Source: Dyadobacter sp. MSC1_007
GTDB taxonomy: Bacteria > Bacteroidota > Bacteroidia > Cytophagales > Spirosomataceae
Length of the DNA stretch: 64,000 nt
Assembly: GCF_023667495.1 (NCBI RefSeq)
Contig: NZ_JAMOZL010000007.1
Span: forward strand, 186,001 to 250,000
Direction of reading: 5' to 3'
A model generated the notes under the pieces. The model worked only from the letters and a program-made list of their open reading frames with translations. It ran no database searches and was not told the origin of the DNA. Below are positions 1 to 64,000 of the stretch, one piece after another. How positions within the stretch are numbered: position 1 is the first letter of the stretch; each line of letters begins with the position of its first letter. The position numbers and the translations under genes are program-made.

Positions 1-1
1 G

Positions 2-754
2 GTTAAAGGAAGGGGAGTCCGGTTCATTGGTGACAATATCAGTAACTTCTCCGATGGCGAATTGATCCTGATGGGAGAAAATTTGCCGCACACCTGGCGC
101 GTTGAAGAAGGTGCGAGCAACAGTACCGTCGAAGTAATAATCATCCACTTTTTGCCGAACTGCCTGGGGAGCGAATTGCTGCTCTTGCCAGAAGCTTATC
201 AGATACCAAAACTCTTCGAACGGGCGAAGCGAGGCCTCCTCATTCAGGGGGAAGCCAGAGAAAAAGTGATCGAGTTAATGCATTCGGCTGTTGACGCCGA
301 AAACCTCGACCGGTTGATAGCACTTTTGTCTATTCTTAAAATTTTGGCCGAGGCAAATGAATACGAAACCATCGCGTCAGCACATGCCTTTTATAAGTCG
401 AACGATGCGGAAACACTTCGTTTGAACAAAATCTACGCTTATACGCTTTCCAACTACCGCAACGACATTTCATTGCAGGACGTAGCTTCTATCGCAAATT
501 TGGGTATTACTTCGTTTTGCAGGTATTTCAAATTGATGACTAAAAAGACGTACAATGACTTTCTGGTGGAAATCCGGATCAGTCAGGCGTGCCGGTTTTT
601 GATCGAAGATAAAATGGCTACTGAGGTAATTTGTTTCGAGTGCGGTTTTAACAATGTATCCAATTTTTACCGGCATTTCAAAAAGGTGACTGATATGACG
701 CCATTGGAATACAAAAGGAAATATCTCTACAAAGCCGCACCCGAAATGGTGTGA
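2..754 (+). CDS. AraC-family transcriptional regulator (5' end outside window)
   Basis: A DNA-binding regulator whose reading frame is open to the first base of the window, so the start codon and part of the N-terminal domain are missing. The visible N-terminal part has the cupin-like sensor signature GDNISNFSDGELILMGENLP followed by HTW. The last 100 residues hold the double helix-turn-helix of AraC/XylS proteins, ending in GFNNVSNFYRHFKKVTDMTP, the classic second-helix signature. A TTG at 62 could be read as a start, but the upstream frame keeps the cupin signature going, so I treat the gene as truncated by the window. It converges without any gap on the DoxX gene. The inducer is not predictable; cupin-type AraC proteins usually sense a small metabolite, often a sugar. 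Confidence 0.85.
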   Translation, partial: VKGRGVRFIGDNISNFSDGELILMGENLPHTWRVEEGASNSTVEVIIIHFLPNCLGSELLLLPEAYQIPKLFERAKRGLLIQGEAREKVIELMHSAVDAENLDRLIALLSILKILAEANEYETIASAHAFYKSNDAETLRLNKIYAYTLSNYRNDISLQDVASIANLGITSFCRYFKLMTKKTYNDFLVEIRISQACRFLIEDKMATEVICFECGFNNVSNFYRHFKKVTDMTPLEYKRKYLYKAAPEMV

Positions 755-1189
755 TCATTTATCATGTGTCCTCATCCATTCATCCATCGAATAACGCCCT
801 GAGCCGATAATAGAGAAAGTTATCACCAGGATCAATGTAATCATCGAAAGCCATAATTCTGAGTTGAGATAGGAAAAACCCATCCGGATATTGACAAAGA
901 ATACAGCAGTAAGCAGGATCGGAATCTGGATGAGGGATGCGATTCTGGTCAGGCATCCCATGGCAATCAGGAATCCTCCAAAAATGTGTGCAAAAGCTAC
1001 GTAATGAACGGCTGTAACAGTGTACAGATGGAAATCCAGCCCGGTAACCAAATGAGACAACTTGGTAGTATCGCTGATAAAGCTGATACCTTTAGCAAAC
1101 AAAAAAATCCCCAAAGCAATACGAACTAAATCCATCCAGGCAGGATGATGTGTATCGCCCCAATGCTCGATTCGATCCATCATGTTCAT
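755..1189 (-). CDS. DoxX family membrane protein
   Basis: A 144-residue integral membrane protein with four hydrophobic segments (roughly residues 20-38, 60-80, 84-104, 110-130) and the arrangement of the DoxX/DoxD family, including ARIALGIFLFAKGISF-like first-helix residues (here VRIALGIFLFAKGISF) and the short polar loop before the third helix. DoxX proteins sit in the cytoplasmic membrane and have been linked to thiosulfate:quinone oxidoreduction and redox stress, but most members have no proven function. The first ATG is at 1189, with others at residues 3 and 4. It is transcribed alone and its stop codon abuts that of the AraC gene, so the two genes are convergent. Confidence 0.8.
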   Translation of the reverse strand: MNMMDRIEHWGDTHHPAWMDLVRIALGIFLFAKGISFISDTTKLSHLVTGLDFHLYTVTAVHYVAFAHIFGGFLIAMGCLTRIASLIQIPILLTAVFFVNIRMGFSYLNSELWLSMITLILVITFSIIGSGRYSMDEWMRTHDK

Positions 1190-1282
1190 AACTACAAGAA
1201 GTTTGGTTTGTAGAAAGTTACACTTTTAAATGGACGGAGTCAAGAGTAAATGGATTTTTTCCAAGAGTTTAAATAGCCCGGA

Positions 1283-2578
1283 TCAATGCTTTTCGATGAG
1301 CGAAGTATGTTTGGTATCCTTCATTTTGATGTAAATAATGAGGGATAGAAAAATGCAGGCCGTCACGTACCAGTAATAGTACGTTTCATGCCCTTGATTT
1401 TTAGCCCAAAGCGCGAGGTACTCCGCGGTACCCCCGAAAATGGCCACGGTAAGTGAATAGGGTAATCCCACACCCAAAGCGCGCACTTCCACAGGGAATA
1501 ACTCCGCTTTCACCACGGCATTGATGGACGTATAGCCGCTTACGATGATAAGCGCAGCCATCAGCAACCCGAATGCCGACCATAGTCCGGTGGTGTGACT
1601 TAATGTATTCAGTAATGGATAAGTGAAGATCGTTCCCAGAACACCGAACGAAATCAGTAGGGGCCGCCTGCCTACTTTGTCGCTGATCGCGCCGAAAACA
1701 GGTTGCAGCATTGCAAAAATGAATAATGAGCAGAATGTCAGCATGGTGGACTCGTACTTCGTTAATCCTACCGTATTGACCAGGAACTTCTGCATATAGG
1801 TCGTATAAGTGTAGAACGCAAGCGTACCGCCCATTGTGAGCCCTATTACGACCAGGATCGCTTTCGGGTGTTTAAGAAGCTCTTTGAGCGACCCTTCTTT
1901 CTTTACTTTCAAATCCTTTGCCTGGAATGCTTCTGTTTCGTTCAAATTGGCGCGTAGGTAAAGGGCTACCAATGAGAGCATTGCGCCAATGATGAAAGGA
2001 ATGCGCCAGCCCCATTCATGCATTTGTTTGTCGGTAAGGAAGATATTTTGCAGGATCAATTGCAGGCCAAGCGCGATGAGCTGTCCACCGATAAGCGTTA
2101 CATACTGGAAACTGGAAAAGAAACCACGCTTCTCTTCGGTAGCGACTTCGCTCAGATACGTTGCGGATGTCCCATATTCGCCTCCTACACTTAATCCCTG
2201 CAATAAACGAGCAACCAGCAGCATGATCGGCGCGGCAATCCCGATGCTATTATAACCGGGTAGAAAGGCAATTAGCAGAGAGCCAAACGACATTAGCAAC
2301 ACAGAAATGGTCATGGCGATTTTGCGGCCCTTATTATCCGCCAGTTTTCCAAACACATAGCCACCGATGGGCCGCATCAGAAAACCCACGGCAAAGATGC
2401 CCGCCGTATTCAGAAGTTGTACCGTCGGGTTCGAATCGGGGAAAAAACTATTGGCAAAATAGAGGGAAAAAGCTGAGTAAGCGTACCAGTCATACCATTC
2501 GACGAGGTTACCGGCCGAGCCGCCGATGATGGCTTTAAGACGCCAGCTGGTGTCATTTTTATGTAAAACTTGCTCCAT
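1283..2578 (-). CDS. MFS transporter, metabolite:H+ symporter (KgtP/ProP-like)
   Basis: A 431-residue twelve-helix permease of the major facilitator superfamily. The N-terminus GGSAGNLVEWYDWYAYSAFS is the signature of the metabolite:H+ symporter family that includes alpha-ketoglutarate permease KgtP and proline/betaine transporter ProP. The loop 2-3 motif is present as GGYVFGKLADNKGRK, and the loop 8-9 copy as FGAISDKVGRRPLL. The substrate is likely a dicarboxylate, oxo-acid or zwitterion, but this cannot be decided from sequence. The gene starts 23 bases after the alpha/beta hydrolase on the same strand, so the two are probably co-transcribed. Length is normal for the family and no damage is visible. 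Confidence 0.85.
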   Translation of the reverse strand: MEQVLHKNDTSWRLKAIIGGSAGNLVEWYDWYAYSAFSLYFANSFFPDSNPTVQLLNTAGIFAVGFLMRPIGGYVFGKLADNKGRKIAMTISVLLMSFGSLLIAFLPGYNSIGIAAPIMLLVARLLQGLSVGGEYGTSATYLSEVATEEKRGFFSSFQYVTLIGGQLIALGLQLILQNIFLTDKQMHEWGWRIPFIIGAMLSLVALYLRANLNETEAFQAKDLKVKKEGSLKELLKHPKAILVVIGLTMGGTLAFYTYTTYMQKFLVNTVGLTKYESTMLTFCSLFIFAMLQPVFGAISDKVGRRPLLISFGVLGTIFTYPLLNTLSHTTGLWSAFGLLMAALIIVSGYTSINAVVKAELFPVEVRALGVGLPYSLTVAIFGGTAEYLALWAKNQGHETYYYWYVTACIFLSLIIYIKMKDTKHTSLIEKH

Positions 2579-2601
2579 AAATCGGGTTTGGTTTTCCCAA
2601 T

Positions 2602-3378
2602 TTACTTAAATAAAGTGCAAATCCACACGGCTGCATGTTCGACCAGGCGCGTATGGCCGCTTTTTAGTTCAATATATTGATTTTTAGGAAGGAGCTGCGC
2701 CAGTTTAGTGACGGCTTTCGGTTTTAACAGGCTGTCATAAACGCCTGCGAAAAGGTAAATTGTAACCTGATTGGAATTTGCAGTTTTGACGAGTGCCGGA
2801 ATATCAAACCGTAAATTTCGGAAAGCTACCCAGGACTGGTAAATTGTTTTTCGTCTTTCAGGCGTGTTCAGTACTTGTTGCGTAAATCGTACGAGGCTTT
2901 TGCTGGCCAGGTTCAGTGTACGCGCGACCCGGACGCCAGGAAAAAACACTTGTGGGTGTCGCATCAGCCAACCATAAAACCATCGTGCCGGCGGAATGCG
3001 TGTCGCCAGAGCATACATGGGGTGCTCTGAGACGCCATCCGGTGCTATCAGGAAAGCCCGGTCAATATTTTCAGGAAATGCTTCCAGCGTAGCCAGTGCA
3101 AATCGTCCACCAATGCTGAAACCGGTGATGTCGAAGCGGGTGATATTGTTTTCGTTCAAAAAATGCTGAATGCATGCTTTCCAATCTGTTTTTGAAATAA
3201 CTTCAAACGGTGCATCGGAATTCTCACCATGAAAGGGAAGATCGAAGGCATAGATGGTGTAATGGTGGCCAAGGGATTTTTCAATCGCTTCAAAACAGCC
3301 AGGACCATCCTGTCCGATTCCATGGAATGCAAGGAGAATATTCGGGCCGGAGCCTAGCTTTTTGCAATGAAGGTTCAT
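2602..3378 (-). CDS. alpha/beta hydrolase
   Basis: A 258-residue serine hydrolase of the alpha/beta fold. The oxyanion region LLAFHGIGQDG lies near residue 15, the nucleophile elbow is GFSIGGRF near residue 90, a candidate acid is the Asp of GVYDSLLKP, and the catalytic His is in KSGHTRLVEH near the C-terminus. No signal peptide is visible, so it should be cytoplasmic. The substrate is unknown. It lies between the VapC-like gene (12 bases upstream) and the MFS permease (23 bases downstream), which suggests a single transcript. Assignment to the fold is secure; any more exact activity would be guesswork. Confidence 0.8.
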   Translation of the reverse strand: MNLHCKKLGSGPNILLAFHGIGQDGPGCFEAIEKSLGHHYTIYAFDLPFHGENSDAPFEVISKTDWKACIQHFLNENNITRFDITGFSIGGRFALATLEAFPENIDRAFLIAPDGVSEHPMYALATRIPPARWFYGWLMRHPQVFFPGVRVARTLNLASKSLVRFTQQVLNTPERRKTIYQSWVAFRNLRFDIPALVKTANSNQVTIYLFAGVYDSLLKPKAVTKLAQLLPKNQYIELKSGHTRLVEHAAVWICTLFK

Positions 3379-3390
3379 CGGCCCTTGGTC

Positions 3391-3774
3391 TTACCAGTAA
3401 ACTTCAACGTTATAAATGGCAAAGTTCGGATCTTTGGTGATTATTCTTAACGTTTCCGTCAAACCCTGCACAATAATAAGTCTGTCAAAAGGATCTTTGT
3501 GCAAAAATTCCAACTTGCTGAGGTGAAGCGCATGAGCCAGTGTTATGGGAAGGATTTTAATTTCTGACGCGATTAATAGCGAAAGAAATTCTTCAAAAGA
3601 TTTTTGTAAAGTCAGCTTATTTAAGCTGATTTTTATACTTATCTCCCAAATTGATGCGATGCTTATGTATTTTGTATTCTCCGGATTCTCAATTTCTTTT
3701 TGAGCTTTTATGGAAAGCATGGAATTTCCTTCCATGAACCAGATAAGTGAGTGTGTGTCTAAAAGGTAGTTCAT
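3391..3774 (-). CDS. PIN-domain toxin (VapC-like)
   Basis: A 127-residue PIN-domain protein. The acidic active-site residues are visible in order: Asp6 in YLLDTHSLIWF, Glu in ASIWEISIK, Asp in KDPFDRLIIVQ and a last Asp in ITKDPNFAIY. VapC-type toxins are Mg-dependent endoribonucleases, often cutting tRNA or rRNA, kept silent by a cognate antitoxin made from the gene just upstream. Here the start codon overlaps the antitoxin stop by four bases (ATGA), the usual translational coupling of toxin-antitoxin pairs. The gene is complete and the catalytic residues look intact. Confidence 0.85.
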   Translation of the reverse strand: MNYLLDTHSLIWFMEGNSMLSIKAQKEIENPENTKYISIASIWEISIKISLNKLTLQKSFEEFLSLLIASEIKILPITLAHALHLSKLEFLHKDPFDRLIIVQGLTETLRIITKDPNFAIYNVEVYW

Positions 3775-3980
3775 GGCATATATTCGTTGAAGTCCTCTAA
3801 TGGCTCATCAAAGTCATCCGACATTTTAAACGTACCCTTCATCATTCCGAACTTCAATGGCTTTTTCGTCGGCTCTTTGTTCAGGTGCTTGTTGATCAGG
3901 AAATCGACATAGTCTGAAACCTCTTCTTTCAAATTTTCCGGTAAGACCGATACCTTGTTTAGTAATTCAAGTTCATTCAT
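3771..3980 (-). CDS. VapB-like antitoxin, DUF2281-type
   Basis: A 69-residue acidic protein, MNELELLNKVSVLPENLKEE at its N-terminus, matching the short DUF2281 family commonly found directly upstream of PIN-domain toxins. It should bind and neutralise the downstream VapC-like protein and probably represses its own promoter. An upstream TTG at 4010 would add ten residues, but the ATG at 3980 fits the family start better. The C-terminal half (KKPLKFGMMKGTFKMSDDFD) is the likely toxin-binding tail. The prfB terminator lies immediately upstream, so the pair has its own promoter in the short gap. Confidence 0.75.
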   Translation of the reverse strand: MNELELLNKVSVLPENLKEEVSDYVDFLINKHLNKEPTKKPLKFGMMKGTFKMSDDFDEPLEDFNEYMP

Positions 3981-4017
3981 AGCCTTATATTTTATAGTAA
4001 GGTACCACAAAACAAAA

Positions 4018-4065
4018 AGACCTCCAAACGCCCAGGATAATTGAAACGGTGCGTTTGGAAGGTCT
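4018..4065 (-). terminator. Rho-independent terminator after prfB
   Basis: A strong hairpin with arms AGACCTCCAAACGC and GCGTTTGGAAGGTCT (one bulged base), followed on the minus strand by a T run. It separates prfB from the toxin-antitoxin pair. Confidence 0.75.
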
Positions 4066-4076
4066 CTTTTGTTATT

Positions 4077-5151
4077 TTACGATTCCATTAGGTAGGCCTT
4101 GATGAAATCATTGATCTCACCATTCAATACGGCGTCGGTATTGGAAGTCTGGTAGTCGGTGCGGTGATCTTTCACGCGGCGATCGTCGAGGACGTAGCTG
4201 CGGATTTGTGACCCCCATTCGATTTTCCTTTTGGAAGCTTCCACTTCTGCCCTGGCGGAGTTCCGTTTTTCGAGCTCGATCTGATAAAGACGTGATTTCA
4301 AAAGGCGGATCGCCACTTCTTTGTTCATCAGCTGCGAACGTTCCTGCTGGCAGGCGATGATAATGCCGGACGGTTTGTGGTGCAAACGGACTGCCGTTTC
4401 CACTTTGTTCACATTTTGTCCACCAGCACCGCCTGAACGATAAGTGTCCCAGGTAATATCGGCCAGGTTCACATCGATCTCGATGTTGTCGTCGGCCAAG
4501 GGATACACATACACAGACGTAAACGAGGTGTGACGACGTGCATTGGAATCAAAAGGTGAAATACGGACCAGACGGTGCACGCCATTCTCCGATTTCAGGT
4601 TTCCGTAAGCATATTCGCCGTCGATTTCCAGTGTTACGGATTTGACTCCGGCTACATCGCCATCCTGCAAATCAACCTCCCTAACTTTGTAGCCGTTCTT
4701 TTCCGCCCACATGATGTACATACGCATGAGCATGGAAGCCCAGTCCTGCGACTCGGTACCACCAGCGCCCGCATTGATCTCGATCACGGCCGGCAACTCG
4801 TCGCCTTCTTCGCCCATCATTTTCCGGAACTCGATCTCTTCCAGTTTGTCCGAAAGCTTTTTGCCTTCTTCGTCTACCTCTTCCTCGGTAGCCTCTTTGG
4901 CTTCATAAAATTCCCAGATCGTATCCAGGTCGTCGAGCAGGCGTGCGAGTTCTTCGTATCCGTTGGTCCAGAATTTCAGTCCCCGGATCTCTCTCATTGT
5001 TTTTTCCGCGCGTACTGAATCATTCCAGAACTCGGGCTGAACAGTTTGCTGTTCAAGGTCTTCTAGCTGTCTTTTTCGGTTAGCGTAGTCAAAGATACCT
5101 CCCCAAAGCCTCTACACGGGCTTTCAAGTCTTTCAATTGCTCTGATGTCAT
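4077..5151 (-). CDS. prfB: Peptide chain release factor 2, programmed +1 frameshift
   Basis: Class I release factor that reads UGA and UAA and hydrolyses the peptidyl-tRNA ester. The catalytic GGQ is in [14 protein letters not shown] at about residue 244 and the UGA-reading SPF tripeptide in [13 protein letters not shown] at about residue 199. The gene is read in two frames. The first starts at ATG 5151, gives 20 residues ([20 protein letters not shown]) and meets an in-frame TGA at 5091-5089. Shifting +1 on CTT-TGA-C continues as [15 protein letters not shown] into the long frame, for 357 residues in total (the E. coli protein has 365). A Shine-Dalgarno-like GGGGAGG lies just upstream of the slip site. 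The ATG at 4997 alone would lose the conserved N-terminal helices, so the full frameshifted gene is the better call. Confidence 0.93.
5086..5110 (-). promoter_or_regulatory. Programmed +1 frameshift site of prfB
   Basis: On the minus strand the sequence is GGGGAGGTATCTTTGAC. It has a Shine-Dalgarno-like purine run, the slippery Leu codon CTT (5094-5092), the poor-context stop TGA-C (5091-5088), and continuation in the +1 frame. This is the known autoregulatory switch of RF2: when RF2 is scarce the ribosome pauses at UGA and slips, making more RF2. Confidence 0.93.
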
Positions 5152-5209
5152 TTGAAGTTTGAATTTTAAGTTGAAAAAATAACTACTGTAATACAGGCGA
5201 TTACGATAT

Positions 5210-5279
5210 TGTCATCCTGAGCGCAGTCGAAGGGTGTGGGCAACATCGTGCATACCCTTCGACTACGCTCAGGGTGACA
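5210..5279. repeat. REP-like long palindrome
   Basis: An inverted repeat with 26-bp arms, TGTCATCCTGAGCGCAGTCG continuing into AAGGGT, and ACCCTTCGACTACGCTCAGG continuing into GTGACA, with three mismatches and an 18-base loop. The 'cttcgactacgctcagg' core is an intergenic palindrome I have met in many bacterial genomes, so this is probably one copy of a dispersed repeat family. It sits between prfB and lpdA in a stretch of about 300 bases with no gene. Confidence 0.7.
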
Positions 5280-5321
5280 TTGTGCTTAAACCGTTCCGAC
5301 TATGACAGGAACTGACTCTTA

Positions 5322-5329
5322 CAAAGGTA
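5322..5329 (-). promoter_or_regulatory. Candidate -7 box for prfB
   Basis: The minus strand reads TACCTTTG, matching the Bacteroidota -7 consensus TAnnTTTG. No well-spaced -33 TTTG is evident. If it is used, the REP-like palindrome would be in the prfB leader. Confidence 0.3.
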
Positions 5330-5403
5330 GAACAAATCACAACAATGGTCTGTTTCACTTAAATAGGCCTCTTTGTAGATGTAGGCATTCTGGCAAATCG
5401 TCT

Positions 5404-5411
5404 TAACTTTG
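5404..5411 (+). promoter_or_regulatory. Candidate -7 box for lpdA
   Basis: TAACTTTG matches the Bacteroidota -7 consensus TAnnTTTG and lies 46 bases before the lpdA start, leaving a short leader. A -33 element with ideal spacing is not obvious. Confidence 0.45.
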
Positions 5412-5457
5412 CGAGAAATTTTTGTCAACCCATTTCGAACAATAAAAATACCGGAAA

Positions 5458-6855
5458 ATGGCTCAAACATATGATGTGATTGTAATTGGTAGCGGCCCCG
5501 GGGGTTATCCCGCAGCCATTCGTGCTTCCCAATTAGGACTTAAAGTTGCTATTGTTGAAAAAGAAAGTTTAGGGGGAATCTGCCTTAACTGGGGTTGCAT
5601 TCCGACCAAAGCGTTGCTGAAAAGTGCACAGGTATTTGAATATATCAAGCATGCAAAGGATTATGGGATCAATGTAGCCGACTCTTCTGCGGATTTCGGT
5701 GCGGTGATCAAACGCAGCCGTGGTGTTGCTGATACCATGAGCAAAGGCGTTTCCTTCCTGATGAAAAAGAATAAAATCGACGTCATCATGGGGACTGCAA
5801 AAGTGAAAGGCCAGAAAACGATAGAGGTGACAGATAAGGATGGCAAAAAAACAGATTATTCGGCCAGCAAAGGTGTGATCATCGCAACAGGTGCCCGTGC
5901 CCGCGAGTTGCCTAACATCAAAATCGACGGCGAAAAAATCATTGAATACCGCAAGGCGATGAGCCTTGAAAAGCAACCTGCATCCATGCTGGTGATCGGT
6001 TCAGGTGCTATCGGGATGGAATTTGCATACGTATATGCATCAATGGGCACGAAAGTGACTGTTGTAGAATTCCTGCCAAACCTGGTTCCGGTTGAAGATG
6101 AGGATATCTCAAAAGAAATCGCGAAGCAATACAAAAAACTGGGTGTTGACACTTACGTAAACTCTTCTGTTGAGAAAGTGGATACTGCTGGGAAAGGCTG
6201 CAAAGTGTTTGTTAAAACGCCGGACGGCGAGAAAACTTTCGACGTGGATGTAGTTCTTTCCGCTGCGGGTATCGTTGCCAACATCGAGAATATCGGTCTG
6301 GAAGAAACAGGTATTAAAACTGAAAAAGGTAAAATCCTGGTTAATGAGTGGTACGAAACCAATGTACCGGGCTTCTTCGCAATCGGTGACTGTACACCTG
6401 GCCAGGCATTGGCGCACGTGGCAACGGCCGAAGGCATTATCTGCGCTGAGAAGATTGCAGGACACAAAACCGAAGCATTGGATTACGACAATATCCCGGG
6501 ATGTACTTATTGCCAGCCTGAAATTGCTTCGGTAGGATATACCGAGAAAAAGGCCAAAGAGGCGGGTTACGATATCAAAGTAGGTAAATTCCCATTCAAA
6601 GCTTCCGGTAAGGCGGTTGGAGCGGGCGTTACCGACGGTTTCGTCAAAGTGATCTTCGACGCGAAATACGGTGAATTCCTTGGAGCTCACATGATCGGCG
6701 CCAACGTTACTGAAATGATCGCCGAAGTAGTTGTAGCGCGTAAGCTTGAAACGACTTCCCACGAGATCATGCGTGCCGTACACCCACACCCAACAATGTC
6801 AGAAGCATTGAAAGGTGCCACTGAGGCGGCTTACGGAGAAGCGATTGATTTATAA
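5458..6855 (+). CDS. lpdA: Dihydrolipoyl dehydrogenase
   Basis: The FAD-dependent E3 component that reoxidises dihydrolipoamide in the pyruvate and 2-oxoglutarate dehydrogenase complexes and passes electrons to NAD. The 465-residue protein shows the N-terminal FAD motif GSGPGGYPAAIRASQLG, the redox-active disulfide in GGICLNWGCIPTKAL (about residues 40-54), the NAD-binding motif GSGAIGMEFAYVYASMG (about 181-197), the second FAD motif FAIGDCTPGQALAH, and the C-terminal catalytic His-Glu dyad in HPHPTMSEAL. Length is typical and all key residues are intact. It is monocistronic here, with a terminator 50 bases downstream; the E1 and E2 genes are not in the window. Confidence 0.96.
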   Translation: MAQTYDVIVIGSGPGGYPAAIRASQLGLKVAIVEKESLGGICLNWGCIPTKALLKSAQVFEYIKHAKDYGINVADSSADFGAVIKRSRGVADTMSKGVSFLMKKNKIDVIMGTAKVKGQKTIEVTDKDGKKTDYSASKGVIIATGARARELPNIKIDGEKIIEYRKAMSLEKQPASMLVIGSGAIGMEFAYVYASMGTKVTVVEFLPNLVPVEDEDISKEIAKQYKKLGVDTYVNSSVEKVDTAGKGCKVFVKTPDGEKTFDVDVVLSAAGIVANIENIGLEETGIKTEKGKILVNEWYETNVPGFFAIGDCTPGQALAHVATAEGIICAEKIAGHKTEALDYDNIPGCTYCQPEIASVGYTEKKAKEAGYDIKVGKFPFKASGKAVGAGVTDGFVKVIFDAKYGEFLGAHMIGANVTEMIAEVVVARKLETTSHEIMRAVHPHPTMSEALKGATEAAYGEAIDL

Positions 6856-6903
6856 TATTGGGGCTTTCGGCTTCGGCTGACTGCTTTCGAAATATCGATT
6901 AAC

Positions 6904-6942
6904 AACAATGCCCGGAAATTTTTCCGGGCATTGTTGTTTTTT
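6904..6942 (+). terminator. Rho-independent terminator after lpdA
   Basis: A perfect 14-bp stem (AACAATGCCCGGAA with TTCCGGGCATTGTT) and a short loop are followed by a run of six T. Confidence 0.9.
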
Positions 6943-7106
6943 GGCGTTTATTGGGATTAAATTTAATTCATAACACTGCTCAGCTTCCTATGTCTGTCAA
7001 CGCATTATCAGGGCAATATTCCGAAAATCTGGGAAAATTCCTGCGCCTGAACCGCGTCGCGGACAAATTACATCGTGGAAATCCGAATCACAAAACCAGA
7101 CATTCG

Positions 7107-7589
7107 ATGGACATTAGCAGTGATGATGTGATGCAGCTCTTAAAGAGTTTAAATACGCATGAAGTGAAATACTTGCTCGTTGGCGGTATGGCAGGAGTTG
7201 TCCATGGACATATCCGTACTACACTGGACATGGACTTATGGATTGGCAATACGCATAAGAATACAGAAGCGTTTGTTTGTGCATTGGTAGAAAATGATGT
7301 TGTTGGCGCTGAACTTTTACGAACAATGCCGCTGATTTTTGGCTGGACATCGATTCGCTTCGGAAAATCTGGTTTCGAGCTAGACTTAGGACATTCATTA
7401 AAGGCATTTGCTGAAACGGACTTTGACGCTTGTTACAATCGAGGCTTAGTTGCCGACTATGACGGCGTACCGTTCCGAGTAATCCATTTGCGTGATCTCA
7501 TCACCGAGAAGAAAGCAACGGCGAGAAAAAAAGACATTGCCGATGTCGAAGAATTACAACGCATTTGGGAGGAGCAAAACCGACCATAG
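7107..7589 (+). CDS. Nucleotidyltransferase-fold protein (DUF6036/MNT-like)
   Basis: A 160-residue protein with a minimal nucleotidyltransferase core: GGMAGVVHGHIRTTLDMDLW near residues 25-45 carries the G-G and D-x-D metal-binding pattern seen in MNT, AbiEii and DUF6036 proteins. The C-terminal AADE-like part contains VIHLRDLITEKKATARKKDI with a trailing DVEEL, also typical (Lys/Arg helix, then an Asp). Such proteins may transfer nucleotides to tRNA or to partner proteins and are often toxin or antitoxin partners, but no HEPN or AbiEi-like partner lies next to it. Reading from a start at 6951 would add 52 residues with no family resemblance; the ATG at 7107 sits right before the domain and is preferred. 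Its stop codon is inside the terminator stem. Confidence 0.7.
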   Translation: MDISSDDVMQLLKSLNTHEVKYLLVGGMAGVVHGHIRTTLDMDLWIGNTHKNTEAFVCALVENDVVGAELLRTMPLIFGWTSIRFGKSGFELDLGHSLKAFAETDFDACYNRGLVADYDGVPFRVIHLRDLITEKKATARKKDIADVEELQRIWEEQNRP

Positions 7590-7610
7590 GTGTCCTATGG
7601 TCGGTCTTTT
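7579..7610. terminator. Bidirectional terminator
   Basis: A perfect 12-bp stem (ACCGACCATAGG, CCTATGGTCGGT) with a three-base loop, followed by CTTTT, lies between two convergent genes. The TAG stop of the upstream gene is within the left arm. Confidence 0.85.
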
Positions 7611-7614
7611 ATGA

Positions 7615-8613
7615 TCACTTCACCGTCTGTCTCCGCTGCATTGCCTCCCGCCAGGTTGTCAGCACAATGCCTTCTTTTTCGATGTACTTTCTTAATTCAG
7701 GATCGATCATGGCCAGGAAATCGCCTTCGCGGGTGGGCCAGGAGTCCGATATTTGTGGGAATACTTCGGTGTGAATGGTGCAATGCATGATCACCATCGT
7801 GAGGCCCGGTTTCAGTTTGCCGATGGCCTCAATGTATTTGTCGGTTTTGTACTTTTGAAGAGCTTTTTCAGATTTATCGCCATTTGCTGGGCCTTTCCAG
7901 CCATAGCTGCTGTTTTCAAGATCGTCGAGAACCGGTAAGCCTGCATTCCAAAGCTGTTTTCCTACTTGTTGCGTCATCTCAAACCTTTCGGCGATCATTT
8001 TTTCTTCGGCTTGAATAGCGGTGTTATGTCCACCCGGGAACATTACTGGGATTTTTTCCTGCATCCCTACCTTTAAATACCTTTCCAAAAACTCAGGTTT
8101 TGCGAAAAGAGTACCCATATGCGAGTCCATATGCGTAGGCTCGAAGCCCATGGTCCGGGCGCGCTCCAGCTGTGCACGGATTTCCGTTTCGACTTCATCC
8201 GGCGATGCATTTTTAACTACATCTGCCACACCACGCCATAATGCTCCCTGCGAATCGACCAATCCTTTTACCTGGTTTTTTCCAGCCAGCGGCCCCCAGC
8301 GGTAATCTTTCCACTCCGATGTCATGGTAAGGTGCAGGCCTGCGTCAATATCCTTATTCTCTTTCCAATAATTAACGAAACCTGGCACCCAGCCGCAAGG
8401 CATCATCACGCTCAATGAATTGGCGACACCTTCGCGGATCGCTTTAATCGCACCCTGGTTGGATTCGTAGGACATTCCAACGTCGTCGACGTGGATGATC
8501 AGTACTTTTTTGCCTTTTGGATAACCCAGTTTTTCGGCGTAAGTGGGTTCGGAAGTCTGCGAAAATGCGACAAATGGGGTGATTGTGATCAGGAATAGCA
8601 ATAACTTATACAT
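7615..8613 (-). CDS. ChbG/HpnK-family carbohydrate deacetylase, secreted
   Basis: A 332-residue YdjC/ChbG-type deacetylase that should remove an acetyl group from an amino sugar or oligosaccharide with a metal ion. It begins with a signal peptide (MYKLLLFLITITPFVAFSQ), so it acts in the periplasm or outside. The metal site is visible as HVDDVGMSYESNQG near residue 40, LHLTMTSEW near residue 90 and THMDSHMGTLF near residue 155. The ATG at 8613 is chosen because it starts the signal peptide; an in-frame start at 8658 would put 15 unrelated residues before it. The substrate is unknown. It stands alone and is separated from the next gene by about 220 bases. Confidence 0.8.
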   Translation of the reverse strand: MYKLLLFLITITPFVAFSQTSEPTYAEKLGYPKGKKVLIIHVDDVGMSYESNQGAIKAIREGVANSLSVMMPCGWVPGFVNYWKENKDIDAGLHLTMTSEWKDYRWGPLAGKNQVKGLVDSQGALWRGVADVVKNASPDEVETEIRAQLERARTMGFEPTHMDSHMGTLFAKPEFLERYLKVGMQEKIPVMFPGGHNTAIQAEEKMIAERFEMTQQVGKQLWNAGLPVLDDLENSSYGWKGPANGDKSEKALQKYKTDKYIEAIGKLKPGLTMVIMHCTIHTEVFPQISDSWPTREGDFLAMIDPELRKYIEKEGIVLTTWREAMQRRQTVK

Positions 8614-8833
8614 AGAGTCTATTTGGTTATGTTGGCGCAATCCATTCATTACAATCAATACATGCTATGAAGAAGTTAGTACTACCGATTATACTATTTT
8701 CTATATAAATAATGTCTTTGTCGAAACAGGAGCTAGGGAGGCAAGCTGATTTTGAGAAGCGGGTCAAAATACAATAGCCCTGATCTTTTCGCGTTATTTG
8801 CCAACATTTTAACGCACCCCTAAATATTCCTGC

Positions 8834-9814
8834 ATGGCTAACCCGCGATACCTGCTAACCCTTTCGCTCCTGGGTCTGATTTTTCCTGCACAAGCCCAGC
8901 ACTTTTCCCTAAGCCGTCTTTTTTATCCTAACCTGACCCTGAAAGCCGACTATAACGTTCCGGCGAACCTCGATGGGACCAGGGATTATGGCGTTTCTAA
9001 AACCGGTTTTTTCGGGATTATTCCGGTGCAAAGCGAAGTACAATTGGGTTATAGTTTGCGTAAAAAATTCGATTTACGGGCCGTGCACACCGTTGCGCTG
9101 GCGCAATACACACAGATCCAGCCTACTTTCGATAGTAAAAACGATCCATCAAATGGGTATAAGACGCTTTCACTCGGCATAATCCGTTTGCAGGCAAGCA
9201 TTAAGGACCGGCTTTGGGTGTATGGCGGCGGATTGGGCATGACAGAAAGTAATGAGACGTTTTTCAGCCCGCAACCTTTCTTCTGGGGCGGCGCGGCGCG
9301 CATGCATATTCTCGGTTTGCGTACCCAGATTATGTACGGTTCTATTTTGGCATACAACCAGAAATTACGTTTCGTGCCGGTTTTCGGTATCAATAAGGGC
9401 CTGGGCAGACATTGGCGGGTTTCGGCGTTGCTGCCTTTTATGATGAATGCTAATTATAAGGCTACTAAATGGTTCAATGTTGATTTTCTGGCTGGCTTGA
9501 ATGGTTACAGCGGTGGCTTTCAGGTGCAGACGCCGGAGGAAAAAGCACTGCGAAGGGAGAATTACCGGCAGATCAAAACGGGCGTTGCCGCTAATGTGCA
9601 CTTGTTTACAGTGTTAAATGTATCGTTGGAAGCAGGTGTGACCACGTTCCGGCAATTAAGGACATTCAACAGTGCGCGGGAAAACCTGACCTCGTACACG
9701 CCTGCGACCACGCCATACATAGGCGCGAGCGTACGCTACATCACGAGCCGTTCGCGGTTATCATCGAAATTCATGAGGAAGATGAGCCTGGGCGATGGAG
9801 GCGTCAACTGGTAG
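8834..9814 (+). CDS. Putative outer-membrane beta-barrel protein (DUF6268-like)
   Basis: A 326-residue secreted protein with a signal peptide (ANPRYLLTLSLLGLIFPAQA, cut near AQA-QH). The mature part alternates hydrophobic and polar residues in short strands rich in aromatic residues and Gly (for example LWVYGGGLGMTE, FFWGGAARMH, IMYGSILAYN), as expected for an outer-membrane barrel of about 12-14 strands. It resembles the Bacteroidota DUF6268 group, which has no known function. It is not obviously in an operon; the downstream gene converges on it. Confidence 0.65.
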   Translation: MANPRYLLTLSLLGLIFPAQAQHFSLSRLFYPNLTLKADYNVPANLDGTRDYGVSKTGFFGIIPVQSEVQLGYSLRKKFDLRAVHTVALAQYTQIQPTFDSKNDPSNGYKTLSLGIIRLQASIKDRLWVYGGGLGMTESNETFFSPQPFFWGGAARMHILGLRTQIMYGSILAYNQKLRFVPVFGINKGLGRHWRVSALLPFMMNANYKATKWFNVDFLAGLNGYSGGFQVQTPEEKALRRENYRQIKTGVAANVHLFTVLNVSLEAGVTTFRQLRTFNSARENLTSYTPATTPYIGASVRYITSRSRLSSKFMRKMSLGDGGVNW

Positions 9815-9830
9815 CTTCTTGAAATACTCG

Positions 9831-10808
9831 TCAGACAAGCTTTTCAGCTTCTGTTTTCAGCAGGTTTTTATCAATAGGCACCACACCAACCATTTCGCAA
9901 ACGAGCCCACCGCCCAGATTTGAAATCGCGGCGATCGTTTTCGGAGGCAAGTTTAGCGCCACGCAACATGCTGCAATGCTGATAACCGTGTCGCCAGCGC
10001 CGGATACGTCCGCGATTTGACGAATATGAGCAGGTAACTTGTGGATTTCATTGTCGAAATCAATGAAAACACCTCTTTCCGAAAGTGTTATCAATGCACC
10101 TTTTACATTCAATGTGTCTTTTAGATGCTGGACGGTGGCGCGCAGTTCTTCCGGATTATCTACATTAAATTCGACCTTCAAACCTTCGCGGAGTTCTTTC
10201 AGGTTAGGTTTGAAAAGTGTGGTATGGTTGTAGGCAAGAAAGTTGCGTTTTTTGGGATCTACGACCGTCGGGACGTTGTGTTCGTTGGCGAATGCAGTGA
10301 TTTCGGCAATGGATTCAGCGGTTAATACACCTTTGTCGTAATCCTCAAAAATGATAACCTGGCAGGAAGGGATCAGTTCTTTTGCTTTGGAAACCAACTT
10401 TTCTGTTTCGGCACTGGAAACAGGCTTGTCCGTTTCCGTATCGATCCGTACCACTTGCTGGGAGCCGGCAATAATGCGTTCCTTAATGGTGGTGATCCGG
10501 TCGTCGCTGCGGATCAGCCCATCACAGTTTAATCCTTTTTCTTTCAGACTGCTTTCGAGCAAATCGCCGGCGCCATCTGTACCGATAACCGAGCATATAA
10601 TCGCTTCCGCACCGAGCGACTGTACATTGAGCAGTACATTTCCTGCGCCACCAAGCCGGTATTCTCTTTTTTGAACATTAACCACCGGTACAGGTGCTTC
10701 CGGCGATATTCTTTCAACCTTTCCCCAAACGTATGAGTCGAGCATCACATCGCCGATAACCAGTACACGCAGGGAGTCAAATGCTTTAAAAACCTGATCT
10801 ATTGTCAT
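9831..10808 (-). CDS. hldE: D-glycero-beta-D-manno-heptose-7-phosphate kinase (PfkB family)
   Basis: A PfkB-fold sugar kinase that phosphorylates heptose-7-phosphate at O1 for the ADP-heptose precursor of lipopolysaccharide. The 325-residue protein corresponds to the kinase half of HldE/RfaE only. It has the N-terminal VLVIGDVMLDSYVWGKVERI, the substrate-binding loop RLGGAGNVLLNV, and the anion hole with the catalytic Asp in IADVSGAGDTVIS near residue 270. The cytidylyltransferase domain of enterobacterial HldE is absent, as is common when a separate gene encodes it. It is cytoplasmic. The family could also hold related ADP-heptose or other carbohydrate kinases, so the exact substrate is inferred. 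Confidence 0.82.
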   Translation of the reverse strand: MTIDQVFKAFDSLRVLVIGDVMLDSYVWGKVERISPEAPVPVVNVQKREYRLGGAGNVLLNVQSLGAEAIICSVIGTDGAGDLLESSLKEKGLNCDGLIRSDDRITTIKERIIAGSQQVVRIDTETDKPVSSAETEKLVSKAKELIPSCQVIIFEDYDKGVLTAESIAEITAFANEHNVPTVVDPKKRNFLAYNHTTLFKPNLKELREGLKVEFNVDNPEELRATVQHLKDTLNVKGALITLSERGVFIDFDNEIHKLPAHIRQIADVSGAGDTVISIAACCVALNLPPKTIAAISNLGGGLVCEMVGVVPIDKNLLKTEAEKLV

Positions 10809-10856
10809 TGAAATAATTCCGATAGTAAAACTTAGCCTTAAAAACGACTTAAAAAA

Positions 10857-11288
10857 TCAGACCCTGGCTACAAAATGTAAGCTGGTAACCTCAAACCGTT
10901 TGTTAAGATAGAGCCTGTGTGCATCCGTTCTGGCTGCACTAACCCCCGAATCGAGGTGGATCTCCTCATAATTTTCTTTTTTGGCATAATCTATAATCCA
11001 GTCGAGCAGCATTCCCGCATAACCATTGCCGCGCTGAGTGGGTAATGTCGACAGGTCATCGATATAGATATATTTTCCCCTGAAGAGGTTGTAACCGGTT
11101 TCAAAAACGGCTACTGCGGCGGCATCATTGCTTTCGTCGTCAATAAAAACGATTTGCCGGTTGTCTGCGAGTGTTTTTTTGACCGCTTCGAAATAAATAT
11201 CATCGGTTAACAGTGGCCGCAGCGCCTGAATCGCGCCGCGGCATTTGAGAATATCATTTTCCGTTGCAACGGTCCGGATTGTGATCAT
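10857..11288 (-). CDS. GNAT-family N-acetyltransferase
   Basis: A 143-residue acetyltransferase with the GNAT fold. The acetyl-CoA pyrophosphate loop is visible in [20 protein letters not shown] (Q/R-x-x-G-x-G/A pattern), followed by the C-terminal [17 protein letters not shown] strand. The substrate is unknown. The start codon overlaps the stop of ribBA by four bases, so it is translationally coupled to riboflavin synthesis genes; whether this reflects a shared role is not clear. Confidence 0.8.
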
Positions 11289-12532
11289 CCTTTGCTGACA
11301 GGAATTGTGAGGTTGCTTAAATTATGGCCCATTTTGTCCCTTTTGGTCAAAAGGTATCTTTCGTTGTAGGGGTTAGAGGGAATTTCGATCGCCACTGAAT
11401 CCACAATTTCCAGGCCGTAGCCGATCAGTCCAGCGCGCTTCTTTGGGTTATTGGTGATCAGTTTGATCTTGGAAAGTTCGAGGTCGCGAAGAATTTGCGC
11501 CCCAACGCCGTAGTCGCGATCGTCCATTGGAAAGCCAAGTTCAAGATTGGCTTCGACGGTGTCGCGGCCCATTTCCTGAAGTTTATATGCGCGGAGCTTG
11601 TTGAGCAAGCCTATGCCACGTCCTTCCTGGTTCATATATACGATTACACCTTTGCCCGCCTTGTCCACCATTTCCATGGCTGCATGCAGTTGTGGACCAC
11701 AATCGCACCGGCACGAACCAAAAATGTCGCCTGTTACGCAGGAAGAATGCACACGTACGAGCACGGGCTCATCTTTTTCCCAGGTTCCTTTTACCAATGC
11801 AAGATGCAGGTCTCCGGTATTAATCTGCCGGTAGGCAATCAAATCGAAATGTCCCCATTTGGTCGGCATATCCACGCCTATCTCCCTTTTAATGAGGGAT
11901 TCTTCGCGTAAACGGTACTCGATCAGGTCTTTGATACTAACCAGTTTGAGGTTGAAGCGGTTGGCGATCTCGCGCAGCTGCGGAAGTCGTGCCATAGACC
12001 CGTCTTCATTCAGGATCTCTACCAGAACACCGGCAGGCGACAAGCCGGCCAGTCGTGGAAAATCGATCGCAGCTTCGGTATGTCCTGTACGGCGCAGAAC
12101 GCCGCCTTTTTTGGCTTTAAGCGGAAAAATATGCCCGGGACGACCGAGGTCTTCCGGTTTGGTATCTTTATTAACCAGCGCTTGTATGGTCTTGGCTCTG
12201 TCGCTTGCCGAAATACCGGTAGTACAGCCATGACCGAGCAAATCCACAGAAACGGTAAAAGCCGTTTCATGCAAGGCAGTGTTATTGCCGACCATCATTT
12301 CAAGGTCCAGTTCGACGCACCGCTCTTCGGTAATGGGCACACAAATGAGCCCACGGCCTTCCCTGGCCATAAAATTGACTATTTCAGGAGTTACAAGTTC
12401 GGCAGCACAGATAAAATCCCCTTCATTTTCGCGGTCCTCGTCATCGACTACAATGATGAGTTCTCCTCTTTTTATTGCTTCAATGGCTTCTTCTATAGAA
12501 TCCAGTGCAATCGGATTGGTATTATTACTCAT
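11285..12532 (-). CDS. ribBA: Bifunctional 3,4-dihydroxy-2-butanone-4-phosphate synthase / GTP cyclohydrolase II
   Basis: Catalyses both first steps of riboflavin biosynthesis: ribulose-5-phosphate to dihydroxybutanone phosphate plus formate (RibB, about residues 1-205), and GTP ring opening (RibA, about 210-410). RibB signatures are [17 protein letters not shown] and [19 protein letters not shown]. RibA shows the zinc cysteines in [20 protein letters not shown] and the GTP-site [20 protein letters not shown]. Length (415) is typical for a fused RibBA and all motifs are intact. It is first in a unit with the GNAT gene. No FMN riboswitch fold was recognisable in the short upstream region, which instead has a TAnnTTTG box. 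Confidence 0.95.
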
Positions 12533-12582
12533 TAATCGGGTTGCTGAAAAATAGTTTTAAACTAAAACTCGTTTTTACACTG

Positions 12583-12590
12583 CAAAGGTA
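12583..12590 (-). promoter_or_regulatory. Candidate -7 box for ribBA
   Basis: The minus strand reads TACCTTTG, a match to TAnnTTTG, about 50 bases upstream of the ribBA start. The -33 region is only a weak match. Confidence 0.4.
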
Positions 12591-12703
12591 CATTGTTAAT
12601 ATTGAAAGTTCTATTTTTGAACGTCCGTTGCATGTTTAACACAGGATTTGCGTGAAGCGTTTCACGAAAGCCTGCGCCGCACTGATAACCAATTTACTCA
12701 CGT

Positions 12704-14656
12704 ATGAAGATTAAGCTACTGATCATATTTTTGTTAGGTTCATTTTTACTTACTCAACAAGAAGTTTCAGGTCAGAGCTTTTGTGGGAATACTGGTGCAT
12801 TCACAGTAACTCCAACCGTGGGTTGCGCACCGATGAAGGTGGCGGTAACCAGTCAGATGGTGAATGCCGAGAGCGAAACCTACTCCTATAATTTCGACAG
12901 AAAAAGAACTACTCCGCCGGACGAGAAAGACCGCTCCTACGAAACATCATATACATATAACCTGCCAGGAACGTATACTATTCTCCAATATGGGAGCATT
13001 AAGGACGTTGGTGGATTCACTGCCTGTAAGGATGTGACGGTGAAGGAAACAAGAGGGCCGAAAGCTGAACTAATTGCCTGTCCGAACGGGAAAGTAAGAT
13101 TAACGCTGATCAGCGACAACATTTCAGCTGCCTACGATGCGATCGAAATCAGCTGGGGCGATGGCGGAAAGTTCACAATCAATCCAAAGACAAATACTGC
13201 GGCCTATTTCGACCATACCTACGTGCCAGCAAATAACCGGGCGGCCATTACACTTAAAGGAATATATTCAAACGGAGATTGCGCCCAAAGCAACAACGTT
13301 ACTACAATCAACAATGACACTCCTCCGCCATCCCTTGCAAAAATCCGTATCAGAAGCGTAGAAATGCCGGCTAACGGTGATGCCAAAATTGTGTACGATG
13401 GCATGGACGGAATCGAAACGAAAGTGTTCATTGCGCTGGGAGAGGGAGATTTCATATTCACCAACAAAAGCGGGAGGACAGGCGGCCCACAATCCGTGAA
13501 TGTGCCGTTACTCGATCCAAAGCAGGTTTATCGCTTCAAACTGGTATCGACCGATATTTGTGGAAATGAGGTCCAAAGCCCGATAGTGAGTAGCATGGTT
13601 ATCAAAGAGGGCGGCCTTTCGTTGGATGAAATTATTTCGGTAGCTTGGGAACATGGGCAAAATACCGACCAATTGATTCAATACCAGCTGAAACGTGATG
13701 GCGCCGTGGTGTTTTCCACCGCCGATAAGCGTTCCTATGAAGATACCGACGTGAAATGTGGTAATACCTATCAATACGAAATTGTAGCCATTATTGCCAA
13801 CGACGTCAGGTCATATTCGGCACCGCTGAGTATGGAACCTAAAACTTCTGCCCCGGAGACCATCGGCAAGGCGAGTGTGACGGTCAAGGACCCAACGACA
13901 ATATCGACGAAGGTCGAGCTATCGGGGGAAGGGCTGACGAGCACTTATGATTTGCTTGTGGAGCGGGCATTGCTCGGAAGTCAGGATTTCCAGCAAATAT
14001 CACCTCCCGGTAACCAGAGCCTGCAATTTGAAGATTCTGGTGTAAATACATCGGAAAGTGCCTATTGTTACCGTTTTCAATATGAGAATGCGTGTAAGTT
14101 AAAATCACCGTCTTACAGCACGCCGGTTTGTTCGATTTTGCTGACCACCCGTCCTCCCGAAATGGTATGGAACTCCGATTCGCCATTTACCGATGCAGTT
14201 GGATCTTACGACCTTCAGGAAACCGATGAACAGGGCAATCTGATCAACACAATTCCTAAACAACTAAGCACGGCTCACACGGTCGACCTCGCGTCGCAAT
14301 CTTCATTGTCGTACCGGGTACAGGCTACATCCGCCGATGGTAATTTTACAAGTCTTTCCAACATCCTGAATTTCACAAGCGAGGCGATCATCCTCGTGCC
14401 CGACGCTTTCACACCAAATGGAGATGCCTACAATGAGCGGTTTGAGGTCAAAGGTTATTTTATTGATAATTTCAAGATCTCTGTTTTTAACCGTTGGGGA
14501 GAAGTCGTCTACCATTCGGAAGATATGGCCGAAGGATGGGACGGAAATGTTGACAGCGGCAAAGCGCCGGGCGGTTATTATTTGTACAAAATAGAAGCTA
14601 TCAATACATCCGGAGAGGCAGTTACGCGAAAAGGGAGTTTTTTATTGATCCGTTAG
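12704..14656 (+). CDS. Secreted protein with gliding-motility C-terminal (CHU_C) domain, paralog 1
   Basis: A 650-residue exported protein. It has an N-terminal signal peptide (MKIKLLIIFLLGSFLLTQQ), a PKD-like domain with SYTYNLPGTYTILQYGS near residues 80-100, a middle part resembling fibronectin type III repeats (VAWEHGQNTDQLIQYQLKRD), and a C-terminal domain starting LVPDAFTPNGDAYNERFEV and ending in KGSFLLIR. That last domain is the type B sorting signal recognised by the type IX secretion system, so the protein should be placed on the cell surface or released. Its function is unknown; an adhesin is plausible. The next gene encodes a paralog with the same architecture. Confidence 0.85.
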   Translation: MKIKLLIIFLLGSFLLTQQEVSGQSFCGNTGAFTVTPTVGCAPMKVAVTSQMVNAESETYSYNFDRKRTTPPDEKDRSYETSYTYNLPGTYTILQYGSIKDVGGFTACKDVTVKETRGPKAELIACPNGKVRLTLISDNISAAYDAIEISWGDGGKFTINPKTNTAAYFDHTYVPANNRAAITLKGIYSNGDCAQSNNVTTINNDTPPPSLAKIRIRSVEMPANGDAKIVYDGMDGIETKVFIALGEGDFIFTNKSGRTGGPQSVNVPLLDPKQVYRFKLVSTDICGNEVQSPIVSSMVIKEGGLSLDEIISVAWEHGQNTDQLIQYQLKRDGAVVFSTADKRSYEDTDVKCGNTYQYEIVAIIANDVRSYSAPLSMEPKTSAPETIGKASVTVKDPTTISTKVELSGEGLTSTYDLLVERALLGSQDFQQISPPGNQSLQFEDSGVNTSESAYCYRFQYENACKLKSPSYSTPVCSILLTTRPPEMVWNSDSPFTDAVGSYDLQETDEQGNLINTIPKQLSTAHTVDLASQSSLSYRVQATSADGNFTSLSNILNFTSEAIILVPDAFTPNGDAYNERFEVKGYFIDNFKISVFNRWGEVVYHSEDMAEGWDGNVDSGKAPGGYYLYKIEAINTSGEAVTRKGSFLLIR

Positions 14657-14842
14657 GACTTTTCTAAGGCATTGCTTGTCAGGATAATACTTTTTTAATA
14701 ATCCCGTTTAATAGGTACGCATCAACGCCACCCCGAAATAGCTTATTTTTGCTATTGCTTTTGAATTCGTTAATCATTCCAGAAACTTTCTGATTTAATC
14801 AATCGACTTTGAAAAAAGGTAAAGGCCTAATATTGCACACTT

Positions 14843-16765
14843 ATGAGAATAACACTACTATCCTTCTCCTTCATTTTTGCCACTATTTTTTTTAACCCCG
14901 TATTCGCCCAAGGAGTGTGCGATATCGGAGGCGGGGGCTTTTCAATCAACACCACTGCGGGTTGCGCGCCTCTATATGTAGAATTCAAGAATACGGTTCC
15001 CAATGCGATTACTGTTGGGTACGATGTTAACTACAACGGCAGTTCGACCCCTCAGGTAGTGCGAAACAGGACGAACTACACGTATCCCGTTGCTGCAACG
15101 GGAATTTTGCTCCAATTGGGCGTTGCTAACGGTGCAGAATTTTCACATTGCGAGAAAATAACTATTTATGAAAGCAGGCCAGTGGCGACCCAATATGCGG
15201 CCTGCGGCGGAGGTAACATTGTAATGACGCTCACGGACGATGCGATTTTGAAAGCATATGACCAGCTGGAGATACTGTGGGGCGATGGAGAGAAGGTGAC
15301 TTGGAAAAAAGGCAATTCTTTAACATTGGAACATAACTACATGAACGTTGCCAACAGCCCGACTATTTCAATAACAGGTATATACGATGCGGGAAAGCCC
15401 TGTGCGAAAGGAGTGGTTGGTTCTTATCCCATTAAATTCGAACGTCCGCAATTGAATGAAATTCAGGTGAATGCGGTCGAAATGCGTGGCGACGGGACAA
15501 TCCGGGTTACCTACAAAGGAGTAGCGGGAATTCCTACAAATATCCAATATAGCACCGACGGGAATTCTTACACTACGGACGGCAAGCGGTCATCAGGCGG
15601 CACGCAACCCTATGATATCAAGGGAAAGAATATCGGCCAGATTTATAAGGTGCGACTATCATCGGAAGATCTTTGCGCTGGAAGCACCGAAACGTCTCCC
15701 ATCAGCACAATGATCCTTTCGGCGAGCTCGGGAAATAGCGCTAATACATTGAACTGGAACCAATATCCCGATGCAGCGGCATTTGAAGGCTATGATTTGC
15801 TCCGGGACGGTACAGTCATCAAGAGCTTCGACAAAATCACCGACGTTACATTTACGGACGATCAGGTGGAATGCGGTACATTCTCGGAATACCAGGTGAT
15901 CGCTAAATTGAAGAATGCAACCTCCACTTCTGCCCCGGCGGGTATCAAAGTAGAAACGGGCAACCCTAAGCCGATCTCAGCCGCCTCGGTCTCGGTGCTC
16001 GATGCAAATTCGGTGCTTATCAAAGCAGCGGTGCCGGGAGCCGGGCCAAACAGTTCCTTTGAACTTTCCATTGAGCGTGCGGAAGCAGGAACGACCACAT
16101 TCAAGAAGATCATTACGCTTTACAACCAAAGCGAATACACCGATAATGCAGCGAAGACAAGCGAGCTTTCTTACTGCTATCGCCTGAGCTATGAAAACTC
16201 GTGCGGTCAGAAAGTGCCTGTTTCGGAGCCGATTTGCACTATTTTACTTTCAAAAAACCTTACAACCCTTAACTGGACAGCCGATGCGCCTATTCTGGGT
16301 GGCTTTGAGAAGTATGATGTGATGCAGACGGGGTCCAGCGGCTCGTCCGAGGAAATTCCGGTCCAGAAGAATACCAGCTATACTGTTAAGCTGAATACGC
16401 AAAGCGACCTGGAATACAATTTTCAGATCAGGGCTTCGACGCAAAACGGTGATTTCGAAAGTCTTTCCAATATTATCAACTACAAAAGAAGCGCCGGGGT
16501 CTTCGTTCCGGATGCATTTTCACCCAACGGCGACGGCTTCAATGACATTCTCGAAGCCAAATCCACACAACTGCAGTCATTCAATTTCTCGATCATGAAC
16601 CGTTGGGGAGAGGTTGTTTTTCATTCCGAGGACATCGCAAATGGCTGGGACGGAACCATTAACGGCATGAATGCGCCGGTAGGGTCCTATGTTTACAAAA
16701 TGACTTTCGTGGACGACATTAATCAAACTGTTGAAAAAAGCGGTACTTTTATGCTTTTACGGTAG
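14843..16765 (+). CDS. Secreted protein with gliding-motility C-terminal (CHU_C) domain, paralog 2
   Basis: A 640-residue paralog of the upstream protein. Signal peptide MRITLLSFSFIFATIFFNPV ends before FAQGVCDIGG, and the same N-terminal pattern of two Cys around NTTAGCAPLYVEF is kept. The middle region again resembles fibronectin-type repeats (LNWNQYPDAAAFEGYDLLRD), and the C-terminus VPDAFSPNGDGFNDILEAK to GTFMLLR is a T9SS type B signal. Alignment by eye is collinear over the whole length (for example EISWGDGGKFT versus EILWGDGEKVT), so the pair arose by tandem duplication and has since diverged considerably. A 186-base gap separates the two genes. Confidence 0.85.
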   Translation: MRITLLSFSFIFATIFFNPVFAQGVCDIGGGGFSINTTAGCAPLYVEFKNTVPNAITVGYDVNYNGSSTPQVVRNRTNYTYPVAATGILLQLGVANGAEFSHCEKITIYESRPVATQYAACGGGNIVMTLTDDAILKAYDQLEILWGDGEKVTWKKGNSLTLEHNYMNVANSPTISITGIYDAGKPCAKGVVGSYPIKFERPQLNEIQVNAVEMRGDGTIRVTYKGVAGIPTNIQYSTDGNSYTTDGKRSSGGTQPYDIKGKNIGQIYKVRLSSEDLCAGSTETSPISTMILSASSGNSANTLNWNQYPDAAAFEGYDLLRDGTVIKSFDKITDVTFTDDQVECGTFSEYQVIAKLKNATSTSAPAGIKVETGNPKPISAASVSVLDANSVLIKAAVPGAGPNSSFELSIERAEAGTTTFKKIITLYNQSEYTDNAAKTSELSYCYRLSYENSCGQKVPVSEPICTILLSKNLTTLNWTADAPILGGFEKYDVMQTGSSGSSEEIPVQKNTSYTVKLNTQSDLEYNFQIRASTQNGDFESLSNIINYKRSAGVFVPDAFSPNGDGFNDILEAKSTQLQSFNFSIMNRWGEVVFHSEDIANGWDGTINGMNAPVGSYVYKMTFVDDINQTVEKSGTFMLLR

Positions 16766-16819
16766 GAACTATTCCCGTAAAATAGTTTTTATAAAAGTCT
16801 AAACTTAACAGATACGGAT

Positions 16820-17167
16820 ATGTTTGGAAATATGGCGGACATGATGGGTCTCATGGGTAAGATGAAGGACCTTCAGTCGCGCATGAAAGAAGCGCAGGAG
16901 CAACTGGTTACCATTACTGAAACTGCAGAGTCGGGAGGCGGAATGGTGAAAGCAACCGTCAATGGCCAGAAAGCATTGATAGGCCTGGATATTGACAAGG
17001 ATCTGGTGAACCCTGACGACAAAGAAATGCTTCAGGACCTGATTGTAGCTGCTGTCAACAAAGCTTTTGACAACATTGAACCTAAGATCAAACAACACTT
17101 GCAAAAGGCAACGGATGGCGTGCTCCCCAACATTCCCGGGTTGGATTTGGGAGGGTTTATGAAATAA
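16820..17167 (+). CDS. ybaB: YbaB/EbfC-family nucleoid-associated protein
   Basis: A small dimeric DNA-binding protein of 115 residues. It starts MFGNMADMMGLMGKMKDLQS, continues with a long amphipathic helix (SRMKEAQEQLVTI), and has the core GGGMVKATVNGQKALIGLDI and DLIVAAVNKAFDNIEPKIKQ segments of the YbaB family, plus the Gly/Leu/Pro-rich C-terminal tail. Family members bind DNA in tweezer-like fashion and affect chromosome structure and gene expression. It lies only 11 bases before the glycosyltransferase, so the two may share a transcript. The classical dnaX-ybaB-recR arrangement is not present here. Confidence 0.9.
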   Translation: MFGNMADMMGLMGKMKDLQSRMKEAQEQLVTITETAESGGGMVKATVNGQKALIGLDIDKDLVNPDDKEMLQDLIVAAVNKAFDNIEPKIKQHLQKATDGVLPNIPGLDLGGFMK

Positions 17168-17178
17168 CCGATCATTGA

Positions 17179-18207
17179 ATGACTCCCTCTGTTGCGATTG
17201 TAATCCTGAATTATAACGGTCAGCATTATCTCGAAAAATTTCTTCCAAAAGTTATTGAACATTCTGATGGCCATGCCATCTGGATTGCCGATAATGCGTC
17301 CACGGATCACTCGCTGGACTGGCTCCGGTTGCATTATCCGGAGCTGAATATCCTTATAATTACGGAAAACAAAGGCTATGCAGGCGGATACAATGATGCG
17401 CTGAAGCGGATCCGCGCGGACTATTATATATTACTTAATTCTGACATTGAGGTAACTGAAAACTGGATACAGCCGGTTATCACATTCATGGAGTCGGACC
17501 CGCAGATTGCGGCCTGCCAACCCAAAATCCGCGCTTACGACCTTCCTACGCACTTTGAATATGCCGGAGCTGCCGGTGGCTACATGGATTATCTGGGTTA
17601 TCCTTTTTGCCGGGGCCGAATTTTCGATACGCGGGAAGAGGATTTGGGCCAATATGATGACGAAAAAGATGTATTCTGGGCAACAGGCGCATGCCTGTTC
17701 ATCAGGTCGGGCGCATTTCACAAAGCTTCGGGTTTCGATGAGTCGTTCTTCGCGCACATGGAGGAGATCGACCTTTGCTGGCGGCTGTTAAACATGAAAT
17801 ACCGCATTACTTACTGCGGAAAATCGATGGTTTACCACGTCGGCGGCGGGACACTGCACAAATCCAATCCGCGGAAGACCTTCCTGAATTACAGGAATAA
17901 CCTTATTATGCTTTACAAGAACCTGCCTAAGGGACGGCGTTGGAAAACGGTACTAATCAGACTTATACTGGATGGTGTTTCAAGCGTGCGGTTTATGGCA
18001 ACAGGTGCGTGGCCCGACGTTTTGGCAATCGTCCGGGCGCATTTCGCTTTTTACAGGATGATCCCCGCTCTTACCAGGAATACAAAACGCACAAGATACC
18101 GAGCTCCACTGTATTACAGGAGCGTTGTGTGGGAATATTTTGTTCTGGGAAAACACCGTTTCAGTAAGCTGACGGGCATTGACTCCACTAAAGCTCCCAG
18201 ATCGTAG
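17179..18207 (+). CDS. Glycosyltransferase family 2
   Basis: A 342-residue GT-A-fold transferase. The start of the nucleotide-sugar-binding domain is VAIVILNYNGQHYLEKFLP, followed by IADNASTDHSLDWL and ENKGYAGGYNDAL; the metal-binding D-x-D equivalent is YILLNSDIEV near residue 95, and the acceptor-side region includes GFDESFFAHMEEIDLCWRL near residue 190, a motif often seen in rhamnosyl- and related transferases. It probably adds a sugar to a surface polysaccharide or lipid-linked intermediate. The C-terminal part has amphipathic stretches for membrane contact but no clear transmembrane helix. Its 3' end overlaps the convergent PspC gene by 20 bases. Confidence 0.85.
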   Translation: MTPSVAIVILNYNGQHYLEKFLPKVIEHSDGHAIWIADNASTDHSLDWLRLHYPELNILIITENKGYAGGYNDALKRIRADYYILLNSDIEVTENWIQPVITFMESDPQIAACQPKIRAYDLPTHFEYAGAAGGYMDYLGYPFCRGRIFDTREEDLGQYDDEKDVFWATGACLFIRSGAFHKASGFDESFFAHMEEIDLCWRLLNMKYRITYCGKSMVYHVGGGTLHKSNPRKTFLNYRNNLIMLYKNLPKGRRWKTVLIRLILDGVSSVRFMATGAWPDVLAIVRAHFAFYRMIPALTRNTKRTRYRAPLYYRSVVWEYFVLGKHRFSKLTGIDSTKAPRS

Positions 18208-18409
18208 GGCTGTTATGTCTCCGCCAATGCTGGTGTAATTCCATCCAGAATGCCAGGACAAGATAAAGGATAATAGGGGACCCGAAGGTCATGAAAGTGG
18301 CGTAAATAAAGTACTTCCGGATGCTGCTAGCAGGGAAATTGAGCTTCTCTCCCAGCTTAGCACACACTCCAAATATCTGGTTCTCAACGAAATACCTGAA
18401 CTTGCTCAT
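18188..18409 (-). CDS. PspC-domain membrane protein
   Basis: A 73-residue protein containing little more than a PspC domain: FGVCAKLGEKLNFPASSIRK followed by one hydrophobic helix (YFIYATFMTFGSPIILYLVL). PspC-type proteins sit in the cytoplasmic membrane and in other bacteria act in envelope stress signalling. The pattern of a soluble amphipathic segment followed by a single helix is complete, so this is a short but intact member. Its 3' end overlaps the end of the glycosyltransferase gene by 20 bases. Confidence 0.75.
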   Translation of the reverse strand: MSKFRYFVENQIFGVCAKLGEKLNFPASSIRKYFIYATFMTFGSPIILYLVLAFWMELHQHWRRHNSPTIWEL

Positions 18410-18762
18410 ACCTTATCTTTGAATAATTGCCTCATAATTAGCGATTTTCGCCCGGATATGCAATTTTGCCGTGTGAATTTAACTTTAAGAATGGCGAAAA
18501 AGCAAAATACCGCTAAGTCGTAAATTTTCAAATTCTTTAATCAAATAAATTGTTTTACAAACAATTTTTGTTTCTTTGTGATTGAAGATTTTGTAAGTTG
18601 TTCATTATAATCGAGATGTCTTCATGAGAATTTCCAAAATTTCTTTTGCTAATGCGTTGAGCCTCCCTCAATTATTTGGTAAGGTCATTTCGACTTTTAA
18701 CTGAAACGCTTACATTTCCTCTTGTATTTTCACCTTATTTCAATTTTTTTATTTCAACTATT
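18410..18762. other. Intergenic region upstream of the cold-shock gene
   Basis: About 350 bases without a supportable gene. It is AT-rich and probably holds divergent promoters for the PspC gene and the cold-shock gene, and a long cold-shock leader. I see no clear fold or box that I would name. Confidence 0.5.
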
Positions 18763-18957
18763 ATGCCAACAGGTACTGTAAAATTTTTCAATGAAGCTAA
18801 GGGATACGGCTTCATCGTGGAAGACGACACAAACAAGGACATTTTTGTCCATGTGACAGGATTGGGAGGACTTACTATCCGTGAAAATGACCAAGTAGAG
18901 TACGAAGTCGTTGAAGGTAAAAAAGGACTAAACGCTGTGCAAGTAAAAAAGATATAG
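18763..18957 (+). CDS. Cold-shock protein (CspA family)
   Basis: A 64-residue single OB-fold RNA/DNA-binding protein. Both nucleic-acid-binding motifs are present: RNP1 as KGYGFIVED and RNP2 as DIFVHVTGL. Such proteins melt RNA structure and act as transcription antiterminators and RNA chaperones. The start at 18763 gives MPTGTVKFFNEAKGYGF, the conserved family N-terminus; the frame is open further upstream but the extra residues are not homologous. The gene has its own terminator and a long AT-rich upstream region, typical of cold-shock genes with regulated leaders. Confidence 0.93.
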   Translation: MPTGTVKFFNEAKGYGFIVEDDTNKDIFVHVTGLGGLTIRENDQVEYEVVEGKKGLNAVQVKKI

Positions 18958-18980
18958 TAATATTTTTTTTGCAGGAAATT

Positions 18981-19010
18981 AAAAATGCCGCTCTTTTGCG
19001 GCATTTTTAA
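18981..19010. terminator. Bidirectional terminator between cold-shock gene and lysS
   Basis: Perfect 11-bp arms AAAAATGCCGC and GCGGCATTTTT around a six-base loop. A and T runs on either side make it usable from both convergent genes. Confidence 0.9.
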
Positions 19011-19018
19011 TTTATATC

Positions 19019-20734
19019 CTATTCCACCCAGACCTTTACATCGTCCAGCAGCGGCATTTTTTCTTCAATTTTCAGCTTTTTGCGCATACCACCCAAATCA
19101 TTGAAAATCTTGTTCGGATTAGCGCTTTTTAGTTGTTCGATCGTCAGGATATTCATTTTTTGCAATGCGGGCACCCATACCGCAGGCACTCCGGCACTCA
19201 CATAATCTGCTTCTTTAGCCACCTCCGCTTTTTTCTCCGGACGCATCTGCGGGAAGAATATCACTTCCTGAATGCTCGCATTGTTGGTCAGCAACATCGT
19301 CAGGCGGTCGATACCGATACCGATACCTGCTGTGGGAGGCATTCCATATTCGAGAGAGCGCAGAAAATCATCGTCCATTTCCATTGCCTCGTCGTCGCCG
19401 CGCTCTTTCAATTTAAGCTGATCTTCAAAACGTTCGCGCTGTTCGATCGGATCGTTAAGCTCCGAGTATGCGTTGGCGATCTCCTTACCGTTTACAAAAA
19501 GCTCGAAACGCTCCACCATGCCTGTTTTGGTGCGGTGTTTCTTGGTAAGGGGTGACATTTCGACAGGGTGGTCGATGATAAAAGTAGGCTGAATGATATT
19601 CGCTTCCACTTTCTCACCAAAAATCTCATCGATAAGTTTGCCTTTGCCCATGCTTTCGTTCACTTCCATTCCCCAGGCGCGGCATTGGTCGCGGATCGCG
19701 TTTTCGTCCAGCTGTTCAACGTCCAGACCGGTATATTTGTGGATAGCTTCCGTGATGCTCAGTCTAGGATATGGTCCTGCAAAATCCAGTTCCACTTCTC
19801 CAAACAGTACTTTAGTTGTTCCATTAACCGCGAGCGCCACTTTTTCGAGCAGGCCTTCGGTCATGTTCATCAGCCAGAGGTAATCTTTATAGGCAACATA
19901 TAACTCAACAGTTGTGAATTCCGGGTTATGCGTCCGGTCCATTCCTTCATTACGGAATAGTTTGCCAAACTCATAAACGCCTTCAAAACCGCCGACGATA
20001 AGTCTTTTTAAATGCAGCTCAGTGGCGATACGCAGGTAAAGCCCAAGGTCGAGTGCATTGTGATGCGTTGTGAATGGCCTTGCGGCAGCCCCTCCGTGAA
20101 TGGACTGAAGTACAGGAGTTTCCACTTCCAGCCAGCCGTTCGAATCGAAATAAGAACGCATGGTGGTAATGATCCGCGCACGTTTGATAAAAATCTCACG
20201 CACTTCGGGGTTGACGATCAGGTCGACGTAACGCTGGCGATACCGTAGCTCGGGATCTGTGAAACCGTCATGCACATTACCATCCTCGTCACGTTTTACG
20301 ACGGGTAGTGGTCGCAGGGATTTATTCAAAATCTTGAATTCCTGCACATGAACCGATATTTCGCCGGTTTGTGTAGTGAATACAAAACCCGTCACCGCAA
20401 TAATATCGCCGATATCGAGCAGTTTTTTGAAGACTGTGTTGTATAAAGTTTTGTCCTCGCCGGGGCAAAGATCGTCACGGCGGAAATACAGCTGCATACG
20501 GCCTGTACTATCCTGAAACTCAGCAAATGCAGCGCTTCCCATAATCCGGAAGCCCATCAGCCTGCCGGCCATCGTGACGTGTTTATAGTCGATCTTGTTG
20601 TTCTCGTAGTTTTTAAGAATGTCGGCCGCGTAAGTATTTACAATAAATTCCTCCGCAGGGTAGGGCTCAATGCCCAATCGCATGAGTTCTTCGCGCTTTT
20701 GACGACGTAATATTTCCTGTTCGCTCAGTAACAT
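19019..20734 (-). CDS. lysS: Lysine--tRNA ligase, class II
   Basis: Charges tRNA-Lys with lysine. The 571-residue protein has the N-terminal OB-fold anticodon-binding domain ([20 protein letters not shown], about residues 55-75) and the class II catalytic core with motif 2 in [20 protein letters not shown] and motif 3 in [15 protein letters not shown]. It is longer than the E. coli enzyme (505) by about 65 residues at the C-terminus, where [20 protein letters not shown] and [14 protein letters not shown] resemble a helix-hairpin-helix-like extension; I believe this tail is common in Bacteroidota. The first ATG gives [20 protein letters not shown], the usual N-terminus. Confidence 0.95.
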
Positions 20735-20913
20735 CTGACAGCAATGATTTAGAAAATGGAATCTTGAATTCCAAAAGAGAGCGCAAAACTACTATATTTT
20801 GCCGTGAATAGCGAGACTGACGATAATTTCTGGCACGCTATTAATGTCTTACTTATCTTGTAATTGGAACAACCGGCTTCCAGTCATCAACATCGTTAAA
20901 AACCCTTCGATCC

Positions 20914-23415
20914 ATGTTTTCGAAAGTCCTTAAAATCTTTGGTTTTGTAGCACTGGCAGGCTTTTTACTTTTTGCAGCAGCGGAAATATGGGTTTATCAC
21001 AACAGGGAAAAGATATTCAGGGCAGCACAGGAGACGATAAATGAGAGCCTGAATGGTAATCTGGAAATAGGTGACTTCAAATTCAGGCCATTTTACGGCG
21101 GGTTGGGGCTGAACTTCACGCTGTCGGATGTCAAATTGACCGATAGTCTCTACAACGTTCACCGCAAACCGTTTCTTGAGGCACGTCGCCTGCACGTCGC
21201 GCTGGACTTCAAAGGATTTTACACGAAGGACATCAAGGTCAAGAACCTGGTGCTGGAAGACGGAAACCTTAGTCTGTTTGTACAACGCAATGGATATTCG
21301 AATTTATCCATATTTAAATCAGGCAAAGACACTAAAAAGGATAAGAAGGAGGGCAACAGCGATGATTTGATCGACAAATTAGGAAATGTCCGGTTCATCA
21401 ACTTCGGCGTGAGTTATTCGGATTCTACCAAGCAAAAATATTATGGCGCATTGTTCCACGACGTCACCAACATTGTAGAAAAGACTGACTCAGGCGCTAC
21501 TGCCACCCTCACCGGGCCCACGCTGTTCCATGGCCTCACTTTTCGTGTTGATAAAGGCGGCTTTCTCATGAATCAGGAGACGATCCTGGCGCTTGCTGTG
21601 GGATACGACGAGGATGCGAAGGCATTGAAAGTATATCCTTCAACGCTGGAAAGTGCCACACACGACAAGATCGGGATCAATGGGGTCTTCGATTTTTCCG
21701 ATACCATCAAAGTTTTCCAACTGAATTTTGAAGCAAAAAAAATAGCTGTTAAGAATGCGCTTCCGCTTTTAAACAGAAGGCTCCAAAAGCAGATCGATTC
21801 GATCGGGATCCTGGCCGATGTCGATACCCGGGTGAGGCTGAGGGGTATATTGGGCAGACCGGGATTGAAACCACAAGTAGATGTATATTTTCAGACGGAT
21901 ACCTTTAATTACAGCCTGCCAGTGGGTACGCTGCGCAAAATAAAGGCGTCGGGAACGTTCACCAACCGCGCAGACTCGACCAAGCTCGCTAGCGTTTTCA
22001 ACTCTACGCTGATAGCCCCTAAAATAAGTGGCTTTTTCGAAACGATTCCCTTTGCATTCAGTCTGGTAGTGAATAATTTTCGTAACCCGAGGGCAAAGCT
22101 TGATGGTCGTATTGAAGCGGATTCGACAAATCTGGGCGATTTGCTTGACCCTACACGTTACCGTTTCAAACACGGCAAAGCGAAGATCGATTTTCACTTT
22201 AATGGAAACCTTAAGAAGTTTTACAACGCCGAGCGGGACAATTTCGATGGCAAATTGTGGGGTAAGGCATCGATGGAGAACGTGGCAATGGATTACTTGC
22301 CGCGACAGGTGCATTTGAGCAAGATCAACGGAGATTTTACCTTTAATGAGAAAGCGGTAGTACTTCCCAATCTGCGATTCTCCGACGGGCAGAACATGCT
22401 TTATGTGAGGGGCCAGTTGCTGGATTTGATTCCCTACCTATTTGGTTCACCCAAACCATTACGTGCCAATGTTGACATCAACATCCCCAACTGGCAGCTT
22501 AACTGGCTTGAAACGTTGCTTGCGGCAAAAGGTACCGTAAATACAAAAACCAGGAAAACGCTGAGACTATCGAACCTGCTCGATAATGCGATCGATAAAA
22601 TGCAGATCGTCGCAAAGCTCGATGCGAAGAAACTACGCTACCGGCATTTTACCGGTCGGGACGTGAAGGGCCAGCTTACTATCAAAAACAATGCTATGAG
22701 TATTGAATATTTTGTAATGAAGGCATTTGGAGCCGGAAATGTGAGGATCTCCGGGGAAATGGATAATTCCGGGTCCGGGACGTTGCCACATCTATCCCTG
22801 CGTGGAAGGATAGCCAATGCCGACGTGCATTCGGTATTTTATTCTTTTGATAATTTTGGACAAAAGACTATTACCCATCAGAATCTTAAAGGCACCCTAA
22901 ACACTGATTTTAACTTTGAATCGGCCCTAAGCAACAATGTAAAACTGATCCCATCTAGCATGCGAGGTGTGCTTCGCGTTGATCTGACAAATGGCTATAT
23001 TATTAATTTTGAGCCATTTATGAAGATGAAAAAGCTCATATTCAAAAAGAGGAACTTTGAACGCGTAAAGTTTGCGCCCATACGTAACGACTTCCGGCTT
23101 ACGGGTCAGGAAATTCTGATCGCGCCGATGGAAATCGAATCGAACGTGCTTACGCTCTACATTGACGGGGTTTACAGCTTTGGCAACAAGACGGATATCA
23201 ATATTCAGATACCGTTAAGCAACCTCAAAAAACGGGACTCGACCTACGTGCTTGACCCTAACAATCCCGAAAAGAAAGACGGCTCAAAGATATTCCTCCG
23301 TGCTATCGATGAGAATGGAGAGGTGAACATCAAACTGGCCTTCCGCCGGAAAAAGAAGGATAAATCGAAACAGGAAGATGACGAGGCTAAAAAGCTGGAA
23401 GATATTGAGAAATAG
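20914..23415 (+). CDS. AsmA-like envelope protein
   Basis: An 833-residue protein with an N-terminal membrane anchor (VLKIFGFVALAGFLLFAAAE) and a long repetitive beta-rich body facing the periplasm. The N-terminal LNGNLEIGDFKFRPF segment and the DVKLTD and KNLVLEDGNLSLF strands are typical AsmA/TamB-like repeating groove elements, and the last third (GAGNVRISGEMDNSGSGTLP) resembles the AsmA-like C-terminal domain. Proteins of this type form hydrophobic bridges that carry phospholipids between the inner and outer membrane. The C-terminus is highly charged (KKKDKSKQEDDEAKKLEDIE). It is monocistronic and converges on the response regulator with a four-base gap. Confidence 0.75.
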   Translation: MFSKVLKIFGFVALAGFLLFAAAEIWVYHNREKIFRAAQETINESLNGNLEIGDFKFRPFYGGLGLNFTLSDVKLTDSLYNVHRKPFLEARRLHVALDFKGFYTKDIKVKNLVLEDGNLSLFVQRNGYSNLSIFKSGKDTKKDKKEGNSDDLIDKLGNVRFINFGVSYSDSTKQKYYGALFHDVTNIVEKTDSGATATLTGPTLFHGLTFRVDKGGFLMNQETILALAVGYDEDAKALKVYPSTLESATHDKIGINGVFDFSDTIKVFQLNFEAKKIAVKNALPLLNRRLQKQIDSIGILADVDTRVRLRGILGRPGLKPQVDVYFQTDTFNYSLPVGTLRKIKASGTFTNRADSTKLASVFNSTLIAPKISGFFETIPFAFSLVVNNFRNPRAKLDGRIEADSTNLGDLLDPTRYRFKHGKAKIDFHFNGNLKKFYNAERDNFDGKLWGKASMENVAMDYLPRQVHLSKINGDFTFNEKAVVLPNLRFSDGQNMLYVRGQLLDLIPYLFGSPKPLRANVDINIPNWQLNWLETLLAAKGTVNTKTRKTLRLSNLLDNAIDKMQIVAKLDAKKLRYRHFTGRDVKGQLTIKNNAMSIEYFVMKAFGAGNVRISGEMDNSGSGTLPHLSLRGRIANADVHSVFYSFDNFGQKTITHQNLKGTLNTDFNFESALSNNVKLIPSSMRGVLRVDLTNGYIINFEPFMKMKKLIFKKRNFERVKFAPIRNDFRLTGQEILIAPMEIESNVLTLYIDGVYSFGNKTDINIQIPLSNLKKRDSTYVLDPNNPEKKDGSKIFLRAIDENGEVNIKLAFRRKKKDKSKQEDDEAKKLEDIEK

Positions 23416-23419
23416 CCAG

Positions 23420-24130
23420 TTACTCGCGCTCGTTACTGAACATATAACCTACGCCTTTTAAGGTTTTGATATAACTGTCACCCAACTTTTCGCGCAATTT
23501 TCTGATGTGAACGTCGACAGTTCTTTCCAAAACATAAATATCGGCGCCCCATATCTTTTGCAGCAATTCGTCACGGCTGAAAACCTTGTTGGGGGTTTGA
23601 GCAAGGAAGAAAAGCAATTCGAACTCCTTCTTAGGCAGCACAGTTGATTTTTCCGCTCCCTGCGTTACCGTATAGTTCTTCCGGTTTATCGAAAGGTCGA
23701 GAATTTCAATCGTATCACCCGATTCAGCCTTTTGTGCCTCGCGGCGGAACAATGCATTGATCCGGCTCATCAGTGCGCGTGGCTTAATGGGCTTGGTAAT
23801 GTAATCGTCTGCGCCAACCTCAAATGCCGCTACCTCGGAGTATTCTTCGGAACGGGCGGTCAGAAATAAAATATACGTATTCTTAATATCGGGATTCTGG
23901 CGAAGGATCCTTCCAGTTTCGATGCCGTCGAGTTGGGGCATCATGATGTCCAGGAGGATAAGATCCGGTATAAACGCTTTGGCAATATCAATGGCTTTTT
24001 TGCCGTTGGAGGCAGTCTGTACGGAATAGCCTTCCTTGGTTAAGTTATATTCGAGGAGTTCAACAATATCGGAATCGTCATCAACTACTAATACTTTTGG
24101 TGCCGAAGCAGCAGATTTAGCGGTGCTCAT
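23420..24130 (-). CDS. Response regulator, OmpR/PhoB family
   Basis: A 236-residue two-component transcription factor. The receiver domain (about residues 12-128) has the acidic pocket VVDDDSD, the phospho-acceptor Asp61 in LILLDIMMPQLDG, the Thr of ILFLTARSE and the Lys of YITKPIKPRAL. The winged-helix DNA-binding domain follows (about 145-235), with RTVDVHIRKLREKLGDSYIK as the recognition region. No histidine kinase lies beside it, so its signal is unknown; in Bacteroidota such PhoB-like regulators are often orphaned from their kinase. The transcript starts from its own region. Confidence 0.92.
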   Translation of the reverse strand: MSTAKSAASAPKVLVVDDDSDIVELLEYNLTKEGYSVQTASNGKKAIDIAKAFIPDLILLDIMMPQLDGIETGRILRQNPDIKNTYILFLTARSEEYSEVAAFEVGADDYITKPIKPRALMSRINALFRREAQKAESGDTIEILDLSINRKNYTVTQGAEKSTVLPKKEFELLFFLAQTPNKVFSRDELLQKIWGADIYVLERTVDVHIRKLREKLGDSYIKTLKGVGYMFSNERE

Positions 24131-24217
24131 TGTTTTTATGATTAAAACGCGATTCGAAATTAGCAGATGTGACGTTCACATTATATGAAGAACGTTATTG
24201 TTAACACAATCATAACA

Positions 24218-25057
24218 TCACCGAAAGGTAACCCGGTAGATATTCCCCTGTTCGTTTGTAACCAGCATATCGGTATTGTTCAAAAACGTGATTGCCTCCG
24301 TTTGCTTCCTGGAAAGCCTGAAACAGCCGCTTGGCTTGCTAAAATTAATGTCATCTCCGGTTACTTCAAATAGCAGCACTTTGCCATAAGTCAGCAATGC
24401 GAACCTTTTACCATCCGGACTAATCGCCGCGGAAGTTACCTGGGCATTAATGCGGATACTGTCGATCGCCTGCAAGTCGTAGCTCCCCGGTTTGGCAGGC
24501 ATTTTATATAGCTTCACAGACTTGTCCCTGCCCCAGTTTTTTGAAAGAAGATATAGACTGCCTTTGTGATGAAAAAGCGATTCAGAGTCTGAAATAGGTG
24601 TTTTTGATTTTTTGGCTGCTGTTTTTTGATCTTTATATTGAAATGCAATGCGCTCCGTTTGCGATTTGGCAACATCAAATTTATATATTTCAAACGTGTT
24701 TGCCGATGAAGCATTATTGCCAATGTCACCAATGTAAAAAATGCCGTCCTCGTCCTTTGCAAGGTCTTCCCAATCCCTGTTTTTTGCATTGGGAACGGCT
24801 TTTGTAGCCAAGAGATCACCTTTAAGGTTAAATTCGTACAGTTCTGCTTTGCCACCACTGTCATTATGGGTCCAGAAAGTGGTGCTGTCATCGCCTCTTG
24901 CCAGGCCCGAACTTTCGGACGCAACTGCCGGAAGCTTACCGATTTTACTAATTTTGTAATGCGATTTAACTTTCTTAAAATCATTGGTTCTGTGATCGGG
25001 CTGGCAGGTACAGAACACCGTCTTGACAGCAAACCACAGATATATCAACTTACTCAT
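24218..25057 (-). CDS. Putative secreted beta-propeller-like protein
   Basis: A 279-residue protein starting MSKLIYLWFAVKTVFCTCQP, a hydrophobic leader with Cys residues that may be a lipoprotein signal. The body has repeated blades with the pattern ESSGLARGDDSTTFWTHNDS, DWEDLAKDEDGIFYIGDIGN and SESLFHHKGSLYLLSKNW, similar to SdiA-regulated and phytase-like propeller proteins. The repeated Asp-Gly and Ser-Glu motifs could bind metal or substrate, but the function is not known. The start codon shares two bases with the start of the divergent AI-2E-family gene. Confidence 0.55.
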   Translation of the reverse strand: MSKLIYLWFAVKTVFCTCQPDHRTNDFKKVKSHYKISKIGKLPAVASESSGLARGDDSTTFWTHNDSGGKAELYEFNLKGDLLATKAVPNAKNRDWEDLAKDEDGIFYIGDIGNNASSANTFEIYKFDVAKSQTERIAFQYKDQKTAAKKSKTPISDSESLFHHKGSLYLLSKNWGRDKSVKLYKMPAKPGSYDLQAIDSIRINAQVTSAAISPDGKRFALLTYGKVLLFEVTGDDINFSKPSGCFRLSRKQTEAITFLNNTDMLVTNEQGNIYRVTFR

Positions 25058-26273
25058 GAATTCAACGTTGCGCCCTCTTCCCGACAAAGATAGAGAAACC
25101 CCTGTTTACCTGAAAATTGCCAGTACGCTGGTTGCCCTCATCGCGACGGTTTACATTCTTTACGTGCTGAGGGAGACGATTATCCCGCTCGCATTCTCTA
25201 TTTTGCTCGCGATATTACTGCACCCCGTCTGTGCCTGGCTTGAAGTGCGCCGCATTCCGAGAGTAGGGGCCATATTGCTGAGCATTCTCACATTGTTCAG
25301 CGTAATTGTCGTGCTCGTTTATGTTGTTTCGATGCAAATCGGAAGCTTCGCCGAGGAACTGCCACGCATTACGGAAAAGGCGGAGGCGATCCTGGACCAA
25401 ACGCTCACTATGGGCGAGCGCTACCTGAATATAAGCCGCACGCAACAGGTGAGCGAGGCAAAAAAATACCTGATCAATGCGCTGAGCGAAGGTCGGGCGG
25501 TGCTGCTCAATACATTGGTGACCACTACCGGTGCCATATCAACGTTTGTCCTGATCCCGCTTTACATCTTTTTCTTCTTGTTGTACCGCGACTTTTTCAG
25601 GATGTTCCTGCACAAGGCTGTCAGAAAAGTGCCTAATGAAGATTTGAATGCATTACTTAAAAAGATCTACGAGGTAATACGAAGTTATTTGTCGGGCCTG
25701 TTTCTGGTAATTCTCATCGTAGGAGTCCTGAATAGCGTCGGGTTACTGATCCTGGGGATTCCGCATGCGATATTCTTTGGATTTTTGGCAGGTTTCCTGA
25801 TTCTGATTCCCTATATCGGCATTCTGATTGGCTCCGTCCTGCCTGCATTATTGAGCGTTGTTACCATGGATTCGCCCTGGTATGCGGTGGGCGTGATTGG
25901 TATTATGAGCTTTGTACAGTTTCTAGAGGGTAATTTTATTACTCCAAATATCGTAGGATCAAAAGTAAGCGTAAACCCGCTTGCTGCGATCGTAGCGTTG
26001 TTTTTGGGAGGACAATTATGGGGGCTTTCAGGGTTAATACTTGCGTTGCCAGTAACAGCCATCCTGAAAGTGGTCCTGGACACGATTCCCAGCCTCGAAC
26101 CTTATGGATTTTTACTGGGAGAACCTGTACATGAAGTTGCGGAAGAAAAAGCAGGTATTTTAAGAGGAGAAATGGCAAAAGAAGTGAAAAAGAAGCCTAA
26201 CCGCCGGTACCGGAATAAACCCAGGAAAAAACCCGATGGCAATATTCCAACGCCTCCGCCCGCAGGAAATTGA
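25056..26273 (+). CDS. AI-2E family transporter (UPF0118/PerM-like)
   Basis: A 405-residue integral membrane protein with about eight hydrophobic helices. The conserved features are a central coiled cytoplasmic or periplasmic segment (EELPRITEKAEAILDQTL) and the C-terminal GFLILIPYIGILIGSVLPAL and FLEGNFITPNIVGSKVSVNP motifs characteristic of the family. Members export AI-2, or act as Na/H antiporters or permeases of unknown substrate, so the substrate should not be assumed. The C-terminal 30 residues are very basic and proline-rich. The ATG at 25056 is preferred; a TTG at 25023 would only add 11 residues that overlap the divergent gene. Confidence 0.85.
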   Translation: MNSTLRPLPDKDRETPVYLKIASTLVALIATVYILYVLRETIIPLAFSILLAILLHPVCAWLEVRRIPRVGAILLSILTLFSVIVVLVYVVSMQIGSFAEELPRITEKAEAILDQTLTMGERYLNISRTQQVSEAKKYLINALSEGRAVLLNTLVTTTGAISTFVLIPLYIFFFLLYRDFFRMFLHKAVRKVPNEDLNALLKKIYEVIRSYLSGLFLVILIVGVLNSVGLLILGIPHAIFFGFLAGFLILIPYIGILIGSVLPALLSVVTMDSPWYAVGVIGIMSFVQFLEGNFITPNIVGSKVSVNPLAAIVALFLGGQLWGLSGLILALPVTAILKVVLDTIPSLEPYGFLLGEPVHEVAEEKAGILRGEMAKEVKKKPNRRYRNKPRKKPDGNIPTPPPAGN

Positions 26274-26274
26274 T

Positions 26275-26757
26275 TTAAGGCTTCACCGGTACTTTCTCCA
26301 CGCTTATCCCAACGCTAATAATAAATGGCAGCGGATTTTGCCGCATCGATTGGGATAACACGAAAGTGTAAGTGCCTGATCTCGGAAAACGATAGTTTTT
26401 CAAAAAAGGGATTTTATGATCAAAAAGATCACCTAACCCGTGCCCGTAAGGTTTTCCGGTAGTTTCGTTTGAAATATAAACCTCTTCCAGCGTGTTGGAT
26501 ATCACTTTCTGGTCGGGGCCGGTAAAATTCCGGGTGAGGTAAAGATTGTAATAGGGATATTGAAGCGCATTACGAAGCAGATAATAGACATTGTAACTCT
26601 GCGTCGTATCGGTGATCTCCACTTTGAACGTTGGTTTGTCTTTAATATACCAGAGCCCGTCATCAATATCCTCGTGCGCTTTGTAAACGACATTTTTATC
26701 GCATCCCGACAAAAACAATACAAAGGATAAAACGACAGCAAGCCGGAAGAACTTCAT
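26275..26757 (-). CDS. gldH: Gliding motility lipoprotein GldH
   Basis: A 160-residue lipoprotein with leader KFFRLAVVLSFVLFLSGCDK ending in a good lipobox (LSGC), so it should be anchored by lipid after processing. The mature protein matches the GldH family, with YNVYYLLRNALQYPYYNLYL and DLFDHKIPFLKNYRFPRSGT as recognisable stretches. GldH is needed for gliding in Flavobacterium and is kept in many non-gliding relatives. Its stop codon is two bases from that of the convergent transporter gene. Confidence 0.85.
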   Translation of the reverse strand: MKFFRLAVVLSFVLFLSGCDKNVVYKAHEDIDDGLWYIKDKPTFKVEITDTTQSYNVYYLLRNALQYPYYNLYLTRNFTGPDQKVISNTLEEVYISNETTGKPYGHGLGDLFDHKIPFLKNYRFPRSGTYTFVLSQSMRQNPLPFIISVGISVEKVPVKP

Positions 26758-26801
26758 GAAGGACTCTGATATGTTGAATTACAAAACTACCTTTTTTAGT
26801 A

Positions 26802-27302
26802 TTATAAGCTTGTTTCTTCTGTAAAATAGCGGTTAAGCCACGAGTTAGACGCCGCGATCTTCCAGCGCTTCATCCATTGCGCCTTCGTACTGACCTGGTT
26901 GTCAAAAATAGTAGTAGTAGGCAGGATCGTTTCATTGACAACAGCCTGTTTGATTTTCGGCACCGGGATAGTCTGGACCTCGTCGTTGTCGTCGAGATAG
27001 GCGAGTGAGCGATCAAAGAAATCGATATTCATCCGCTGACCTATTTCCTGCAACCAATGTACAGACTTGTCAATCGAACAGCCGCTGGGCAGTTCGTCGC
27101 GTTCGTCGACGGCGATCACAACAAACCGATGTTCAAACACTTTACCAGAAGCTGTTAATGGTTTTCCGTGCGCTTCCCAGGTATCGAGTGAAGCTTTCAG
27201 GGTTTCGGTAATGATCCCAGTTTCTTCCTGAGTCAGTTGCCGGTCGGCCTGGTAAACCCAAACCCTGGCTTGAAAATCAATATCACTGAAAGGTATGTAC
27301 AT
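26802..27302 (-). CDS. Conserved Bacteroidota protein (often mis-named ABC transporter ATPase)
   Basis: A 166-residue cytoplasmic protein starting MYIPFSDIDFQARVWVYQAD, with SGCSIDKSVHWLQEIGQ in the middle and a C-terminal SWLNRYF. This is a very conserved Bacteroidota-only family. It is often labelled an ABC transporter ATPase, but there is no Walker A, signature or Walker B motif and the length rules it out. The function is unknown. It is followed by gldH on the same strand with a 45-base gap and may share its transcript. Confidence 0.75.
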   Translation of the reverse strand: MYIPFSDIDFQARVWVYQADRQLTQEETGIITETLKASLDTWEAHGKPLTASGKVFEHRFVVIAVDERDELPSGCSIDKSVHWLQEIGQRMNIDFFDRSLAYLDDNDEVQTIPVPKIKQAVVNETILPTTTIFDNQVSTKAQWMKRWKIAASNSWLNRYFTEETSL

Positions 27303-27392
27303 AGTTAAAGAGGTTTGGTATTCAAATCACATTTGACGTGGTATATGGTATTGTAGAACAACCTTGTTTGCGGCTAAGTTCTGTTCCGGGCC

Positions 27393-28190
27393 TCAGAGGC
27401 CTTTTGCCTGTGCTACGAGTTCGGCGAGATCATATACTTTCACAGACTGTTCCTTTTCCTTGTTTTTTACCCCGTCGGTCATCATTACCATACAAAACGG
27501 ACAAGCGACAGCAATCGTATCGGCGCCTGTGCCGATCGCCTCTTCAATTCTTTCAACATTAATATCTTTTTTGCCCGGCTCCGGTTCTTTGAACATCTGT
27601 CCGCCGCCTGCACCACAGCATAATCCTTTGGTACGGCTTCGTTTCATTTCCACCAAATCGGCATCCAGCGCCTCCAAAACATGTCTTGGCGCTTCATAAA
27701 CATCATTGGCCCTGCCGAGATAGCATGAATCGTGGAACGTAATTTTCTTGCCTTTGAAAACTTCACCGCCTTCCAGCCTCACACGGCCGGCATCGATCAA
27801 CTGCTGTAAATATTCCGAATGGTGAAGCACTTGGTAGTTGCCGCCCAGCTCCGGATATTCGTTTTTGAGGGTATTGAAGCAATGCGGACAAGCTGTAACG
27901 ATCTTTTTGACGCCATACATATCCAGCACCTGGATATTGGACATCGCTAGCATTTGAAAAGTAAATTCGTTGCCAGCCCTGCGCGCCGGATCGCCCGTAC
28001 AGCTTTCTTCTGTGCCCAGAACAGCAAATTTGACGCCTGCACTATTGAGAATCTTCACAAATGCCACCGTAACCTTTTTATAACGGTCATCAAAAGAGCC
28101 GGCACAGCCCACCCAGAACAAAACCTCGGGCGTTTCGTTGCTGGCGGCCATTTCTGCCATGGTTGGTACCTTATATGTGATCTCGCTCAT
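27393..28190 (-). CDS. (Fe-S)-binding protein with two CCG domains
   Basis: A 265-residue cytoplasmic subunit with two cysteine-rich CCG domains of the heterodisulfide reductase B / glycolate oxidase F type: the first near VLFWVGCAGSFDDR with VTACPHCFNTLKNEYP, the second around FHDSCYLGRANDV and GLCCGAGGGQMF. These bind Fe-S clusters and carry electrons from dehydrogenases to the membrane quinone pool. It is the second gene of a unit with the membrane Fe-S protein upstream (21 bases away), so the two probably form one electron-transfer complex. Confidence 0.85.
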   Translation of the reverse strand: MSEITYKVPTMAEMAASNETPEVLFWVGCAGSFDDRYKKVTVAFVKILNSAGVKFAVLGTEESCTGDPARRAGNEFTFQMLAMSNIQVLDMYGVKKIVTACPHCFNTLKNEYPELGGNYQVLHHSEYLQQLIDAGRVRLEGGEVFKGKKITFHDSCYLGRANDVYEAPRHVLEALDADLVEMKRSRTKGLCCGAGGGQMFKEPEPGKKDINVERIEEAIGTGADTIAVACPFCMVMMTDGVKNKEKEQSVKVYDLAELVAQAKGL

Positions 28191-28211
28191 GATTTACTCC
28201 TGAATTGATGC

Positions 28212-29555
28212 TTATGAATTCGCTGATTTATTTTCCAGACCTTCCACCCAGTTGAAGCGGTCGCCGGGAGAGAATTTCCATGGAGCCTGATTGGTATCCA
28301 GGTTTTGAAACATCATATTCCAAGAACCTGGTGCCTGGGATTCATCCATAACCTTGTGCCTGCGCAGCTGCAATATGATATCCAGCGGATTGATCAACAC
28401 CGGGCACTCCTGTACACAAGCATTACATGTAGTGCATGCCAAAATTTCTTCTTCAAGAATATAATCGCCGATCAGGCTTTTGTTATCAGGAACAAATTGG
28501 CCTTTGTTGGCCTGCATTATTCTTCCTACATCTTCGAGCCGGTCGCGCGTATCCATCATAATTTTGCGTGGCGACAGTTTTTTCCCTGTGATATTGGCCG
28601 GGCAAGCTGCTGTACATCTGCCGCATTCTGTGCAGGAATATGCGTCCATCAGGTTTTTCCACGTCAAATCCGTCACATCCTTTGCGCCAAACCGCTCAGG
28701 AACGACTGAGTCACCCGCCTGGCTTTCCAGTCCCAGCATGATCTTGACCTCATTGGTAATTTCGGGCATATTTTTCATCTCACCTTTCGGTTCAAGTCGC
28801 GCAAAATATGTGTTAGGGAATGCCAGGGCAATGTGCAGGTGCTTGGAATAGGTGAGGTAGATCGCAAAAACAAATATGCCCAGGATGTGAAACCACCACG
28901 CAAACCGCTCGATAATTATCAGCGTACTTTCAGGCATCCCTGAAAAAATGGGCTTGATCCATTGGCTGATCAGGAAGTCACCTGTTTTGGGATAATGTGC
29001 GCTTCCAAGATCCTGTAATGCACTATCCGCCGCATTCATCGTGAGGATCGCGACCATCAGTACAATTTCAAAAACGAGGATCAATTTTCCGTCCAGTTCT
29101 GGCCAGCCATTCATTTCGCGATGCCTGGATGGTTGAAGCCGCTCTACCTTCCAAACGCTCCGGCGGATCAGGAAGATGACACAAGCGATGAGCACACCGA
29201 ATGCAAGAAATTCAAAAAAGCCGATCAGGAACGAATAAAAGGAACCCAGTGGAGAAGCAAATATCCGGTGTGTGCCTAGGATACCATCCAGCACGATTTC
29301 AAGGATTTCTATATTGATGAGAATGAATCCGGCATACACAGCGAAATGCAAGAAGCCAATGAGCGGGCGATCGAACATCTTTTTCTGTCCAAATGCAACA
29401 CGCATCATGATCCCGAACCGACGGCCAGGCTGATCTTTCCGGTCATCGTCTTTACCGAGCATAATGGTGTTTCGGATAAAGCTAACCCTGCGGAAGGCGA
29501 GCCAGGCTACTACACCTAGCGCCACTAAAAAGAGAATTTGCTGGATGATTGCCAT
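28212..29555 (-). CDS. Membrane Fe-S oxidoreductase subunit (ferredoxin/HdrC-like plus cytochrome-b-type helices)
   Basis: A 447-residue protein with about five N-terminal transmembrane helices (residues 1-240) like the gamma subunit of nitrate reductase, followed by a cytoplasmic double [4Fe-4S] domain: CTECGRCTAACPANITGKK and CTTCNACVQECPVLINPLD near residues 300-390. With the downstream CCG protein it should form a quinone-linked electron-transfer module, in Bacteroidota often tied to electron-transfer flavoprotein and acyl-CoA oxidation (family knowledge). A perfect 10-bp-arm palindrome lies 36 bases upstream of its start and looks like a TetR-type operator. Confidence 0.83.
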   Translation of the reverse strand: MAIIQQILFLVALGVVAWLAFRRVSFIRNTIMLGKDDDRKDQPGRRFGIMMRVAFGQKKMFDRPLIGFLHFAVYAGFILINIEILEIVLDGILGTHRIFASPLGSFYSFLIGFFEFLAFGVLIACVIFLIRRSVWKVERLQPSRHREMNGWPELDGKLILVFEIVLMVAILTMNAADSALQDLGSAHYPKTGDFLISQWIKPIFSGMPESTLIIIERFAWWFHILGIFVFAIYLTYSKHLHIALAFPNTYFARLEPKGEMKNMPEITNEVKIMLGLESQAGDSVVPERFGAKDVTDLTWKNLMDAYSCTECGRCTAACPANITGKKLSPRKIMMDTRDRLEDVGRIMQANKGQFVPDNKSLIGDYILEEEILACTTCNACVQECPVLINPLDIILQLRRHKVMDESQAPGSWNMMFQNLDTNQAPWKFSPGDRFNWVEGLENKSANS

Positions 29556-29590
29556 TTGGAAAGCTGTTTTTTCGACCTGAGAATCGGGGT

Positions 29591-29612
29591 GTTAGTATGC
29601 TCGCATACTAAC
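29591..29612. promoter_or_regulatory. Palindromic operator (TetR-type) before Fe-S operon
   Basis: GTTAGTATGC and GCATACTAAC form perfect 10-bp arms separated by two bases, 36 bases upstream of the Fe-S operon start. The shape and the TTAGTATG core resemble operators of TetR-family regulators of fatty-acid degradation. No T run follows on either strand, so it is not a terminator. Confidence 0.6.
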
Positions 29613-29742
29613 AAATATGGTAAAAATGTATCTCGGCGCAAATGGTTTGTGCATAAAATAATGGGCACCTTATCTTAATGCGAAGGAAATCAGCCGGATA
29701 TCATTTTTCAAGAAACAATTTGAGAAATATTTGGGAAAATAA

Positions 29743-29773
29743 TTTGTAAAGCAAAAACAGGTTTCTATTTTTG
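29743..29773 (+). promoter_or_regulatory. tRNA-Phe promoter
   Basis: TTTG at 29743 and TATTTTTG at 29766-29773 are separated by 19 bases, matching the Bacteroidota -33/-7 consensus (TTTG, TAnnTTTG) almost perfectly. The tRNA starts 27 bases after the -7 box. Confidence 0.8.
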
Positions 29774-29800
29774 CACTCCCGAAAGGAACCAATTGAGCCT

Positions 29801-29873
29801 GGTGATGTAGCTCAGTCGGTAGAGCAAAGGACTGAAAATCCTTGTGTCGGCGGTTCGATTCCGTCCATCACCA
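29801..29873 (+). tRNA. tRNA-Phe (GAA)
   Basis: A 73-nt cloverleaf. The acceptor arms GGTGATG and CATCACC pair perfectly and the D arm is GCTCAGTCGGTAGAGC. The anticodon stem AAGGA/TCCTT encloses CTGAAAA with anticodon GAA (29834-29836), and the T arm carries GGTTCGATTCC. CCA is not encoded. The T arm and acceptor 3' end belong to the attachment site, so the integrated element supplies or recreates the end of this gene. Confidence 0.97.
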
Positions 29874-29875
29874 CA
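29852..29875 (+). repeat. attL: 24-bp tRNA 3'-end direct repeat
   Basis: The sequence from GGTTCGATTCCGTCC to ACCACA (24 bp) is repeated exactly at 45569-45592. It covers the tRNA-Phe T arm and acceptor end, as usual for tyrosine-recombinase att sites. Flanking bases differ on both sides. Confidence 0.93.
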
Positions 29876-29889
29876 GAATGCAAAGCCAA

Positions 29890-29925
29890 CCGCTTGATAA
29901 TCTTTGAATTATCGAGCGGTTTTTT
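29890..29925 (+). terminator. Element-encoded terminator behind tRNA-Phe
   Basis: CCGCTTGATAAT and ATTATCGAGCGG pair over 12 bp (one G-U) with a six-base loop, then TTTTTTG. It lies 16 bases after the tRNA end, within the element. Confidence 0.85.
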
Positions 29926-30274
29926 GTTTGGTTTACATTCTGGTTTACAGTCGGGCCGAAATTGCCCATCAACGCCGAATATTCTCTTTAATCTTGCTGG
30001 CAAAAAATCTTCATTTGCCGCTCGACCTGGCTGCGAAATTTCTACTTCGCGGCCGCCATCAATCCCAAAAAGGCTCCAATCATATTACGCTTTTTTTAAT
30101 TCCCAGCCGGAATTATCGCTTTTGCTACTTTATCGCGAGATAAGGCAAAATGCGCCTAAACGGCTTCTGGATGCATTTAATACCAGTTGAAGCAAAGTTC
30201 ATACTTTTTCATACTTGATTTTTCGCCTGCCTTCCCCCAACCTTTGACCAACATCAACCGAAAACAAACGTGTC
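29926..30274. other. Left end of the element, no gene seen
   Basis: About 350 bases between the terminator and the first element gene. Short open frames occur but none looks coding. Excisionase and integrase arm sites would be expected here; I could not pick out a convincing repeat. Confidence 0.4.
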
Positions 30275-30568
30275 ATGTCAAAACTGGTTTTAATCGAATT
30301 CGACGAGTTCAAGAGTTTCACCCGAGAGGTGATTCAAGAGGAGTTTAGAAATGTGTTCAGCCCGAATCAGGGTCTGAAAGGCTCGAAGGAAGAGCCACTG
30401 CTTTCACGGGCTGAAATGGCGCGTGAGCTGAACGTTTCGCTGGTCACGCTGCACCAGTGGCAAAGATCGGGCTTGCCCTATCGGAGGCTACATCGGAGAA
30501 TTTACTTCATCAAGTCCGAGGTGCTGGATTACATGTACTCAAATCAGAAAACAAAGAAAAAGGGATAA
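30275..30568 (+). CDS. Small HTH protein, excisionase/AlpA-like
   Basis: A 97-residue protein with a MerR/HTH_17-type helix-turn-helix: LLSRAEMARELNVSLVTLHQ followed by WQRSGLPYRRLHRRIYFIKS. The WxxxGLPxxRxxxRxYF pattern is that of excisionases and AlpA-like activators, which bend DNA at att sites or regulate the integrase. The N-terminal 45 residues are charged and of unknown use. It is the first element gene after attL, a usual place for an excisionase or a regulator, but the activity is inferred. It precedes the ATPase gene by 43 bases. Confidence 0.7.
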   Translation: MSKLVLIEFDEFKSFTREVIQEEFRNVFSPNQGLKGSKEEPLLSRAEMARELNVSLVTLHQWQRSGLPYRRLHRRIYFIKSEVLDYMYSNQKTKKKG

Positions 30569-30610
30569 TGCCTCGAACGCATTACCCCTTAAAAACTTAA
30601 AAGTCTTAGT

Positions 30611-31588
30611 ATGACAAATTTAACAGCCCTGAATGGTTTCTCCAACCATTCGGAAGGAAAGATTTTACATAAATCTTCCTTAAACACAATGAAGGATCTC
30701 GCGGAGAAAGGGAAGACGCTCGCTCCGCTTAGACGTTTGCTCGGGAATTATGTGCTTGAAAACTCGGCAATAATCTTCGCAGCGGAGCGTGGTACCGGGA
30801 AAACGCTTTTAGGTCTCCAAGCCTGTATTGCTATTTCAGCGAAATGGCCGTCTCTGTGGAATGAACCAATCGAATATCACGGAAATACATTGTTCATCAA
30901 CTGCGAGCTCAGTGAAGATACAATCAGTCGAAGACTACGGCATCTCTTTGAAGCACCACCTAAGGAGATCGGGTCTTCGGAGTACCATAGCTATGTCTAC
31001 ACAACAAAGAAAAGCTTGGAGGAAGAATCCCAGGCGATCATTGAAATGTCGATGATTCAGAAACCTGTCTTGATCGTTTTGGACAATTTCAGGGTAGCCT
31101 TCCTGAACTCGGATACGAACAACGGTAAGGAAGTCGCGAAGGCAATGCATTTGATCCTGACGCTTCGTGATCTGCTGGACACAACGATCATCATCACTGA
31201 CCATACACGGAAGCATACCCGAAATTTGCTGACCGATAGTGACCTTCAAAGCGGCTCCGGGGTGAAGTCAGATTTGACGGATAGCGACATGTTTCTCCGG
31301 AGGAGTAAACAGGATATTCAGTATCGGATTTTCAAACGCTCCAAATCCAGGCATTGCGAAGAGACGGACGGTGCTAAGTTGATCCGTCTGAATCCTGAAT
31401 CGCTATGGTTTGAATTCGTCCAGGATGACATCGACGAAGCTCAGCACATAGGCACAGAGGTAATGCCGATGAAGGAGGAGCAGAAGGATTTAGCGCGAGA
31501 GCTTCGGGATCAGGGAAAGACCATCGAGCAGATAGCGAAGATACTGAATCGGGGCAAAGGCACCATTCATCGCTGGCTAAACGAGTAA
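30611..31588 (+). CDS. RecA-like ATPase (AAA_25/RepA helicase-like) with C-terminal HTH
   Basis: A 325-residue P-loop ATPase. Walker A is FAAERGTGKTLLGLQACIAI near residues 55-75, Walker B KPVLIVLDNFRVAFLN near residue 155, and a sensor-like TTIIITDHTRKHTRN follows, as in the hexameric RepA/DnaB-like AAA_25 group. The C-terminal 35 residues (ARELRDQGKTIEQIAKILNR, then GKGTIHRWLNE) form a resolvase-like helix-turn-helix. It is likely a replication helicase or initiator of the element, consistent with the adjacent primase and the repeat array just downstream. Assignment as helicase is inferred from the fold and context. Confidence 0.75.
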   Translation: MTNLTALNGFSNHSEGKILHKSSLNTMKDLAEKGKTLAPLRRLLGNYVLENSAIIFAAERGTGKTLLGLQACIAISAKWPSLWNEPIEYHGNTLFINCELSEDTISRRLRHLFEAPPKEIGSSEYHSYVYTTKKSLEEESQAIIEMSMIQKPVLIVLDNFRVAFLNSDTNNGKEVAKAMHLILTLRDLLDTTIIITDHTRKHTRNLLTDSDLQSGSGVKSDLTDSDMFLRRSKQDIQYRIFKRSKSRHCEETDGAKLIRLNPESLWFEFVQDDIDEAQHIGTEVMPMKEEQKDLARELRDQGKTIEQIAKILNRGKGTIHRWLNE

Positions 31589-31607
31589 TGGACTCGAACG
31601 GGCCCAC

Positions 31608-31657
31608 ATTTTTCTCACAACCCCTCCTAATTTTTGAGAGGGGATTGCGAGAAAAAT
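31608..31657. repeat. Long inverted repeat after the ATPase gene
   Basis: Arms ATTTTTCTCACAACCCCTC and GAGGGGATTGCGAGAAAAAT pair over about 19 bp with one or two mismatches and a short loop. It sits between the ATPase gene and the GTTCCA array. There is no T run, so it may be part of a replication origin rather than a terminator. Confidence 0.6.
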
Positions 31658-31705
31658 GCTCGAAGAAAATGGCAACATCAGGAATTGAACTTGGAAGTCC
31701 GGGCT

Positions 31706-31957
31706 CGTTCCACTTGTTCCAAAAATTCCATTCGTTCCACACGTTCCATTTGTTCGGTTGGTTCCATTTTGGTCTGGGATGTTCCATCTCGTTCCACTTG
31801 TTCCAAAAATTCCATTTGTTCCAAAGTTCCGTTTCGTTCCATGCGTTCCATTAATTCCATTTTGGCTTAGATGTTCCATCTCGTTCCATTTGTTCCGCTT
31901 GTTCCATTCCGTTCCAGGCGTTCCACTTGTTCCGGAAATTCCATTTGTTCCACATTT
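31706..31957 (+). repeat. Nine-bp GTTCCA tandem repeat array
   Basis: About 25 units of the form GTTCCAnnn, spaced mostly nine bases apart, with a higher-order period near 84 bases (GTTCCACTTGTTCCAAAA recurs at 31707 and 31791, and TTTTGG...GATGTTCCATCTC recurs at about 31768 and 31853). Variants are ATTCCA and GTTCCG. Inverted copies (TGGAAC) follow at 31982-32070. Every reading frame across it gives only low-complexity peptides, so it is noncoding. Its position between the helicase-like and primase-like genes suggests an origin with iterons. Confidence 0.85.
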
Positions 31958-31981
31958 TTCACATCAAAATCTGACTAAAAA

Positions 31982-32070
31982 ATGGAACGTGCTAATTATC
32001 AGGTTGATAGCGATTTTTTTGAGCAAAATGGAACAAGTGGAACGCGTGGAAAATGGAACGGAACGGAACG
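31982..32070 (-). repeat. Inverted GTTCCA units before the primase gene
   Basis: The plus strand shows TGGAACAAGTGGAACGCGTG followed by GAAAATGGAACGGAACGGAACG, the reverse complement of the array units, so the two blocks face each other around about 31970. They can pair into a large imperfect hairpin. They fill the leader of the primase-like gene. Confidence 0.75.
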
Positions 32071-32095
32071 ACGGCGGGTGAAAAAAAGAAAAGTT

Positions 32096-33028
32096 ATGAA
32101 TGCAAAACAGATTAATCAAACGTACGAAATCGTGGCCTTTTTGGCTCGGCATGGCTTCCGGCCAACGTCTGTAAAAGGTGATAACTATTGGTATATCAGT
32201 ATGATACGCGGGCCTGAGAGCCGGGCGTCATTTAAAGTTGATTCCCGAAAAAATCTCTGGTATGATCATGCACTTGGTGTGGGAGGCAACGTGGTCGACC
32301 TGGCTTGCCGGTTGTTCCAAAATTCGGATGTCAAGGAAGTCATGAGGCTGATCACTGACGGTCTTTCTTCTTTTCACCCGCAACAAACCGAAGTGAGGCT
32401 GCAACCTGACGTGAGTTCTGGGCTGCGTATAATCTCGGAAGGTATCCTGGAAAATGACTACTTGCTGCGGTATCTACGCAGACGAGGTATATCAGAGGAG
32501 GTCGCAAGAAGCTATTGCTTTCAGGTCAGCTATGAGAACAACGGTCGCGAATACAACGCCATCGGTTTCAGGAATAGGGCTGGCGGCATCGAACTACGGA
32601 GCATGAATTTCAAATCATGCATTGCTCCGAAGGATGTTTCCTACATCGATAACTCCGGCAATAAGCTACTCGTTTTCGAAGGGTTTATGGATTTTTTCTC
32701 GTACTGGATGCTCCCCGTATTCCAAATATCCGATGCGAATTTCCTGATCCTGAATTCCACTTCGCAGTTAAAACGAGCCCACGAATTTCTTGCAGCACCT
32801 GGTCCGAAGTACCTGTTTCTCGATAACGATAAAGCCGGATTCGAAACAGCGGCTTATATGAAGCATAACAATCCGAATGTGATCGACTTGGCGGTAATGT
32901 ATGCTGGCTGCAAGGATTTGAATGATTTTCTCACTCAAAACCAACACCTCAATGACCAAAGACTTGCTGTTGCGCTTGTACGCGAGAAAGGACCGGAAGC
33001 GCCGGAAAATGCTCTTCGCGCTTTTTAG
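32096..33028 (+). CDS. Toprim-domain primase-like protein
   Basis: A 310-residue protein with a CHC2-like N-terminal region lacking the zinc ligands (YWYISMIRGPESRASFKVDS, then NLWYDHALGVGGNVVDLACR) and a Toprim domain: the catalytic Glu in LLVFEGFMDFFSYW and the acidic pair in YLFLDNDKAGFETAAYM. This is the primase-like layout seen in Bacteroidota integrative elements and should prime replication of the circular form. The ATG at 32096 is preferred because an upstream ATG at 31982 would translate the GTTCCA repeats into low-complexity NGT residues. The 3' end overlaps the next gene by 77 bases. Confidence 0.8.
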   Translation: MNAKQINQTYEIVAFLARHGFRPTSVKGDNYWYISMIRGPESRASFKVDSRKNLWYDHALGVGGNVVDLACRLFQNSDVKEVMRLITDGLSSFHPQQTEVRLQPDVSSGLRIISEGILENDYLLRYLRRRGISEEVARSYCFQVSYENNGREYNAIGFRNRAGGIELRSMNFKSCIAPKDVSYIDNSGNKLLVFEGFMDFFSYWMLPVFQISDANFLILNSTSQLKRAHEFLAAPGPKYLFLDNDKAGFETAAYMKHNNPNVIDLAVMYAGCKDLNDFLTQNQHLNDQRLAVALVREKGPEAPENALRAF

Positions 33029-33335
33029 GGACAGAATTAAGCTTGATATCTCGATCGATGCGGTAGTCGAAATGATTAATCAGGAATTGGGAAAGCAAGG
33101 GATTGTCAATGCCGCCGATATCAAATACTGTCGCCACTATTTTGGTAAACGAAAGGCTGAGAACGAGATACCAAAGCTGATTGTAGAAATCCCCCCTCGG
33201 AATAACTCGAATTCGCCAATCATAAGGAAGGACGTCCAAACCGTCCAACCTGATCTTGAAGAATTGGATTGGACAGACATGGAGGAAATAAGTGTGGCAA
33301 TAGAAGGTATTAAATCAAAATTCACAAAAAGATGA
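32952..33335 (+). CDS. Small basic element protein of unknown function
   Basis: A 127-residue protein, very basic at the N-terminus (MTKDLLLRLYARKDRKRRKM) and acidic at the C-terminus (DLEELDWTDMEEI). The middle (ISIDAVVEMINQELGKQGIV, then NAADIKYCRHYFGKRK) could form a helix-turn-helix or winged helix. I do not recognise it. It overlaps the primase by 77 bases and the ParA-like gene by four, so it belongs to the replication/partition operon. A DNA-binding partner of the ParA-like protein is a reasonable guess, but only a guess. Confidence 0.6.
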   Translation: MTKDLLLRLYARKDRKRRKMLFALFRDRIKLDISIDAVVEMINQELGKQGIVNAADIKYCRHYFGKRKAENEIPKLIVEIPPRNNSNSPIIRKDVQTVQPDLEELDWTDMEEISVAIEGIKSKFTKR

Positions 33336-34042
33336 AACAGCTAAATTTTATCCTTCAAGCGAAGGGAGGAGTAGGTAAAAGCCTGCTAACATATCTGCTC
33401 GCGGTTGCTGAGCAAAATTCTGAAAAGTCGCTGTTTGTTGATCTTGACAGCTCAACCGGTACCTCGACCCGCCAGCTCAGATTTTTGGGCGATTTGCGGA
33501 CGGAGGCGGTTTCGCTTCTCAATGAGAAACAAGTGCTGGTAAGGGATAGTCTTATCTCGTATCTGGAAAGCCTCGCCGAGACGCCTTTTGATCGTATCTA
33601 TTTTGATCTCGGTGCTCCGGAATCGGAGCAGCTTCCAGCATTAATTGAACGCGATATCCCATTTAAGGATTTCGTCGACGAGTTAGGTTGCAAAGCCAAC
33701 TTTCACATTGTTATTGGCGGTGGCGGAATGTATAAGTCGAGCGTCGATTATTTGCAGAAGCTACTTATGGCTTTGCAGAATGAGTTTGAAGTGACCGTAT
33801 GGCAGAGCATTACCACGTTTAACAATTTTGCTCAGCTCGGCGAAGAGTTGGAAAGGAATTGCAAAGCCCTGGGATTACGATTCCGGAAGTTCGCCGATTT
33901 TGATCCCGGTTCAAATTTGGGCAGTCATATACTCGACGGCATAAGAAAAGGTTACAGCATTGGCGAATATCAGACTGGTGCAAAGCTGAGATTGAAGAAA
34001 GAACTTAACGACCATTTCAAAGATGAACTCAACAATCAATAA
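33332..34042 (+). CDS. ParA-like P-loop ATPase
   Basis: A 236-residue ATPase with the deviant Walker A motif KGGVGKSLLTYLLAV at residues 11-25, typical of ParA/MinD proteins, and a Walker B-like SLFVDLDSSTGTSTR at 34-48, with a second conserved Asp in IYFDLGAPE. ParA proteins move plasmids or position complexes. In an integrated element it may stabilise the excised circle or act in transfer. It overlaps both neighbours (ATGA with the basic protein, 20 bases with the membrane protein). Confidence 0.82.
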   Translation: MKQLNFILQAKGGVGKSLLTYLLAVAEQNSEKSLFVDLDSSTGTSTRQLRFLGDLRTEAVSLLNEKQVLVRDSLISYLESLAETPFDRIYFDLGAPESEQLPALIERDIPFKDFVDELGCKANFHIVIGGGGMYKSSVDYLQKLLMALQNEFEVTVWQSITTFNNFAQLGEELERNCKALGLRFRKFADFDPGSNLGSHILDGIRKGYSIGEYQTGAKLRLKKELNDHFKDELNNQ

Positions 34043-34556
34043 AGACGCAATCACCAGGATGAGGGGCGCATATCAGGCCAAGTACGGCTTCGAAATGGAC
34101 GAGTGGACTGCGGTAATGCTGACCGAGCTGCACGAGCATTTTCATGACTTTGGTAAAAATGTCGCTCAGTCCAACAGCGAAATTGGGAAAGCGGCCCAAT
34201 TGATTAAAGGGCAAATCAACCAGGTGCATTTTAAAAGCGACCGACAAGCATTCTGGTTTGGCCTGAGTAGGCGTTTGTTTCCGTCGTTGGTCGCATTGAC
34301 GGGGATGCTATTGATCGCTTATTTCGTAAATCAGGGAGAGAAATACCAGGCTATTGCCCGGTTTCAAAACAGTTACCCTGACTTCGATCAATTTCGAGAA
34401 TTGATCCAAAATGCACAAGTGCACGAGGAGAAGAATGTCACGTATCTGGTACTTCGCCCTGCTTCGGATATCTCTTCAATGAAAATTGGGGAAGAGTATC
34501 GATACAACAAGGAACATAATGTGGTTATGGTTCCAATTAGCATTGATAATCAGTGA
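34023..34556 (+). CDS. Membrane-anchored mobilisation-associated protein
   Basis: A 177-residue protein with one hydrophobic segment, RRLFPSLVALTGMLLIAYFV, at about residues 85-105, and soluble parts on both sides (TRMRGAYQAKYGFEMDEWTA before, DFDQFRELIQNAQVHEEKNV after). No family is recognisable from sequence alone. It overlaps the ParA-like gene and precedes the candidate oriT, so a role in mobilisation or in anchoring the ParA system to the membrane is plausible. The C-terminal half looks like a small alpha/beta domain. Confidence 0.6.
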   Translation: MNSTINKDAITRMRGAYQAKYGFEMDEWTAVMLTELHEHFHDFGKNVAQSNSEIGKAAQLIKGQINQVHFKSDRQAFWFGLSRRLFPSLVALTGMLLIAYFVNQGEKYQAIARFQNSYPDFDQFRELIQNAQVHEEKNVTYLVLRPASDISSMKIGEEYRYNKEHNVVMVPISIDNQ

Positions 34557-34569
34557 TTTACGGTCATAT

Positions 34570-34609
34570 TTCGACTTCTTTCGACCAAATTCGACCGTGT
34601 TCGGCCGGT
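34570..34609 (+). repeat. Four phased 10-bp direct repeats
   Basis: TTCGAC or TTCGGC starts at 34570, 34580, 34590 and 34600, exactly one helical turn apart, each with four variable bases. Such phasing puts all copies on one DNA face and suggests a protein-binding array next to the inverted repeat at 34646. Confidence 0.7.
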
Positions 34610-34645
34610 TTCTAACCTATCAACTGGCTTTCATTAAGCAAGCCA

Positions 34646-34699
34646 TGTGATTGTAACTACAATTTCTGCGCTTCGCTCCGAATTGCAGTTACAATCACA
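34646..34699. other. Candidate origin of transfer (oriT) inverted repeat
   Basis: Arms TGTGATTGTAACT and AGTTACAATCACA are perfect over 13 bp, followed by one mismatch and five more pairs, around a 16-base loop. It lies 70-120 bases before mobC/mobA, the standard site for oriT. A smaller hairpin (CGGGGTGAAACCCCG, 34724-34738) follows. The nic site was not located. Confidence 0.6.
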
Positions 34700-34769
34700 C
34701 CGGTCGTTCCTCCCTTGTCTTGTCGGGGTGAAACCCCGAACCCCAAAATCCATCAACTTATCGACAACT

Positions 34770-35099
34770 ATGAAAGAGCATTTCGACAATGCGGCTGATC
34801 GGCCGTGTCAATCCAAAAAGACGAATAAAGACCGAACAATCCCGCTGCGTGTTACAGAGCATCAGTATGCGACAATCAAATCGAAAGCAATGCTTGCGGG
34901 GTATTCCGTGTCTGAATATTTACGGAGGCTGGGCATCGGCCATCCCGTCGAAGCCAGGTTCGACAAAGACGAGAAACGGAACTTAGTGGGTATCGGCAGA
35001 AACCTGAACCAGCTGGCCGCAAAAGCCAATAACGGCTTCTTCTATCACAAGCCGATTATGGAAGTTTTGGAGCAACTTAAGCGGATCCTGGTAAAATGA
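34770..35099 (+). CDS. mobC: MobC-like mobilisation protein
   Basis: A 109-residue relaxosome accessory protein. The ribbon-helix-helix-like core is IPLRVTEHQYATIKSKAMLA, GYSVSEYLRRLGI, and the MobC signature VGIGRNLNQLAAKANNGFF is near the C-terminus. MobC-type proteins bind oriT and help the relaxase open the strand. The ATG at 34770 gives MKEHFDNAADRPCQSKKTNK; the longer open frame starting at 34647 would read through the oriT inverted repeat. The stop overlaps the relaxase start by four bases. Confidence 0.88.
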   Translation: MKEHFDNAADRPCQSKKTNKDRTIPLRVTEHQYATIKSKAMLAGYSVSEYLRRLGIGHPVEARFDKDEKRNLVGIGRNLNQLAAKANNGFFYHKPIMEVLEQLKRILVK

Positions 35100-35887
35100 T
35101 AGCGAAAACGACGATAGGGGCGGACTTCCTGGGAGCGATCTGCTACGGCGCCGGCTTGCGAGTCAATGGGAAAGAGATAGAAGGGAAGTCGGAGCTGCTT
35201 TTGGCTCATAACCTGATTTCGGATGATCCGAAGGGCATGGCGCTGGAAATGCAGCGGGAGGCGGAGTTTAGTCGATGCAAGAAACCGGTTTGGCATACTT
35301 CACTTAGCTGGAAGCCGGGGGAAGATCCGAGTAAGGATCAGATGATTGAGGCTGCTAACCGGTATTGTGAAAAGATGGGTGCTAGTCCGGAGGATCATCA
35401 GATAGTAGTGTTTCAGCATCATGACCGGCCGCATAGGCATATTCACTTGTATGTTAACCGCTTGCCCATTGGTGGCGGCAAGGCTCTTGAGACTTCTCAC
35501 AACTATGCTCGAAATGTTAGGGTGTGTAAGGAAGTTTCTCGAGAGCTCGGATTTGCAATGATAGAAAAACTTCGGCCGGAGAAACTTCGATACGTTGCTC
35601 AGAATCGGGAAGAAGCTCAGAGGTTTGTGAACTTAGCTATAAAGGAGGCCTTGACCCAAAAATGTACGAGCGTTGAGAACTTAAGACTGTGGCTGAATGA
35701 GAAAGGGATTGGTTGTAAATTTACAATGAAAGAAGGTAGTTTAAAGTATTCCAGTTTCAGTTATAAAGGGGTGGCGATTAAGGGGCAGGATGTGGGATTT
35801 ACTGCTAAGATGTTACAGCGTCAAATCGATCATATTGTAGAAAGAGAGATTAAGAAAAAAGTTGCTATACAACAGAGCTGCTGTTAG
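35096..35887 (+). CDS. mobA: MobA-type relaxase
   Basis: A 263-residue relaxase of the PF03432 group, which cuts oriT, stays covalently bound to the 5' end and pilots the strand into the recipient. The His triad is clear in FQHHDRPHRHIHLYVNRL (about residues 106-123), and Tyr17 in GADFLGAICYGAG is the likely catalytic tyrosine. It is shorter than the best-studied members (about 300-450 residues) but ends naturally. Together with the upstream MobC and oriT it makes a minimal mobilisation unit that depends on a helper conjugation system. Confidence 0.88.
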   Translation: MIAKTTIGADFLGAICYGAGLRVNGKEIEGKSELLLAHNLISDDPKGMALEMQREAEFSRCKKPVWHTSLSWKPGEDPSKDQMIEAANRYCEKMGASPEDHQIVVFQHHDRPHRHIHLYVNRLPIGGGKALETSHNYARNVRVCKEVSRELGFAMIEKLRPEKLRYVAQNREEAQRFVNLAIKEALTQKCTSVENLRLWLNEKGIGCKFTMKEGSLKYSSFSYKGVAIKGQDVGFTAKMLQRQIDHIVEREIKKKVAIQQSCC

Positions 35888-36032
35888 CCGGGACAGAAAC
35901 GGACGTCCGTATCAAATACTAGATTCAAAACTTGAGCAGCCCCGTGAAGCATGGCTTTATGAACAAATGTACGTCGATCTTCAGCATCGTACTTTGGTGA
36001 GTCTAGGGGGCTGCTCATATCACAACACCAGG

Positions 36033-37244
36033 CTAAATACTGAGATTGAACTTAGCATTCAAAATTTCTAATTTTTGAATTCGGTCTATTCTAAATGTCC
36101 GTTCGGCATTTCTTAGATTGCAATGCCCGATTAGATATTCGACTATCTTTTCATCCTCACTTATTTTTACGACTTTGAAGCTGTCCAACGTTCGCGATGA
36201 AACGTTTTCGTTAATGTTGATATATTTGATTCTTATAAATGAGTTAGATTTTCGGGCTTCCTCGATCGCGGATATCATTTGCTCGTGTCGTATAGCAGGT
36301 GTAGATACCGTACCATCATCAAAATTAAAGTCTGGATATGATTCCGAAAAATAAGAATCTAAAGTAAGTCCAATTGGCTCATTGTCAATAAGTTGAATGT
36401 CTATGATCGAATTCAGAATGTAGTCGAATGCGCTCACATGAAAATATCCACTTCTATAAAAAATCGCCTTTGGAGCAATAACTCTGGTTACCTGCCCGTC
36501 ATTCAAGGATATATACTTGCCTTGCCCGATTAAATTACGAACGAACTTAATCGCATCAGGCTTGATTTCTGGGATAAGCTGTAGCGCATCTGCGGCAATA
36601 AACTTCTCATGAAATTTACTACTTTCAGAGTTAAACCATTTACATCTAACCACCCATTTTGGCACGAATCGTTTTTGTTCTCCCCTCCTTGAGTCATATA
36701 ATGGGTCTTTGTGGTCATAGCGCTTAATCTCAACTATCTGCATTACAGGGCTTAGGTATGTCAATAACCCTTCAACTCTTGTTCTGCCACTAGTCAGGTT
36801 ATTTTCATCCGACCTCATGTAACTTTTCCTTTTACCAAGTTCAAGATTTAAGGTGGTTAACGAAACTTGTTTAGATATAAACGCTTGATAGATTTCTGGT
36901 AAACTCCTAGCAACCGATCTTTCTATAAAGTCCTGAGAATCATTAGATTTTATTGTTTTGAGCAATTTGGAAGATAGCCAGACTTCTTCAAATTGATCCT
37001 TGGTGGAGAAAAACAAGCATTTGACGCTCAATTCATCTTGCTTCACCCCCGTGTGTTCGTCATATGTGGTCTTAAAGTTCTTCTGGGTTTCAACAACAAT
37101 CATAAATGGTGAGATATGCGTCGTATCGCCCCCAACTATGACATCCGACTCAGCATCAGGATACGGATGAGTTTTTAGGGACACTATTGAACCGATGGCT
37201 ATATGCGGAGTGCTCCCGGGTTGGGTGTTGGTAGGTTCTGACAT
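36033..37244 (-). CDS. WYL-domain protein, divergent from the RT gene
   Basis: A 403-residue protein of a type I cannot name. The C-terminus (about residues 326-396) reads as a WYL domain: AIEEARKSNSFIRIKYININ, then VVKISEDEKIVEYLIGHCNL and ERTFRIDRIQKLEIL, matching the usual RxxxIxY, the Y/W-x-L-like strand and the RTFRxDRI end. WYL domains are ligand-sensing modules common in regulators of defence systems. The N-terminal 320 residues show no HTH and no recognisable domain. It is transcribed away from the reverse transcriptase, with 463 bases between the starts, so it could regulate or modulate that system. Confidence 0.6.
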   Translation of the reverse strand: MSEPTNTQPGSTPHIAIGSIVSLKTHPYPDAESDVIVGGDTTHISPFMIVVETQKNFKTTYDEHTGVKQDELSVKCLFFSTKDQFEEVWLSSKLLKTIKSNDSQDFIERSVARSLPEIYQAFISKQVSLTTLNLELGKRKSYMRSDENNLTSGRTRVEGLLTYLSPVMQIVEIKRYDHKDPLYDSRRGEQKRFVPKWVVRCKWFNSESSKFHEKFIAADALQLIPEIKPDAIKFVRNLIGQGKYISLNDGQVTRVIAPKAIFYRSGYFHVSAFDYILNSIIDIQLIDNEPIGLTLDSYFSESYPDFNFDDGTVSTPAIRHEQMISAIEEARKSNSFIRIKYININENVSSRTLDSFKVVKISEDEKIVEYLIGHCNLRNAERTFRIDRIQKLEILNAKFNLSI

Positions 37245-37707
37245 TTTGCGATAGATGAGTTCTATCCCAAATATAAAGGACTAAAGCATATATTTGTAGC
37301 GGTCTTGCAAATCATGAAGAAGGCAACAACTAGTTTGGACTGTAAAGTGATTTGCTTATGATAGTGAAAAGCTACTGGCAATTGCCAAATAAGGTAGATT
37401 GTTCAGGTAACAGATTCCCATTACAACTACATCCTGGAGCAACGTTGAACAAACGAGCAAGGTGAACTACGAAAGTAGACAACACGACAATTGCTGATTG
37501 ATTCAACCCCGTTATCAGAGTAGATCCGGTAGGGAATATTGTAAATATAACAATAAATATCAAGGTTAAGAAATGTTTCATTGGTTTCGATGATTTATTT
37601 GTGTTTGACTTTGTTCTTGTTATAGAATTCAAAATTTGTGTGACTCAATAATTTGGGTAATAGTCTAACTCATTAAGAGCGTATGTTGTCGTAATTTCTG
37701 CTACACC
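37245..37707. ncRNA. Candidate noncoding RNA region before the RT gene
   Basis: A 463-base gap with no convincing gene between the WYL and RT genes. Anti-phage RTs of the UG2/DRT2 type need a structured RNA of a few hundred bases encoded immediately upstream, so this gap is the place for one. I see a perfect palindrome TGGCAATTGCCA at 37376-37387 and AT-rich sequence, but I could not derive a defined fold. A 70-residue open frame on the minus strand (37372-37584) overlaps it. Confidence 0.35.
37372..37584 (-). CDS. Possible small secreted or membrane peptide
   Basis: An open frame of 70 residues starting MKHFLTLIFIVIFTIFPTGS, hydrophobic at the N-terminus like a signal or membrane segment, then a Cys-containing tail (NVAPGCSCNGN). 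It lies on the same strand as the WYL gene, upstream of it. It may be a real small gene or a chance frame in a noncoding RNA region; nothing else supports it. Confidence 0.3.
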   Translation of the reverse strand, partial: PMKHFLTLIFIVIFTIFPTGSTLITGLNQSAIVVLSTFVVHLARLFNVAPGCSCNGNLLPEQSTLFGNCQ

Positions 37708-39303
37708 ATGATTGCAAGACCATATTTTACTAAGAAGCCTGTCGATATTCCTTGGCTTAAGAATAGGGGATATTTACATATTACGCCACAATTAGATATA
37801 ATCTCCGACAGGCATAAGATCATTGGGAAAGTGACTAATAAGACATTCATATCTTCTTATGCATTTTTTCCATTAATACATTCAGTAATCAAGGAGAGGC
37901 GCTTTAAAAAAATACCTGAGATTTCTCGAAGAGCCCATTCATATCGAACTTTGGATGGCATTATTAAACGAAATGATAAAGTAAGGCCTTTACATTATGC
38001 TTCACATTTTGATTCTTTAATATACGGCTACTACGCCGATATTTTACAGCAACTTTATGAAAAAGTATTGGAAGAAGATGAGGAGCTTTCAAGATGTATT
38101 ATCGCATATAGAAAGATAAGATCAGAGCAACAAAATGGTAACAAAAGCACAATACATTTTGCTGGCGAAGTCTTCAATACTATTAGAGAACGTGCCATTG
38201 ATTCGTGTGTTGTTTTAATGTTTGATATAAAGAGCTATTTTAGTTCAATTGATCATGATTTGTTAAAGAAGTCCTGGACTGAACTTGTCTGTGAAACTAG
38301 GCTGCCGCCAGATCATTATAATGTTTTTAAAGCTACAACTCAATTTTCCTATATATTGTTGGACGATTTGAGATTGAAGGGGTCGATTAATGGCCGAAGG
38401 AGGGGCTTTGACGAACGAAGGCTTAGCCAGATTAGAAACCAAAATGGAATTTTCTCGTTTTTTGATTCAGCCAAAGAATTTAGACATAAAATTAAATCAA
38501 AAGAATTACGTATTCATAGGTTTCCTTTTAGAAATAAGCATAATGTACCTATTGGTATTCCTCAAGGTTTGCCTATCAGCGCCACACTAGCTAACCTTTA
38601 TCTCTTAGACTTTGATAAAAAAATCAAGCAAAAAGTCGTTGCTGAGTCAGCTGGTTTTTATCGAAGATACTCCGATGATATTATAGTGATTTGTAAGCCA
38701 GGTCAAGTTGCAGAGATTGAGAAATTTGTTATGGATGCAATTAATGAGCGTAAAGTTCAGATCAGTGTTGAAAAGACGGATAGGTACATGTTTCGTTATA
38801 TGCCGAATAATGATGGATCGAGACATGTGGTATCGATCAAAATGGAAGAAACAAAGTCTTCTTTTAACTATCCATTAAGTTATTTGGGATTTGAATTTTA
38901 TGGAGATAAAATTTTAGTCAAGTCCGCAAACCTGTCTCGCTTTTATCGCAGAATGATTTTTTCGGTTAAAAGAAAAGTAAGACGGGCTCGATCTAAAATG
39001 GAAAATGATCCTAATATGCCCTTCATCTTATATCGTAGTCAGTTAAAGAGGTTATATTCAAATGTCTCTTTGAAGAAAACGAAAATACATCGTCATAAAA
39101 AATTTTTGACTAAAACGGAGCTTGGTAGCCATAAAATTAAAGTCAAAAAATCAGATAAAAGTTTGAGAAGTAATTATATCGCCTACATTAAGAAGGCAAG
39201 TCATCTATTGAATGAGCCAAGGTTAATCAAACAGGTAAGTGGACATCAGAGGGTGTTAAATCAAGCTATTCAAAAACAGAGTAGGATAGAGAATCGAAAT
39301 TAG
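37708..39303 (+). CDS. Abi/UG-type (DRT2-like) defence reverse transcriptase
   Basis: A 531-residue reverse transcriptase. Motif A is VLMFDIKSYFSSIDHDLL (172-182 core), motif B GIPQGLPISATLANLYLLD (about 283-301), motif C the catalytic YRRYSDDIIVI with YSDD at 321-324, motif D around ISVEKTDRYMF and motif E LSYLGFEFYG. The N-terminal KVRPLHYASHFDSLIYGYYA block and the basic C-terminus are typical of the bacterial UG/Abi RT class used against phages. It has no maturase domain (not a group II intron) and no retron VTG motif. DRT2 is my best match, from memory and unverified. The upstream gap of more than 400 bases suits a templating RNA. Confidence 0.75.
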   Translation: MIARPYFTKKPVDIPWLKNRGYLHITPQLDIISDRHKIIGKVTNKTFISSYAFFPLIHSVIKERRFKKIPEISRRAHSYRTLDGIIKRNDKVRPLHYASHFDSLIYGYYADILQQLYEKVLEEDEELSRCIIAYRKIRSEQQNGNKSTIHFAGEVFNTIRERAIDSCVVLMFDIKSYFSSIDHDLLKKSWTELVCETRLPPDHYNVFKATTQFSYILLDDLRLKGSINGRRRGFDERRLSQIRNQNGIFSFFDSAKEFRHKIKSKELRIHRFPFRNKHNVPIGIPQGLPISATLANLYLLDFDKKIKQKVVAESAGFYRRYSDDIIVICKPGQVAEIEKFVMDAINERKVQISVEKTDRYMFRYMPNNDGSRHVVSIKMEETKSSFNYPLSYLGFEFYGDKILVKSANLSRFYRRMIFSVKRKVRRARSKMENDPNMPFILYRSQLKRLYSNVSLKKTKIHRHKKFLTKTELGSHKIKVKKSDKSLRSNYIAYIKKASHLLNEPRLIKQVSGHQRVLNQAIQKQSRIENRN

Positions 39304-39630
39304 ACCAAAGTTGACTATTCGTACATTGGCTGCCTGCCACATAGGAAAGTCGAGAATCACGACAGTGTTTTATTCCTGGATGCCCACAAAAGACGTATGG
39401 GTGGAATTGAGCCCTGAAATGACGCGTTTCTATTTACATCAATCACCAGTTCTTCACGTTTTTCATTTCCTCGATATACTCGCTAATACAAAAAAGTTTA
39501 CTTAGGAAGTTCCTGGTTTTTTGCATCTCCATATTTTAAATGTTAACATAGCAGTATATCTGAGAATTGCAATAGACAGGGGGCAAAAAGTAACATCCTG
39601 TCATCAAGCCACTATCCTGGACTAATTAGC
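39304..39630. other. Gap between RT and nuclease operon
   Basis: About 327 bases without a convincing gene. A 64-residue open frame (39311-39505) has a hydrophobic, aromatic tail but no support. A promoter for the nuclease operon should lie here. Confidence 0.4.
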
Positions 39631-41004
39631 ATGACAATTATTCGACCAAGGCTTAACGATTATCATTCCGTGGCTATTACCCAAGAAGCCGTCGACTTTG
39701 CTATACCGTTCTTAGACGAGGATATCCCCCTATACGTAGATCCGTTCTTGCTGTGGAAGTCACCATCGATGCAGGACAATTCTTTGCACCTGTTGATTAC
39801 TAATAGCTTCAACAATCTCGGGTATTTAATGTCTCGTGGAAGGGAAGCCGAAGCGATTGAGATTTTAATTAGGGCTTCTGAATGCACAGAAGTTGGATTA
39901 GGAAATTCAAAAAACAAGGAGGGTAGGCGAATTGGAGAAAAGCTGGCGAGACAGATACTCAACCTATTTTCTAGTATTCCTGAAATACAGAAAAGTGGGT
40001 TTCTTCATTTTGAAGAAGCGCAATTACTAGTGGATAGCTTTTCAAAAGATAGAGTGAGTGATATTGCGTGTAACTTTATACAATCTTTTTTGGTTGACTT
40101 TACCATAGAGCAATGCGAGAAGTTTGGAATTCCGATTGAATCGGTAAAGTTGAGTAATGTTTATGATCTCAAGAAAAATAAATTTTGTGATGAACAAACG
40201 CACCTGCCAGTAAATCCCGTGACAAAAGAGCCGATTTTGCTTGTGCCCAAGAGGTGGTTGAGACATATACCTTGGATTAGTACTGACGACTATTTTGATA
40301 ACTATTATAAAAAAAATGTATACGACGAGAAAGATTTGTTTCCAGATCGTATAAAGCTTCTGAACTTTAATCGTCAGAACTATGATATAGTCAAGGCTTA
40401 TACTGCAATTAAGGAAAAGCAAATTGAGAACTGTAAAAACGATCCGTTGTTTTCTCAAATTCCCGTCACATCAGCGAAGCGGAAGATATCAACAATAACT
40501 AATATTCCAACGGGAAAAATTGACAATGCTGACAAGAAATATGAAGACAACGTGTGTCAATTATTTGTCTCTTTAGTGTATCCACATCTCGATTTTGCGA
40601 AAGAACAAAGCAGAACAGAGTCTGGTTTCCATATACGAGATTTGATATTTTATAATAATAAGTCGTTTGATTTTTTGGGCGAGATATATGATGATTACCA
40701 ATGTCGACAGATTGTTGTTGAGCTTAAAAATGTTATGACTTTGGAGCAGGAGCACGTTCTTCAGCTAAACCGCTACCTTAAGAGTCAATTTGGTAATTTT
40801 GGCATTATTGTCACTCGTAACCCTCCGCCTAGGAAGGTGTTTAAGAATACAATTGACCTTTGGTCTTCGCAAAGAAAATGCATTTTAATACTGGACGACT
40901 CTGATTTGAAGTTTATGACACAGATATTTGAAAGTAAACAACGTAACCCCATAGAGGTCGTCAAAAAAAAATACATAGAATTTACCAGGGCATGTCCATC
41001 CTAA
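39631..41004 (+). CDS. PD-(D/E)XK-like nuclease, first gene of an unrecognised operon
   Basis: A 457-residue protein I do not recognise as a named system component. The C-terminal 160 residues look like a restriction-endonuclease fold: a helix with a possible first Glu (KKYEDNVCQLFVSLVYPHL, Glu305), then HIRDLIFYNNKSFDFLGEIY (Asp337), QIVVELKNV (Glu364-x-Lys366) and QEHVLQLNRYLKSQFG with the Gln often seen after the ELK strand. The N-terminal half is helical with a distinctive IPLYVDPFLLWKSPSM motif and could be a sensor or binding part. It overlaps the next gene by 13 bases; the three genes 39631-41779 form one operon. Confidence 0.6.
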   Translation: MTIIRPRLNDYHSVAITQEAVDFAIPFLDEDIPLYVDPFLLWKSPSMQDNSLHLLITNSFNNLGYLMSRGREAEAIEILIRASECTEVGLGNSKNKEGRRIGEKLARQILNLFSSIPEIQKSGFLHFEEAQLLVDSFSKDRVSDIACNFIQSFLVDFTIEQCEKFGIPIESVKLSNVYDLKKNKFCDEQTHLPVNPVTKEPILLVPKRWLRHIPWISTDDYFDNYYKKNVYDEKDLFPDRIKLLNFNRQNYDIVKAYTAIKEKQIENCKNDPLFSQIPVTSAKRKISTITNIPTGKIDNADKKYEDNVCQLFVSLVYPHLDFAKEQSRTESGFHIRDLIFYNNKSFDFLGEIYDDYQCRQIVVELKNVMTLEQEHVLQLNRYLKSQFGNFGIIVTRNPPPRKVFKNTIDLWSSQRKCILILDDSDLKFMTQIFESKQRNPIEVVKKKYIEFTRACPS

Positions 41005-41411
41005 CTCAAATTTGTATGAAGCCAAAAGACATAGACAGTTTCAAAAAGATTCTTAATCAGCTTGAAGGTTTGCATGAAGAAATATCTACGCTTTCTAAAA
41101 AGTCTTACACTGATTCGCTCAATAGCTTTAAGCTTAATTTGGTAAACCAGGTTTTGTCAAGAGCAAATGAGATTCTCGGTGAGAATTATTTACCATTTAC
41201 TGACTTTACTATATTTGAAGATGCGAACATTCCCAATAATAGTGATGTGACGCTTGTTTTATCCCAGTATATTAATTGTATGGAGAGTTTGCGGGAAGAA
41301 AATATTGTATCGAAGATTGAATATACCACGAGTGGAAGTATTGCTAAAATCTATTGGAGCTGGAAAGGGACCAATTTAGAAACATATCCGCCAAAAAATG
41401 TTAGAAAATGA
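40992..41411 (+). CDS. Small helical protein, paralog A of the nuclease operon
   Basis: A 139-residue mostly helical protein with no known family. Its core LSKKSYTDSLNSFKLNLVNQ, then VLSRANEIL and IPNNSDVTLVLSQYINCMES, aligns with the next gene product. Its C-terminal tail has aromatic residues (IYWSWKGTNLETYPP). The ATG at 40992 overlaps the nuclease gene; ATG 41016 (MKPKDIDSF) is an alternative with an 11-base gap. Position and coupling suggest it works with the nuclease, as partner, inhibitor or sensor, but there is no direct evidence. Confidence 0.6.
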   Translation: MSILTQICMKPKDIDSFKKILNQLEGLHEEISTLSKKSYTDSLNSFKLNLVNQVLSRANEILGENYLPFTDFTIFEDANIPNNSDVTLVLSQYINCMESLREENIVSKIEYTTSGSIAKIYWSWKGTNLETYPPKNVRK

Positions 41412-41779
41412 GAGATTTAACTGAAGGTTTGCCGACAAATAAGGAGATAGTGAAATTTCAAATGCTAGATGAATTAGCAGAGTCAGTTTATGTTGAGGTC
41501 AAGGAGCTGTCGAAGAAGAAGCCCGATGACGCATTGAATAAATTCAAAGTAAAAAACGTAAATAGAATTCTTGTCGAATTGAAGGAATTTTTGAAAAAGG
41601 AGCCCACTGTGGATTTCTTGGATTTGCTAGATGAAGAGGCACTTCCAACGAATAGCGATGCAATACTTGTCATAGGGCAATTCAAGGCTTCAATGGATAA
41701 TTTCCGAAAGAAGTATAGAAACATGTATGGTAAATGGAGAACCGTGGAAAATCCGTCCGCTAAGGGCGGTATGGATTAG
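41408..41779 (+). CDS. Small helical protein, paralog B of the nuclease operon
   Basis: A 123-residue protein paralogous to the preceding one: LSKKKPDDALNKFKVKNVNR and LPTNSDAILVIGQFKASMDN match LSKKSYTDSLNSFKLNLVNQ and IPNNSDVTLVLSQYINCMES. Its start overlaps the preceding stop by four bases (ATGA). It is acidic in the middle (VDFLDLLDEEALP) and basic at the C-terminus. Two unequal copies of a small protein after a nuclease suggest a hetero-oligomer or an antitoxin pair. The function is unknown. Confidence 0.6.
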   Translation: MRDLTEGLPTNKEIVKFQMLDELAESVYVEVKELSKKKPDDALNKFKVKNVNRILVELKEFLKKEPTVDFLDLLDEEALPTNSDAILVIGQFKASMDNFRKKYRNMYGKWRTVENPSAKGGMD

Positions 41780-41889
41780 GTGCTTGGGTAACTCAGTGCC
41801 CTCTCGCAGAATGAAACTAGTAATTGTATAGGATTCCTTGAATCTTTAACAGGATTTACATAATTGATAATCTTGGGAAGCGGATCGGG

Positions 41890-42861
41890 TTATTGCGATC
41901 TATTTAATATGCTTATTATTAGGTTCTTCACTGTTTCCATTTCCTCGGGCTTACTAGCCGCTGCAAACAAAGTGAGACTAGCAAGAGCCTCATTACTTAA
42001 AATTGGATCTCCTGATTTTGATTTCAACAGGCTATTGCTTTCAAGAAATAGCAGGAAGCATGCAGCGGCGATACGTTTATTCCCGTCCACAAAGCCATGA
42101 TTCTTGATAACCAGATATAATAAAGTAGCTGCCTTCTCTTCTATCGAAGGATAAAAGTCAACATCCCCAAAGCCTTTACCAATTTGTACCAGTGCGCTCT
42201 GGAAGCTTCCGTCCTTCTCCTTCCCAAAAACATCGGAATCGAAATCTGCCTTCATGGTTTCAACCACGCGATAATATTCTGTTATCTCCGGATATACTGC
42301 CTTTTTCGTGCTTAACCCCTTTTCGTCCAGTTGTTCATGGTCGTAATCGTCTAGCAACTCCAATCCCTTTGCAAATTGTCCGAGCCACGCAAGATCCGTT
42401 TCGTTGACTTTATCCTCAATTGCCCTGCTTAATATTCGAATCCCATCTTTAAGCGTTTGAACTTCCTGCTGTTTCTGGGCAAGGCGTTGCTCATTGATCA
42501 CATAACCTTGAACCAGATAATGCCTCAGGCGCTGCGTGGCCCAGATGCGAAATTTTGTTCCTTGGGACGACTTTACTCTATATCCGACGGAAATGATCAC
42601 GTCGAGGTTATAGAAGCTGATCTTCCTGCTGACTTTCCGATTCCCTTCGGTTTGAACTGTCAAGTATTCCTTGACAGTTGCCTCCTTCTCCAATTCTCCC
42701 TCTTTGTAAATGTTGGCGATGTGGAGACTGATGTTTTGCTTGGTCTGCCCAAAAAGGTCGGTAAGTTGCTGCTGGCTAAGCCAAACCGTGTCTTCCTCAA
42801 ATGTTACCTCTAACTGAGTCTGGCCATCACTGGCTTGATATATTTCGACTTTACTCTCCAT
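41890..42861 (-). CDS. RhuM-like / Fic-Doc fusion protein
   Basis: A 323-residue two-domain protein. The N-terminal part (LEVTFEEDTVWLSQQQLTDL, then FGQTKQNISLHIANI and GTKFRIWATQRLRHYLVQGY) matches the RhuM family, which has a DNA-binding-like helix. The C-terminal 150 residues are a Fic/Doc domain with the catalytic loop NHGFVDGNKRIAAA. Doc proteins phosphorylate or AMPylate targets such as EF-Tu and are toxins in phage-plasmid addiction. The ATG at 42861 is chosen, as the longer frame from 42936 overlaps the upstream gene and lacks family sequence. No separate antitoxin is obvious. Confidence 0.8.
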   Translation of the reverse strand: MESKVEIYQASDGQTQLEVTFEEDTVWLSQQQLTDLFGQTKQNISLHIANIYKEGELEKEATVKEYLTVQTEGNRKVSRKISFYNLDVIISVGYRVKSSQGTKFRIWATQRLRHYLVQGYVINEQRLAQKQQEVQTLKDGIRILSRAIEDKVNETDLAWLGQFAKGLELLDDYDHEQLDEKGLSTKKAVYPEITEYYRVVETMKADFDSDVFGKEKDGSFQSALVQIGKGFGDVDFYPSIEEKAATLLYLVIKNHGFVDGNKRIAAACFLLFLESNSLLKSKSGDPILSNEALASLTLFAAASKPEEMETVKNLIISILNRSQ

Positions 42862-42923
42862 GATCAATAATTGGTATTTGGGTCTGACCAGAGGCCAATT
42901 TCTACTTCGCCTAACTCCCGATG

Positions 42924-43349
42924 CTAGTCTGAACACATACTCGTCAATTTCTTAAATTCATCAAACTCTGCTTGGGAAATTGGGTAGTTCTTCAACTTGT
43001 ATATGATATGTTTCTTATCCCAGTTGAAGTAATATTTGTCATTTTCTCCCTCCAACGTGATCGACGCTCTGAAACTCACATCATCTAGATGCGACTGGTT
43101 TCGCCTAGTTACTGTGTTAAGCAGATCTACAACTTTTTTGACATCTGCTGGATTGGTAATTTCTAGAAGACTCGTTTTGATGGTAAACAAGTCATTTGGA
43201 GCTGCTATTGCCTCAAAGTTATTTTCATTGATAGACACGATCGTGTGCGTGCGAAAGGGAAAACATACCATTTTAACCACTTGGGGGTATTTGGGATTGT
43301 TACAGCCGCAAACGGCCAAGATAAAGAGTATCACCAGGGACTTTGACAT
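42924..43349 (-). CDS. Small putative lipoprotein
   Basis: A 141-residue protein with a short hydrophobic leader ending at Cys (MSKSLVILFILAVCGCNN), likely a lipoprotein. The mature part resembles a small beta-rich domain (FRASITLEGENDKYYFNWDK, then KHIIYKLKNYPISQAEFDEF) without a family I know. It lies in the minus-strand cargo run between the integrase-linked gene and the RhuM-Fic gene. An exposed lipoprotein on a mobile element might act in surface exclusion or phage blocking, but that is a guess. Confidence 0.55.
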   Translation of the reverse strand: MSKSLVILFILAVCGCNNPKYPQVVKMVCFPFRTHTIVSINENNFEAIAAPNDLFTIKTSLLEITNPADVKKVVDLLNTVTRRNQSHLDDVSFRASITLEGENDKYYFNWDKKHIIYKLKNYPISQAEFDEFKKLTSMCSD

Positions 43350-43418
43350 TCTTAAGTATCTATTTCAAAAATCATTTATGTGAATCTGCCCATCACGCAT
43401 CCGATGTTTTTGCTGACT

Positions 43419-44129
43419 TCATTTACTTGGAGACAATTTGCTCGTCGACCCGTAGAAAAATGCCCTTAATTCCTCCTGCAACTGTTCCGGAATATTTGTT
43501 GCCGTCCGTATCTCCGACGCCTCTTTCTGTAATGATGATAAGGCGGAATTTTTGAAGCTCTCAAACTGGTGAAGAGCGATGGCAGTCCCCAGGCTGGTGG
43601 CTTTCATTGCATATTCCGAGCCATTCGGATCCTTAATGTCATTGAAAAGGAAGGAAAATAAACGCAAGATTTTGTCCCTGTCCTTACCCTTTATCTCGGC
43701 TCTAGCCCCGACATAGACAGGCTCCATTTTATAGGACTCGTAATTATCAATGACCCATTCCAGGCATGTATCAAGTCGGATCTTGTCTTCCTTGCCGGAC
43801 ACCAGCTGAATCCTCGCAGGAAGGGAGAACTTGAAGTAGCGCAGAAAGCGTTCCTTTTCGTCGAAGTGGTGATAATGATATTCTAGACACTCAATGGCCT
43901 CTTCAACCGAGCTGAAGTAGCAGAGCAGATTAATGATGTCGTTTTGATATCTTCTTCTAGTAGGTCGTTCAGCAAAATGCAAATGATACGGATGCGTCGC
44001 TTCTCCGATTTCGTACCGAAAATATGGAGTGAATTCGAGGCTATCCTGATGCTTTAATCCAAAGTGCTTCTTGAACCTTTCAAATTCGGAATATCCAGAT
44101 TGATAGTCAGTTTGTTCTGCCATAATCAC
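43419..44129 (-). CDS. Unknown protein coupled to the integrase
   Basis: A 236-residue protein that I do not recognise. It is soluble, rich in aromatic residues and charge, with FRYEIGEATHPYHLHFAERP and HYHHFDEKERFLRYFKFSLP as notable His-rich stretches and a C-terminal helical region (SLGTAIALHQFESFKNSALS). Its start codon overlaps the integrase stop by four bases, so it is translated with the integrase. That coupling suggests a role in integration or excision control, or a way to keep cargo expression linked to integration. The start MIMAEQ is used; ATG at residue 3 is possible. Confidence 0.6.
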   Translation of the reverse strand: MIMAEQTDYQSGYSEFERFKKHFGLKHQDSLEFTPYFRYEIGEATHPYHLHFAERPTRRRYQNDIINLLCYFSSVEEAIECLEYHYHHFDEKERFLRYFKFSLPARIQLVSGKEDKIRLDTCLEWVIDNYESYKMEPVYVGARAEIKGKDRDKILRLFSFLFNDIKDPNGSEYAMKATSLGTAIALHQFESFKNSALSSLQKEASEIRTATNIPEQLQEELRAFFYGSTSKLSPSK

Positions 44130-45394
44130 TCATCTTTAAAGCGCTCCTTCCAAATCTCTGAAAGCTGCCGCGCGTACTGTTTTTTGGTTACCTTGATGTA
44201 TGTTAAAAATGCTTTTTCGGTCCGGTGGCCGGTGATTGCCATAATGGCGTAGGAGGGAGTGCCGGCAAGATACTCATTGGTTGCAAATGATCGCCTGGCG
44301 GTGTGGGAGGTAATTAACGAAAACTTACTTACCTTTTTCTGCGTCCGGACTTTTCCTTTCTTCTCGAATAAAGCTACGTCATCGCTCAGATTGGCCTTTT
44401 CGGCGATCTCTTTGAGATACTCGTTCATCTTCTGATTGGATATTACCGGTGGCAAGTGGTTTGGAGTCTTACCCTTGTATTTCTCCATGACCTTCCTGAC
44501 GATCGGGTGGATCGGGATTTCTAAGTATTCGTCTGTCTTGATCGTTTTGGTCTTTAAATATTTGAAGTCCGGCGATATGTTCTCGGCTTGTATGGCCGTG
44601 AGATCGGAGAAGCGTAGGCCCGTGAAACAGCCAACAATAAAGAGATCCCGCACCTTTTCGAGCCTGGGTTCAGCTGACAAGTCAAGTTTCATCAGGAGCT
44701 TGATTTCATCTTCATTCAGGTAGATCGAATCGACTTCCTTGCGGGGTGTCGAAAACCGCCGACTCTTGAACTCGATGTTGTCATTCTCCTTCCGCTCTGT
44801 TGCTTCGTTTAGGAAGAATTTTAAAAGCCCGGTGTGCTTATTTTGTGTGTTCTCATTGTACTTCTTAACCTCGACCATAAATCTTTTGAAATCATGATAG
44901 AAGTCCAGCGTGATGTCATTAAAAGCAATGCTTTTCTTCTTGGCATCAATCTGATATTCCATTAGCATCTTCAAGTGTGAGCGGTAAGTTTTGACCGTGT
45001 TAGCGTTTTTGAATCCTTCCACCGACTTGATGTATTTGTCAATGAAATCGGTCAGGCCAGGCTTGCCTTTCTGAGGAGCTGCTTCATATTTATCCGTCCT
45101 GATCTCTCGCTCAAACAGCGGTTTCAAATCGGCTGGAGTGATCGGCAGCTTTTGATAAAGCCGTTGTTGGTATATCTTCTGAACTTCATTTCGCCACCGG
45201 TCCAGATTGGCATTGAGCTCTAAATAGGCCTCGTGGCTTGCCTTCGCCCTTTGGTTTTTTGCGTCCCAAGATTTGGGCTTTATAAACTGATTTGTAGAGA
45301 CAACCACCTGCTCAGTTCCATAGCGGAAATATAATGAGATCAGGCAATTGCCATTTGGTTTTGGCTTTTTGAGATAGTATTTTGTAGTAGCCAT
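44126..45394 (-). CDS. int: Tyrosine recombinase integrase
   Basis: A 422-residue site-specific recombinase of the Bacteroidota element type. It has an N-terminal arm-binding part (CLISLYFRYGTEQVVVSTNQ), a SAM-like core-binding domain (FIDKYIKSVEGFKNANTVKT, YRSHLKMLMEYQ) and the catalytic domain with the first Arg in FTGLRFSDL, His-x-x-Arg in TSHTARRSFATNEY, and the late GHRTEKAFLTYIKV carrying the nucleophile Tyr. All catalytic residues are present, so the element may still be active. It lies at the right end, 175 bases inside attR, and is transcribed inward. Confidence 0.92.
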   Translation of the reverse strand: MATTKYYLKKPKPNGNCLISLYFRYGTEQVVVSTNQFIKPKSWDAKNQRAKASHEAYLELNANLDRWRNEVQKIYQQRLYQKLPITPADLKPLFEREIRTDKYEAAPQKGKPGLTDFIDKYIKSVEGFKNANTVKTYRSHLKMLMEYQIDAKKKSIAFNDITLDFYHDFKRFMVEVKKYNENTQNKHTGLLKFFLNEATERKENDNIEFKSRRFSTPRKEVDSIYLNEDEIKLLMKLDLSAEPRLEKVRDLFIVGCFTGLRFSDLTAIQAENISPDFKYLKTKTIKTDEYLEIPIHPIVRKVMEKYKGKTPNHLPPVISNQKMNEYLKEIAEKANLSDDVALFEKKGKVRTQKKVSKFSLITSHTARRSFATNEYLAGTPSYAIMAITGHRTEKAFLTYIKVTKKQYARQLSEIWKERFKDE

Positions 45395-45568
45395 TAAGCC
45401 GACAACTTAGTTTACACAAATCTATCTTAACTAAGCTGGTTTACAAAATGGTTTACGATAAAAATCCTTTGCGAGGTTGTATATTGTCTAACCCAATTTT
45501 ATATATTTGCCATTAGTAGCTCTGAATCAGAATATTTTAACGAAAAGCTCATGAAAGTATCATTCGAA

Positions 45569-45592
45569 GGTTCGATTCCGTCCATCACCACA
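45569..45592 (+). repeat. attR: 24-bp tRNA 3'-end direct repeat
   Basis: An exact copy of 29852-29875 (T arm and acceptor end of tRNA-Phe). The 5' half of the tRNA is absent here, so this is the displaced end of the original gene. Confidence 0.93.
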
Positions 45593-45596
45593 ACCA

Positions 45597-45630
45597 AAAG
45601 CCGTTACGAGCAATCGTAGCGGCTTTTTTG
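45597..45630 (+). terminator. Chromosomal terminator formerly of tRNA-Phe
   Basis: AAAGCCGTTACGA and TCGTAGCGGCTTT pair with one G-U and a four-base loop, followed by TTTT. Lying five bases after attR, it is the likely original terminator of tRNA-Phe before integration. Confidence 0.85.
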
Positions 45631-45715
45631 TTGAACTGAGTGAATTTTTCGGTAGGAGCTGTCTTCAAATGATGCCAATTCTTTCTCTCGCATTAAGAGT
45701 TAACTAACAAATCTC

Positions 45716-45792
45716 TTAGTTCAGAAAATGCATAGAAAACTGAACTAGAAAATCCGTTAGTTCAGTTTTAGGGCGAAAAGCTGAACTAACGG
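45716..45792. repeat. TTAGTTCAG repeat cluster downstream of fic
   Basis: TTAGTTCAG at 45716 and 45757 and inverted CTGAACTA at 45740 and 45781. The last pair forms perfect arms CCGTTAGTTCAG / CTGAACTAACGG. It may be a terminator-like or operator cluster; a degenerate fifth copy (CTGTACTAA) is near 45822. Confidence 0.65.
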
Positions 45793-45861
45793 AATTTATA
45801 ATTTAGTTTTTCGACCAAAATCTGTACTAAAAGGTTTTTTGCTTTGATGATGTCCTTTAAT

Positions 45862-46992
45862 CTAGCTGCGCGTCGTTTTAATGATGGCAGCGCTCCCCTG
45901 ACCACGTTTTAAACTCCCCACATTTATGAGTAGGGAAATCAGATCGTCATTGAAATAATAGTTTTCCTTGCCTAACTTTTTCTTGTGAAGTAGATCGATT
46001 TCACAAAGTGAGTCCAAGTACCGGGCGGCTGTTTTTCTTGCTACATTCAAATCCTTTTTCACGAACTCGATTTTGGTATAAGGATGCCGAAACAAACTAT
46101 TAATCAAATCCTGACTATATACCTTTGGCAACTCTGTCCTGATCTTCTGTTTGTGGCTGGTCATCAGAACCTTAATGTCTCTTATCATATCCGATGTTTG
46201 CAAGGCTGTTTGCTCGACGGCATCCAGAATATACAAAATCCAGGGTTCCCATTGTTCCGTCTGACGGGTTTGCTGCAACAAGTTATAATAGGCAGCTTTA
46301 TTTTGATTAATAAACCGACTCAGGTACAGGATTGGTAATTTGAGCAGGCCCTCTTTAACAAGGTATAAAATATTTACAATCCGGCCGGTCCGTCCATTAC
46401 CGTCGTAAAAAGGGTGAATGCTTTCAAATTGATGATGGATGATTGCCATCTTTATCACCGGATCGATGTCTGAAAGACTGTTTTCGTTTATAAAATGCTC
46501 CAAATTTCCCATGAGCGAGACGATGTCTACGTGATTTTGAGGAGGCATGTAGACAACTTCGCCTGTTTGTTCATTTTTCAGTACCGTTCCGGGTACTTTT
46601 CTGAAACCGGCGTCATTTTCTTCGAGTAGTGCTTGCAGAGCAATAATATTGTTGCTGGTGAGCAGGCCTGTTTGCTTTACCTGTTGATATCCTTCGAGTA
46701 ATGCATGTGCATAGTTGTATACTTCTTTGGCGGCTAGGCTCACAAATTGATGTGCCTGACTGTCACTACTATACAACTCATCGTGCGTTGTTACGATGTT
46801 TTCTATTGCCGAACTATCCTTAGCTTCCTGCAGTGCAAGCGTGTTGATGATAATGCGTTCATTAGGAATGCTTTCTGCAATACCATTCAAACCGGCCAAA
46901 GCCGCACGTGCAGTACTTAGCTTTTTAAGTACTGCCTTGGTTTCTATTTCACTGGAAAGAGGCAGTTGTGGTAGTCGTATCTCGCCGCTCAT
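45862..46992 (-). CDS. Fic-family AMPylase with inhibitory helix and C-terminal wHTH
   Basis: A 376-residue class II Fic protein. The catalytic loop is HPFYDGNGRTGR at residues 193-204, and the inhibitory motif S/T-x-x-x-E-N is SSAIEN at 60-65, which blocks ATP binding until released. The N-terminal half (IETKAVLKKLSTARAALAGL) and the C-terminal winged helix (KDLNVARKTAARYLDSLCEI) are typical. Such proteins AMPylate targets, for example gyrase or chaperones, or regulate their own gene through the wHTH. The promoter carries 41-bp repeats with palindromes (see 46999-47110). It lies just right of attR, so it belongs to the host chromosome, not to the element. Confidence 0.88.
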   Translation of the reverse strand: MSGEIRLPQLPLSSEIETKAVLKKLSTARAALAGLNGIAESIPNERIIINTLALQEAKDSSAIENIVTTHDELYSSDSQAHQFVSLAAKEVYNYAHALLEGYQQVKQTGLLTSNNIIALQALLEENDAGFRKVPGTVLKNEQTGEVVYMPPQNHVDIVSLMGNLEHFINENSLSDIDPVIKMAIIHHQFESIHPFYDGNGRTGRIVNILYLVKEGLLKLPILYLSRFINQNKAAYYNLLQQTRQTEQWEPWILYILDAVEQTALQTSDMIRDIKVLMTSHKQKIRTELPKVYSQDLINSLFRHPYTKIEFVKKDLNVARKTAARYLDSLCEIDLLHKKKLGKENYYFNDDLISLLINVGSLKRGQGSAAIIKTTRS

Positions 46993-46998
46993 ACTTCA

Positions 46999-47110
46999 TG
47001 GGTCATTTTTTCAAATTTAGGGCTATTTCCCAACTAACGTGGGTCATTTTTTCGATTTTTGACTCACGTCTTACTTAACGTGGGTCATTTTTTCGATTTT
47101 TGACCCACGT
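46999..47110. promoter_or_regulatory. Fic promoter repeats with palindromes
   Basis: TGGGTCATTTTTTC recurs three times at 41-bp spacing (46999, 47040, 47081). Two copies continue as palindromes ACGTGGGTCA / TGACCCACGT (47078-47110, perfect) and ACGTGGGTCA / TGACTCACGT (47038-47069, one mismatch). They start seven bases before the fic ATG, so repressor binding would block translation or transcription of fic. Confidence 0.65.
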
Positions 47111-47303
47111 GTTAGAGGACGTGTACCCGTTTTCACTGAAAAAGGATATCAGCTTGTGAAGCACATACAACTAATCCGTTGTGCATTATCCGATTAGTAC
47201 AACCTACTTTTGAGAAGAGAAAGACGACATCGGTTCCTAAGGGATTTTAATTCTTTTATATAAATTCAAAGGACAACTCCACCACAACATAACAATACAC
47301 GCT

Positions 47304-47573
47304 ATGAATTTCAAAATCATTACCATTCCTGAAACGCAAACCGAAGTATGTCTCCATCGTGACCGTAATGAAGAGGGAGAAGAAATTGTACGCATTACGG
47401 CACTTGTGATCAGTTTAACCGGGACAGAGCCAATGCTGGAGACAGTGGTGAGGTTCGCTGACACATCGTCAGCACAGTTTTTTGTAGGCGACTATTCGGA
47501 GACGTCGGCGAGAGGGTTTTTGAAACAGTGTTCGGAAGAGGAGAGGATTGGAGTGAGTGAAAACCACATTTAA
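47304..47573 (+). CDS. Small hypothetical protein
   Basis: An 89-residue acidic protein, MNFKIITIPETQTEVCLHRD at the N-terminus, with a beta-rich look and FADTSSAQFFVGDYSETSAR in the middle. I do not recognise it. An ATG and an open frame with host-like codon use are the only support. It is followed by a bidirectional terminator shared with the convergent T9SS gene and is preceded by about 190 bases free of genes behind the fic promoter repeats. Confidence 0.55.
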   Translation: MNFKIITIPETQTEVCLHRDRNEEGEEIVRITALVISLTGTEPMLETVVRFADTSSAQFFVGDYSETSARGFLKQCSEEERIGVSENHI

Positions 47574-47590
47574 ATACACCTCTATCCATT

Positions 47591-47633
47591 AAACAGCAAA
47601 AGCAGACGTTGAGTGAGCCTGCTTTGCTGTTTA
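47591..47633. terminator. Bidirectional terminator
   Basis: AAACAGCAAAAGCAG and CTGCTTTGCTGTTT pair with one bulged base between convergent genes. No strong T run follows on the plus strand, so strength is uncertain. Confidence 0.6.
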
Positions 47634-47645
47634 AAGGAAGTCTTA

Positions 47646-49541
47646 TCAACGCACAAAACGGTGTTGCTCGGAAGTGCCGTCTTTCTTGAAAACCTTCAAA
47701 ATGTAAATTCCTGCGAGAAGATTTTGCGTATCGATCGTTGGTCGCGGGTTATTGCCCGAATCGTAGACCGTCAATGCGCTGATCGTGCTGATCTGCACCT
47801 TTTGGACAGATTCCCAATTTTTCACATCCACGGTAAGCTTACCCGCCGCGGCAGGGTTAGGGTAAATGCGTCCGGCGCTTCTTTGACCGAAAAAGATGGA
47901 TTTGATACTGCTAAGTGCGAAGGTCCCGTCGATGTCGATCATTTTCAGGCGGTAAAGGTTATTGCGGCCGTCCACTGGCCCGGCATGTACGAACTGGTAG
48001 TTTTTGTCTGTGCTACTCTCGCCTGCGGCGGCCAGAGAGCCGATACTCTGCCATTGTTTGCCGTCGATGCTGTGCTGGATTTCGAATTCGCTGGAAGAAG
48101 TTTCGGAGGTTGTTTTCCATTGAAGGAATGCCGTATTGCTTTCTTTCACTGCTGAAAATGCGGCAAGGGTTACCGGCAACGGGTCGTTGGCAAGTTTGAT
48201 TATCCAGAAATCTCTTTCACCTTCATTTTCTTCAGATTTGTCGGGACCTGCGGGTGAATAGGAGATTCCAGCAAGAATATATCCGAGGTCGGACGTCTGT
48301 TGAACACTGTAAAGCCTATCTTCATTCGGGCCGGCGAAAGCCTTATCCCACTGGTAGAAACCGTCTGACGACAATTTGGTGATCCAATAGTCAAAGTCGA
48401 ACGGCCCTGATGGATTATTCGGAAGGGACCAACCTCCTAACACAAAGCCGCCATCAAAAGTCATGGACAGAGAAGTTAACTGGTCATATCGACCCCTACC
48501 GTACGTTTTATCCCAGATCTTGTTGCCATTTCCATCGATTTTAACTACCCAGAAGTCAACGCTCGATTCGCCTACATCAAGGGCCGTTTTATTTCCGCTT
48601 ACGTCTGAATAGGAATCGCCGGCTGCCAGATAGTCGCCTGATGGTGTTTGAACGATACATCTGAAGGAGTCGGAATTATCGCCACCGAAGCTTCTATCCC
48701 ATTCCTTAATACCCGATGATGAAAGTTTCAATATCCAGTAGTCACTCGAGCCGAAGTTTGCCTGTGTTTTGTCTCCGCTGATGCCAGAGCCGGAAGTTCC
48801 TCCGAGAATGTAGCCTCCGTCTGAAGTGAGCGAAATTGATCCGCCCATTTCATAGCTGCTTCCCCCATAGGTCCGATCCCATACTTTGCTGCCGTCGGTA
48901 TTCAATTTAACGATCCAAAGATCAAACTCACCCCGGGAAGCCTCGGTTTTGTCGCCACTAATTCCGGAATAAGTATCACTAATGAAAATATATCCACCAT
49001 CTGTGGTCTGACGGATCTCAGACATGCTTTCTCCGCTGCTGCCACCTAATGTGTTTTCCCATTCAATGCTGCCGTTTGCCGATAATTTGACGACCCACGC
49101 GTCCTGACCCATGGAATTTTCGCTTTTATCTCCGCTGGCGCTGGATTGGGAGGAGCCAGCCAGAATGTATCCGCCGTCAGATGTTTGCTGAATGTCAGAA
49201 AGAAAGTCGGCACCACTACCGCCAATTGTCTTATCCCATTGTTTGACACCCGACGAATTCAGCTTAACTACCCAATAATCAGCGCTGCCTTTACTATTTT
49301 CGGATTTTTCCCCCGATGCATTCGAAACGGATGAGCCGCCAACAATGTATCCGCCATCGCTGGTAGGGGTCACTTTTGGATCGTCCTCAAAGCTATTTCC
49401 GCCGATGGTTTTATCCCAAAGCTTAATCGGCGCTTGTGCGGAAACAAATGAACCGGGTGAAACGGAAAACAGGAGCGCAAAGACGCAAAAGAAAATCAAA
49501 CCCGGGCTTTGTCGCCGGGATGGTCGCGTAGAAATGAACAT
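47646..49541 (-). CDS. Secreted repeat protein with T9SS type A sorting domain
   Basis: A 631-residue exported protein. After a signal peptide (residues about 10-36, SPGLIFFCVFALLFSVSPGS) it has about seven repeats of roughly 60 residues with the pattern TSDGGYILGGTSGSGISGDK and WDKTYGGS-type ends, like delta-60/beta-propeller blades. The C-terminal 80 residues hold a Por-type sorting tail (IYPNPAAAGKLTVDVKNW, ending ILKVFKKDGTSEQHRFVR), which directs it through the type IX secretion system for anchoring or release. The role of the repeats is unknown; binding to polymers or surfaces is typical. Confidence 0.85.
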   Translation of the reverse strand: MFISTRPSRRQSPGLIFFCVFALLFSVSPGSFVSAQAPIKLWDKTIGGNSFEDDPKVTPTSDGGYIVGGSSVSNASGEKSENSKGSADYWVVKLNSSGVKQWDKTIGGSGADFLSDIQQTSDGGYILAGSSQSSASGDKSENSMGQDAWVVKLSANGSIEWENTLGGSSGESMSEIRQTTDGGYIFISDTYSGISGDKTEASRGEFDLWIVKLNTDGSKVWDRTYGGSSYEMGGSISLTSDGGYILGGTSGSGISGDKTQANFGSSDYWILKLSSSGIKEWDRSFGGDNSDSFRCIVQTPSGDYLAAGDSYSDVSGNKTALDVGESSVDFWVVKIDGNGNKIWDKTYGRGRYDQLTSLSMTFDGGFVLGGWSLPNNPSGPFDFDYWITKLSSDGFYQWDKAFAGPNEDRLYSVQQTSDLGYILAGISYSPAGPDKSEENEGERDFWIIKLANDPLPVTLAAFSAVKESNTAFLQWKTTSETSSSEFEIQHSIDGKQWQSIGSLAAAGESSTDKNYQFVHAGPVDGRNNLYRLKMIDIDGTFALSSIKSIFFGQRSAGRIYPNPAAAGKLTVDVKNWESVQKVQISTISALTVYDSGNNPRPTIDTQNLLAGIYILKVFKKDGTSEQHRFVR

Positions 49542-49653
49542 AAATTAGAGGTGGTAAGTATGAAAGTTCAAATGTAATAAGTCTAAATCGATCAGGAAAG
49601 GTTATTTTTGGGCACGCGTTCCGCCCCCCTCTCTCGATAACGACTATTACTCA

Positions 49654-50646
49654 ATGCAAAAAGTAGATGTTTGTATTAATTACTACGGTAAGCCTTATCA
49701 GACCGGAGTAACGTTGCTTAGCCTGTGGAAGCACTCTTCCAGGCATATTCAGAAGATTTTCGTAATCGTCGAGAAGGTTCAGCCGTATGACGAGTATGGT
49801 AGCGTTCCACTTTTGAAATTCTTACTGAAAGACCTGCCGGTCGAATTTATATATCCCAAACACTTCTATTACGCGGGTTGTCCGCCGGTTAGCTGGCTTG
49901 CAGACCCTGAGAAGCGCTATGGGCTCAAATACCAGTATGCGCTGGAAGATTCTAAATGCAAATATCTTTTCCTGACACATAACGACTGTCTTTATCACGA
50001 CGACCTGATTGGCAAGATGAAGAATGAGATCGGAAACGACGAGGTGGCGGGAATCGGTTTGATAGGTCAATGCTGGAATTGCCCCGCACGTACTGCCGGA
50101 TTGTGCGATGGGAGCATGTTTGAGGAGTTCATACCTTCCGCAGCCCAGCTTCGCACGATTACCGAACAGCACAATCCTCCCCGCAAGGAAATCCACATGG
50201 AACTGATCGATAATGGCTTCATTCATCCGCTTCCGGAATGTCGCTTAAATGAATATGCTTGCCTGATTAATGTGCCTGCCTACCAGCAGAATGTTGTGCC
50301 GGAAGGGGACATTATGCCGTTGGGAGGGAACTGGCACGGCACCGATTGGGGCACGGTATGGTTTCATGAAATGTATAACCGGGGTTATCAGTTTATCAAT
50401 TTTCCTTTCGAGCCTGAAATGACGCATGCGCCCTTTTCAGATAATGGAAGCGGACATAAAGCCGATTCGGACGAGGAACTTTACAAGGCAACAGAGAAAC
50501 AGGCATTCAATTATTTGGTCGAAAACGAATATATCAGCGGCGATATCCCTATTACAGTGGGGTTGGCCAGAATGCAGCATAAGGCCAATTATTTGCTGGA
50601 TAAAATTTTTGTCAAAGTAAAAAACAGGCTCGGCACCACTGCTTAA
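49654..50646 (+). CDS. Glycosyltransferase-like protein of unknown specificity
   Basis: A 330-residue protein resembling the GT-A fold at its start (VDVCINYYGKPYQTGVTLLS, then KIFVIVEKVQPYDEYGS) with an Asp pair in YLFLTHNDCLYHDDLIGK that might be the metal-binding D-x-D equivalent. The remainder (GLIGQCWNCPARTAGLCDGS, NGFIHPLPECRLNEYACLIN) has several Cys and no family I can name. A glycan-modifying role is plausible but unproven. It converges on the PD-(D/E)XK gene with a four-base overlap of their ends. Confidence 0.5.
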   Translation: MQKVDVCINYYGKPYQTGVTLLSLWKHSSRHIQKIFVIVEKVQPYDEYGSVPLLKFLLKDLPVEFIYPKHFYYAGCPPVSWLADPEKRYGLKYQYALEDSKCKYLFLTHNDCLYHDDLIGKMKNEIGNDEVAGIGLIGQCWNCPARTAGLCDGSMFEEFIPSAAQLRTITEQHNPPRKEIHMELIDNGFIHPLPECRLNEYACLINVPAYQQNVVPEGDIMPLGGNWHGTDWGTVWFHEMYNRGYQFINFPFEPEMTHAPFSDNGSGHKADSDEELYKATEKQAFNYLVENEYISGDIPITVGLARMQHKANYLLDKIFVKVKNRLGTTA

Positions 50647-51224
50647 ACTCCGAATATCCGCCTGTCCGTAATCAGTTCACGCCTTTCTTCAAGAAACTGA
50701 CAGAATGAAATAATCTGATTTTCCTGAAAAGAGAGGTCGGTTGCCTGATCATATTCTTCCTGATAAACCTCACGAAAATCCGTGATGACGTACCGCAGGC
50801 TGCGCACGCCTTTGGCACGTAATGCGGGCAGGTAAAAGTTTTGATGACTTCTGGCAAAGCATCCCGCGCGGTAGTTGCTCGTTGTTTTAATATCGACTGC
50901 CATCATTTTTCCCAAAATATCAACATAGCCGTAAATAAGGGCATCATTCAGTTGATATTCGCAATACACCTGTGTTTTCAGCATTGGGCGGGGCAATAGC
51001 GCACGTACCCGCGTCAGAATATCGATATCGAAAGACTCTTCTCCAATCCCTTTTACCACAGCATCCTCAAAAGAGACTCCTTTGAACTGCGCTTCTGTTT
51101 GCGGCAGCGGCACCCGGTTAATACGGTTCAGAAGCTCGGAATCGTCGATATAACCGCGTTCGTACCGATCATAACAGCCTAATAAGGACGGGTAAAGTCT
51201 GTATTTAACAGTGGTAGAATTCAT
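50643..51224 (-). CDS. PD-(D/E)XK-superfamily protein
   Basis: A 193-residue protein with a restriction-nuclease-like core: IYGYVDILGKMMAVDIKTTS near residues 112-131, where Asp is followed by D-I-K-T, the typical ExK/DxK motif of RecB-like nucleases, and QNFYLPALRAKGV with the QxxxY helix. The start MNSTTVKYRLYPSLLGCYDR is aromatic-rich like Cas4/RecB N-termini. It may be a nuclease in DNA repair or a defence or plasmid function; no partner is visible. Divergent motif spacing makes activity uncertain. Confidence 0.55.
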   Translation of the reverse strand: MNSTTVKYRLYPSLLGCYDRYERGYIDDSELLNRINRVPLPQTEAQFKGVSFEDAVVKGIGEESFDIDILTRVRALLPRPMLKTQVYCEYQLNDALIYGYVDILGKMMAVDIKTTSNYRAGCFARSHQNFYLPALRAKGVRSLRYVITDFREVYQEEYDQATDLSFQENQIISFCQFLEERRELITDRRIFGV

Positions 51225-51254
51225 GCTTAACAGCGTTAGTCAGTTGCATTAACA

Positions 51255-52034
51255 TCATTTCGAACGTCCGAAACGATAAGATAGAAAAACGGAAAGGAAA
51301 CTGAACCGGTCATTGGGAGTATCGCTGTATGATTCGCTTTCCTCCGGGTTAGTGAGCCGCCAGCCTGATGTCGCATCCATTTTATCAGTCCTCACAAAAT
51401 AAAAACGATAATCGAGCCCGATTTTCAATTGTTTCAACAAAGCATAATCCAAGGAAGTGCCGACCGGTAAAATTCCTTCCCTGGTTTTTTTGATCCCCGG
51501 CCGCCCCTTTGGTCGTCCCCAGCGGAGAAACAGCGGATTTCGTGCGCTCAATTTGCTGTTTGAGAACCGCAACAGTTTGTTATTGTCTATATCAAATGCA
51601 TTTGCAGTGAACCAGATCTGCCCGATTCCTGCATAAAGTGCAAAATGGACGGGGCCCGGCTCCTGGTCGCTAAATTGTTCTGTAAGGTCCCATTTGACAA
51701 TGCATTCAAGCGTATTAAACTCATTTACAAAATAAGAGTTGAAAAAATCCTGCTTTTCCCCGCCCACTTTTCCGGCATTGTAATCAGCCTGTATCGAAAG
51801 CTGCTTGTTAAATGCCCACCCTGCATTTATGCCCGCAACGGCATGCATATCCTGACTGTCGAGTTCGCCGAAGAATTGGGTCAGCCCAGCTCGAATGTTG
51901 ATAAAACCGGGATGATCGGACCTCCGGTTATAATTCTTTTTGCCGCTGATCCCGTTAGTTGAGCGGTAATGGGCTGGTTGGCAGAACGAAATGTGAGTAA
52001 CTGTCCAGCAAATAAGAAGTAGTGTATAGCGCAT
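51255..52034 (-). CDS. Putative outer-membrane beta-barrel protein
   Basis: A 259-residue exported protein with signal peptide MRYTLLLICWTVTHISFCQ. The mature part has alternating strands with aromatic residues (HFALYAGIGQIWFTANAF, KIGLDYRFYFVRTDKM) and ends in FLSVFLSYRFG, close to the aromatic C-terminus that guides assembly by BamA. A small porin-like barrel is likely, of the kind found widely in Bacteroidota. The ATG at 52034 is chosen over a TTG at 52043. Confidence 0.6.
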   Translation of the reverse strand: MRYTLLLICWTVTHISFCQPAHYRSTNGISGKKNYNRRSDHPGFINIRAGLTQFFGELDSQDMHAVAGINAGWAFNKQLSIQADYNAGKVGGEKQDFFNSYFVNEFNTLECIVKWDLTEQFSDQEPGPVHFALYAGIGQIWFTANAFDIDNNKLLRFSNSKLSARNPLFLRWGRPKGRPGIKKTREGILPVGTSLDYALLKQLKIGLDYRFYFVRTDKMDATSGWRLTNPEESESYSDTPNDRFSFLSVFLSYRFGRSK

Positions 52035-52190
52035 GGTCGGCAATGATTGTTACAAGATGTTTGTTCAACCATTCAGACGTACGTTTTTCAATTTGGTCAC
52101 TTTTTGTAGAAGCAAGAAGATCACAGTGCCCCATGAGATAACCGTAAATATCTGTTAGTTTTGCTTATAGTTGATTTTACAAGAAGAAAA

Positions 52191-52913
52191 ATGAGTGTAG
52201 TACCATATAAGGATAAAGACGGCACCAAGAGGGAGCAGGTGGCCGAGATGTTTGACAACATTTCGCCGAAATATGACCTGCTGAACCACGTGCTAAGTGC
52301 AGGAGTAGATATCTACTGGCGGAAACGGGCGATTAAACTGCTCAAAAAACAAAGTCCGAAGGTGATCCTGGACATTGCCACGGGTACCGGCGACTTTGCC
52401 ATCGAAGCGCTAGCCCTGAACCCCGACCGGATCATCGGTGTCGATATTTCGGAAGGTATGCTGGCCGTAGGCCGTGAGAAAATAGCCAAATTGGGTAAGC
52501 AGGACATCATTACACTCCAAAGCGGCGATTCCGAAAGTTTGGCTTTTACAAACAATTATTTTGACGCGATCATCGTTTCGTTTGGAGTACGCAATTTTCA
52601 GAATTTGCTGGCCGGATTGACTGAGATGAACCGCGTGATGAAGCCAGGCGGAACCTGTGTGGTGGTAGAGTTTTCGAAGCCCAAAAGCTTTCCGTTCAAG
52701 CAACTTTATAATTTTTATTTCAAATATATATTACCAATCATAGGGAAGACCGTCTCTAAGGACAATGCAGCATACACGTATTTGCCCGAGTCGGTTCAGG
52801 CCTTTCCTGACGGAGAAGCTTTTCTTGATATTTATAAAAAAGCAGGTTTTATAAACACCAAATGCATACCACTTACCTTCGGGATTTGTTCAATTTACGT
52901 CGGACACAAATAG
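52191..52913 (+). CDS. ubiE: Demethylmenaquinone methyltransferase
   Basis: A class I SAM-dependent methyltransferase that performs the last step of menaquinone synthesis. The SAM-binding motif ILDIATGTGDFAIEALAL is at about residues 55-72, followed by GVDISEGMLAVGREKI, LQSGDSESLAFTNNYFDAII and post-II LTEMNRVMKPGGTCVVVEFS. The 240-residue length is usual. ATG 52191 gives MSVVPYKDKDGTKREQVAEM, the conserved start; the frame is open further upstream but without homology. Downstream it overlaps the PorT-like gene by 52 bases, a pairing seen in related genomes. Confidence 0.93.
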   Translation: MSVVPYKDKDGTKREQVAEMFDNISPKYDLLNHVLSAGVDIYWRKRAIKLLKKQSPKVILDIATGTGDFAIEALALNPDRIIGVDISEGMLAVGREKIAKLGKQDIITLQSGDSESLAFTNNYFDAIIVSFGVRNFQNLLAGLTEMNRVMKPGGTCVVVEFSKPKSFPFKQLYNFYFKYILPIIGKTVSKDNAAYTYLPESVQAFPDGEAFLDIYKKAGFINTKCIPLTFGICSIYVGHK

Positions 52914-53596
52914 TTATAGGCATTCTCGCGCTGTTGATGGCTGCGCAGGAAGCAAGTGCACAGGGCATCGGATACCGCCGCAAGCACCTGGAATATTATG
53001 ACGATAAGCCGATCCATTACGGAATATTGTTCGCTGTGCCATTTACGCGGTTCAATATCAAGCATAGCAATGACTTTGTGACCAAGGATTCGGCGTTTGT
53101 GATCCAGTCGCCTACCAATGCGGCATTCCGAATGGGATTTACCATCAATGCATATCTAAGCGAGCATTTTGATCTCCGGACTACGCCGTCTGTTTCCCTT
53201 TATGAACGCCATGTGAAGTTTAGTTATCCGAATGGTACTAATCTCACAGAGAAGCGGGAATCGACGTGGATCGAGATACCGCTCTTGCTAAAATACAAAT
53301 CGTTGCGGAGGGTAAATTCGCGTATGTATATGGTAGCAGGCGTCACGTTGGGGCTCGAAACGAACGTGAAAAGGAATCGTGGCGGTGGGCCAGGAACACT
53401 GGATACAAAATCAAGTGACCTGTCACTGGATTACGGGATAGGGTATGAGCAGTTCTTCGAGTTCTTCAAATTTGCGCCCGAGTTGCGTTTTTCACATGGG
53501 TTGACCAATATGCTCGTGCCAGCAAAGAATTCTGCCGGAAACGGGATCAGCAAAATGACGACCCATACGGTAACACTCTATTTAAATTTTGAATAG
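52862..53596 (+). CDS. porT: PorT-like T9SS outer-membrane protein
   Basis: A 244-residue outer-membrane barrel protein with a signal peptide (IVIGILALLMAAQEASAQ, residues about 18-35). Conserved features are YRRKHLEYYDDKPIHYGILF with FAVPFTRFN and the C-terminal THTVTLYLNFE strand. PorT (SprT) is required for type IX secretion of gingipains and gliding adhesins. Its ATG lies inside the 3' end of ubiE, so translation is coupled. With gldH and the CHU_C and Por-tail proteins in the window it shows that the cell uses the T9SS. Confidence 0.82.
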   Translation: MHTTYLRDLFNLRRTQIVIGILALLMAAQEASAQGIGYRRKHLEYYDDKPIHYGILFAVPFTRFNIKHSNDFVTKDSAFVIQSPTNAAFRMGFTINAYLSEHFDLRTTPSVSLYERHVKFSYPNGTNLTEKRESTWIEIPLLLKYKSLRRVNSRMYMVAGVTLGLETNVKRNRGGGPGTLDTKSSDLSLDYGIGYEQFFEFFKFAPELRFSHGLTNMLVPAKNSAGNGISKMTTHTVTLYLNFE

Positions 53597-53650
53597 TGGT
53601 TCCTGATTTTCAGAAAGTTGAAAAATAATTCGAATTTTTTTCTACAAATA

Positions 53651-53682
53651 TTTGCAGAGTTCAATTCAGTCGCACATATTTG
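53651..53682 (+). promoter_or_regulatory. tRNA-Val promoter
   Basis: TTTG at 53651 and CATATTTG at 53675-53682 are 20 bases apart, a fair match to the -33/-7 elements (one base off TAnnTTTG). The tRNA starts 24 bases further. Confidence 0.6.
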
Positions 53683-53706
53683 CACTCCCAAACGACGGGA
53701 AAACAA

Positions 53707-53781
53707 GGGAGTTTAGCTCAGTTGGTTCAGAGCATCTGCCTTACAAGCAGAGGGTCGGGGGTTCGAATCCCTCAACTCCCA
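53707..53781 (+). tRNA. tRNA-Val (TAC)
   Basis: A 75-nt cloverleaf. The acceptor is GGGAGTT/AACTCCC and the D arm GCTCAGTTGGTTCAGAGC. The anticodon stem TCTGC/GCAGA encloses CTTACAA with anticodon TAC, and the T arm is GGGGGTTCGAATCCCTC. CCA is not encoded. A terminator follows at 53791. Confidence 0.97.
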
Positions 53782-53790
53782 CAAAGAAAA

Positions 53791-53815
53791 GCATCGAGAA
53801 ATCGATGCTTTTTTC
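53791..53815 (+). terminator. Terminator after tRNA-Val
   Basis: GCATCGA and TCGATGC pair perfectly over a three- to four-base loop, then TTTTTT. Confidence 0.9.
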
Positions 53816-53839
53816 GTTTACAGACCGCTCCATTTGTCG

Positions 53840-53910
53840 GGCATGTCTTACAGGCAGAGGGGCGGGGCGGTCGGCCGTCGCCGCGGTCCGCCGCGCGGTT
53901 CGAATCTATC
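53840..53910. pseudogene. Decayed tRNA-Val 3'-half-like sequence
   Basis: GCATGTCTTACAGGCAGAGG matches the tRNA-Val anticodon arm (GCATCTGCCTTACAAGCAGA) with a few changes, and GCGGTTCGAATC further on matches the T arm. A very GC-rich insert lies between. This looks like a broken, partial copy of the tRNA end and overlaps the end of the hydrolase gene. It could be a scar of past integration. Confidence 0.45.
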
Positions 53911-55048
53911 ACCGCACCGTCTCTCCAATCCAGTTCGACATTGTTTTCAGCGCCAGTGGCGAGAAGGTTTGTTCAATCATAGGGTATTCGACGAATGAAC
54001 CTGTTTTGCATTCCTGGAACAAATGGTTCAGTCCCGGCAATTCGATTGCTTTCACTTTTTGGTTTCCGCTTCTTTTCGCCGCCCACTTAATGCCTCCAAG
54101 GTTTTCTTTCGGCGGTACCTGAAAGTCCTTTTCACCATTCAATGCAAGAATAGGGCAGGTAACTTTTTGAAGCGTGGCAATAGGGTCGTAGGTTAAGATA
54201 AACCGCGCCCATGGTGTCGATAATGCATCAATAGACGCACTGACGGCCTGTTCGTGGGTCATTCCTTTGGGTCTCCCCAGCGATGTGGTATCCGGGTTTT
54301 CCTTGACATATGCCGTCAATTGTGCCTTTAATGTGCCAGGGTCTGTCGAGCTTGTGACGATTTTGTAAGCGCCTGCATTGATTTTCCGCGACTTTTGTAT
54401 CTGCGCCTCTGGCAGGCCTGAAATTCTTGAAATAACAACCTGTTGCAGGAGCAAAAGTGAGTCGAGCTGCATGGCTGGCGCTGCAAGCAATACCAGAAAT
54501 GCAACATCCTTCGAGCGCGCCGCGACCATCGGAGCTATGAGCCCACCCTCGCTGTGTCCCGCAAGACCGATCTTGTCTTTCTTGATTTCCTTCCTGGTTT
54601 TTAGATAGGTAACAGCGCTTTCAACGTCATAGGAAAAGTCTTCGGAAGTAGCCGTTTTAAAATTTCCAGTGGATTCGCCAACACCGCGATCATCGAACCG
54701 CAGTACTGCAATGCCATTTCTGGTTAAATGGTCTGCAATTACGTGGAATATTTTGTGGTTGTAGATTTCCTCGTCACGGTTTTGAGGGCCACTTCCGGAG
54801 ATCATTACCACCGCTGGAAAATTGCCTTTAAGTGCGGGAAGTGTAAGCGTTCCTGCAAGCGTGACGCCTGCTTTGGAATTTTCGAACTTTACTAATTCGC
54901 GATAATAGGGAAAAGGTGGATGAGGCTCCTGAGGCCTTTTGGCGCCGGTTGGCATATTGACGAACGCATGATTGACAATAAATGCGAACAGCGCGACGGA
55001 GAGAACAATAGCAACCACTTCAAAAGTAGAAATCTTCTTCTTGCTCAT
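53909..55048 (-). CDS. Alpha/beta hydrolase (S9/BAAT-like)
   Basis: A 379-residue serine hydrolase with a membrane-anchoring N-terminus (FEVVAIVLSVALFAFIVNHA, a signal anchor). The oxyanion region is VVMISGSGPQNRDEEI, the nucleophile elbow GLAGHSEGGLIAPM near residue 170, the acid in LALNGEKDFQVPPKENL and the His in LPGLNHLFQE. It resembles the S9/dienelactone group of peptidases and esterases. The substrate is unknown. Its 3' end reaches into the decayed tRNA copy, so the last residues may differ from those of relatives. Confidence 0.82.
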   Translation of the reverse strand: MSKKKISTFEVVAIVLSVALFAFIVNHAFVNMPTGAKRPQEPHPPFPYYRELVKFENSKAGVTLAGTLTLPALKGNFPAVVMISGSGPQNRDEEIYNHKIFHVIADHLTRNGIAVLRFDDRGVGESTGNFKTATSEDFSYDVESAVTYLKTRKEIKKDKIGLAGHSEGGLIAPMVAARSKDVAFLVLLAAPAMQLDSLLLLQQVVISRISGLPEAQIQKSRKINAGAYKIVTSSTDPGTLKAQLTAYVKENPDTTSLGRPKGMTHEQAVSASIDALSTPWARFILTYDPIATLQKVTCPILALNGEKDFQVPPKENLGGIKWAAKRSGNQKVKAIELPGLNHLFQECKTGSFVEYPMIEQTFSPLALKTMSNWIGETVR

Positions 55049-55137
55049 ATATGTGCCTGGTTTGTATTTACATCCAAGCAGTTACATCAGTGGTTTTACT
55101 TGTTTTTGTGAGGTAATGAGATGTTAAAAAAAGCTAA

Positions 55138-55188
55138 ATACCGCTTCATCTCCAGTGCGACTGAGAATGTCCGGATTTGAAGCGGTAT
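55138..55188 (-). terminator. Terminator after the Gfo/Idh/MocA gene
   Basis: ATACCGCTTCA and TGAAGCGGTAT form 11-bp arms with a long loop. On the minus strand a T run (TTTTTTT) follows within ten bases. Confidence 0.65.
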
Positions 55189-55205
55189 CCTTTAATATTA
55201 ATAAT

Positions 55206-56363
55206 TTACAGTTGAACCTGTTGACCGGTTTCCGCGGATTGCAAGCCAGCTTCGAGTACCTGGATAATTTTAAGCCCATCTGCGAAATCAGGCTTGATTT
55301 CAGTATCGCCGTCGATAGCTTTCACGAAATCGACCACCGCATGCACGAATGCATGTTCATAACCGATAATATGTCCGGCCGGCCACCAGTTGCCTGCATA
55401 AGGGTGAATAGATTCCGTCGTAAGGATTGTGCGGAACCCATGCTCACCTGGGGCGTCTTCATTGGAATAATATTGGAGTTCGTTCATTCTTTCAAGGTCG
55501 AAAACCAGGCTACCTCTACTGCCATATATCTCGAAAGTAAGGTGGTTTTTACGACCTGTGGCAAATCTGGTAGCTTCAAATGAGCCGATAGCGCCGTTTT
55601 TGAACATTACCATCATTAATGCGGCATCTTCTACAGTTACTTCGCCCATTTCGTCGCCAATGGATGCACCGGTAAGACTTCCGGTGGCGGCATCGTCGGC
55701 AATGGGGCGTTCCTTGATGAAGTTGGTCGTCATCGCAGACACGGTAGCAATGTCGCCGACCAGGAAATGGGCCAGATCCACCGCGTGCGAATTAAGGTCC
55801 CATTGCGGCCCGGCTTTGGAAGTTTCCTTTTTTAGTTGCCATGTCAGCGGGAATTTCGGGTCTACGATCCAGTCCTGCTGGTAGGCGCAACGCCAGTGAA
55901 AGATCCGGCCGATTTTGCCTTCGTCAATCATTTCTTTGGCGAGTGACACAGCCGGCGTCCTGCGATAATTGTGGTTCAGGTAATGCTTAACATTATTTTC
56001 CTGACAAACTTTGAGCATTTCTTCCGCCTGCTCGATGCTCATTGACAGGGGTTTTTCACAAAAAATATGCTTTCCCGCTTTCGCCGCGGCGATCGCTACT
56101 TCATAATGAAGGTGCTGGGGCAATGCAATGTCGATAATGTCAATGTCCGGTCTTGTTACCAGTTTTTCCCAATCGGTTTCTGTTTCTTCCCAACCCCATT
56201 TTTCCGCAAATTCTGTCAACGATTCCTGATGACGGCCACAAGCGGCTTTCAACACCGGAGTCACCGGAATATCAAAAAACAGCGGAGCTTTTTTCCAGGC
56301 ATTGCTATGCGCGCGGCCCATGAATTTATAACCTACTATACCGACATTAAGCTGTTTTTTCAT
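55206..56363 (-). CDS. Gfo/Idh/MocA-family oxidoreductase
   Basis: A 385-residue NAD(P)-dependent dehydrogenase acting on a sugar or inositol. The Rossmann motif GIVGYKFMGRAHSNAWKK is at residues 9-26, the usual KPLSMSIEQAE (catalytic Lys of the E-K-P motif in FCEKPLSMS) at about 95-105, and the C-terminal alpha/beta domain continues through HWRCAYQQDW and WDLNSHAVDLAHFLVGDI with a likely catalytic His. The substrate cannot be inferred. It is transcribed divergently from the bi-domain oxidoreductase, which carries a second Gfo/Idh/MocA domain. Confidence 0.85.
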   Translation of the reverse strand: MKKQLNVGIVGYKFMGRAHSNAWKKAPLFFDIPVTPVLKAACGRHQESLTEFAEKWGWEETETDWEKLVTRPDIDIIDIALPQHLHYEVAIAAAKAGKHIFCEKPLSMSIEQAEEMLKVCQENNVKHYLNHNYRRTPAVSLAKEMIDEGKIGRIFHWRCAYQQDWIVDPKFPLTWQLKKETSKAGPQWDLNSHAVDLAHFLVGDIATVSAMTTNFIKERPIADDAATGSLTGASIGDEMGEVTVEDAALMMVMFKNGAIGSFEATRFATGRKNHLTFEIYGSRGSLVFDLERMNELQYYSNEDAPGEHGFRTILTTESIHPYAGNWWPAGHIIGYEHAFVHAVVDFVKAIDGDTEIKPDFADGLKIIQVLEAGLQSAETGQQVQL

Positions 56364-56491
56364 TCTAAATTGATATTGGTTAAAGGGTAATGATCTTGAT
56401 TTGGAACGGTCAAAAATATTAAATCTTTGTGATTGCTGGTAATCTTGTAAATTTCAGCCGGAATCATTCCAACTCAATGCACACTATATAT

Positions 56492-58594
56492 ATGAAACAG
56501 CTTGCGCAAAATCTGCGGACAGGCCAGACGATCCTGCTGGAAGTCCCCGCACCGCTCCCGACAAAAGGGTGCTTACTCATTCAAACACGTAAAAGTCTTG
56601 TATCGGCTGGTACCGAAAATATGCTGGTGGAGTTCAGCCGGGCAAGTTTTCTAGGGAAAGCAAAACAGCGTCCTGACCAGTTAAGACTGGTTTTGGATAA
56701 AGTAAAGTCGGACGGATTGCTTTCAACTGTCCGCACCGTTTGGCGAAGACTAGATCGCCTGATGCCGCTTGGCTATTGCAATGCGGGCATAATAATCGGT
56801 ATCGGCGAAGGTGTGGAAGGATACCAGATCGGCGACCGGGTAATCAGCAATGGGCCGCATGTGGAGATTGTCAATGTGCCGGTCAATCTCACAGCCAGAA
56901 TTCCACCGGCTGTTACCGATGAGCAAGCGGTCTTTACTGTACTTGGGGCTGTCGGGTTGCATGGGATAAGACTTTTGAGCCCGACACTGGGAGAAACGGT
57001 GGTAGTAATTGGGCTTGGATTAATAGGTCTACTTACGGCCGACTTGCTGAAATTGCACGGCTGCCAGGTAATAGGCATCGATCCGGATGTCCATAGACTC
57101 AAAATTGCCGAGGAAAAGGGATTTTTGACGGTTAATCCAACCTTCGGCAATCCTGAAAAGCTGGTCGCCGAAATGACAGCTGTCGTTGATGGCGTGATCA
57201 TTACTGCATCATCCAAATCGAGTGGAATCATCTCGCAAGCGGCAAAAATGTGTCGGAAACGCGGCAGGATTGTTCTCATAGGCTCAGTTGGTCTGCATTT
57301 GAACCGGGCAGATTTTTACCATAAAGAGCTTACATTCCAGGTTTCTTGCTCGTACGGTCCGGGACGTTATGATCCGCATTACGAAGAAAAAGGTAGAGAT
57401 TATCCATTGCCATACGTCAGATGGACAGAAAACCGGAATTTTCAGGAGGTATTGAGGCTGCTTTCGACTGGCGCGCTTGACCCCAAGCCACTGATCTCGG
57501 CGATAATTCCTTTACAGGATTTCAAGTTCAATCACCAAAACAAGGATGCAGCCAAAACGATCGGGGTACTAATCGATTATGCTACACAGGTTTCGGCGGA
57601 TCGGGTAGTGCAATGCATTACGAATAAAAAGACGGTGGGCGAGCCCGTTGCGGGTATAATAGGCGCAGGTAACTTCGTGAATATGACACTTCTGCCAGCA
57701 GTGCGGGGCAAAAATATCAAGTACCTCGCCAGTGCTGGGGGTATGAATGCCACTGATCTTGCCAATAAATTTGAAATACCTTTCATTACTACTGACTATC
57801 AGAAAGTGCTCACCGATCCTGAGGTCAGCATTGTGTTAATCGCTACCCGGCATAACGATCATGCAAAGATGGTCGTGGAAGCATTGCAGGCGGGAAAGCA
57901 TGTTTTCGTTGAAAAGCCATTAGCCATTACGCCTGCCGAGTTGGACGAAATCATAAGCGTATTGCAATCCGTGGCGGACAGCCTTTCATTGACAGTTGGC
58001 TTCAACCGAAGGCATTCTCCTTATGTCCGTAAAATGAAGGAATTGCTGCAAAATGTGCCCCTAAGCATGGTTATCACCGTTAATGCGGGCGAACTTCCAG
58101 CGGATTCATGGCTATTGGATCATTTGATCGGGGGAGGGAGGTTGGTCGGCGAGGCTTGTCATTTTATTGATCTCGCGAGTTGCATTGTGGGAAGCAGGAT
58201 CATTGCTGTTTGCGCTTCGTCGGTAGGTGTTGACAAATGCATGAATACTGACGTCAGCATATTGCTCCGGTTTGAAAATGGCTCCCAAGCTACGGTTCAT
58301 TACTTTTCCAACGGTCATAGAAATTATCCAAAGGAAAGAATAGAGGTGCATTCAGCGGGCCGGACATTGGTCCTGGACGATTTCAAAAAGCTGCGGGGTT
58401 ATGGGTTTAAAAGTTTCACAACTTATGAAACTGGCTCGCAAAAGGGACATAAGGAACAATGGGATGCACTTTTCGAGCAGGTTAAAGATGATAGGAAGCC
58501 CAAAATCGCATTCGACGAATGGGTTAATACTACCAGGGCAACCTTTGCTGCATTGGATAGTCTGAAAACCGGTAGATGGATCGACGTACTATGA
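56492..58594 (+). CDS. Bi-domain oxidoreductase: zinc-type ADH plus Gfo/Idh/MocA
   Basis: A 700-residue fusion. The N-terminal half (about 1-370) is a medium-chain dehydrogenase with a Rossmann motif TVVVIGLGLIGLLTADLLKL near 170-189. The C-terminal half has a second Rossmann GIIGAGNFVNMTLLPAVRG and a Gfo/Idh/MocA E-K-P motif (FVEKPLAITPAELDE). This fused enzyme recurs beside heparinase-like and GT4 genes in polysaccharide clusters; it likely modifies a sugar or uronate intermediate. The start at 56492 (MKQLAQNLRTGQTILLEVPA) has family sequence, unlike the longer frame from 56429. Its stop overlaps the next ATG by four bases. Confidence 0.85.
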   Translation: MKQLAQNLRTGQTILLEVPAPLPTKGCLLIQTRKSLVSAGTENMLVEFSRASFLGKAKQRPDQLRLVLDKVKSDGLLSTVRTVWRRLDRLMPLGYCNAGIIIGIGEGVEGYQIGDRVISNGPHVEIVNVPVNLTARIPPAVTDEQAVFTVLGAVGLHGIRLLSPTLGETVVVIGLGLIGLLTADLLKLHGCQVIGIDPDVHRLKIAEEKGFLTVNPTFGNPEKLVAEMTAVVDGVIITASSKSSGIISQAAKMCRKRGRIVLIGSVGLHLNRADFYHKELTFQVSCSYGPGRYDPHYEEKGRDYPLPYVRWTENRNFQEVLRLLSTGALDPKPLISAIIPLQDFKFNHQNKDAAKTIGVLIDYATQVSADRVVQCITNKKTVGEPVAGIIGAGNFVNMTLLPAVRGKNIKYLASAGGMNATDLANKFEIPFITTDYQKVLTDPEVSIVLIATRHNDHAKMVVEALQAGKHVFVEKPLAITPAELDEIISVLQSVADSLSLTVGFNRRHSPYVRKMKELLQNVPLSMVITVNAGELPADSWLLDHLIGGGRLVGEACHFIDLASCIVGSRIIAVCASSVGVDKCMNTDVSILLRFENGSQATVHYFSNGHRNYPKERIEVHSAGRTLVLDDFKKLRGYGFKSFTTYETGSQKGHKEQWDALFEQVKDDRKPKIAFDEWVNTTRATFAALDSLKTGRWIDVL

Positions 58595-60498
58595 AAGCGA
58601 TTCAGAGGCTCGAAATGTTTTGGCATATTCTGAGAAATATGGGTATTCGCTATGTGTTTTTTAAAGCCTGGTATGAAGTCCAGCGCAAAACCGGCATACT
58701 TAAATACAAATTTCCGAAGGTAGCAACTCAAAAATCCTTCATCACGATTGCCGACTGGCAGAACCTGTCCGTCCGTTTCTTCTTTGAACCAAGGGGCATT
58801 AAAGTCAGCAAGAACCCGGATTTGACAGGCTTGAAGCGCCGCGTTATGCAAATCCATCAACATCGTTACCGGTATTTCAGCGATGGCTGGTTTGAAGTTC
58901 GTGACTGGCATACGAATCCACTAACGGGATATGTTTATGACCGAAATGTGCATTGGTCTGATATCGAGGATTTTTCGAAAGAAGCGGGTGATATCAAATT
59001 TGTGTGGGAAAAATCGAGGTTTACTTTTTTGTATGACTTAGTCCGTTATGATTTCCATTTCGGCGAGGATCAATCAGAACCTGTTTTTGCATTGATCCTC
59101 GACTGGATCGAAGCGAATCCAGTCAACTGCGGGCCCAACTGGAAATGCAGCCAGGAAATCGCGCTGCGGGTGCTTAACTGGACTTTTGCATTGCATTACT
59201 ACCGGTCTTCCGATGCCTTGACCCAAAATACGTTGGATGTGATACTGGCCAGTATCCGTGACCAGATGAGGCACGTCGTCGGTAACATCCGGTTTTCGCT
59301 GATAACCGTCAGGAATAACCACGCATTGACAGAAACGCTTGGGCTTTTCGTTACTGGCCTGTTATTTCCGTTTTTCCCGGAAAGCAAAATCTGGAAAAGG
59401 CGCGGTAAAAGCTGGTTCGAAAAGGAAATAAACTTTCAGATTGCTGCCGACGGCACATTTATTCAATCTTCAATGAATTACCATCGCGTTGCGGTCCAGC
59501 TCCTGACCTGGGGAATACGTTTGGCAGAATTAAATGACGAACAACTGAATAAGCGCGTATATCAAGCTGCAAAAAGATCGCTGAATTTTCTATTGGCTTG
59601 CCAGGATTCACGATCGGGTGCATTGCCGAACTATGGACCGAACGACGGCGCATTGTTTTTTCCTCTGACCGAATGTCGGTTTAACGACTTCCGGCCGCAA
59701 CTGTCGGCGCTTGGTGCTGTGTTGAAAATAGATTGTCGGTTTGGAGCGGGTCGTTGGAGCGAGGAAACCGAATGGATATCCGGTAATAATAATGTCCTTT
59801 CAGCCAATTTGCTCGATCCATGTGTTCCTGCTGTTCTTACGTTCCAGGCCGGAAGCTATTATATTATCAGGGAAGCGGGATCGGTTACATTGCTGCGTTG
59901 CGGGCTTGGACACGGCAGGCCGTTTCAGGCAGACCAGAACCATCTCGATATTTGGGTTAATGGACAGAATATCGTGCGGGATGCCGGAACCTGGTTGTAC
60001 AATGCGGGCGAAGAAACTTCGGATTATTTTACCAGTACAGCGGCTCATAACACCGTAGTGGTCGGCGATTTTGATCAGATGAAAAGGCGGGAGCGGTTTA
60101 TGTGGACACATTGGATTAAAAACGCGAAAGGCATTGTCGGTCGGGGAGAGGACAATTTTTTAATCGAAACAGTATTCGAGGGCTACCGGCATCTGCGCAA
60201 GGGGATAATCCATCGGCGAAGATTGCGGAAACAGCGGGGTGTTTTGCACTGGGTTGTCGAAGATTGGGTCGAAGGTGTGCCCAGCGGCATTCCCATTGTA
60301 CAAATTTGGCATCCGAGACATGGTTTTCTGGAAAATTATGTGATCCGTGCACACGATGCCCAAAAGACGAATGTAACACCTGTGTTTGGTAGTGGCTGGT
60401 ATTCAAAAATATACGGAAAGCGCGAGCAGACGATCACTATATCGTTTCCAATCAGCAATGGATATATATGTACAGAGATTTATACTACAAAGAAGTGA
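58591..60498 (+). CDS. Heparinase II/III-like polysaccharide lyase
   Basis: A 635-residue protein of the heparinase II/III (alginate-lyase-like) group, with an alpha/alpha toroid (about residues 1-390, WKCSQEIALRVLNWTFALHY and TVRNNHALTETLGLFVTG) and a beta-sandwich C-terminus (LLRCGLGHGRPFQADQNHLD, STAAHNTVVVGDFDQMKR). The His/Asn-rich loops fit the family catalytic site. In this context the protein may trim or degrade the polymer made by the cluster. Unlike many lyases it lacks a signal peptide, so a cytoplasmic or inner-membrane role cannot be excluded. ATG at 58591 overlaps the upstream gene. Confidence 0.82.
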   Translation: MKAIQRLEMFWHILRNMGIRYVFFKAWYEVQRKTGILKYKFPKVATQKSFITIADWQNLSVRFFFEPRGIKVSKNPDLTGLKRRVMQIHQHRYRYFSDGWFEVRDWHTNPLTGYVYDRNVHWSDIEDFSKEAGDIKFVWEKSRFTFLYDLVRYDFHFGEDQSEPVFALILDWIEANPVNCGPNWKCSQEIALRVLNWTFALHYYRSSDALTQNTLDVILASIRDQMRHVVGNIRFSLITVRNNHALTETLGLFVTGLLFPFFPESKIWKRRGKSWFEKEINFQIAADGTFIQSSMNYHRVAVQLLTWGIRLAELNDEQLNKRVYQAAKRSLNFLLACQDSRSGALPNYGPNDGALFFPLTECRFNDFRPQLSALGAVLKIDCRFGAGRWSEETEWISGNNNVLSANLLDPCVPAVLTFQAGSYYIIREAGSVTLLRCGLGHGRPFQADQNHLDIWVNGQNIVRDAGTWLYNAGEETSDYFTSTAAHNTVVVGDFDQMKRRERFMWTHWIKNAKGIVGRGEDNFLIETVFEGYRHLRKGIIHRRRLRKQRGVLHWVVEDWVEGVPSGIPIVQIWHPRHGFLENYVIRAHDAQKTNVTPVFGSGWYSKIYGKREQTITISFPISNGYICTEIYTTKK

Positions 60499-60540
60499 CC
60501 GGATGGGTTATCGCACGTCATAAGGTTTTAAAACCTTACC

Positions 60541-61779
60541 ATGACGGCTATGCACATTCTACTGATTCATCAATATTTTCTGGAAGATCACCAGGGCGGC
60601 GGCTCACGATGGAATGAAATGAGCCGCATTTGGGTAAATGAAGGGCATCAGGTGACCGTGGTCACGGGAAGTATTCACTATATGCAAGGTAGGCCTAGTG
60701 AGGGACGAAAAATTCGTTTTAGTTGTAAAACTAATATGAACGGCGTCAGGGTGATCCGCTGCCCGGTTTCAGAGACGTACCATTCCGGCTTTGCTGGAAG
60801 ATTGCTAGGGTACTTTTCCTTTTCATTTACTTCGCTTTACGGGGCCTTGGTTTATGGTAGGGGAAGATATGATTGCATTCTGGCAACATCACCACCACTG
60901 CACGTCGGCATTGCAGGTCTGATGCTTTCCTGGTTGAAAAGAATTCCTTTTGTATTCGAAGTAAGGGACTTATGGCCTGAATCGGCCGTTGATTTGGGTG
61001 TTTTAAAAAACCCGTATCTGGTAGGGCTGGCCTATTGGTTTGAAAAACAACTTTACAGAAACGCAAGACTCATATGTGTCCTGACGCCCACATTCCGGGA
61101 CAATTTGGTAAATAAAAAGGCAGTTAAGAAAGAGAAAATCATTCTCATACCCAATGCGGCTGATTTTCATTTGCGCGGACGAGCTGGTGCGCGAACCAGG
61201 CGGGAAATGCGGGCACGCCTGGATTTAAAGGACAAGTTTGTGATCATTTATGTAGGAGCGCATGGCGCTGCGAACCATTTGTCGCAAATTCTGGAAGCGG
61301 CGGAATTGCTACGGGATACTAATGCACATTTTCTTTTGATTGGTGATGGAAGAGAAAAGAAGACACTTATCGAAACAGCAGCGGCGCGCGGCTTGCGGAA
61401 TGTTCAATTTATGGAACCTGTTTCCAAAACGGAGGTGTTTAAATATATCAAAGCTTCGGAGGTAGGAATATCCGTTTTGAAAAAGGCTGATATTTTCAAG
61501 ACGGTTTACAGCAACAAGACCTTCGATTATTTTGTCTGTGGAAAACCGGTGCTGATGGCCATTGACGGAATTTCACGTGAATTGATTGAAAAGGCAGAAG
61601 CCGGGTTGTTTGTAAGGCCGGAAGATCCTGTGGATTTTGCACAGAAAGTTAGATTTTACATGGATAATCCAAATGTTCTGCGCGAATATGGCGAGAATGG
61701 ATACCGGTTCGCAAAGGCACATTTTGACAGGGATGACCTTGCAAAACAATATCTTCAGCGCCTTTTAGACATATTATGA
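60541..61779 (+). CDS. Glycosyltransferase family 4 (WbuB-like)
   Basis: A 412-residue GT-B enzyme. The N-terminal domain begins MHILLIHQYFLEDHQGGGSR and has FVFEVRDLWPESAVDLGVL, and the C-terminal domain carries FVIIYVGAHGAANHLSQILE and the sugar-nucleotide site in YSNKTFDYFVCGKPVLMAID. These are the hallmarks of WbuB-type transferases acting on GlcNAc or fucosamine intermediates of surface polysaccharides. It completes a three-gene run with the bi-domain oxidoreductase and the heparinase-like protein; the gap to the previous gene is 42 bases. Confidence 0.85.
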   Translation: MTAMHILLIHQYFLEDHQGGGSRWNEMSRIWVNEGHQVTVVTGSIHYMQGRPSEGRKIRFSCKTNMNGVRVIRCPVSETYHSGFAGRLLGYFSFSFTSLYGALVYGRGRYDCILATSPPLHVGIAGLMLSWLKRIPFVFEVRDLWPESAVDLGVLKNPYLVGLAYWFEKQLYRNARLICVLTPTFRDNLVNKKAVKKEKIILIPNAADFHLRGRAGARTRREMRARLDLKDKFVIIYVGAHGAANHLSQILEAAELLRDTNAHFLLIGDGREKKTLIETAAARGLRNVQFMEPVSKTEVFKYIKASEVGISVLKKADIFKTVYSNKTFDYFVCGKPVLMAIDGISRELIEKAEAGLFVRPEDPVDFAQKVRFYMDNPNVLREYGENGYRFAKAHFDRDDLAKQYLQRLLDIL

Positions 61780-61837
61780 CCAAGTTTTTACTCTATATTT
61801 GTCATAGGGTAAGCCGTGTTTAAAACGAATTACGATT

Positions 61838-63040
61838 TTGTCAGAGTACTTTAAAAATATATCGGATGGCATCAGCACGACCTTAACAGGCATGCGGCTG
61901 ACACTGCGCCACCTGCTGAATGCGCGGAAAAAGCGCAAACCGGGTGACATCCGTTCGGCTAACTTTTACGACCAGCAGGACGGCATCGTGACCATCCAAT
62001 ATCCGCTGGAAACCATTCCCATTCCGGACAATGGACGATACCGGCTGCACAATGAAATGGATGATTGCATTGTGTGCGATAAGTGTGCAAAAGTATGTCC
62101 TGTTGATTGCATTGAAATAGAGCCTATCAAGGCTGTGGAGGAAGTTGGACGCGCCTCGGACGGTTCACCGATCCGGTTGTATGCGGCCAAATTCGATATA
62201 GATATGGCCAAATGCTGCTACTGCGGCCTTTGTACGACGGTATGTCCCACGGAATGTCTGACAATGACCAAGACTTTCGATTATAGCGAAGTGGATGTCA
62301 GGGATATGGTTTACAATTACGGAAACCTTACACCAGCGCAGGCAGAGGAGAAAAAGCAGTTGCTCGAACAATTCCAGAAAGAGAAGGAAGCGCTTAAAGC
62401 GGCTGCAAAACCGGCCGTCACCCAGGAAGCTCCCGCACAAGCGCCAACCCGACCTACTTTCAAGCCAACAATCAAACCAAAGCAAACTGAAATAGAGGTT
62501 AAGACAGAGGCGCCGGTTGAAGAAACCAGAGCCGAAGCTACAAAACCAGCTGCCAAACCTGCATTTAGGCCTACATTAAAGCCAAAAGCAGTTTCTGATG
62601 AGAATGGGGAAAAACCGGCGGCTGAGACGCCGGCAGAACCGATACCAGCTGCGAAACCTGCATTCAGGCCTACATTAAAGCCAAAAGTAGTTGCTGATGA
62701 GGATGTGGAAAAGCCGGTTGCTGAAACGCCAACGGAATCTGCACCTCCGGAGCCCGCGCCAGTTGCTAAACCTGCATTTAGGCCGACGATGAAGCCGAAG
62801 GTTGTTCCTGATGAAAATGTAGAAAAGCCGGTTGCTGAAACACCTACGGAATCTGCACCTTCGGAGCCCGCGCCAGTTGCTAAACCTGCATTCCGGCCGA
62901 CAATGAAACCGAAGGTTGTTCCCGCAGAAAACGCGAAAAAACCAGAAGCCGAAACACCGATAGACTCGGCACCAACGGAGTCGAAGCCCGAAGCCAAACC
63001 CGCATTCCGGCCAACAATGAAACCTAAGCCAAAAGAATAG
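61838..63040 (+). CDS. nuoI: NADH-quinone oxidoreductase subunit I with repetitive C-terminal tail
   Basis: The subunit of complex I that carries two [4Fe-4S] clusters linking the hydrophilic arm to the quinone site. The two ferredoxin motifs are CIVCDKCAKVCPVDCIEI (about 78-94) and CCYCGLCTTVCPTECLTM (about 127-143). Normal NuoI is 160-180 residues; here the protein is 400 residues because of a Pro/Lys-rich tail (about 190-400) with five copies of KPAFRPTxKPK (residues 240, 273, 311, 349, 387), spaced 33-38 residues apart. A TTG at 61838 is the likely start, as no ATG lies near. Next come nuoJ and nuoK, in the usual order. Confidence 0.9.
   Translation: MSEYFKNISDGISTTLTGMRLTLRHLLNARKKRKPGDIRSANFYDQQDGIVTIQYPLETIPIPDNGRYRLHNEMDDCIVCDKCAKVCPVDCIEIEPIKAVEEVGRASDGSPIRLYAAKFDIDMAKCCYCGLCTTVCPTECLTMTKTFDYSEVDVRDMVYNYGNLTPAQAEEKKQLLEQFQKEKEALKAAAKPAVTQEAPAQAPTRPTFKPTIKPKQTEIEVKTEAPVEETRAEATKPAAKPAFRPTLKPKAVSDENGEKPAAETPAEPIPAAKPAFRPTLKPKVVADEDVEKPVAETPTESAPPEPAPVAKPAFRPTMKPKVVPDENVEKPVAETPTESAPSEPAPVAKPAFRPTMKPKVVPAENAKKPEAETPIDSAPTESKPEAKPAFRPTMKPKPKE
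62530..63030 (+). repeat. In-frame tandem repeat in nuoI tail
   Basis: The coding sequence repeats about every 114 bases (units with AAACCTGCATT, then AGGCC or CGGCC and GAAGCC-type ends), giving the KPAFRPTxKPK units. Being in frame, it can expand or shrink without losing the gene. Confidence 0.7.
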
Positions 63041-63060
63041 CGGTCGATACACCACCTGAT

Positions 63061-63582
63061 ATGGAAGCAATCGTTTTTTACATATTTTCGGCGTTGACGC
63101 TTGTTGCCGCTCTCGTCATTCTTTTTTCAAAGAACCTTATTTATGCTGCGTTTTCATTGTTTGTTGCGTTTTTAGGCGTGGCTGCATTGTATGTCCTTGC
63201 CGGAGCTGATTTTTTGGGCGTTTCCCAGATCATGATCTATGTCGGGGGCATTCTCGTCCTGCTGATATTTGGTATTATGTTGACACAGAAAGGCGAAAAA
63301 AGTGACGATTCAAGCAGGCATAATCGTGTGGAGGTGTTGATGAGCCGGGGAATCTGGGGAACTTTGATAGGGGCAGGGCTATTTGTCTTCCTGGTTAAAA
63401 TTATCCTGTCTTCTGATTTCAAACTGGCCGGAGAGGTCAATAGCAGCAAATCCACTATCAAAACTATTGGGGTTGAATTGATGACAAGTCACTTGTTACC
63501 TTTCGAAATTGCTGCAATTTTACTGCTGGTAGCGCTCGTGGGTGCTGCATATCTCGCATTGAACCGTAATCCAGCGTCATGA
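63061..63582 (+). CDS. nuoJ: NADH-quinone oxidoreductase subunit J
   Basis: A 173-residue membrane subunit of complex I with five hydrophobic helices. Conserved stretches are FYIFSALTLVAALVILFSKN and AALYVLAGADFLGVSQIMIY with the Gly-rich VGGILVLLIFGIML. The overlap with nuoK is four bases (ATGA). It lies 20 bases after nuoI. All features are normal for the family. Confidence 0.93.
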   Translation: MEAIVFYIFSALTLVAALVILFSKNLIYAAFSLFVAFLGVAALYVLAGADFLGVSQIMIYVGGILVLLIFGIMLTQKGEKSDDSSRHNRVEVLMSRGIWGTLIGAGLFVFLVKIILSSDFKLAGEVNSSKSTIKTIGVELMTSHLLPFEIAAILLLVALVGAAYLALNRNPAS

Positions 63583-63890
63583 CCTCCATTCCAATACAAT
63601 ATTACCTGATCGTAGCAGCTGCATTGTTTTGCATTGGGCTGGCGGTGGCCATCACCAAACGCCACTTTATCGGCATGCTCCTCGGCATCGAACTGATGCT
63701 GAATGCTGTTAATATCAATCTCGTGGCTTTCAGTCGGCATGACCCGGAGAAGCTTAGCGGTCAGCTTTTTGCTTTGTTTGTGATTGTAGTGGCGGCCGCC
63801 GAAGTGACAGTAGCGCTGGCGATCGTGCTTCGGGTGTACAGCCGTTTTAAAACCGTTGACCCGGATAAGGTAAGTGAGTTGAAGAAGTAG
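63579..63890 (+). CDS. nuoK: NADH-quinone oxidoreductase subunit K
   Basis: A 103-residue membrane subunit of complex I with three helices. The family signature is FIGMLLGIELMLNAVNINLV, carrying the conserved membrane Glu, and the C-terminal helix includes FVIVVAAAEVTVALAIVLRV with the second Glu. Both glutamates matter for proton pumping. The protein is complete and the usual neighbour nuoJ overlaps it by four bases. Confidence 0.95.
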   Translation: MTSIPIQYYLIVAAALFCIGLAVAITKRHFIGMLLGIELMLNAVNINLVAFSRHDPEKLSGQLFALFVIVVAAAEVTVALAIVLRVYSRFKTVDPDKVSELKK

Positions 63891-63944
63891 AAGGAAGTCC
63901 GGGAGGTTTGATATAACTTCGCTAAAAATGATCTTCTTTCTTCG

Positions 63945-64000
63945 ATGAACTGGATTTTCCTAATTTTTGCTTTTCTGATCGGCATCAGCAATGCCGTCCA
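63945..64000 (+). CDS. Start of a membrane protein (cut by window end)
   Basis: An ATG followed by NWIFLIFAFLIGISNAV, a hydrophobic helix, 54 bases after nuoK. The next complex I gene would be nuoL, but the visible residues do not clearly match a NuoL start and rather resemble a DMT/YdcZ-type transporter. Only 18 codons are visible, so no assignment is made. Confidence 0.4.
   Translation, partial: MNWIFLIFAFLIGISNAV

Follow-up and report, generated by a model that had tools for sequence, protein, structure and literature searches.

A predicted FokI/BspD6I-type nuclease with two paralogous small proteins on a Dyadobacter mobile island, a member of the candidate system PDC-M36

Closest described systems and the catalogued candidate

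Shedu (SduA) is a single-gene nuclease with a variable N-terminus and with DUF4263 as its defining domain. The locus described here lies in a window of 64,000 nucleotides (the whole stretch of DNA that was analysed) from Dyadobacter sp. MSC1_007 and consists of three genes, designated A, B1 and B2. It is similar to Shedu in having a single effector with a variable N-terminal part followed by a predicted C-terminal PD-(D/E)XK nuclease. It differs in comprising three genes instead of one, and A has neither a match to DUF4263 in Pfam (E up to 1) nor a match to a Shedu profile in PADLOC. The restriction enzymes BspD6I, R.BspD6I and FokI are similar to A in the fold of residues 272-457 (approximate limits) and in the catalytic D...E-x-K pattern, but the sequence identity is about 10%, A is without a recognised recognition domain, and the trio has two small helical proteins as partners and no regular methyltransferase.

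The abbreviation PDC stands for phage defence candidate. The preliminary description regarded the layout of the trio as unrecognised and without a named system, which does not hold, as PADLOC-DB 2.0.0 already carries it as the candidate PDC-M36. In this database A matches PDC-M36A over residues 1-457 of 457 (798 bits, E 4.9e-241), and the best matches of B1 and B2 are the PDC-M36B profiles PDLC04599 (E 1.9e-45) and PDLC04600 (E 2e-42), respectively. The gene content of PDC-M36, a full-length A with adjacent PDC-M36B genes, is thus found in the window, and the trio adds a new member to a candidate system already in the catalogue, known here from computation. An outcome that the preliminary description had named as refuting, an already described set with a system name, thus applies by half, since the set is catalogued, but no description or test of it was found; searching open-licence PMC papers for PDC-M36 by name or for the trio by its features gave no publication, such word searches being weak, and the strings M36A and M36B found in papers carry other senses where looked at. 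Passages of four papers present PDCs as predicted by 'guilt-by-embedding' and mostly without experimental validation (PMC11514479, PMC12988326, PMC11811056, PMC10855318). Another study reports that the two other candidates it tested, PDC-M63AB and PDC-S04, gave no defence in the host it used (PMC12409345). The present analysis adds to the catalogue entry a predicted fold of the FokI/BspD6I type, two apparently old lines of B proteins, a modular N-terminal domain and the finding that no further partner is regular.

Gene layout and host island

Genes A, B1 and B2 are adjacent on the forward strand, and the three open reading frames previously noted are present at 39631-41004, 40992-41411 and 41408-41779. 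Gene A (39631..41004) encodes 457 amino acids, comprising an unnamed N-terminal domain and a predicted C-terminal PD-(D/E)XK nuclease domain, and is found in one copy in the 7.45 Mb genome. B1 encodes 139 amino acids when taken as the longest open frame in the ORF listing (40992..41411), and B2 encodes 123 (41408..41779). Both overlaps noted earlier, of 13 and 4 bases, exist between the open frames. Of the two, the 4-base one between B1 and B2 (ATGA) stands, but the 13-base one between A and B1 is doubtful, as B1 begins after the stop codon of A in most relatives. By longest open frame, the called B1 start is 7-19 bases past the A stop in 18 of the 27 loci compared, the window being one of the 27, at -13 in five (including the window) and at -29 in four. 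An ATG at 41016 in the window (Met9 of B1) is 11 bases past the A stop and aligns with the usual B1 start. The 13-base overlap is therefore probably an effect of choosing the longest open frame, and B1 from its likely start, as judged from relatives, extends over 41016..41411. Translational coupling of A and B1 is still likely because the spacing is close.

The trio was placed inside a mobile element in the preliminary description, and this is borne out. A 29-base repeat formed by the 3' end of a tRNA-Phe gene (29847..29875, forward strand) has a second attachment repeat (45564..45592, forward strand) alike in 27 of 29 bases. Between them, the island encodes a tyrosine integrase (44126..45394, reverse strand, identified with Pfam; part of the context and not of the trio), a relaxase, a NikA/MobC protein, a Toprim protein and an AAA_25 protein that is read here as RepA-like. 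The island is an integrative mobilizable element. The 16 island genes scanned with Pfam include no methyltransferase, and none is regular across the 31 loci in which the trio was compared, by which type II restriction-modification was rejected as an identity for the trio. No Rfam family reached its gathering score over positions 35000-47000.

A reverse transcriptase similar to Drt2 (37708..39303, forward strand) precedes gene A, with 419 bits to the PADLOC Drt2 model and 323 bits to the NCBIfam Drt2 model, the latter under the cut-off of 390. It is a separate, neighbouring item of cargo. A tie to the trio is not supported, since no relative of it was found near the trio in the other 30 loci, as assessed by clusters of at least two loci at BLAST E 1e-6 on contigs several of which are short.

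The nuclease and its N-terminal domain

The C-terminal part of A (residues 272-457, 40444..41004, forward strand) is supported as a predicted PD-(D/E)XK nuclease domain by alignment, structural model, fold matches and Pfam, in agreement with what had been proposed from the sequence. The residues E305, D337, E364, K366, Q378 and Y382 are invariant in all 25 aligned A proteins (the window and 24 relatives), the first four being those of the nuclease pattern. Pfam PF13366 (PDDEXK_3) matches residues 356-395 with 22.4 bits, barely over the cut-off of 22. The model of A has a pLDDT of 76.9 and a pTM of 0.50, with a pLDDT of about 60 for residues 321-340, around D337. The best fold matches by Z score were BspD6I (5liq_A; Z 11.5, 199 residues aligned, rmsd 5.5), the small subunit of R.BspD6I (2p14; Z 11.3, 154 aligned, rmsd 3.5) and FokI (2fok_A; Z 10.5, 152 aligned, rmsd 3.4), and R.BspD6I2 and MspJI are also named among the matches. 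Foldseek placed RPB5 subunits of RNA polymerases first, with a best E of 2e-4, and BspD6I and FokI after them, with values of about 0.007-0.008. A viral fold library gave no match at E 0.001 or better, its highest ranks being RPB5-type subunits and restriction endonucleases. Sequence searches found no solved structure of value as a homologue for A, for the B proteins or for the wider N-terminal family. No DNA-recognition domain was recognisable in A or the B proteins with Pfam, NCBIfam and the fold matches of the B2 model.

The N-terminal domain was delimited by choice at residues 1-216 (39631..40278, forward strand), based on the alignment and on relatives that stand alone or are differently fused. 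It is nearly as conserved as the nuclease domain, with a mean conservation of 0.727 and 47 invariant positions against 0.749 and 45 for residues 296-457. The positions D31, D37, P38, E84, G91, G98, D140, S143, D144, T158, L204 and P206 are invariant across 13 proteins, two of which are A orthologs. No Pfam family reached its cut-off on this domain, and the N-terminal half of A gave no convincing fold match, the highest ranks being occupied by the nuclease domain. Four PHROGs families of unknown function are matched, phrog_27295 and phrog_30194 by the N-terminal part of A and phrog_31260 and phrog_28056 by its C-terminal part.

The two domains are also found apart. Distant relatives that consist of the N-terminal domain by itself are encoded on Acinetobacter, Bacillus and Corynebacterium plasmids, and the domain heads a longer protein in Calothrix. 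In five proteins of 489-506 residues from the phylum of the window it is followed by a C-terminus with another D...E-x-K pattern, which we read as a putative nuclease from the motif, Pfam finding nothing there. In one further locus (L081) a distant relative is encoded by the second gene after a protein resembling the methyltransferase found beside the trio in locus L014. A Rhodococcus protein has the nuclease domain without the N-terminal domain, preceded instead by Mrr_cat. The relatives L032/L079 and L033/L080 have, like A, the N-terminal domain together with a matching nuclease domain, but are 21% and 23% identical to A, and no B gene was found within the 10.0 and 7.8 kb examined around them.

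The small paralogs and the cohesion of the trio

B1 and B2 are paralogs, as had been suggested: each detects the other in searches by profile and by sequence, and the two share 32% identity in the window and 24-38% within a locus across 27 loci. In an unrooted tree, the 59 B proteins of 31 loci fall into a first-gene line and a second-gene line (support 100/100), which PADLOC covers with the single name M36B. The order is B1 followed by B2 in all 28 loci with one of each. The only conflicts between tree and label are L012 and L014, each with a single gene of B2 type. L019 lacks a B2 but has two genes of B1 type, one of which overlaps and so did not show in the ORF set behind the tree, and L022 has a short B2 frame; a strict pair of B1 and B2 is thus not absolute.

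The two lines are found in Bacteroidota, Thermodesulfobacteriota, Bacillota, Pseudomonadota and Fibrobacterota and on a cyanobacterial plasmid, where the Thermodesulfobacteriota and Fibrobacterota loci come from short metagenome contigs (6.6 and 7.4 kb) whose taxon may be misassigned. The single locus from Verrucomicrobiota is L019, with B1 types only. The split into two lines implies that B1 and B2 arose from one duplication older than the spread across phyla. The B1 of the window is the strongest outlier, being 40-50% identical to other B1 proteins although its A is 74-78% identical to that of six of these loci, and it gives the largest residual in the regression of B1 on A.

The model of B2 is a helical bundle (pLDDT 92.0, pTM 0.83). 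Its structural matches are Bpa (Z 8.2, 98 residues aligned, rmsd 3.2, without sequence match), designed bundles and phosphotransfer domains, with Csm small subunits lower. Because these matches are in the range typical of helical bundles generally, they are uninformative on function. Seven columns (E30, K47, N52, P80, S83, D84 and Q91) are invariant in an alignment of 46 B proteins, from which the B2 of L017, that of L022 and every locus added afterwards are absent. The motif of HEPN-type RNases is R-x4-6-H. This identity was rejected for the B proteins, as the motif is not among the invariant columns and no histidine is conserved.

The small genes are conserved together with A, as the preliminary description would require. 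Every one of the 32 loci that carry an ortholog of A has at least one B gene; in one of these loci (L052) A is cut by the end of the contig. Each of the 31 loci of the main set has a B, 28 of them two by the ORF caller used, and the 32nd (L031) has A and two B genes. The sample leans towards close relatives, as 24 genome loci were found via short conserved peptides of the A of the window. The single ortholog copy found to lack a B gene is an incomplete, broken A on a Falsihalocynthiibacter plasmid. The distances between A proteins correlate with those between B1 proteins (Mantel r 0.71) and B2 proteins (r 0.805), and the third coefficient among the A, B1 and B2 distances is 0.663, with none of 1000 permutations as high in any case. 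These and the identity comparisons comprise 27 of the 31 loci, leaving out L012, L014 and L019 (one B in the ORF set) and L052. A, B1 and B2 move as a unit, because their distances correlate. The ratio dN/dS was 0.04-0.23 in the four of six pairs for which it could be computed, indicating purifying selection on the genes of the trio, although two of the four are unsure with dS partly above 1.

The trio is rare. Full-length A was found in two of 395 genomes of the phylum of the window, and 16 other genomes had partial or distant matches. A credible B was found in two of 390 genomes, the same two that hold the full-length A, with at most ten first-look candidates scored per genome; a third match was a stretch of 32 residues (E 8e-4). 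Among 14 named control genomes only Synechococcus elongatus matched the PDC-M36A profile. The carriers of the trio include plasmids, IMG/VR contigs and the tRNA island of the window, and phage records gave no match for A or for B2.

Neighbourhood and proposed function

The genes surrounding the trio vary by locus. No other gene family recurs beyond three of the 31 loci, and this includes the families for mobilization, replication and integration. One family found in three loci is methyltransferase-like (L009, L010 and L014, the last member identified by its PADLOC match). UmuC/UmuD was rejected as an associated pair, being found on two fetched plasmids only.

Near neighbours were scanned for defence genes in 147 of the 245 neighbours of at least 120 amino acids within 6 kb, that is, the nearest 148 with one of 2,973 amino acids removed, all from around loci other than the window. 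They match 174 PADLOC families at E 1e-20, and the 25 listed of these matches include a type I methyltransferase, restriction subunits, ThsA and other candidates. Pfam domains among the near neighbours include TIR, STALD and Eco57I. The control consisted of 136 of 137 genes (one long gene omitted) from 17 regions of the same phylum, three others of the 20 sought being nonexistent, and matched 20 families, some of them housekeeping-like and some PDCs. The neighbourhood is thus rich in defence genes against a control that is rough, since it covers a single phylum and since PADLOC models overlap so that one gene may match dozens.

Ten large neighbours were also picked by hand. Four match defence models, all within about 0.8 kb of the trio: a type I methyltransferase (L014), a type I restriction subunit (L009), a ThsB-like TIR protein (L008) and a cytosine methyltransferase (L051). 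The other six match no PADLOC model at E 1e-10. The expected recurrence beside other defence genes is consequently seen in some loci, by these four neighbours and by the 174 families versus 20, but not for the remaining six.

The preferred reading, which we give an even chance of being right, is that the trio is a defence nuclease cassette in which A is held or steered by the pair of B1 and B2. It would be self-contained and would pass from phylum to phylum on mobile elements. We infer DNA as the substrate, defence as the function, binding of the B proteins to A and to each other, and a direction of control. A would cut DNA by its C-terminal domain of FokI/BspD6I type, and its N-terminal domain may bind a target or signal. 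B1 and B2, as small helical-bundle proteins, would form a fixed pair that docks on A and silences or aims it until an invading phage or a rival element is sensed. Because no methyltransferase regularly accompanies the trio, the DNA of the host would have to be protected through this control by the partners and not by DNA methylation. A defence effector is proposed because the predicted active site is intact, one or two small partners accompany it throughout this sample, the trio is carried on mobile DNA and spread across phyla, restriction genes are near it in some loci and no methyltransferase is regular. The rarity of the trio, the inactivity of two other PDCs in the host tested and the unmatched neighbours were counted against defence.

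A tentative reading, possible but doubtful as a joint claim, is that B1 and B2 act together as a switch of two parts on a nuclease of FokI type, and that the N-terminal part of A is a hitherto undescribed domain, for sensing or for catalysis, which several nuclease families share. The signature of this domain would be D31, D37, E84, a glycine-rich stretch and D140-x2-S-D144, and some of the families sharing it would sit in restriction operons.

It is unlikely that the trio is instead a multi-subunit restriction-like nuclease, in which A could cut only together with the B proteins, these being its subunits for DNA binding or target recognition, and would target modified or marked foreign DNA in a type IV-like manner so that a methyltransferase is unnecessary. 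The two enzymes among the top fold matches by Z, FokI and BspD6I, the latter a large subunit that nicks and has a small subunit as a separate protein, are consistent with this, as are the scarcity of methyltransferases (no family beyond three of 31 loci), the type I restriction genes near some A loci and near one distant relative, and the fusion of a relative of the C-terminal domain behind Mrr_cat. However, neither A nor the B proteins have a recognisable DNA-recognition domain, and the B2 model is a plain helical bundle with generic matches.

Two antitoxin lines for one toxin are unusual in toxin-antitoxin systems, and effector-first is not the commoner gene order. Both features speak against an addiction cassette that would retain the island with A as a toxic nuclease and the B proteins as antitoxins, as does the lack of a B gene beside the distant relatives with the same N-terminal and nuclease layout. 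This reading is more unlikely still, even though the small genes are closely coupled to the nuclease on mobile DNA, at least one accompanies every one of the 32 orthologs, and the sole ortholog copy lacking a B is a plasmid-borne fragment of A. The least probable reading is a DNA-processing or exclusion factor acting in transfer, replication or competition between elements and not against phages, for which the location on plasmids, viral-collection contigs and an integrative mobilizable island and the UmuC-like polymerase genes adjoining the trio on two plasmids would speak, but mobilization, replication and integrase families are found in at most three of 31 loci and restriction genes adjoin some of the loci.

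If the proposal of a defence cassette under partner control is right, an entry in a list of candidates gains a testable anatomy of residues, partners and domain. Because other C-termini also follow the N-terminal domain, knowing what it does would account for a larger group of unnamed proteins, and the B lines, separate across several phyla, are a clean example of a duplicated pair conserved as a unit. The trio would, if this is true, show a way to keep a restriction-like enzyme off the DNA of its host without a methyltransferase.

Genes accompanying the trio on the island

The island that carries the trio (nuclease gene A and the paralogous small genes B1 and B2) also contains a Drt2-like reverse transcriptase of 531 amino acids (window 37708-39303, plus strand), which PADLOC matches to Drt2 with 419 bits and whose score is under the NCBIfam Drt2 cut-off. 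Divergent from it, on the minus strand, is a WYL-YodC gene (36033-37244; PADLOC), of a type that PADLOC ties to reverse transcriptases. The two genes are separated by 463 bases that may be the site of a non-coding RNA; Rfam gave no match in this gap. A RhuM-Fic fusion (41890-42936, minus strand; PADLOC PDC-S23) lies within the island, and a SoFic-type Fic protein is encoded immediately beyond it (45862-46992, minus strand).

B1 divergence and relatives of the trio

The window B1 (40992-41411) is unusually far from the other B1 proteins while the window A is not, as if this B1 had evolved fast or originated in another lineage. The nuclease domain of A is also matched by the C-terminal stretch of a protein of 655 residues that has a QueC-like domain as well (L040, 1-1968). 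On two plasmids (L054, 4136-5846; L055, 4694-5959) the trio is found directly 3' of UmuD/UmuC or UmuC-type (DUF4113) polymerase genes.

Repeat array and element backbone

Between the AAA_25 gene (30611-31588) and the Toprim gene (31982-33028) a repeat resembling TTCCATTTG occurs about 11 times (31684-31961), with many of the copies spaced by 9 or 18 bases. The array looks like the iterons of an origin of replication within the island. Integrase and Toprim genes are common to the island and to two other trio-bearing loci, L013 and L051; in addition, the island shares the AAA_25 gene with L013 and the NikA/MobC and relaxase genes with L051. This partly common backbone indicates that the trio is carried by related mobilizable elements in different hosts.
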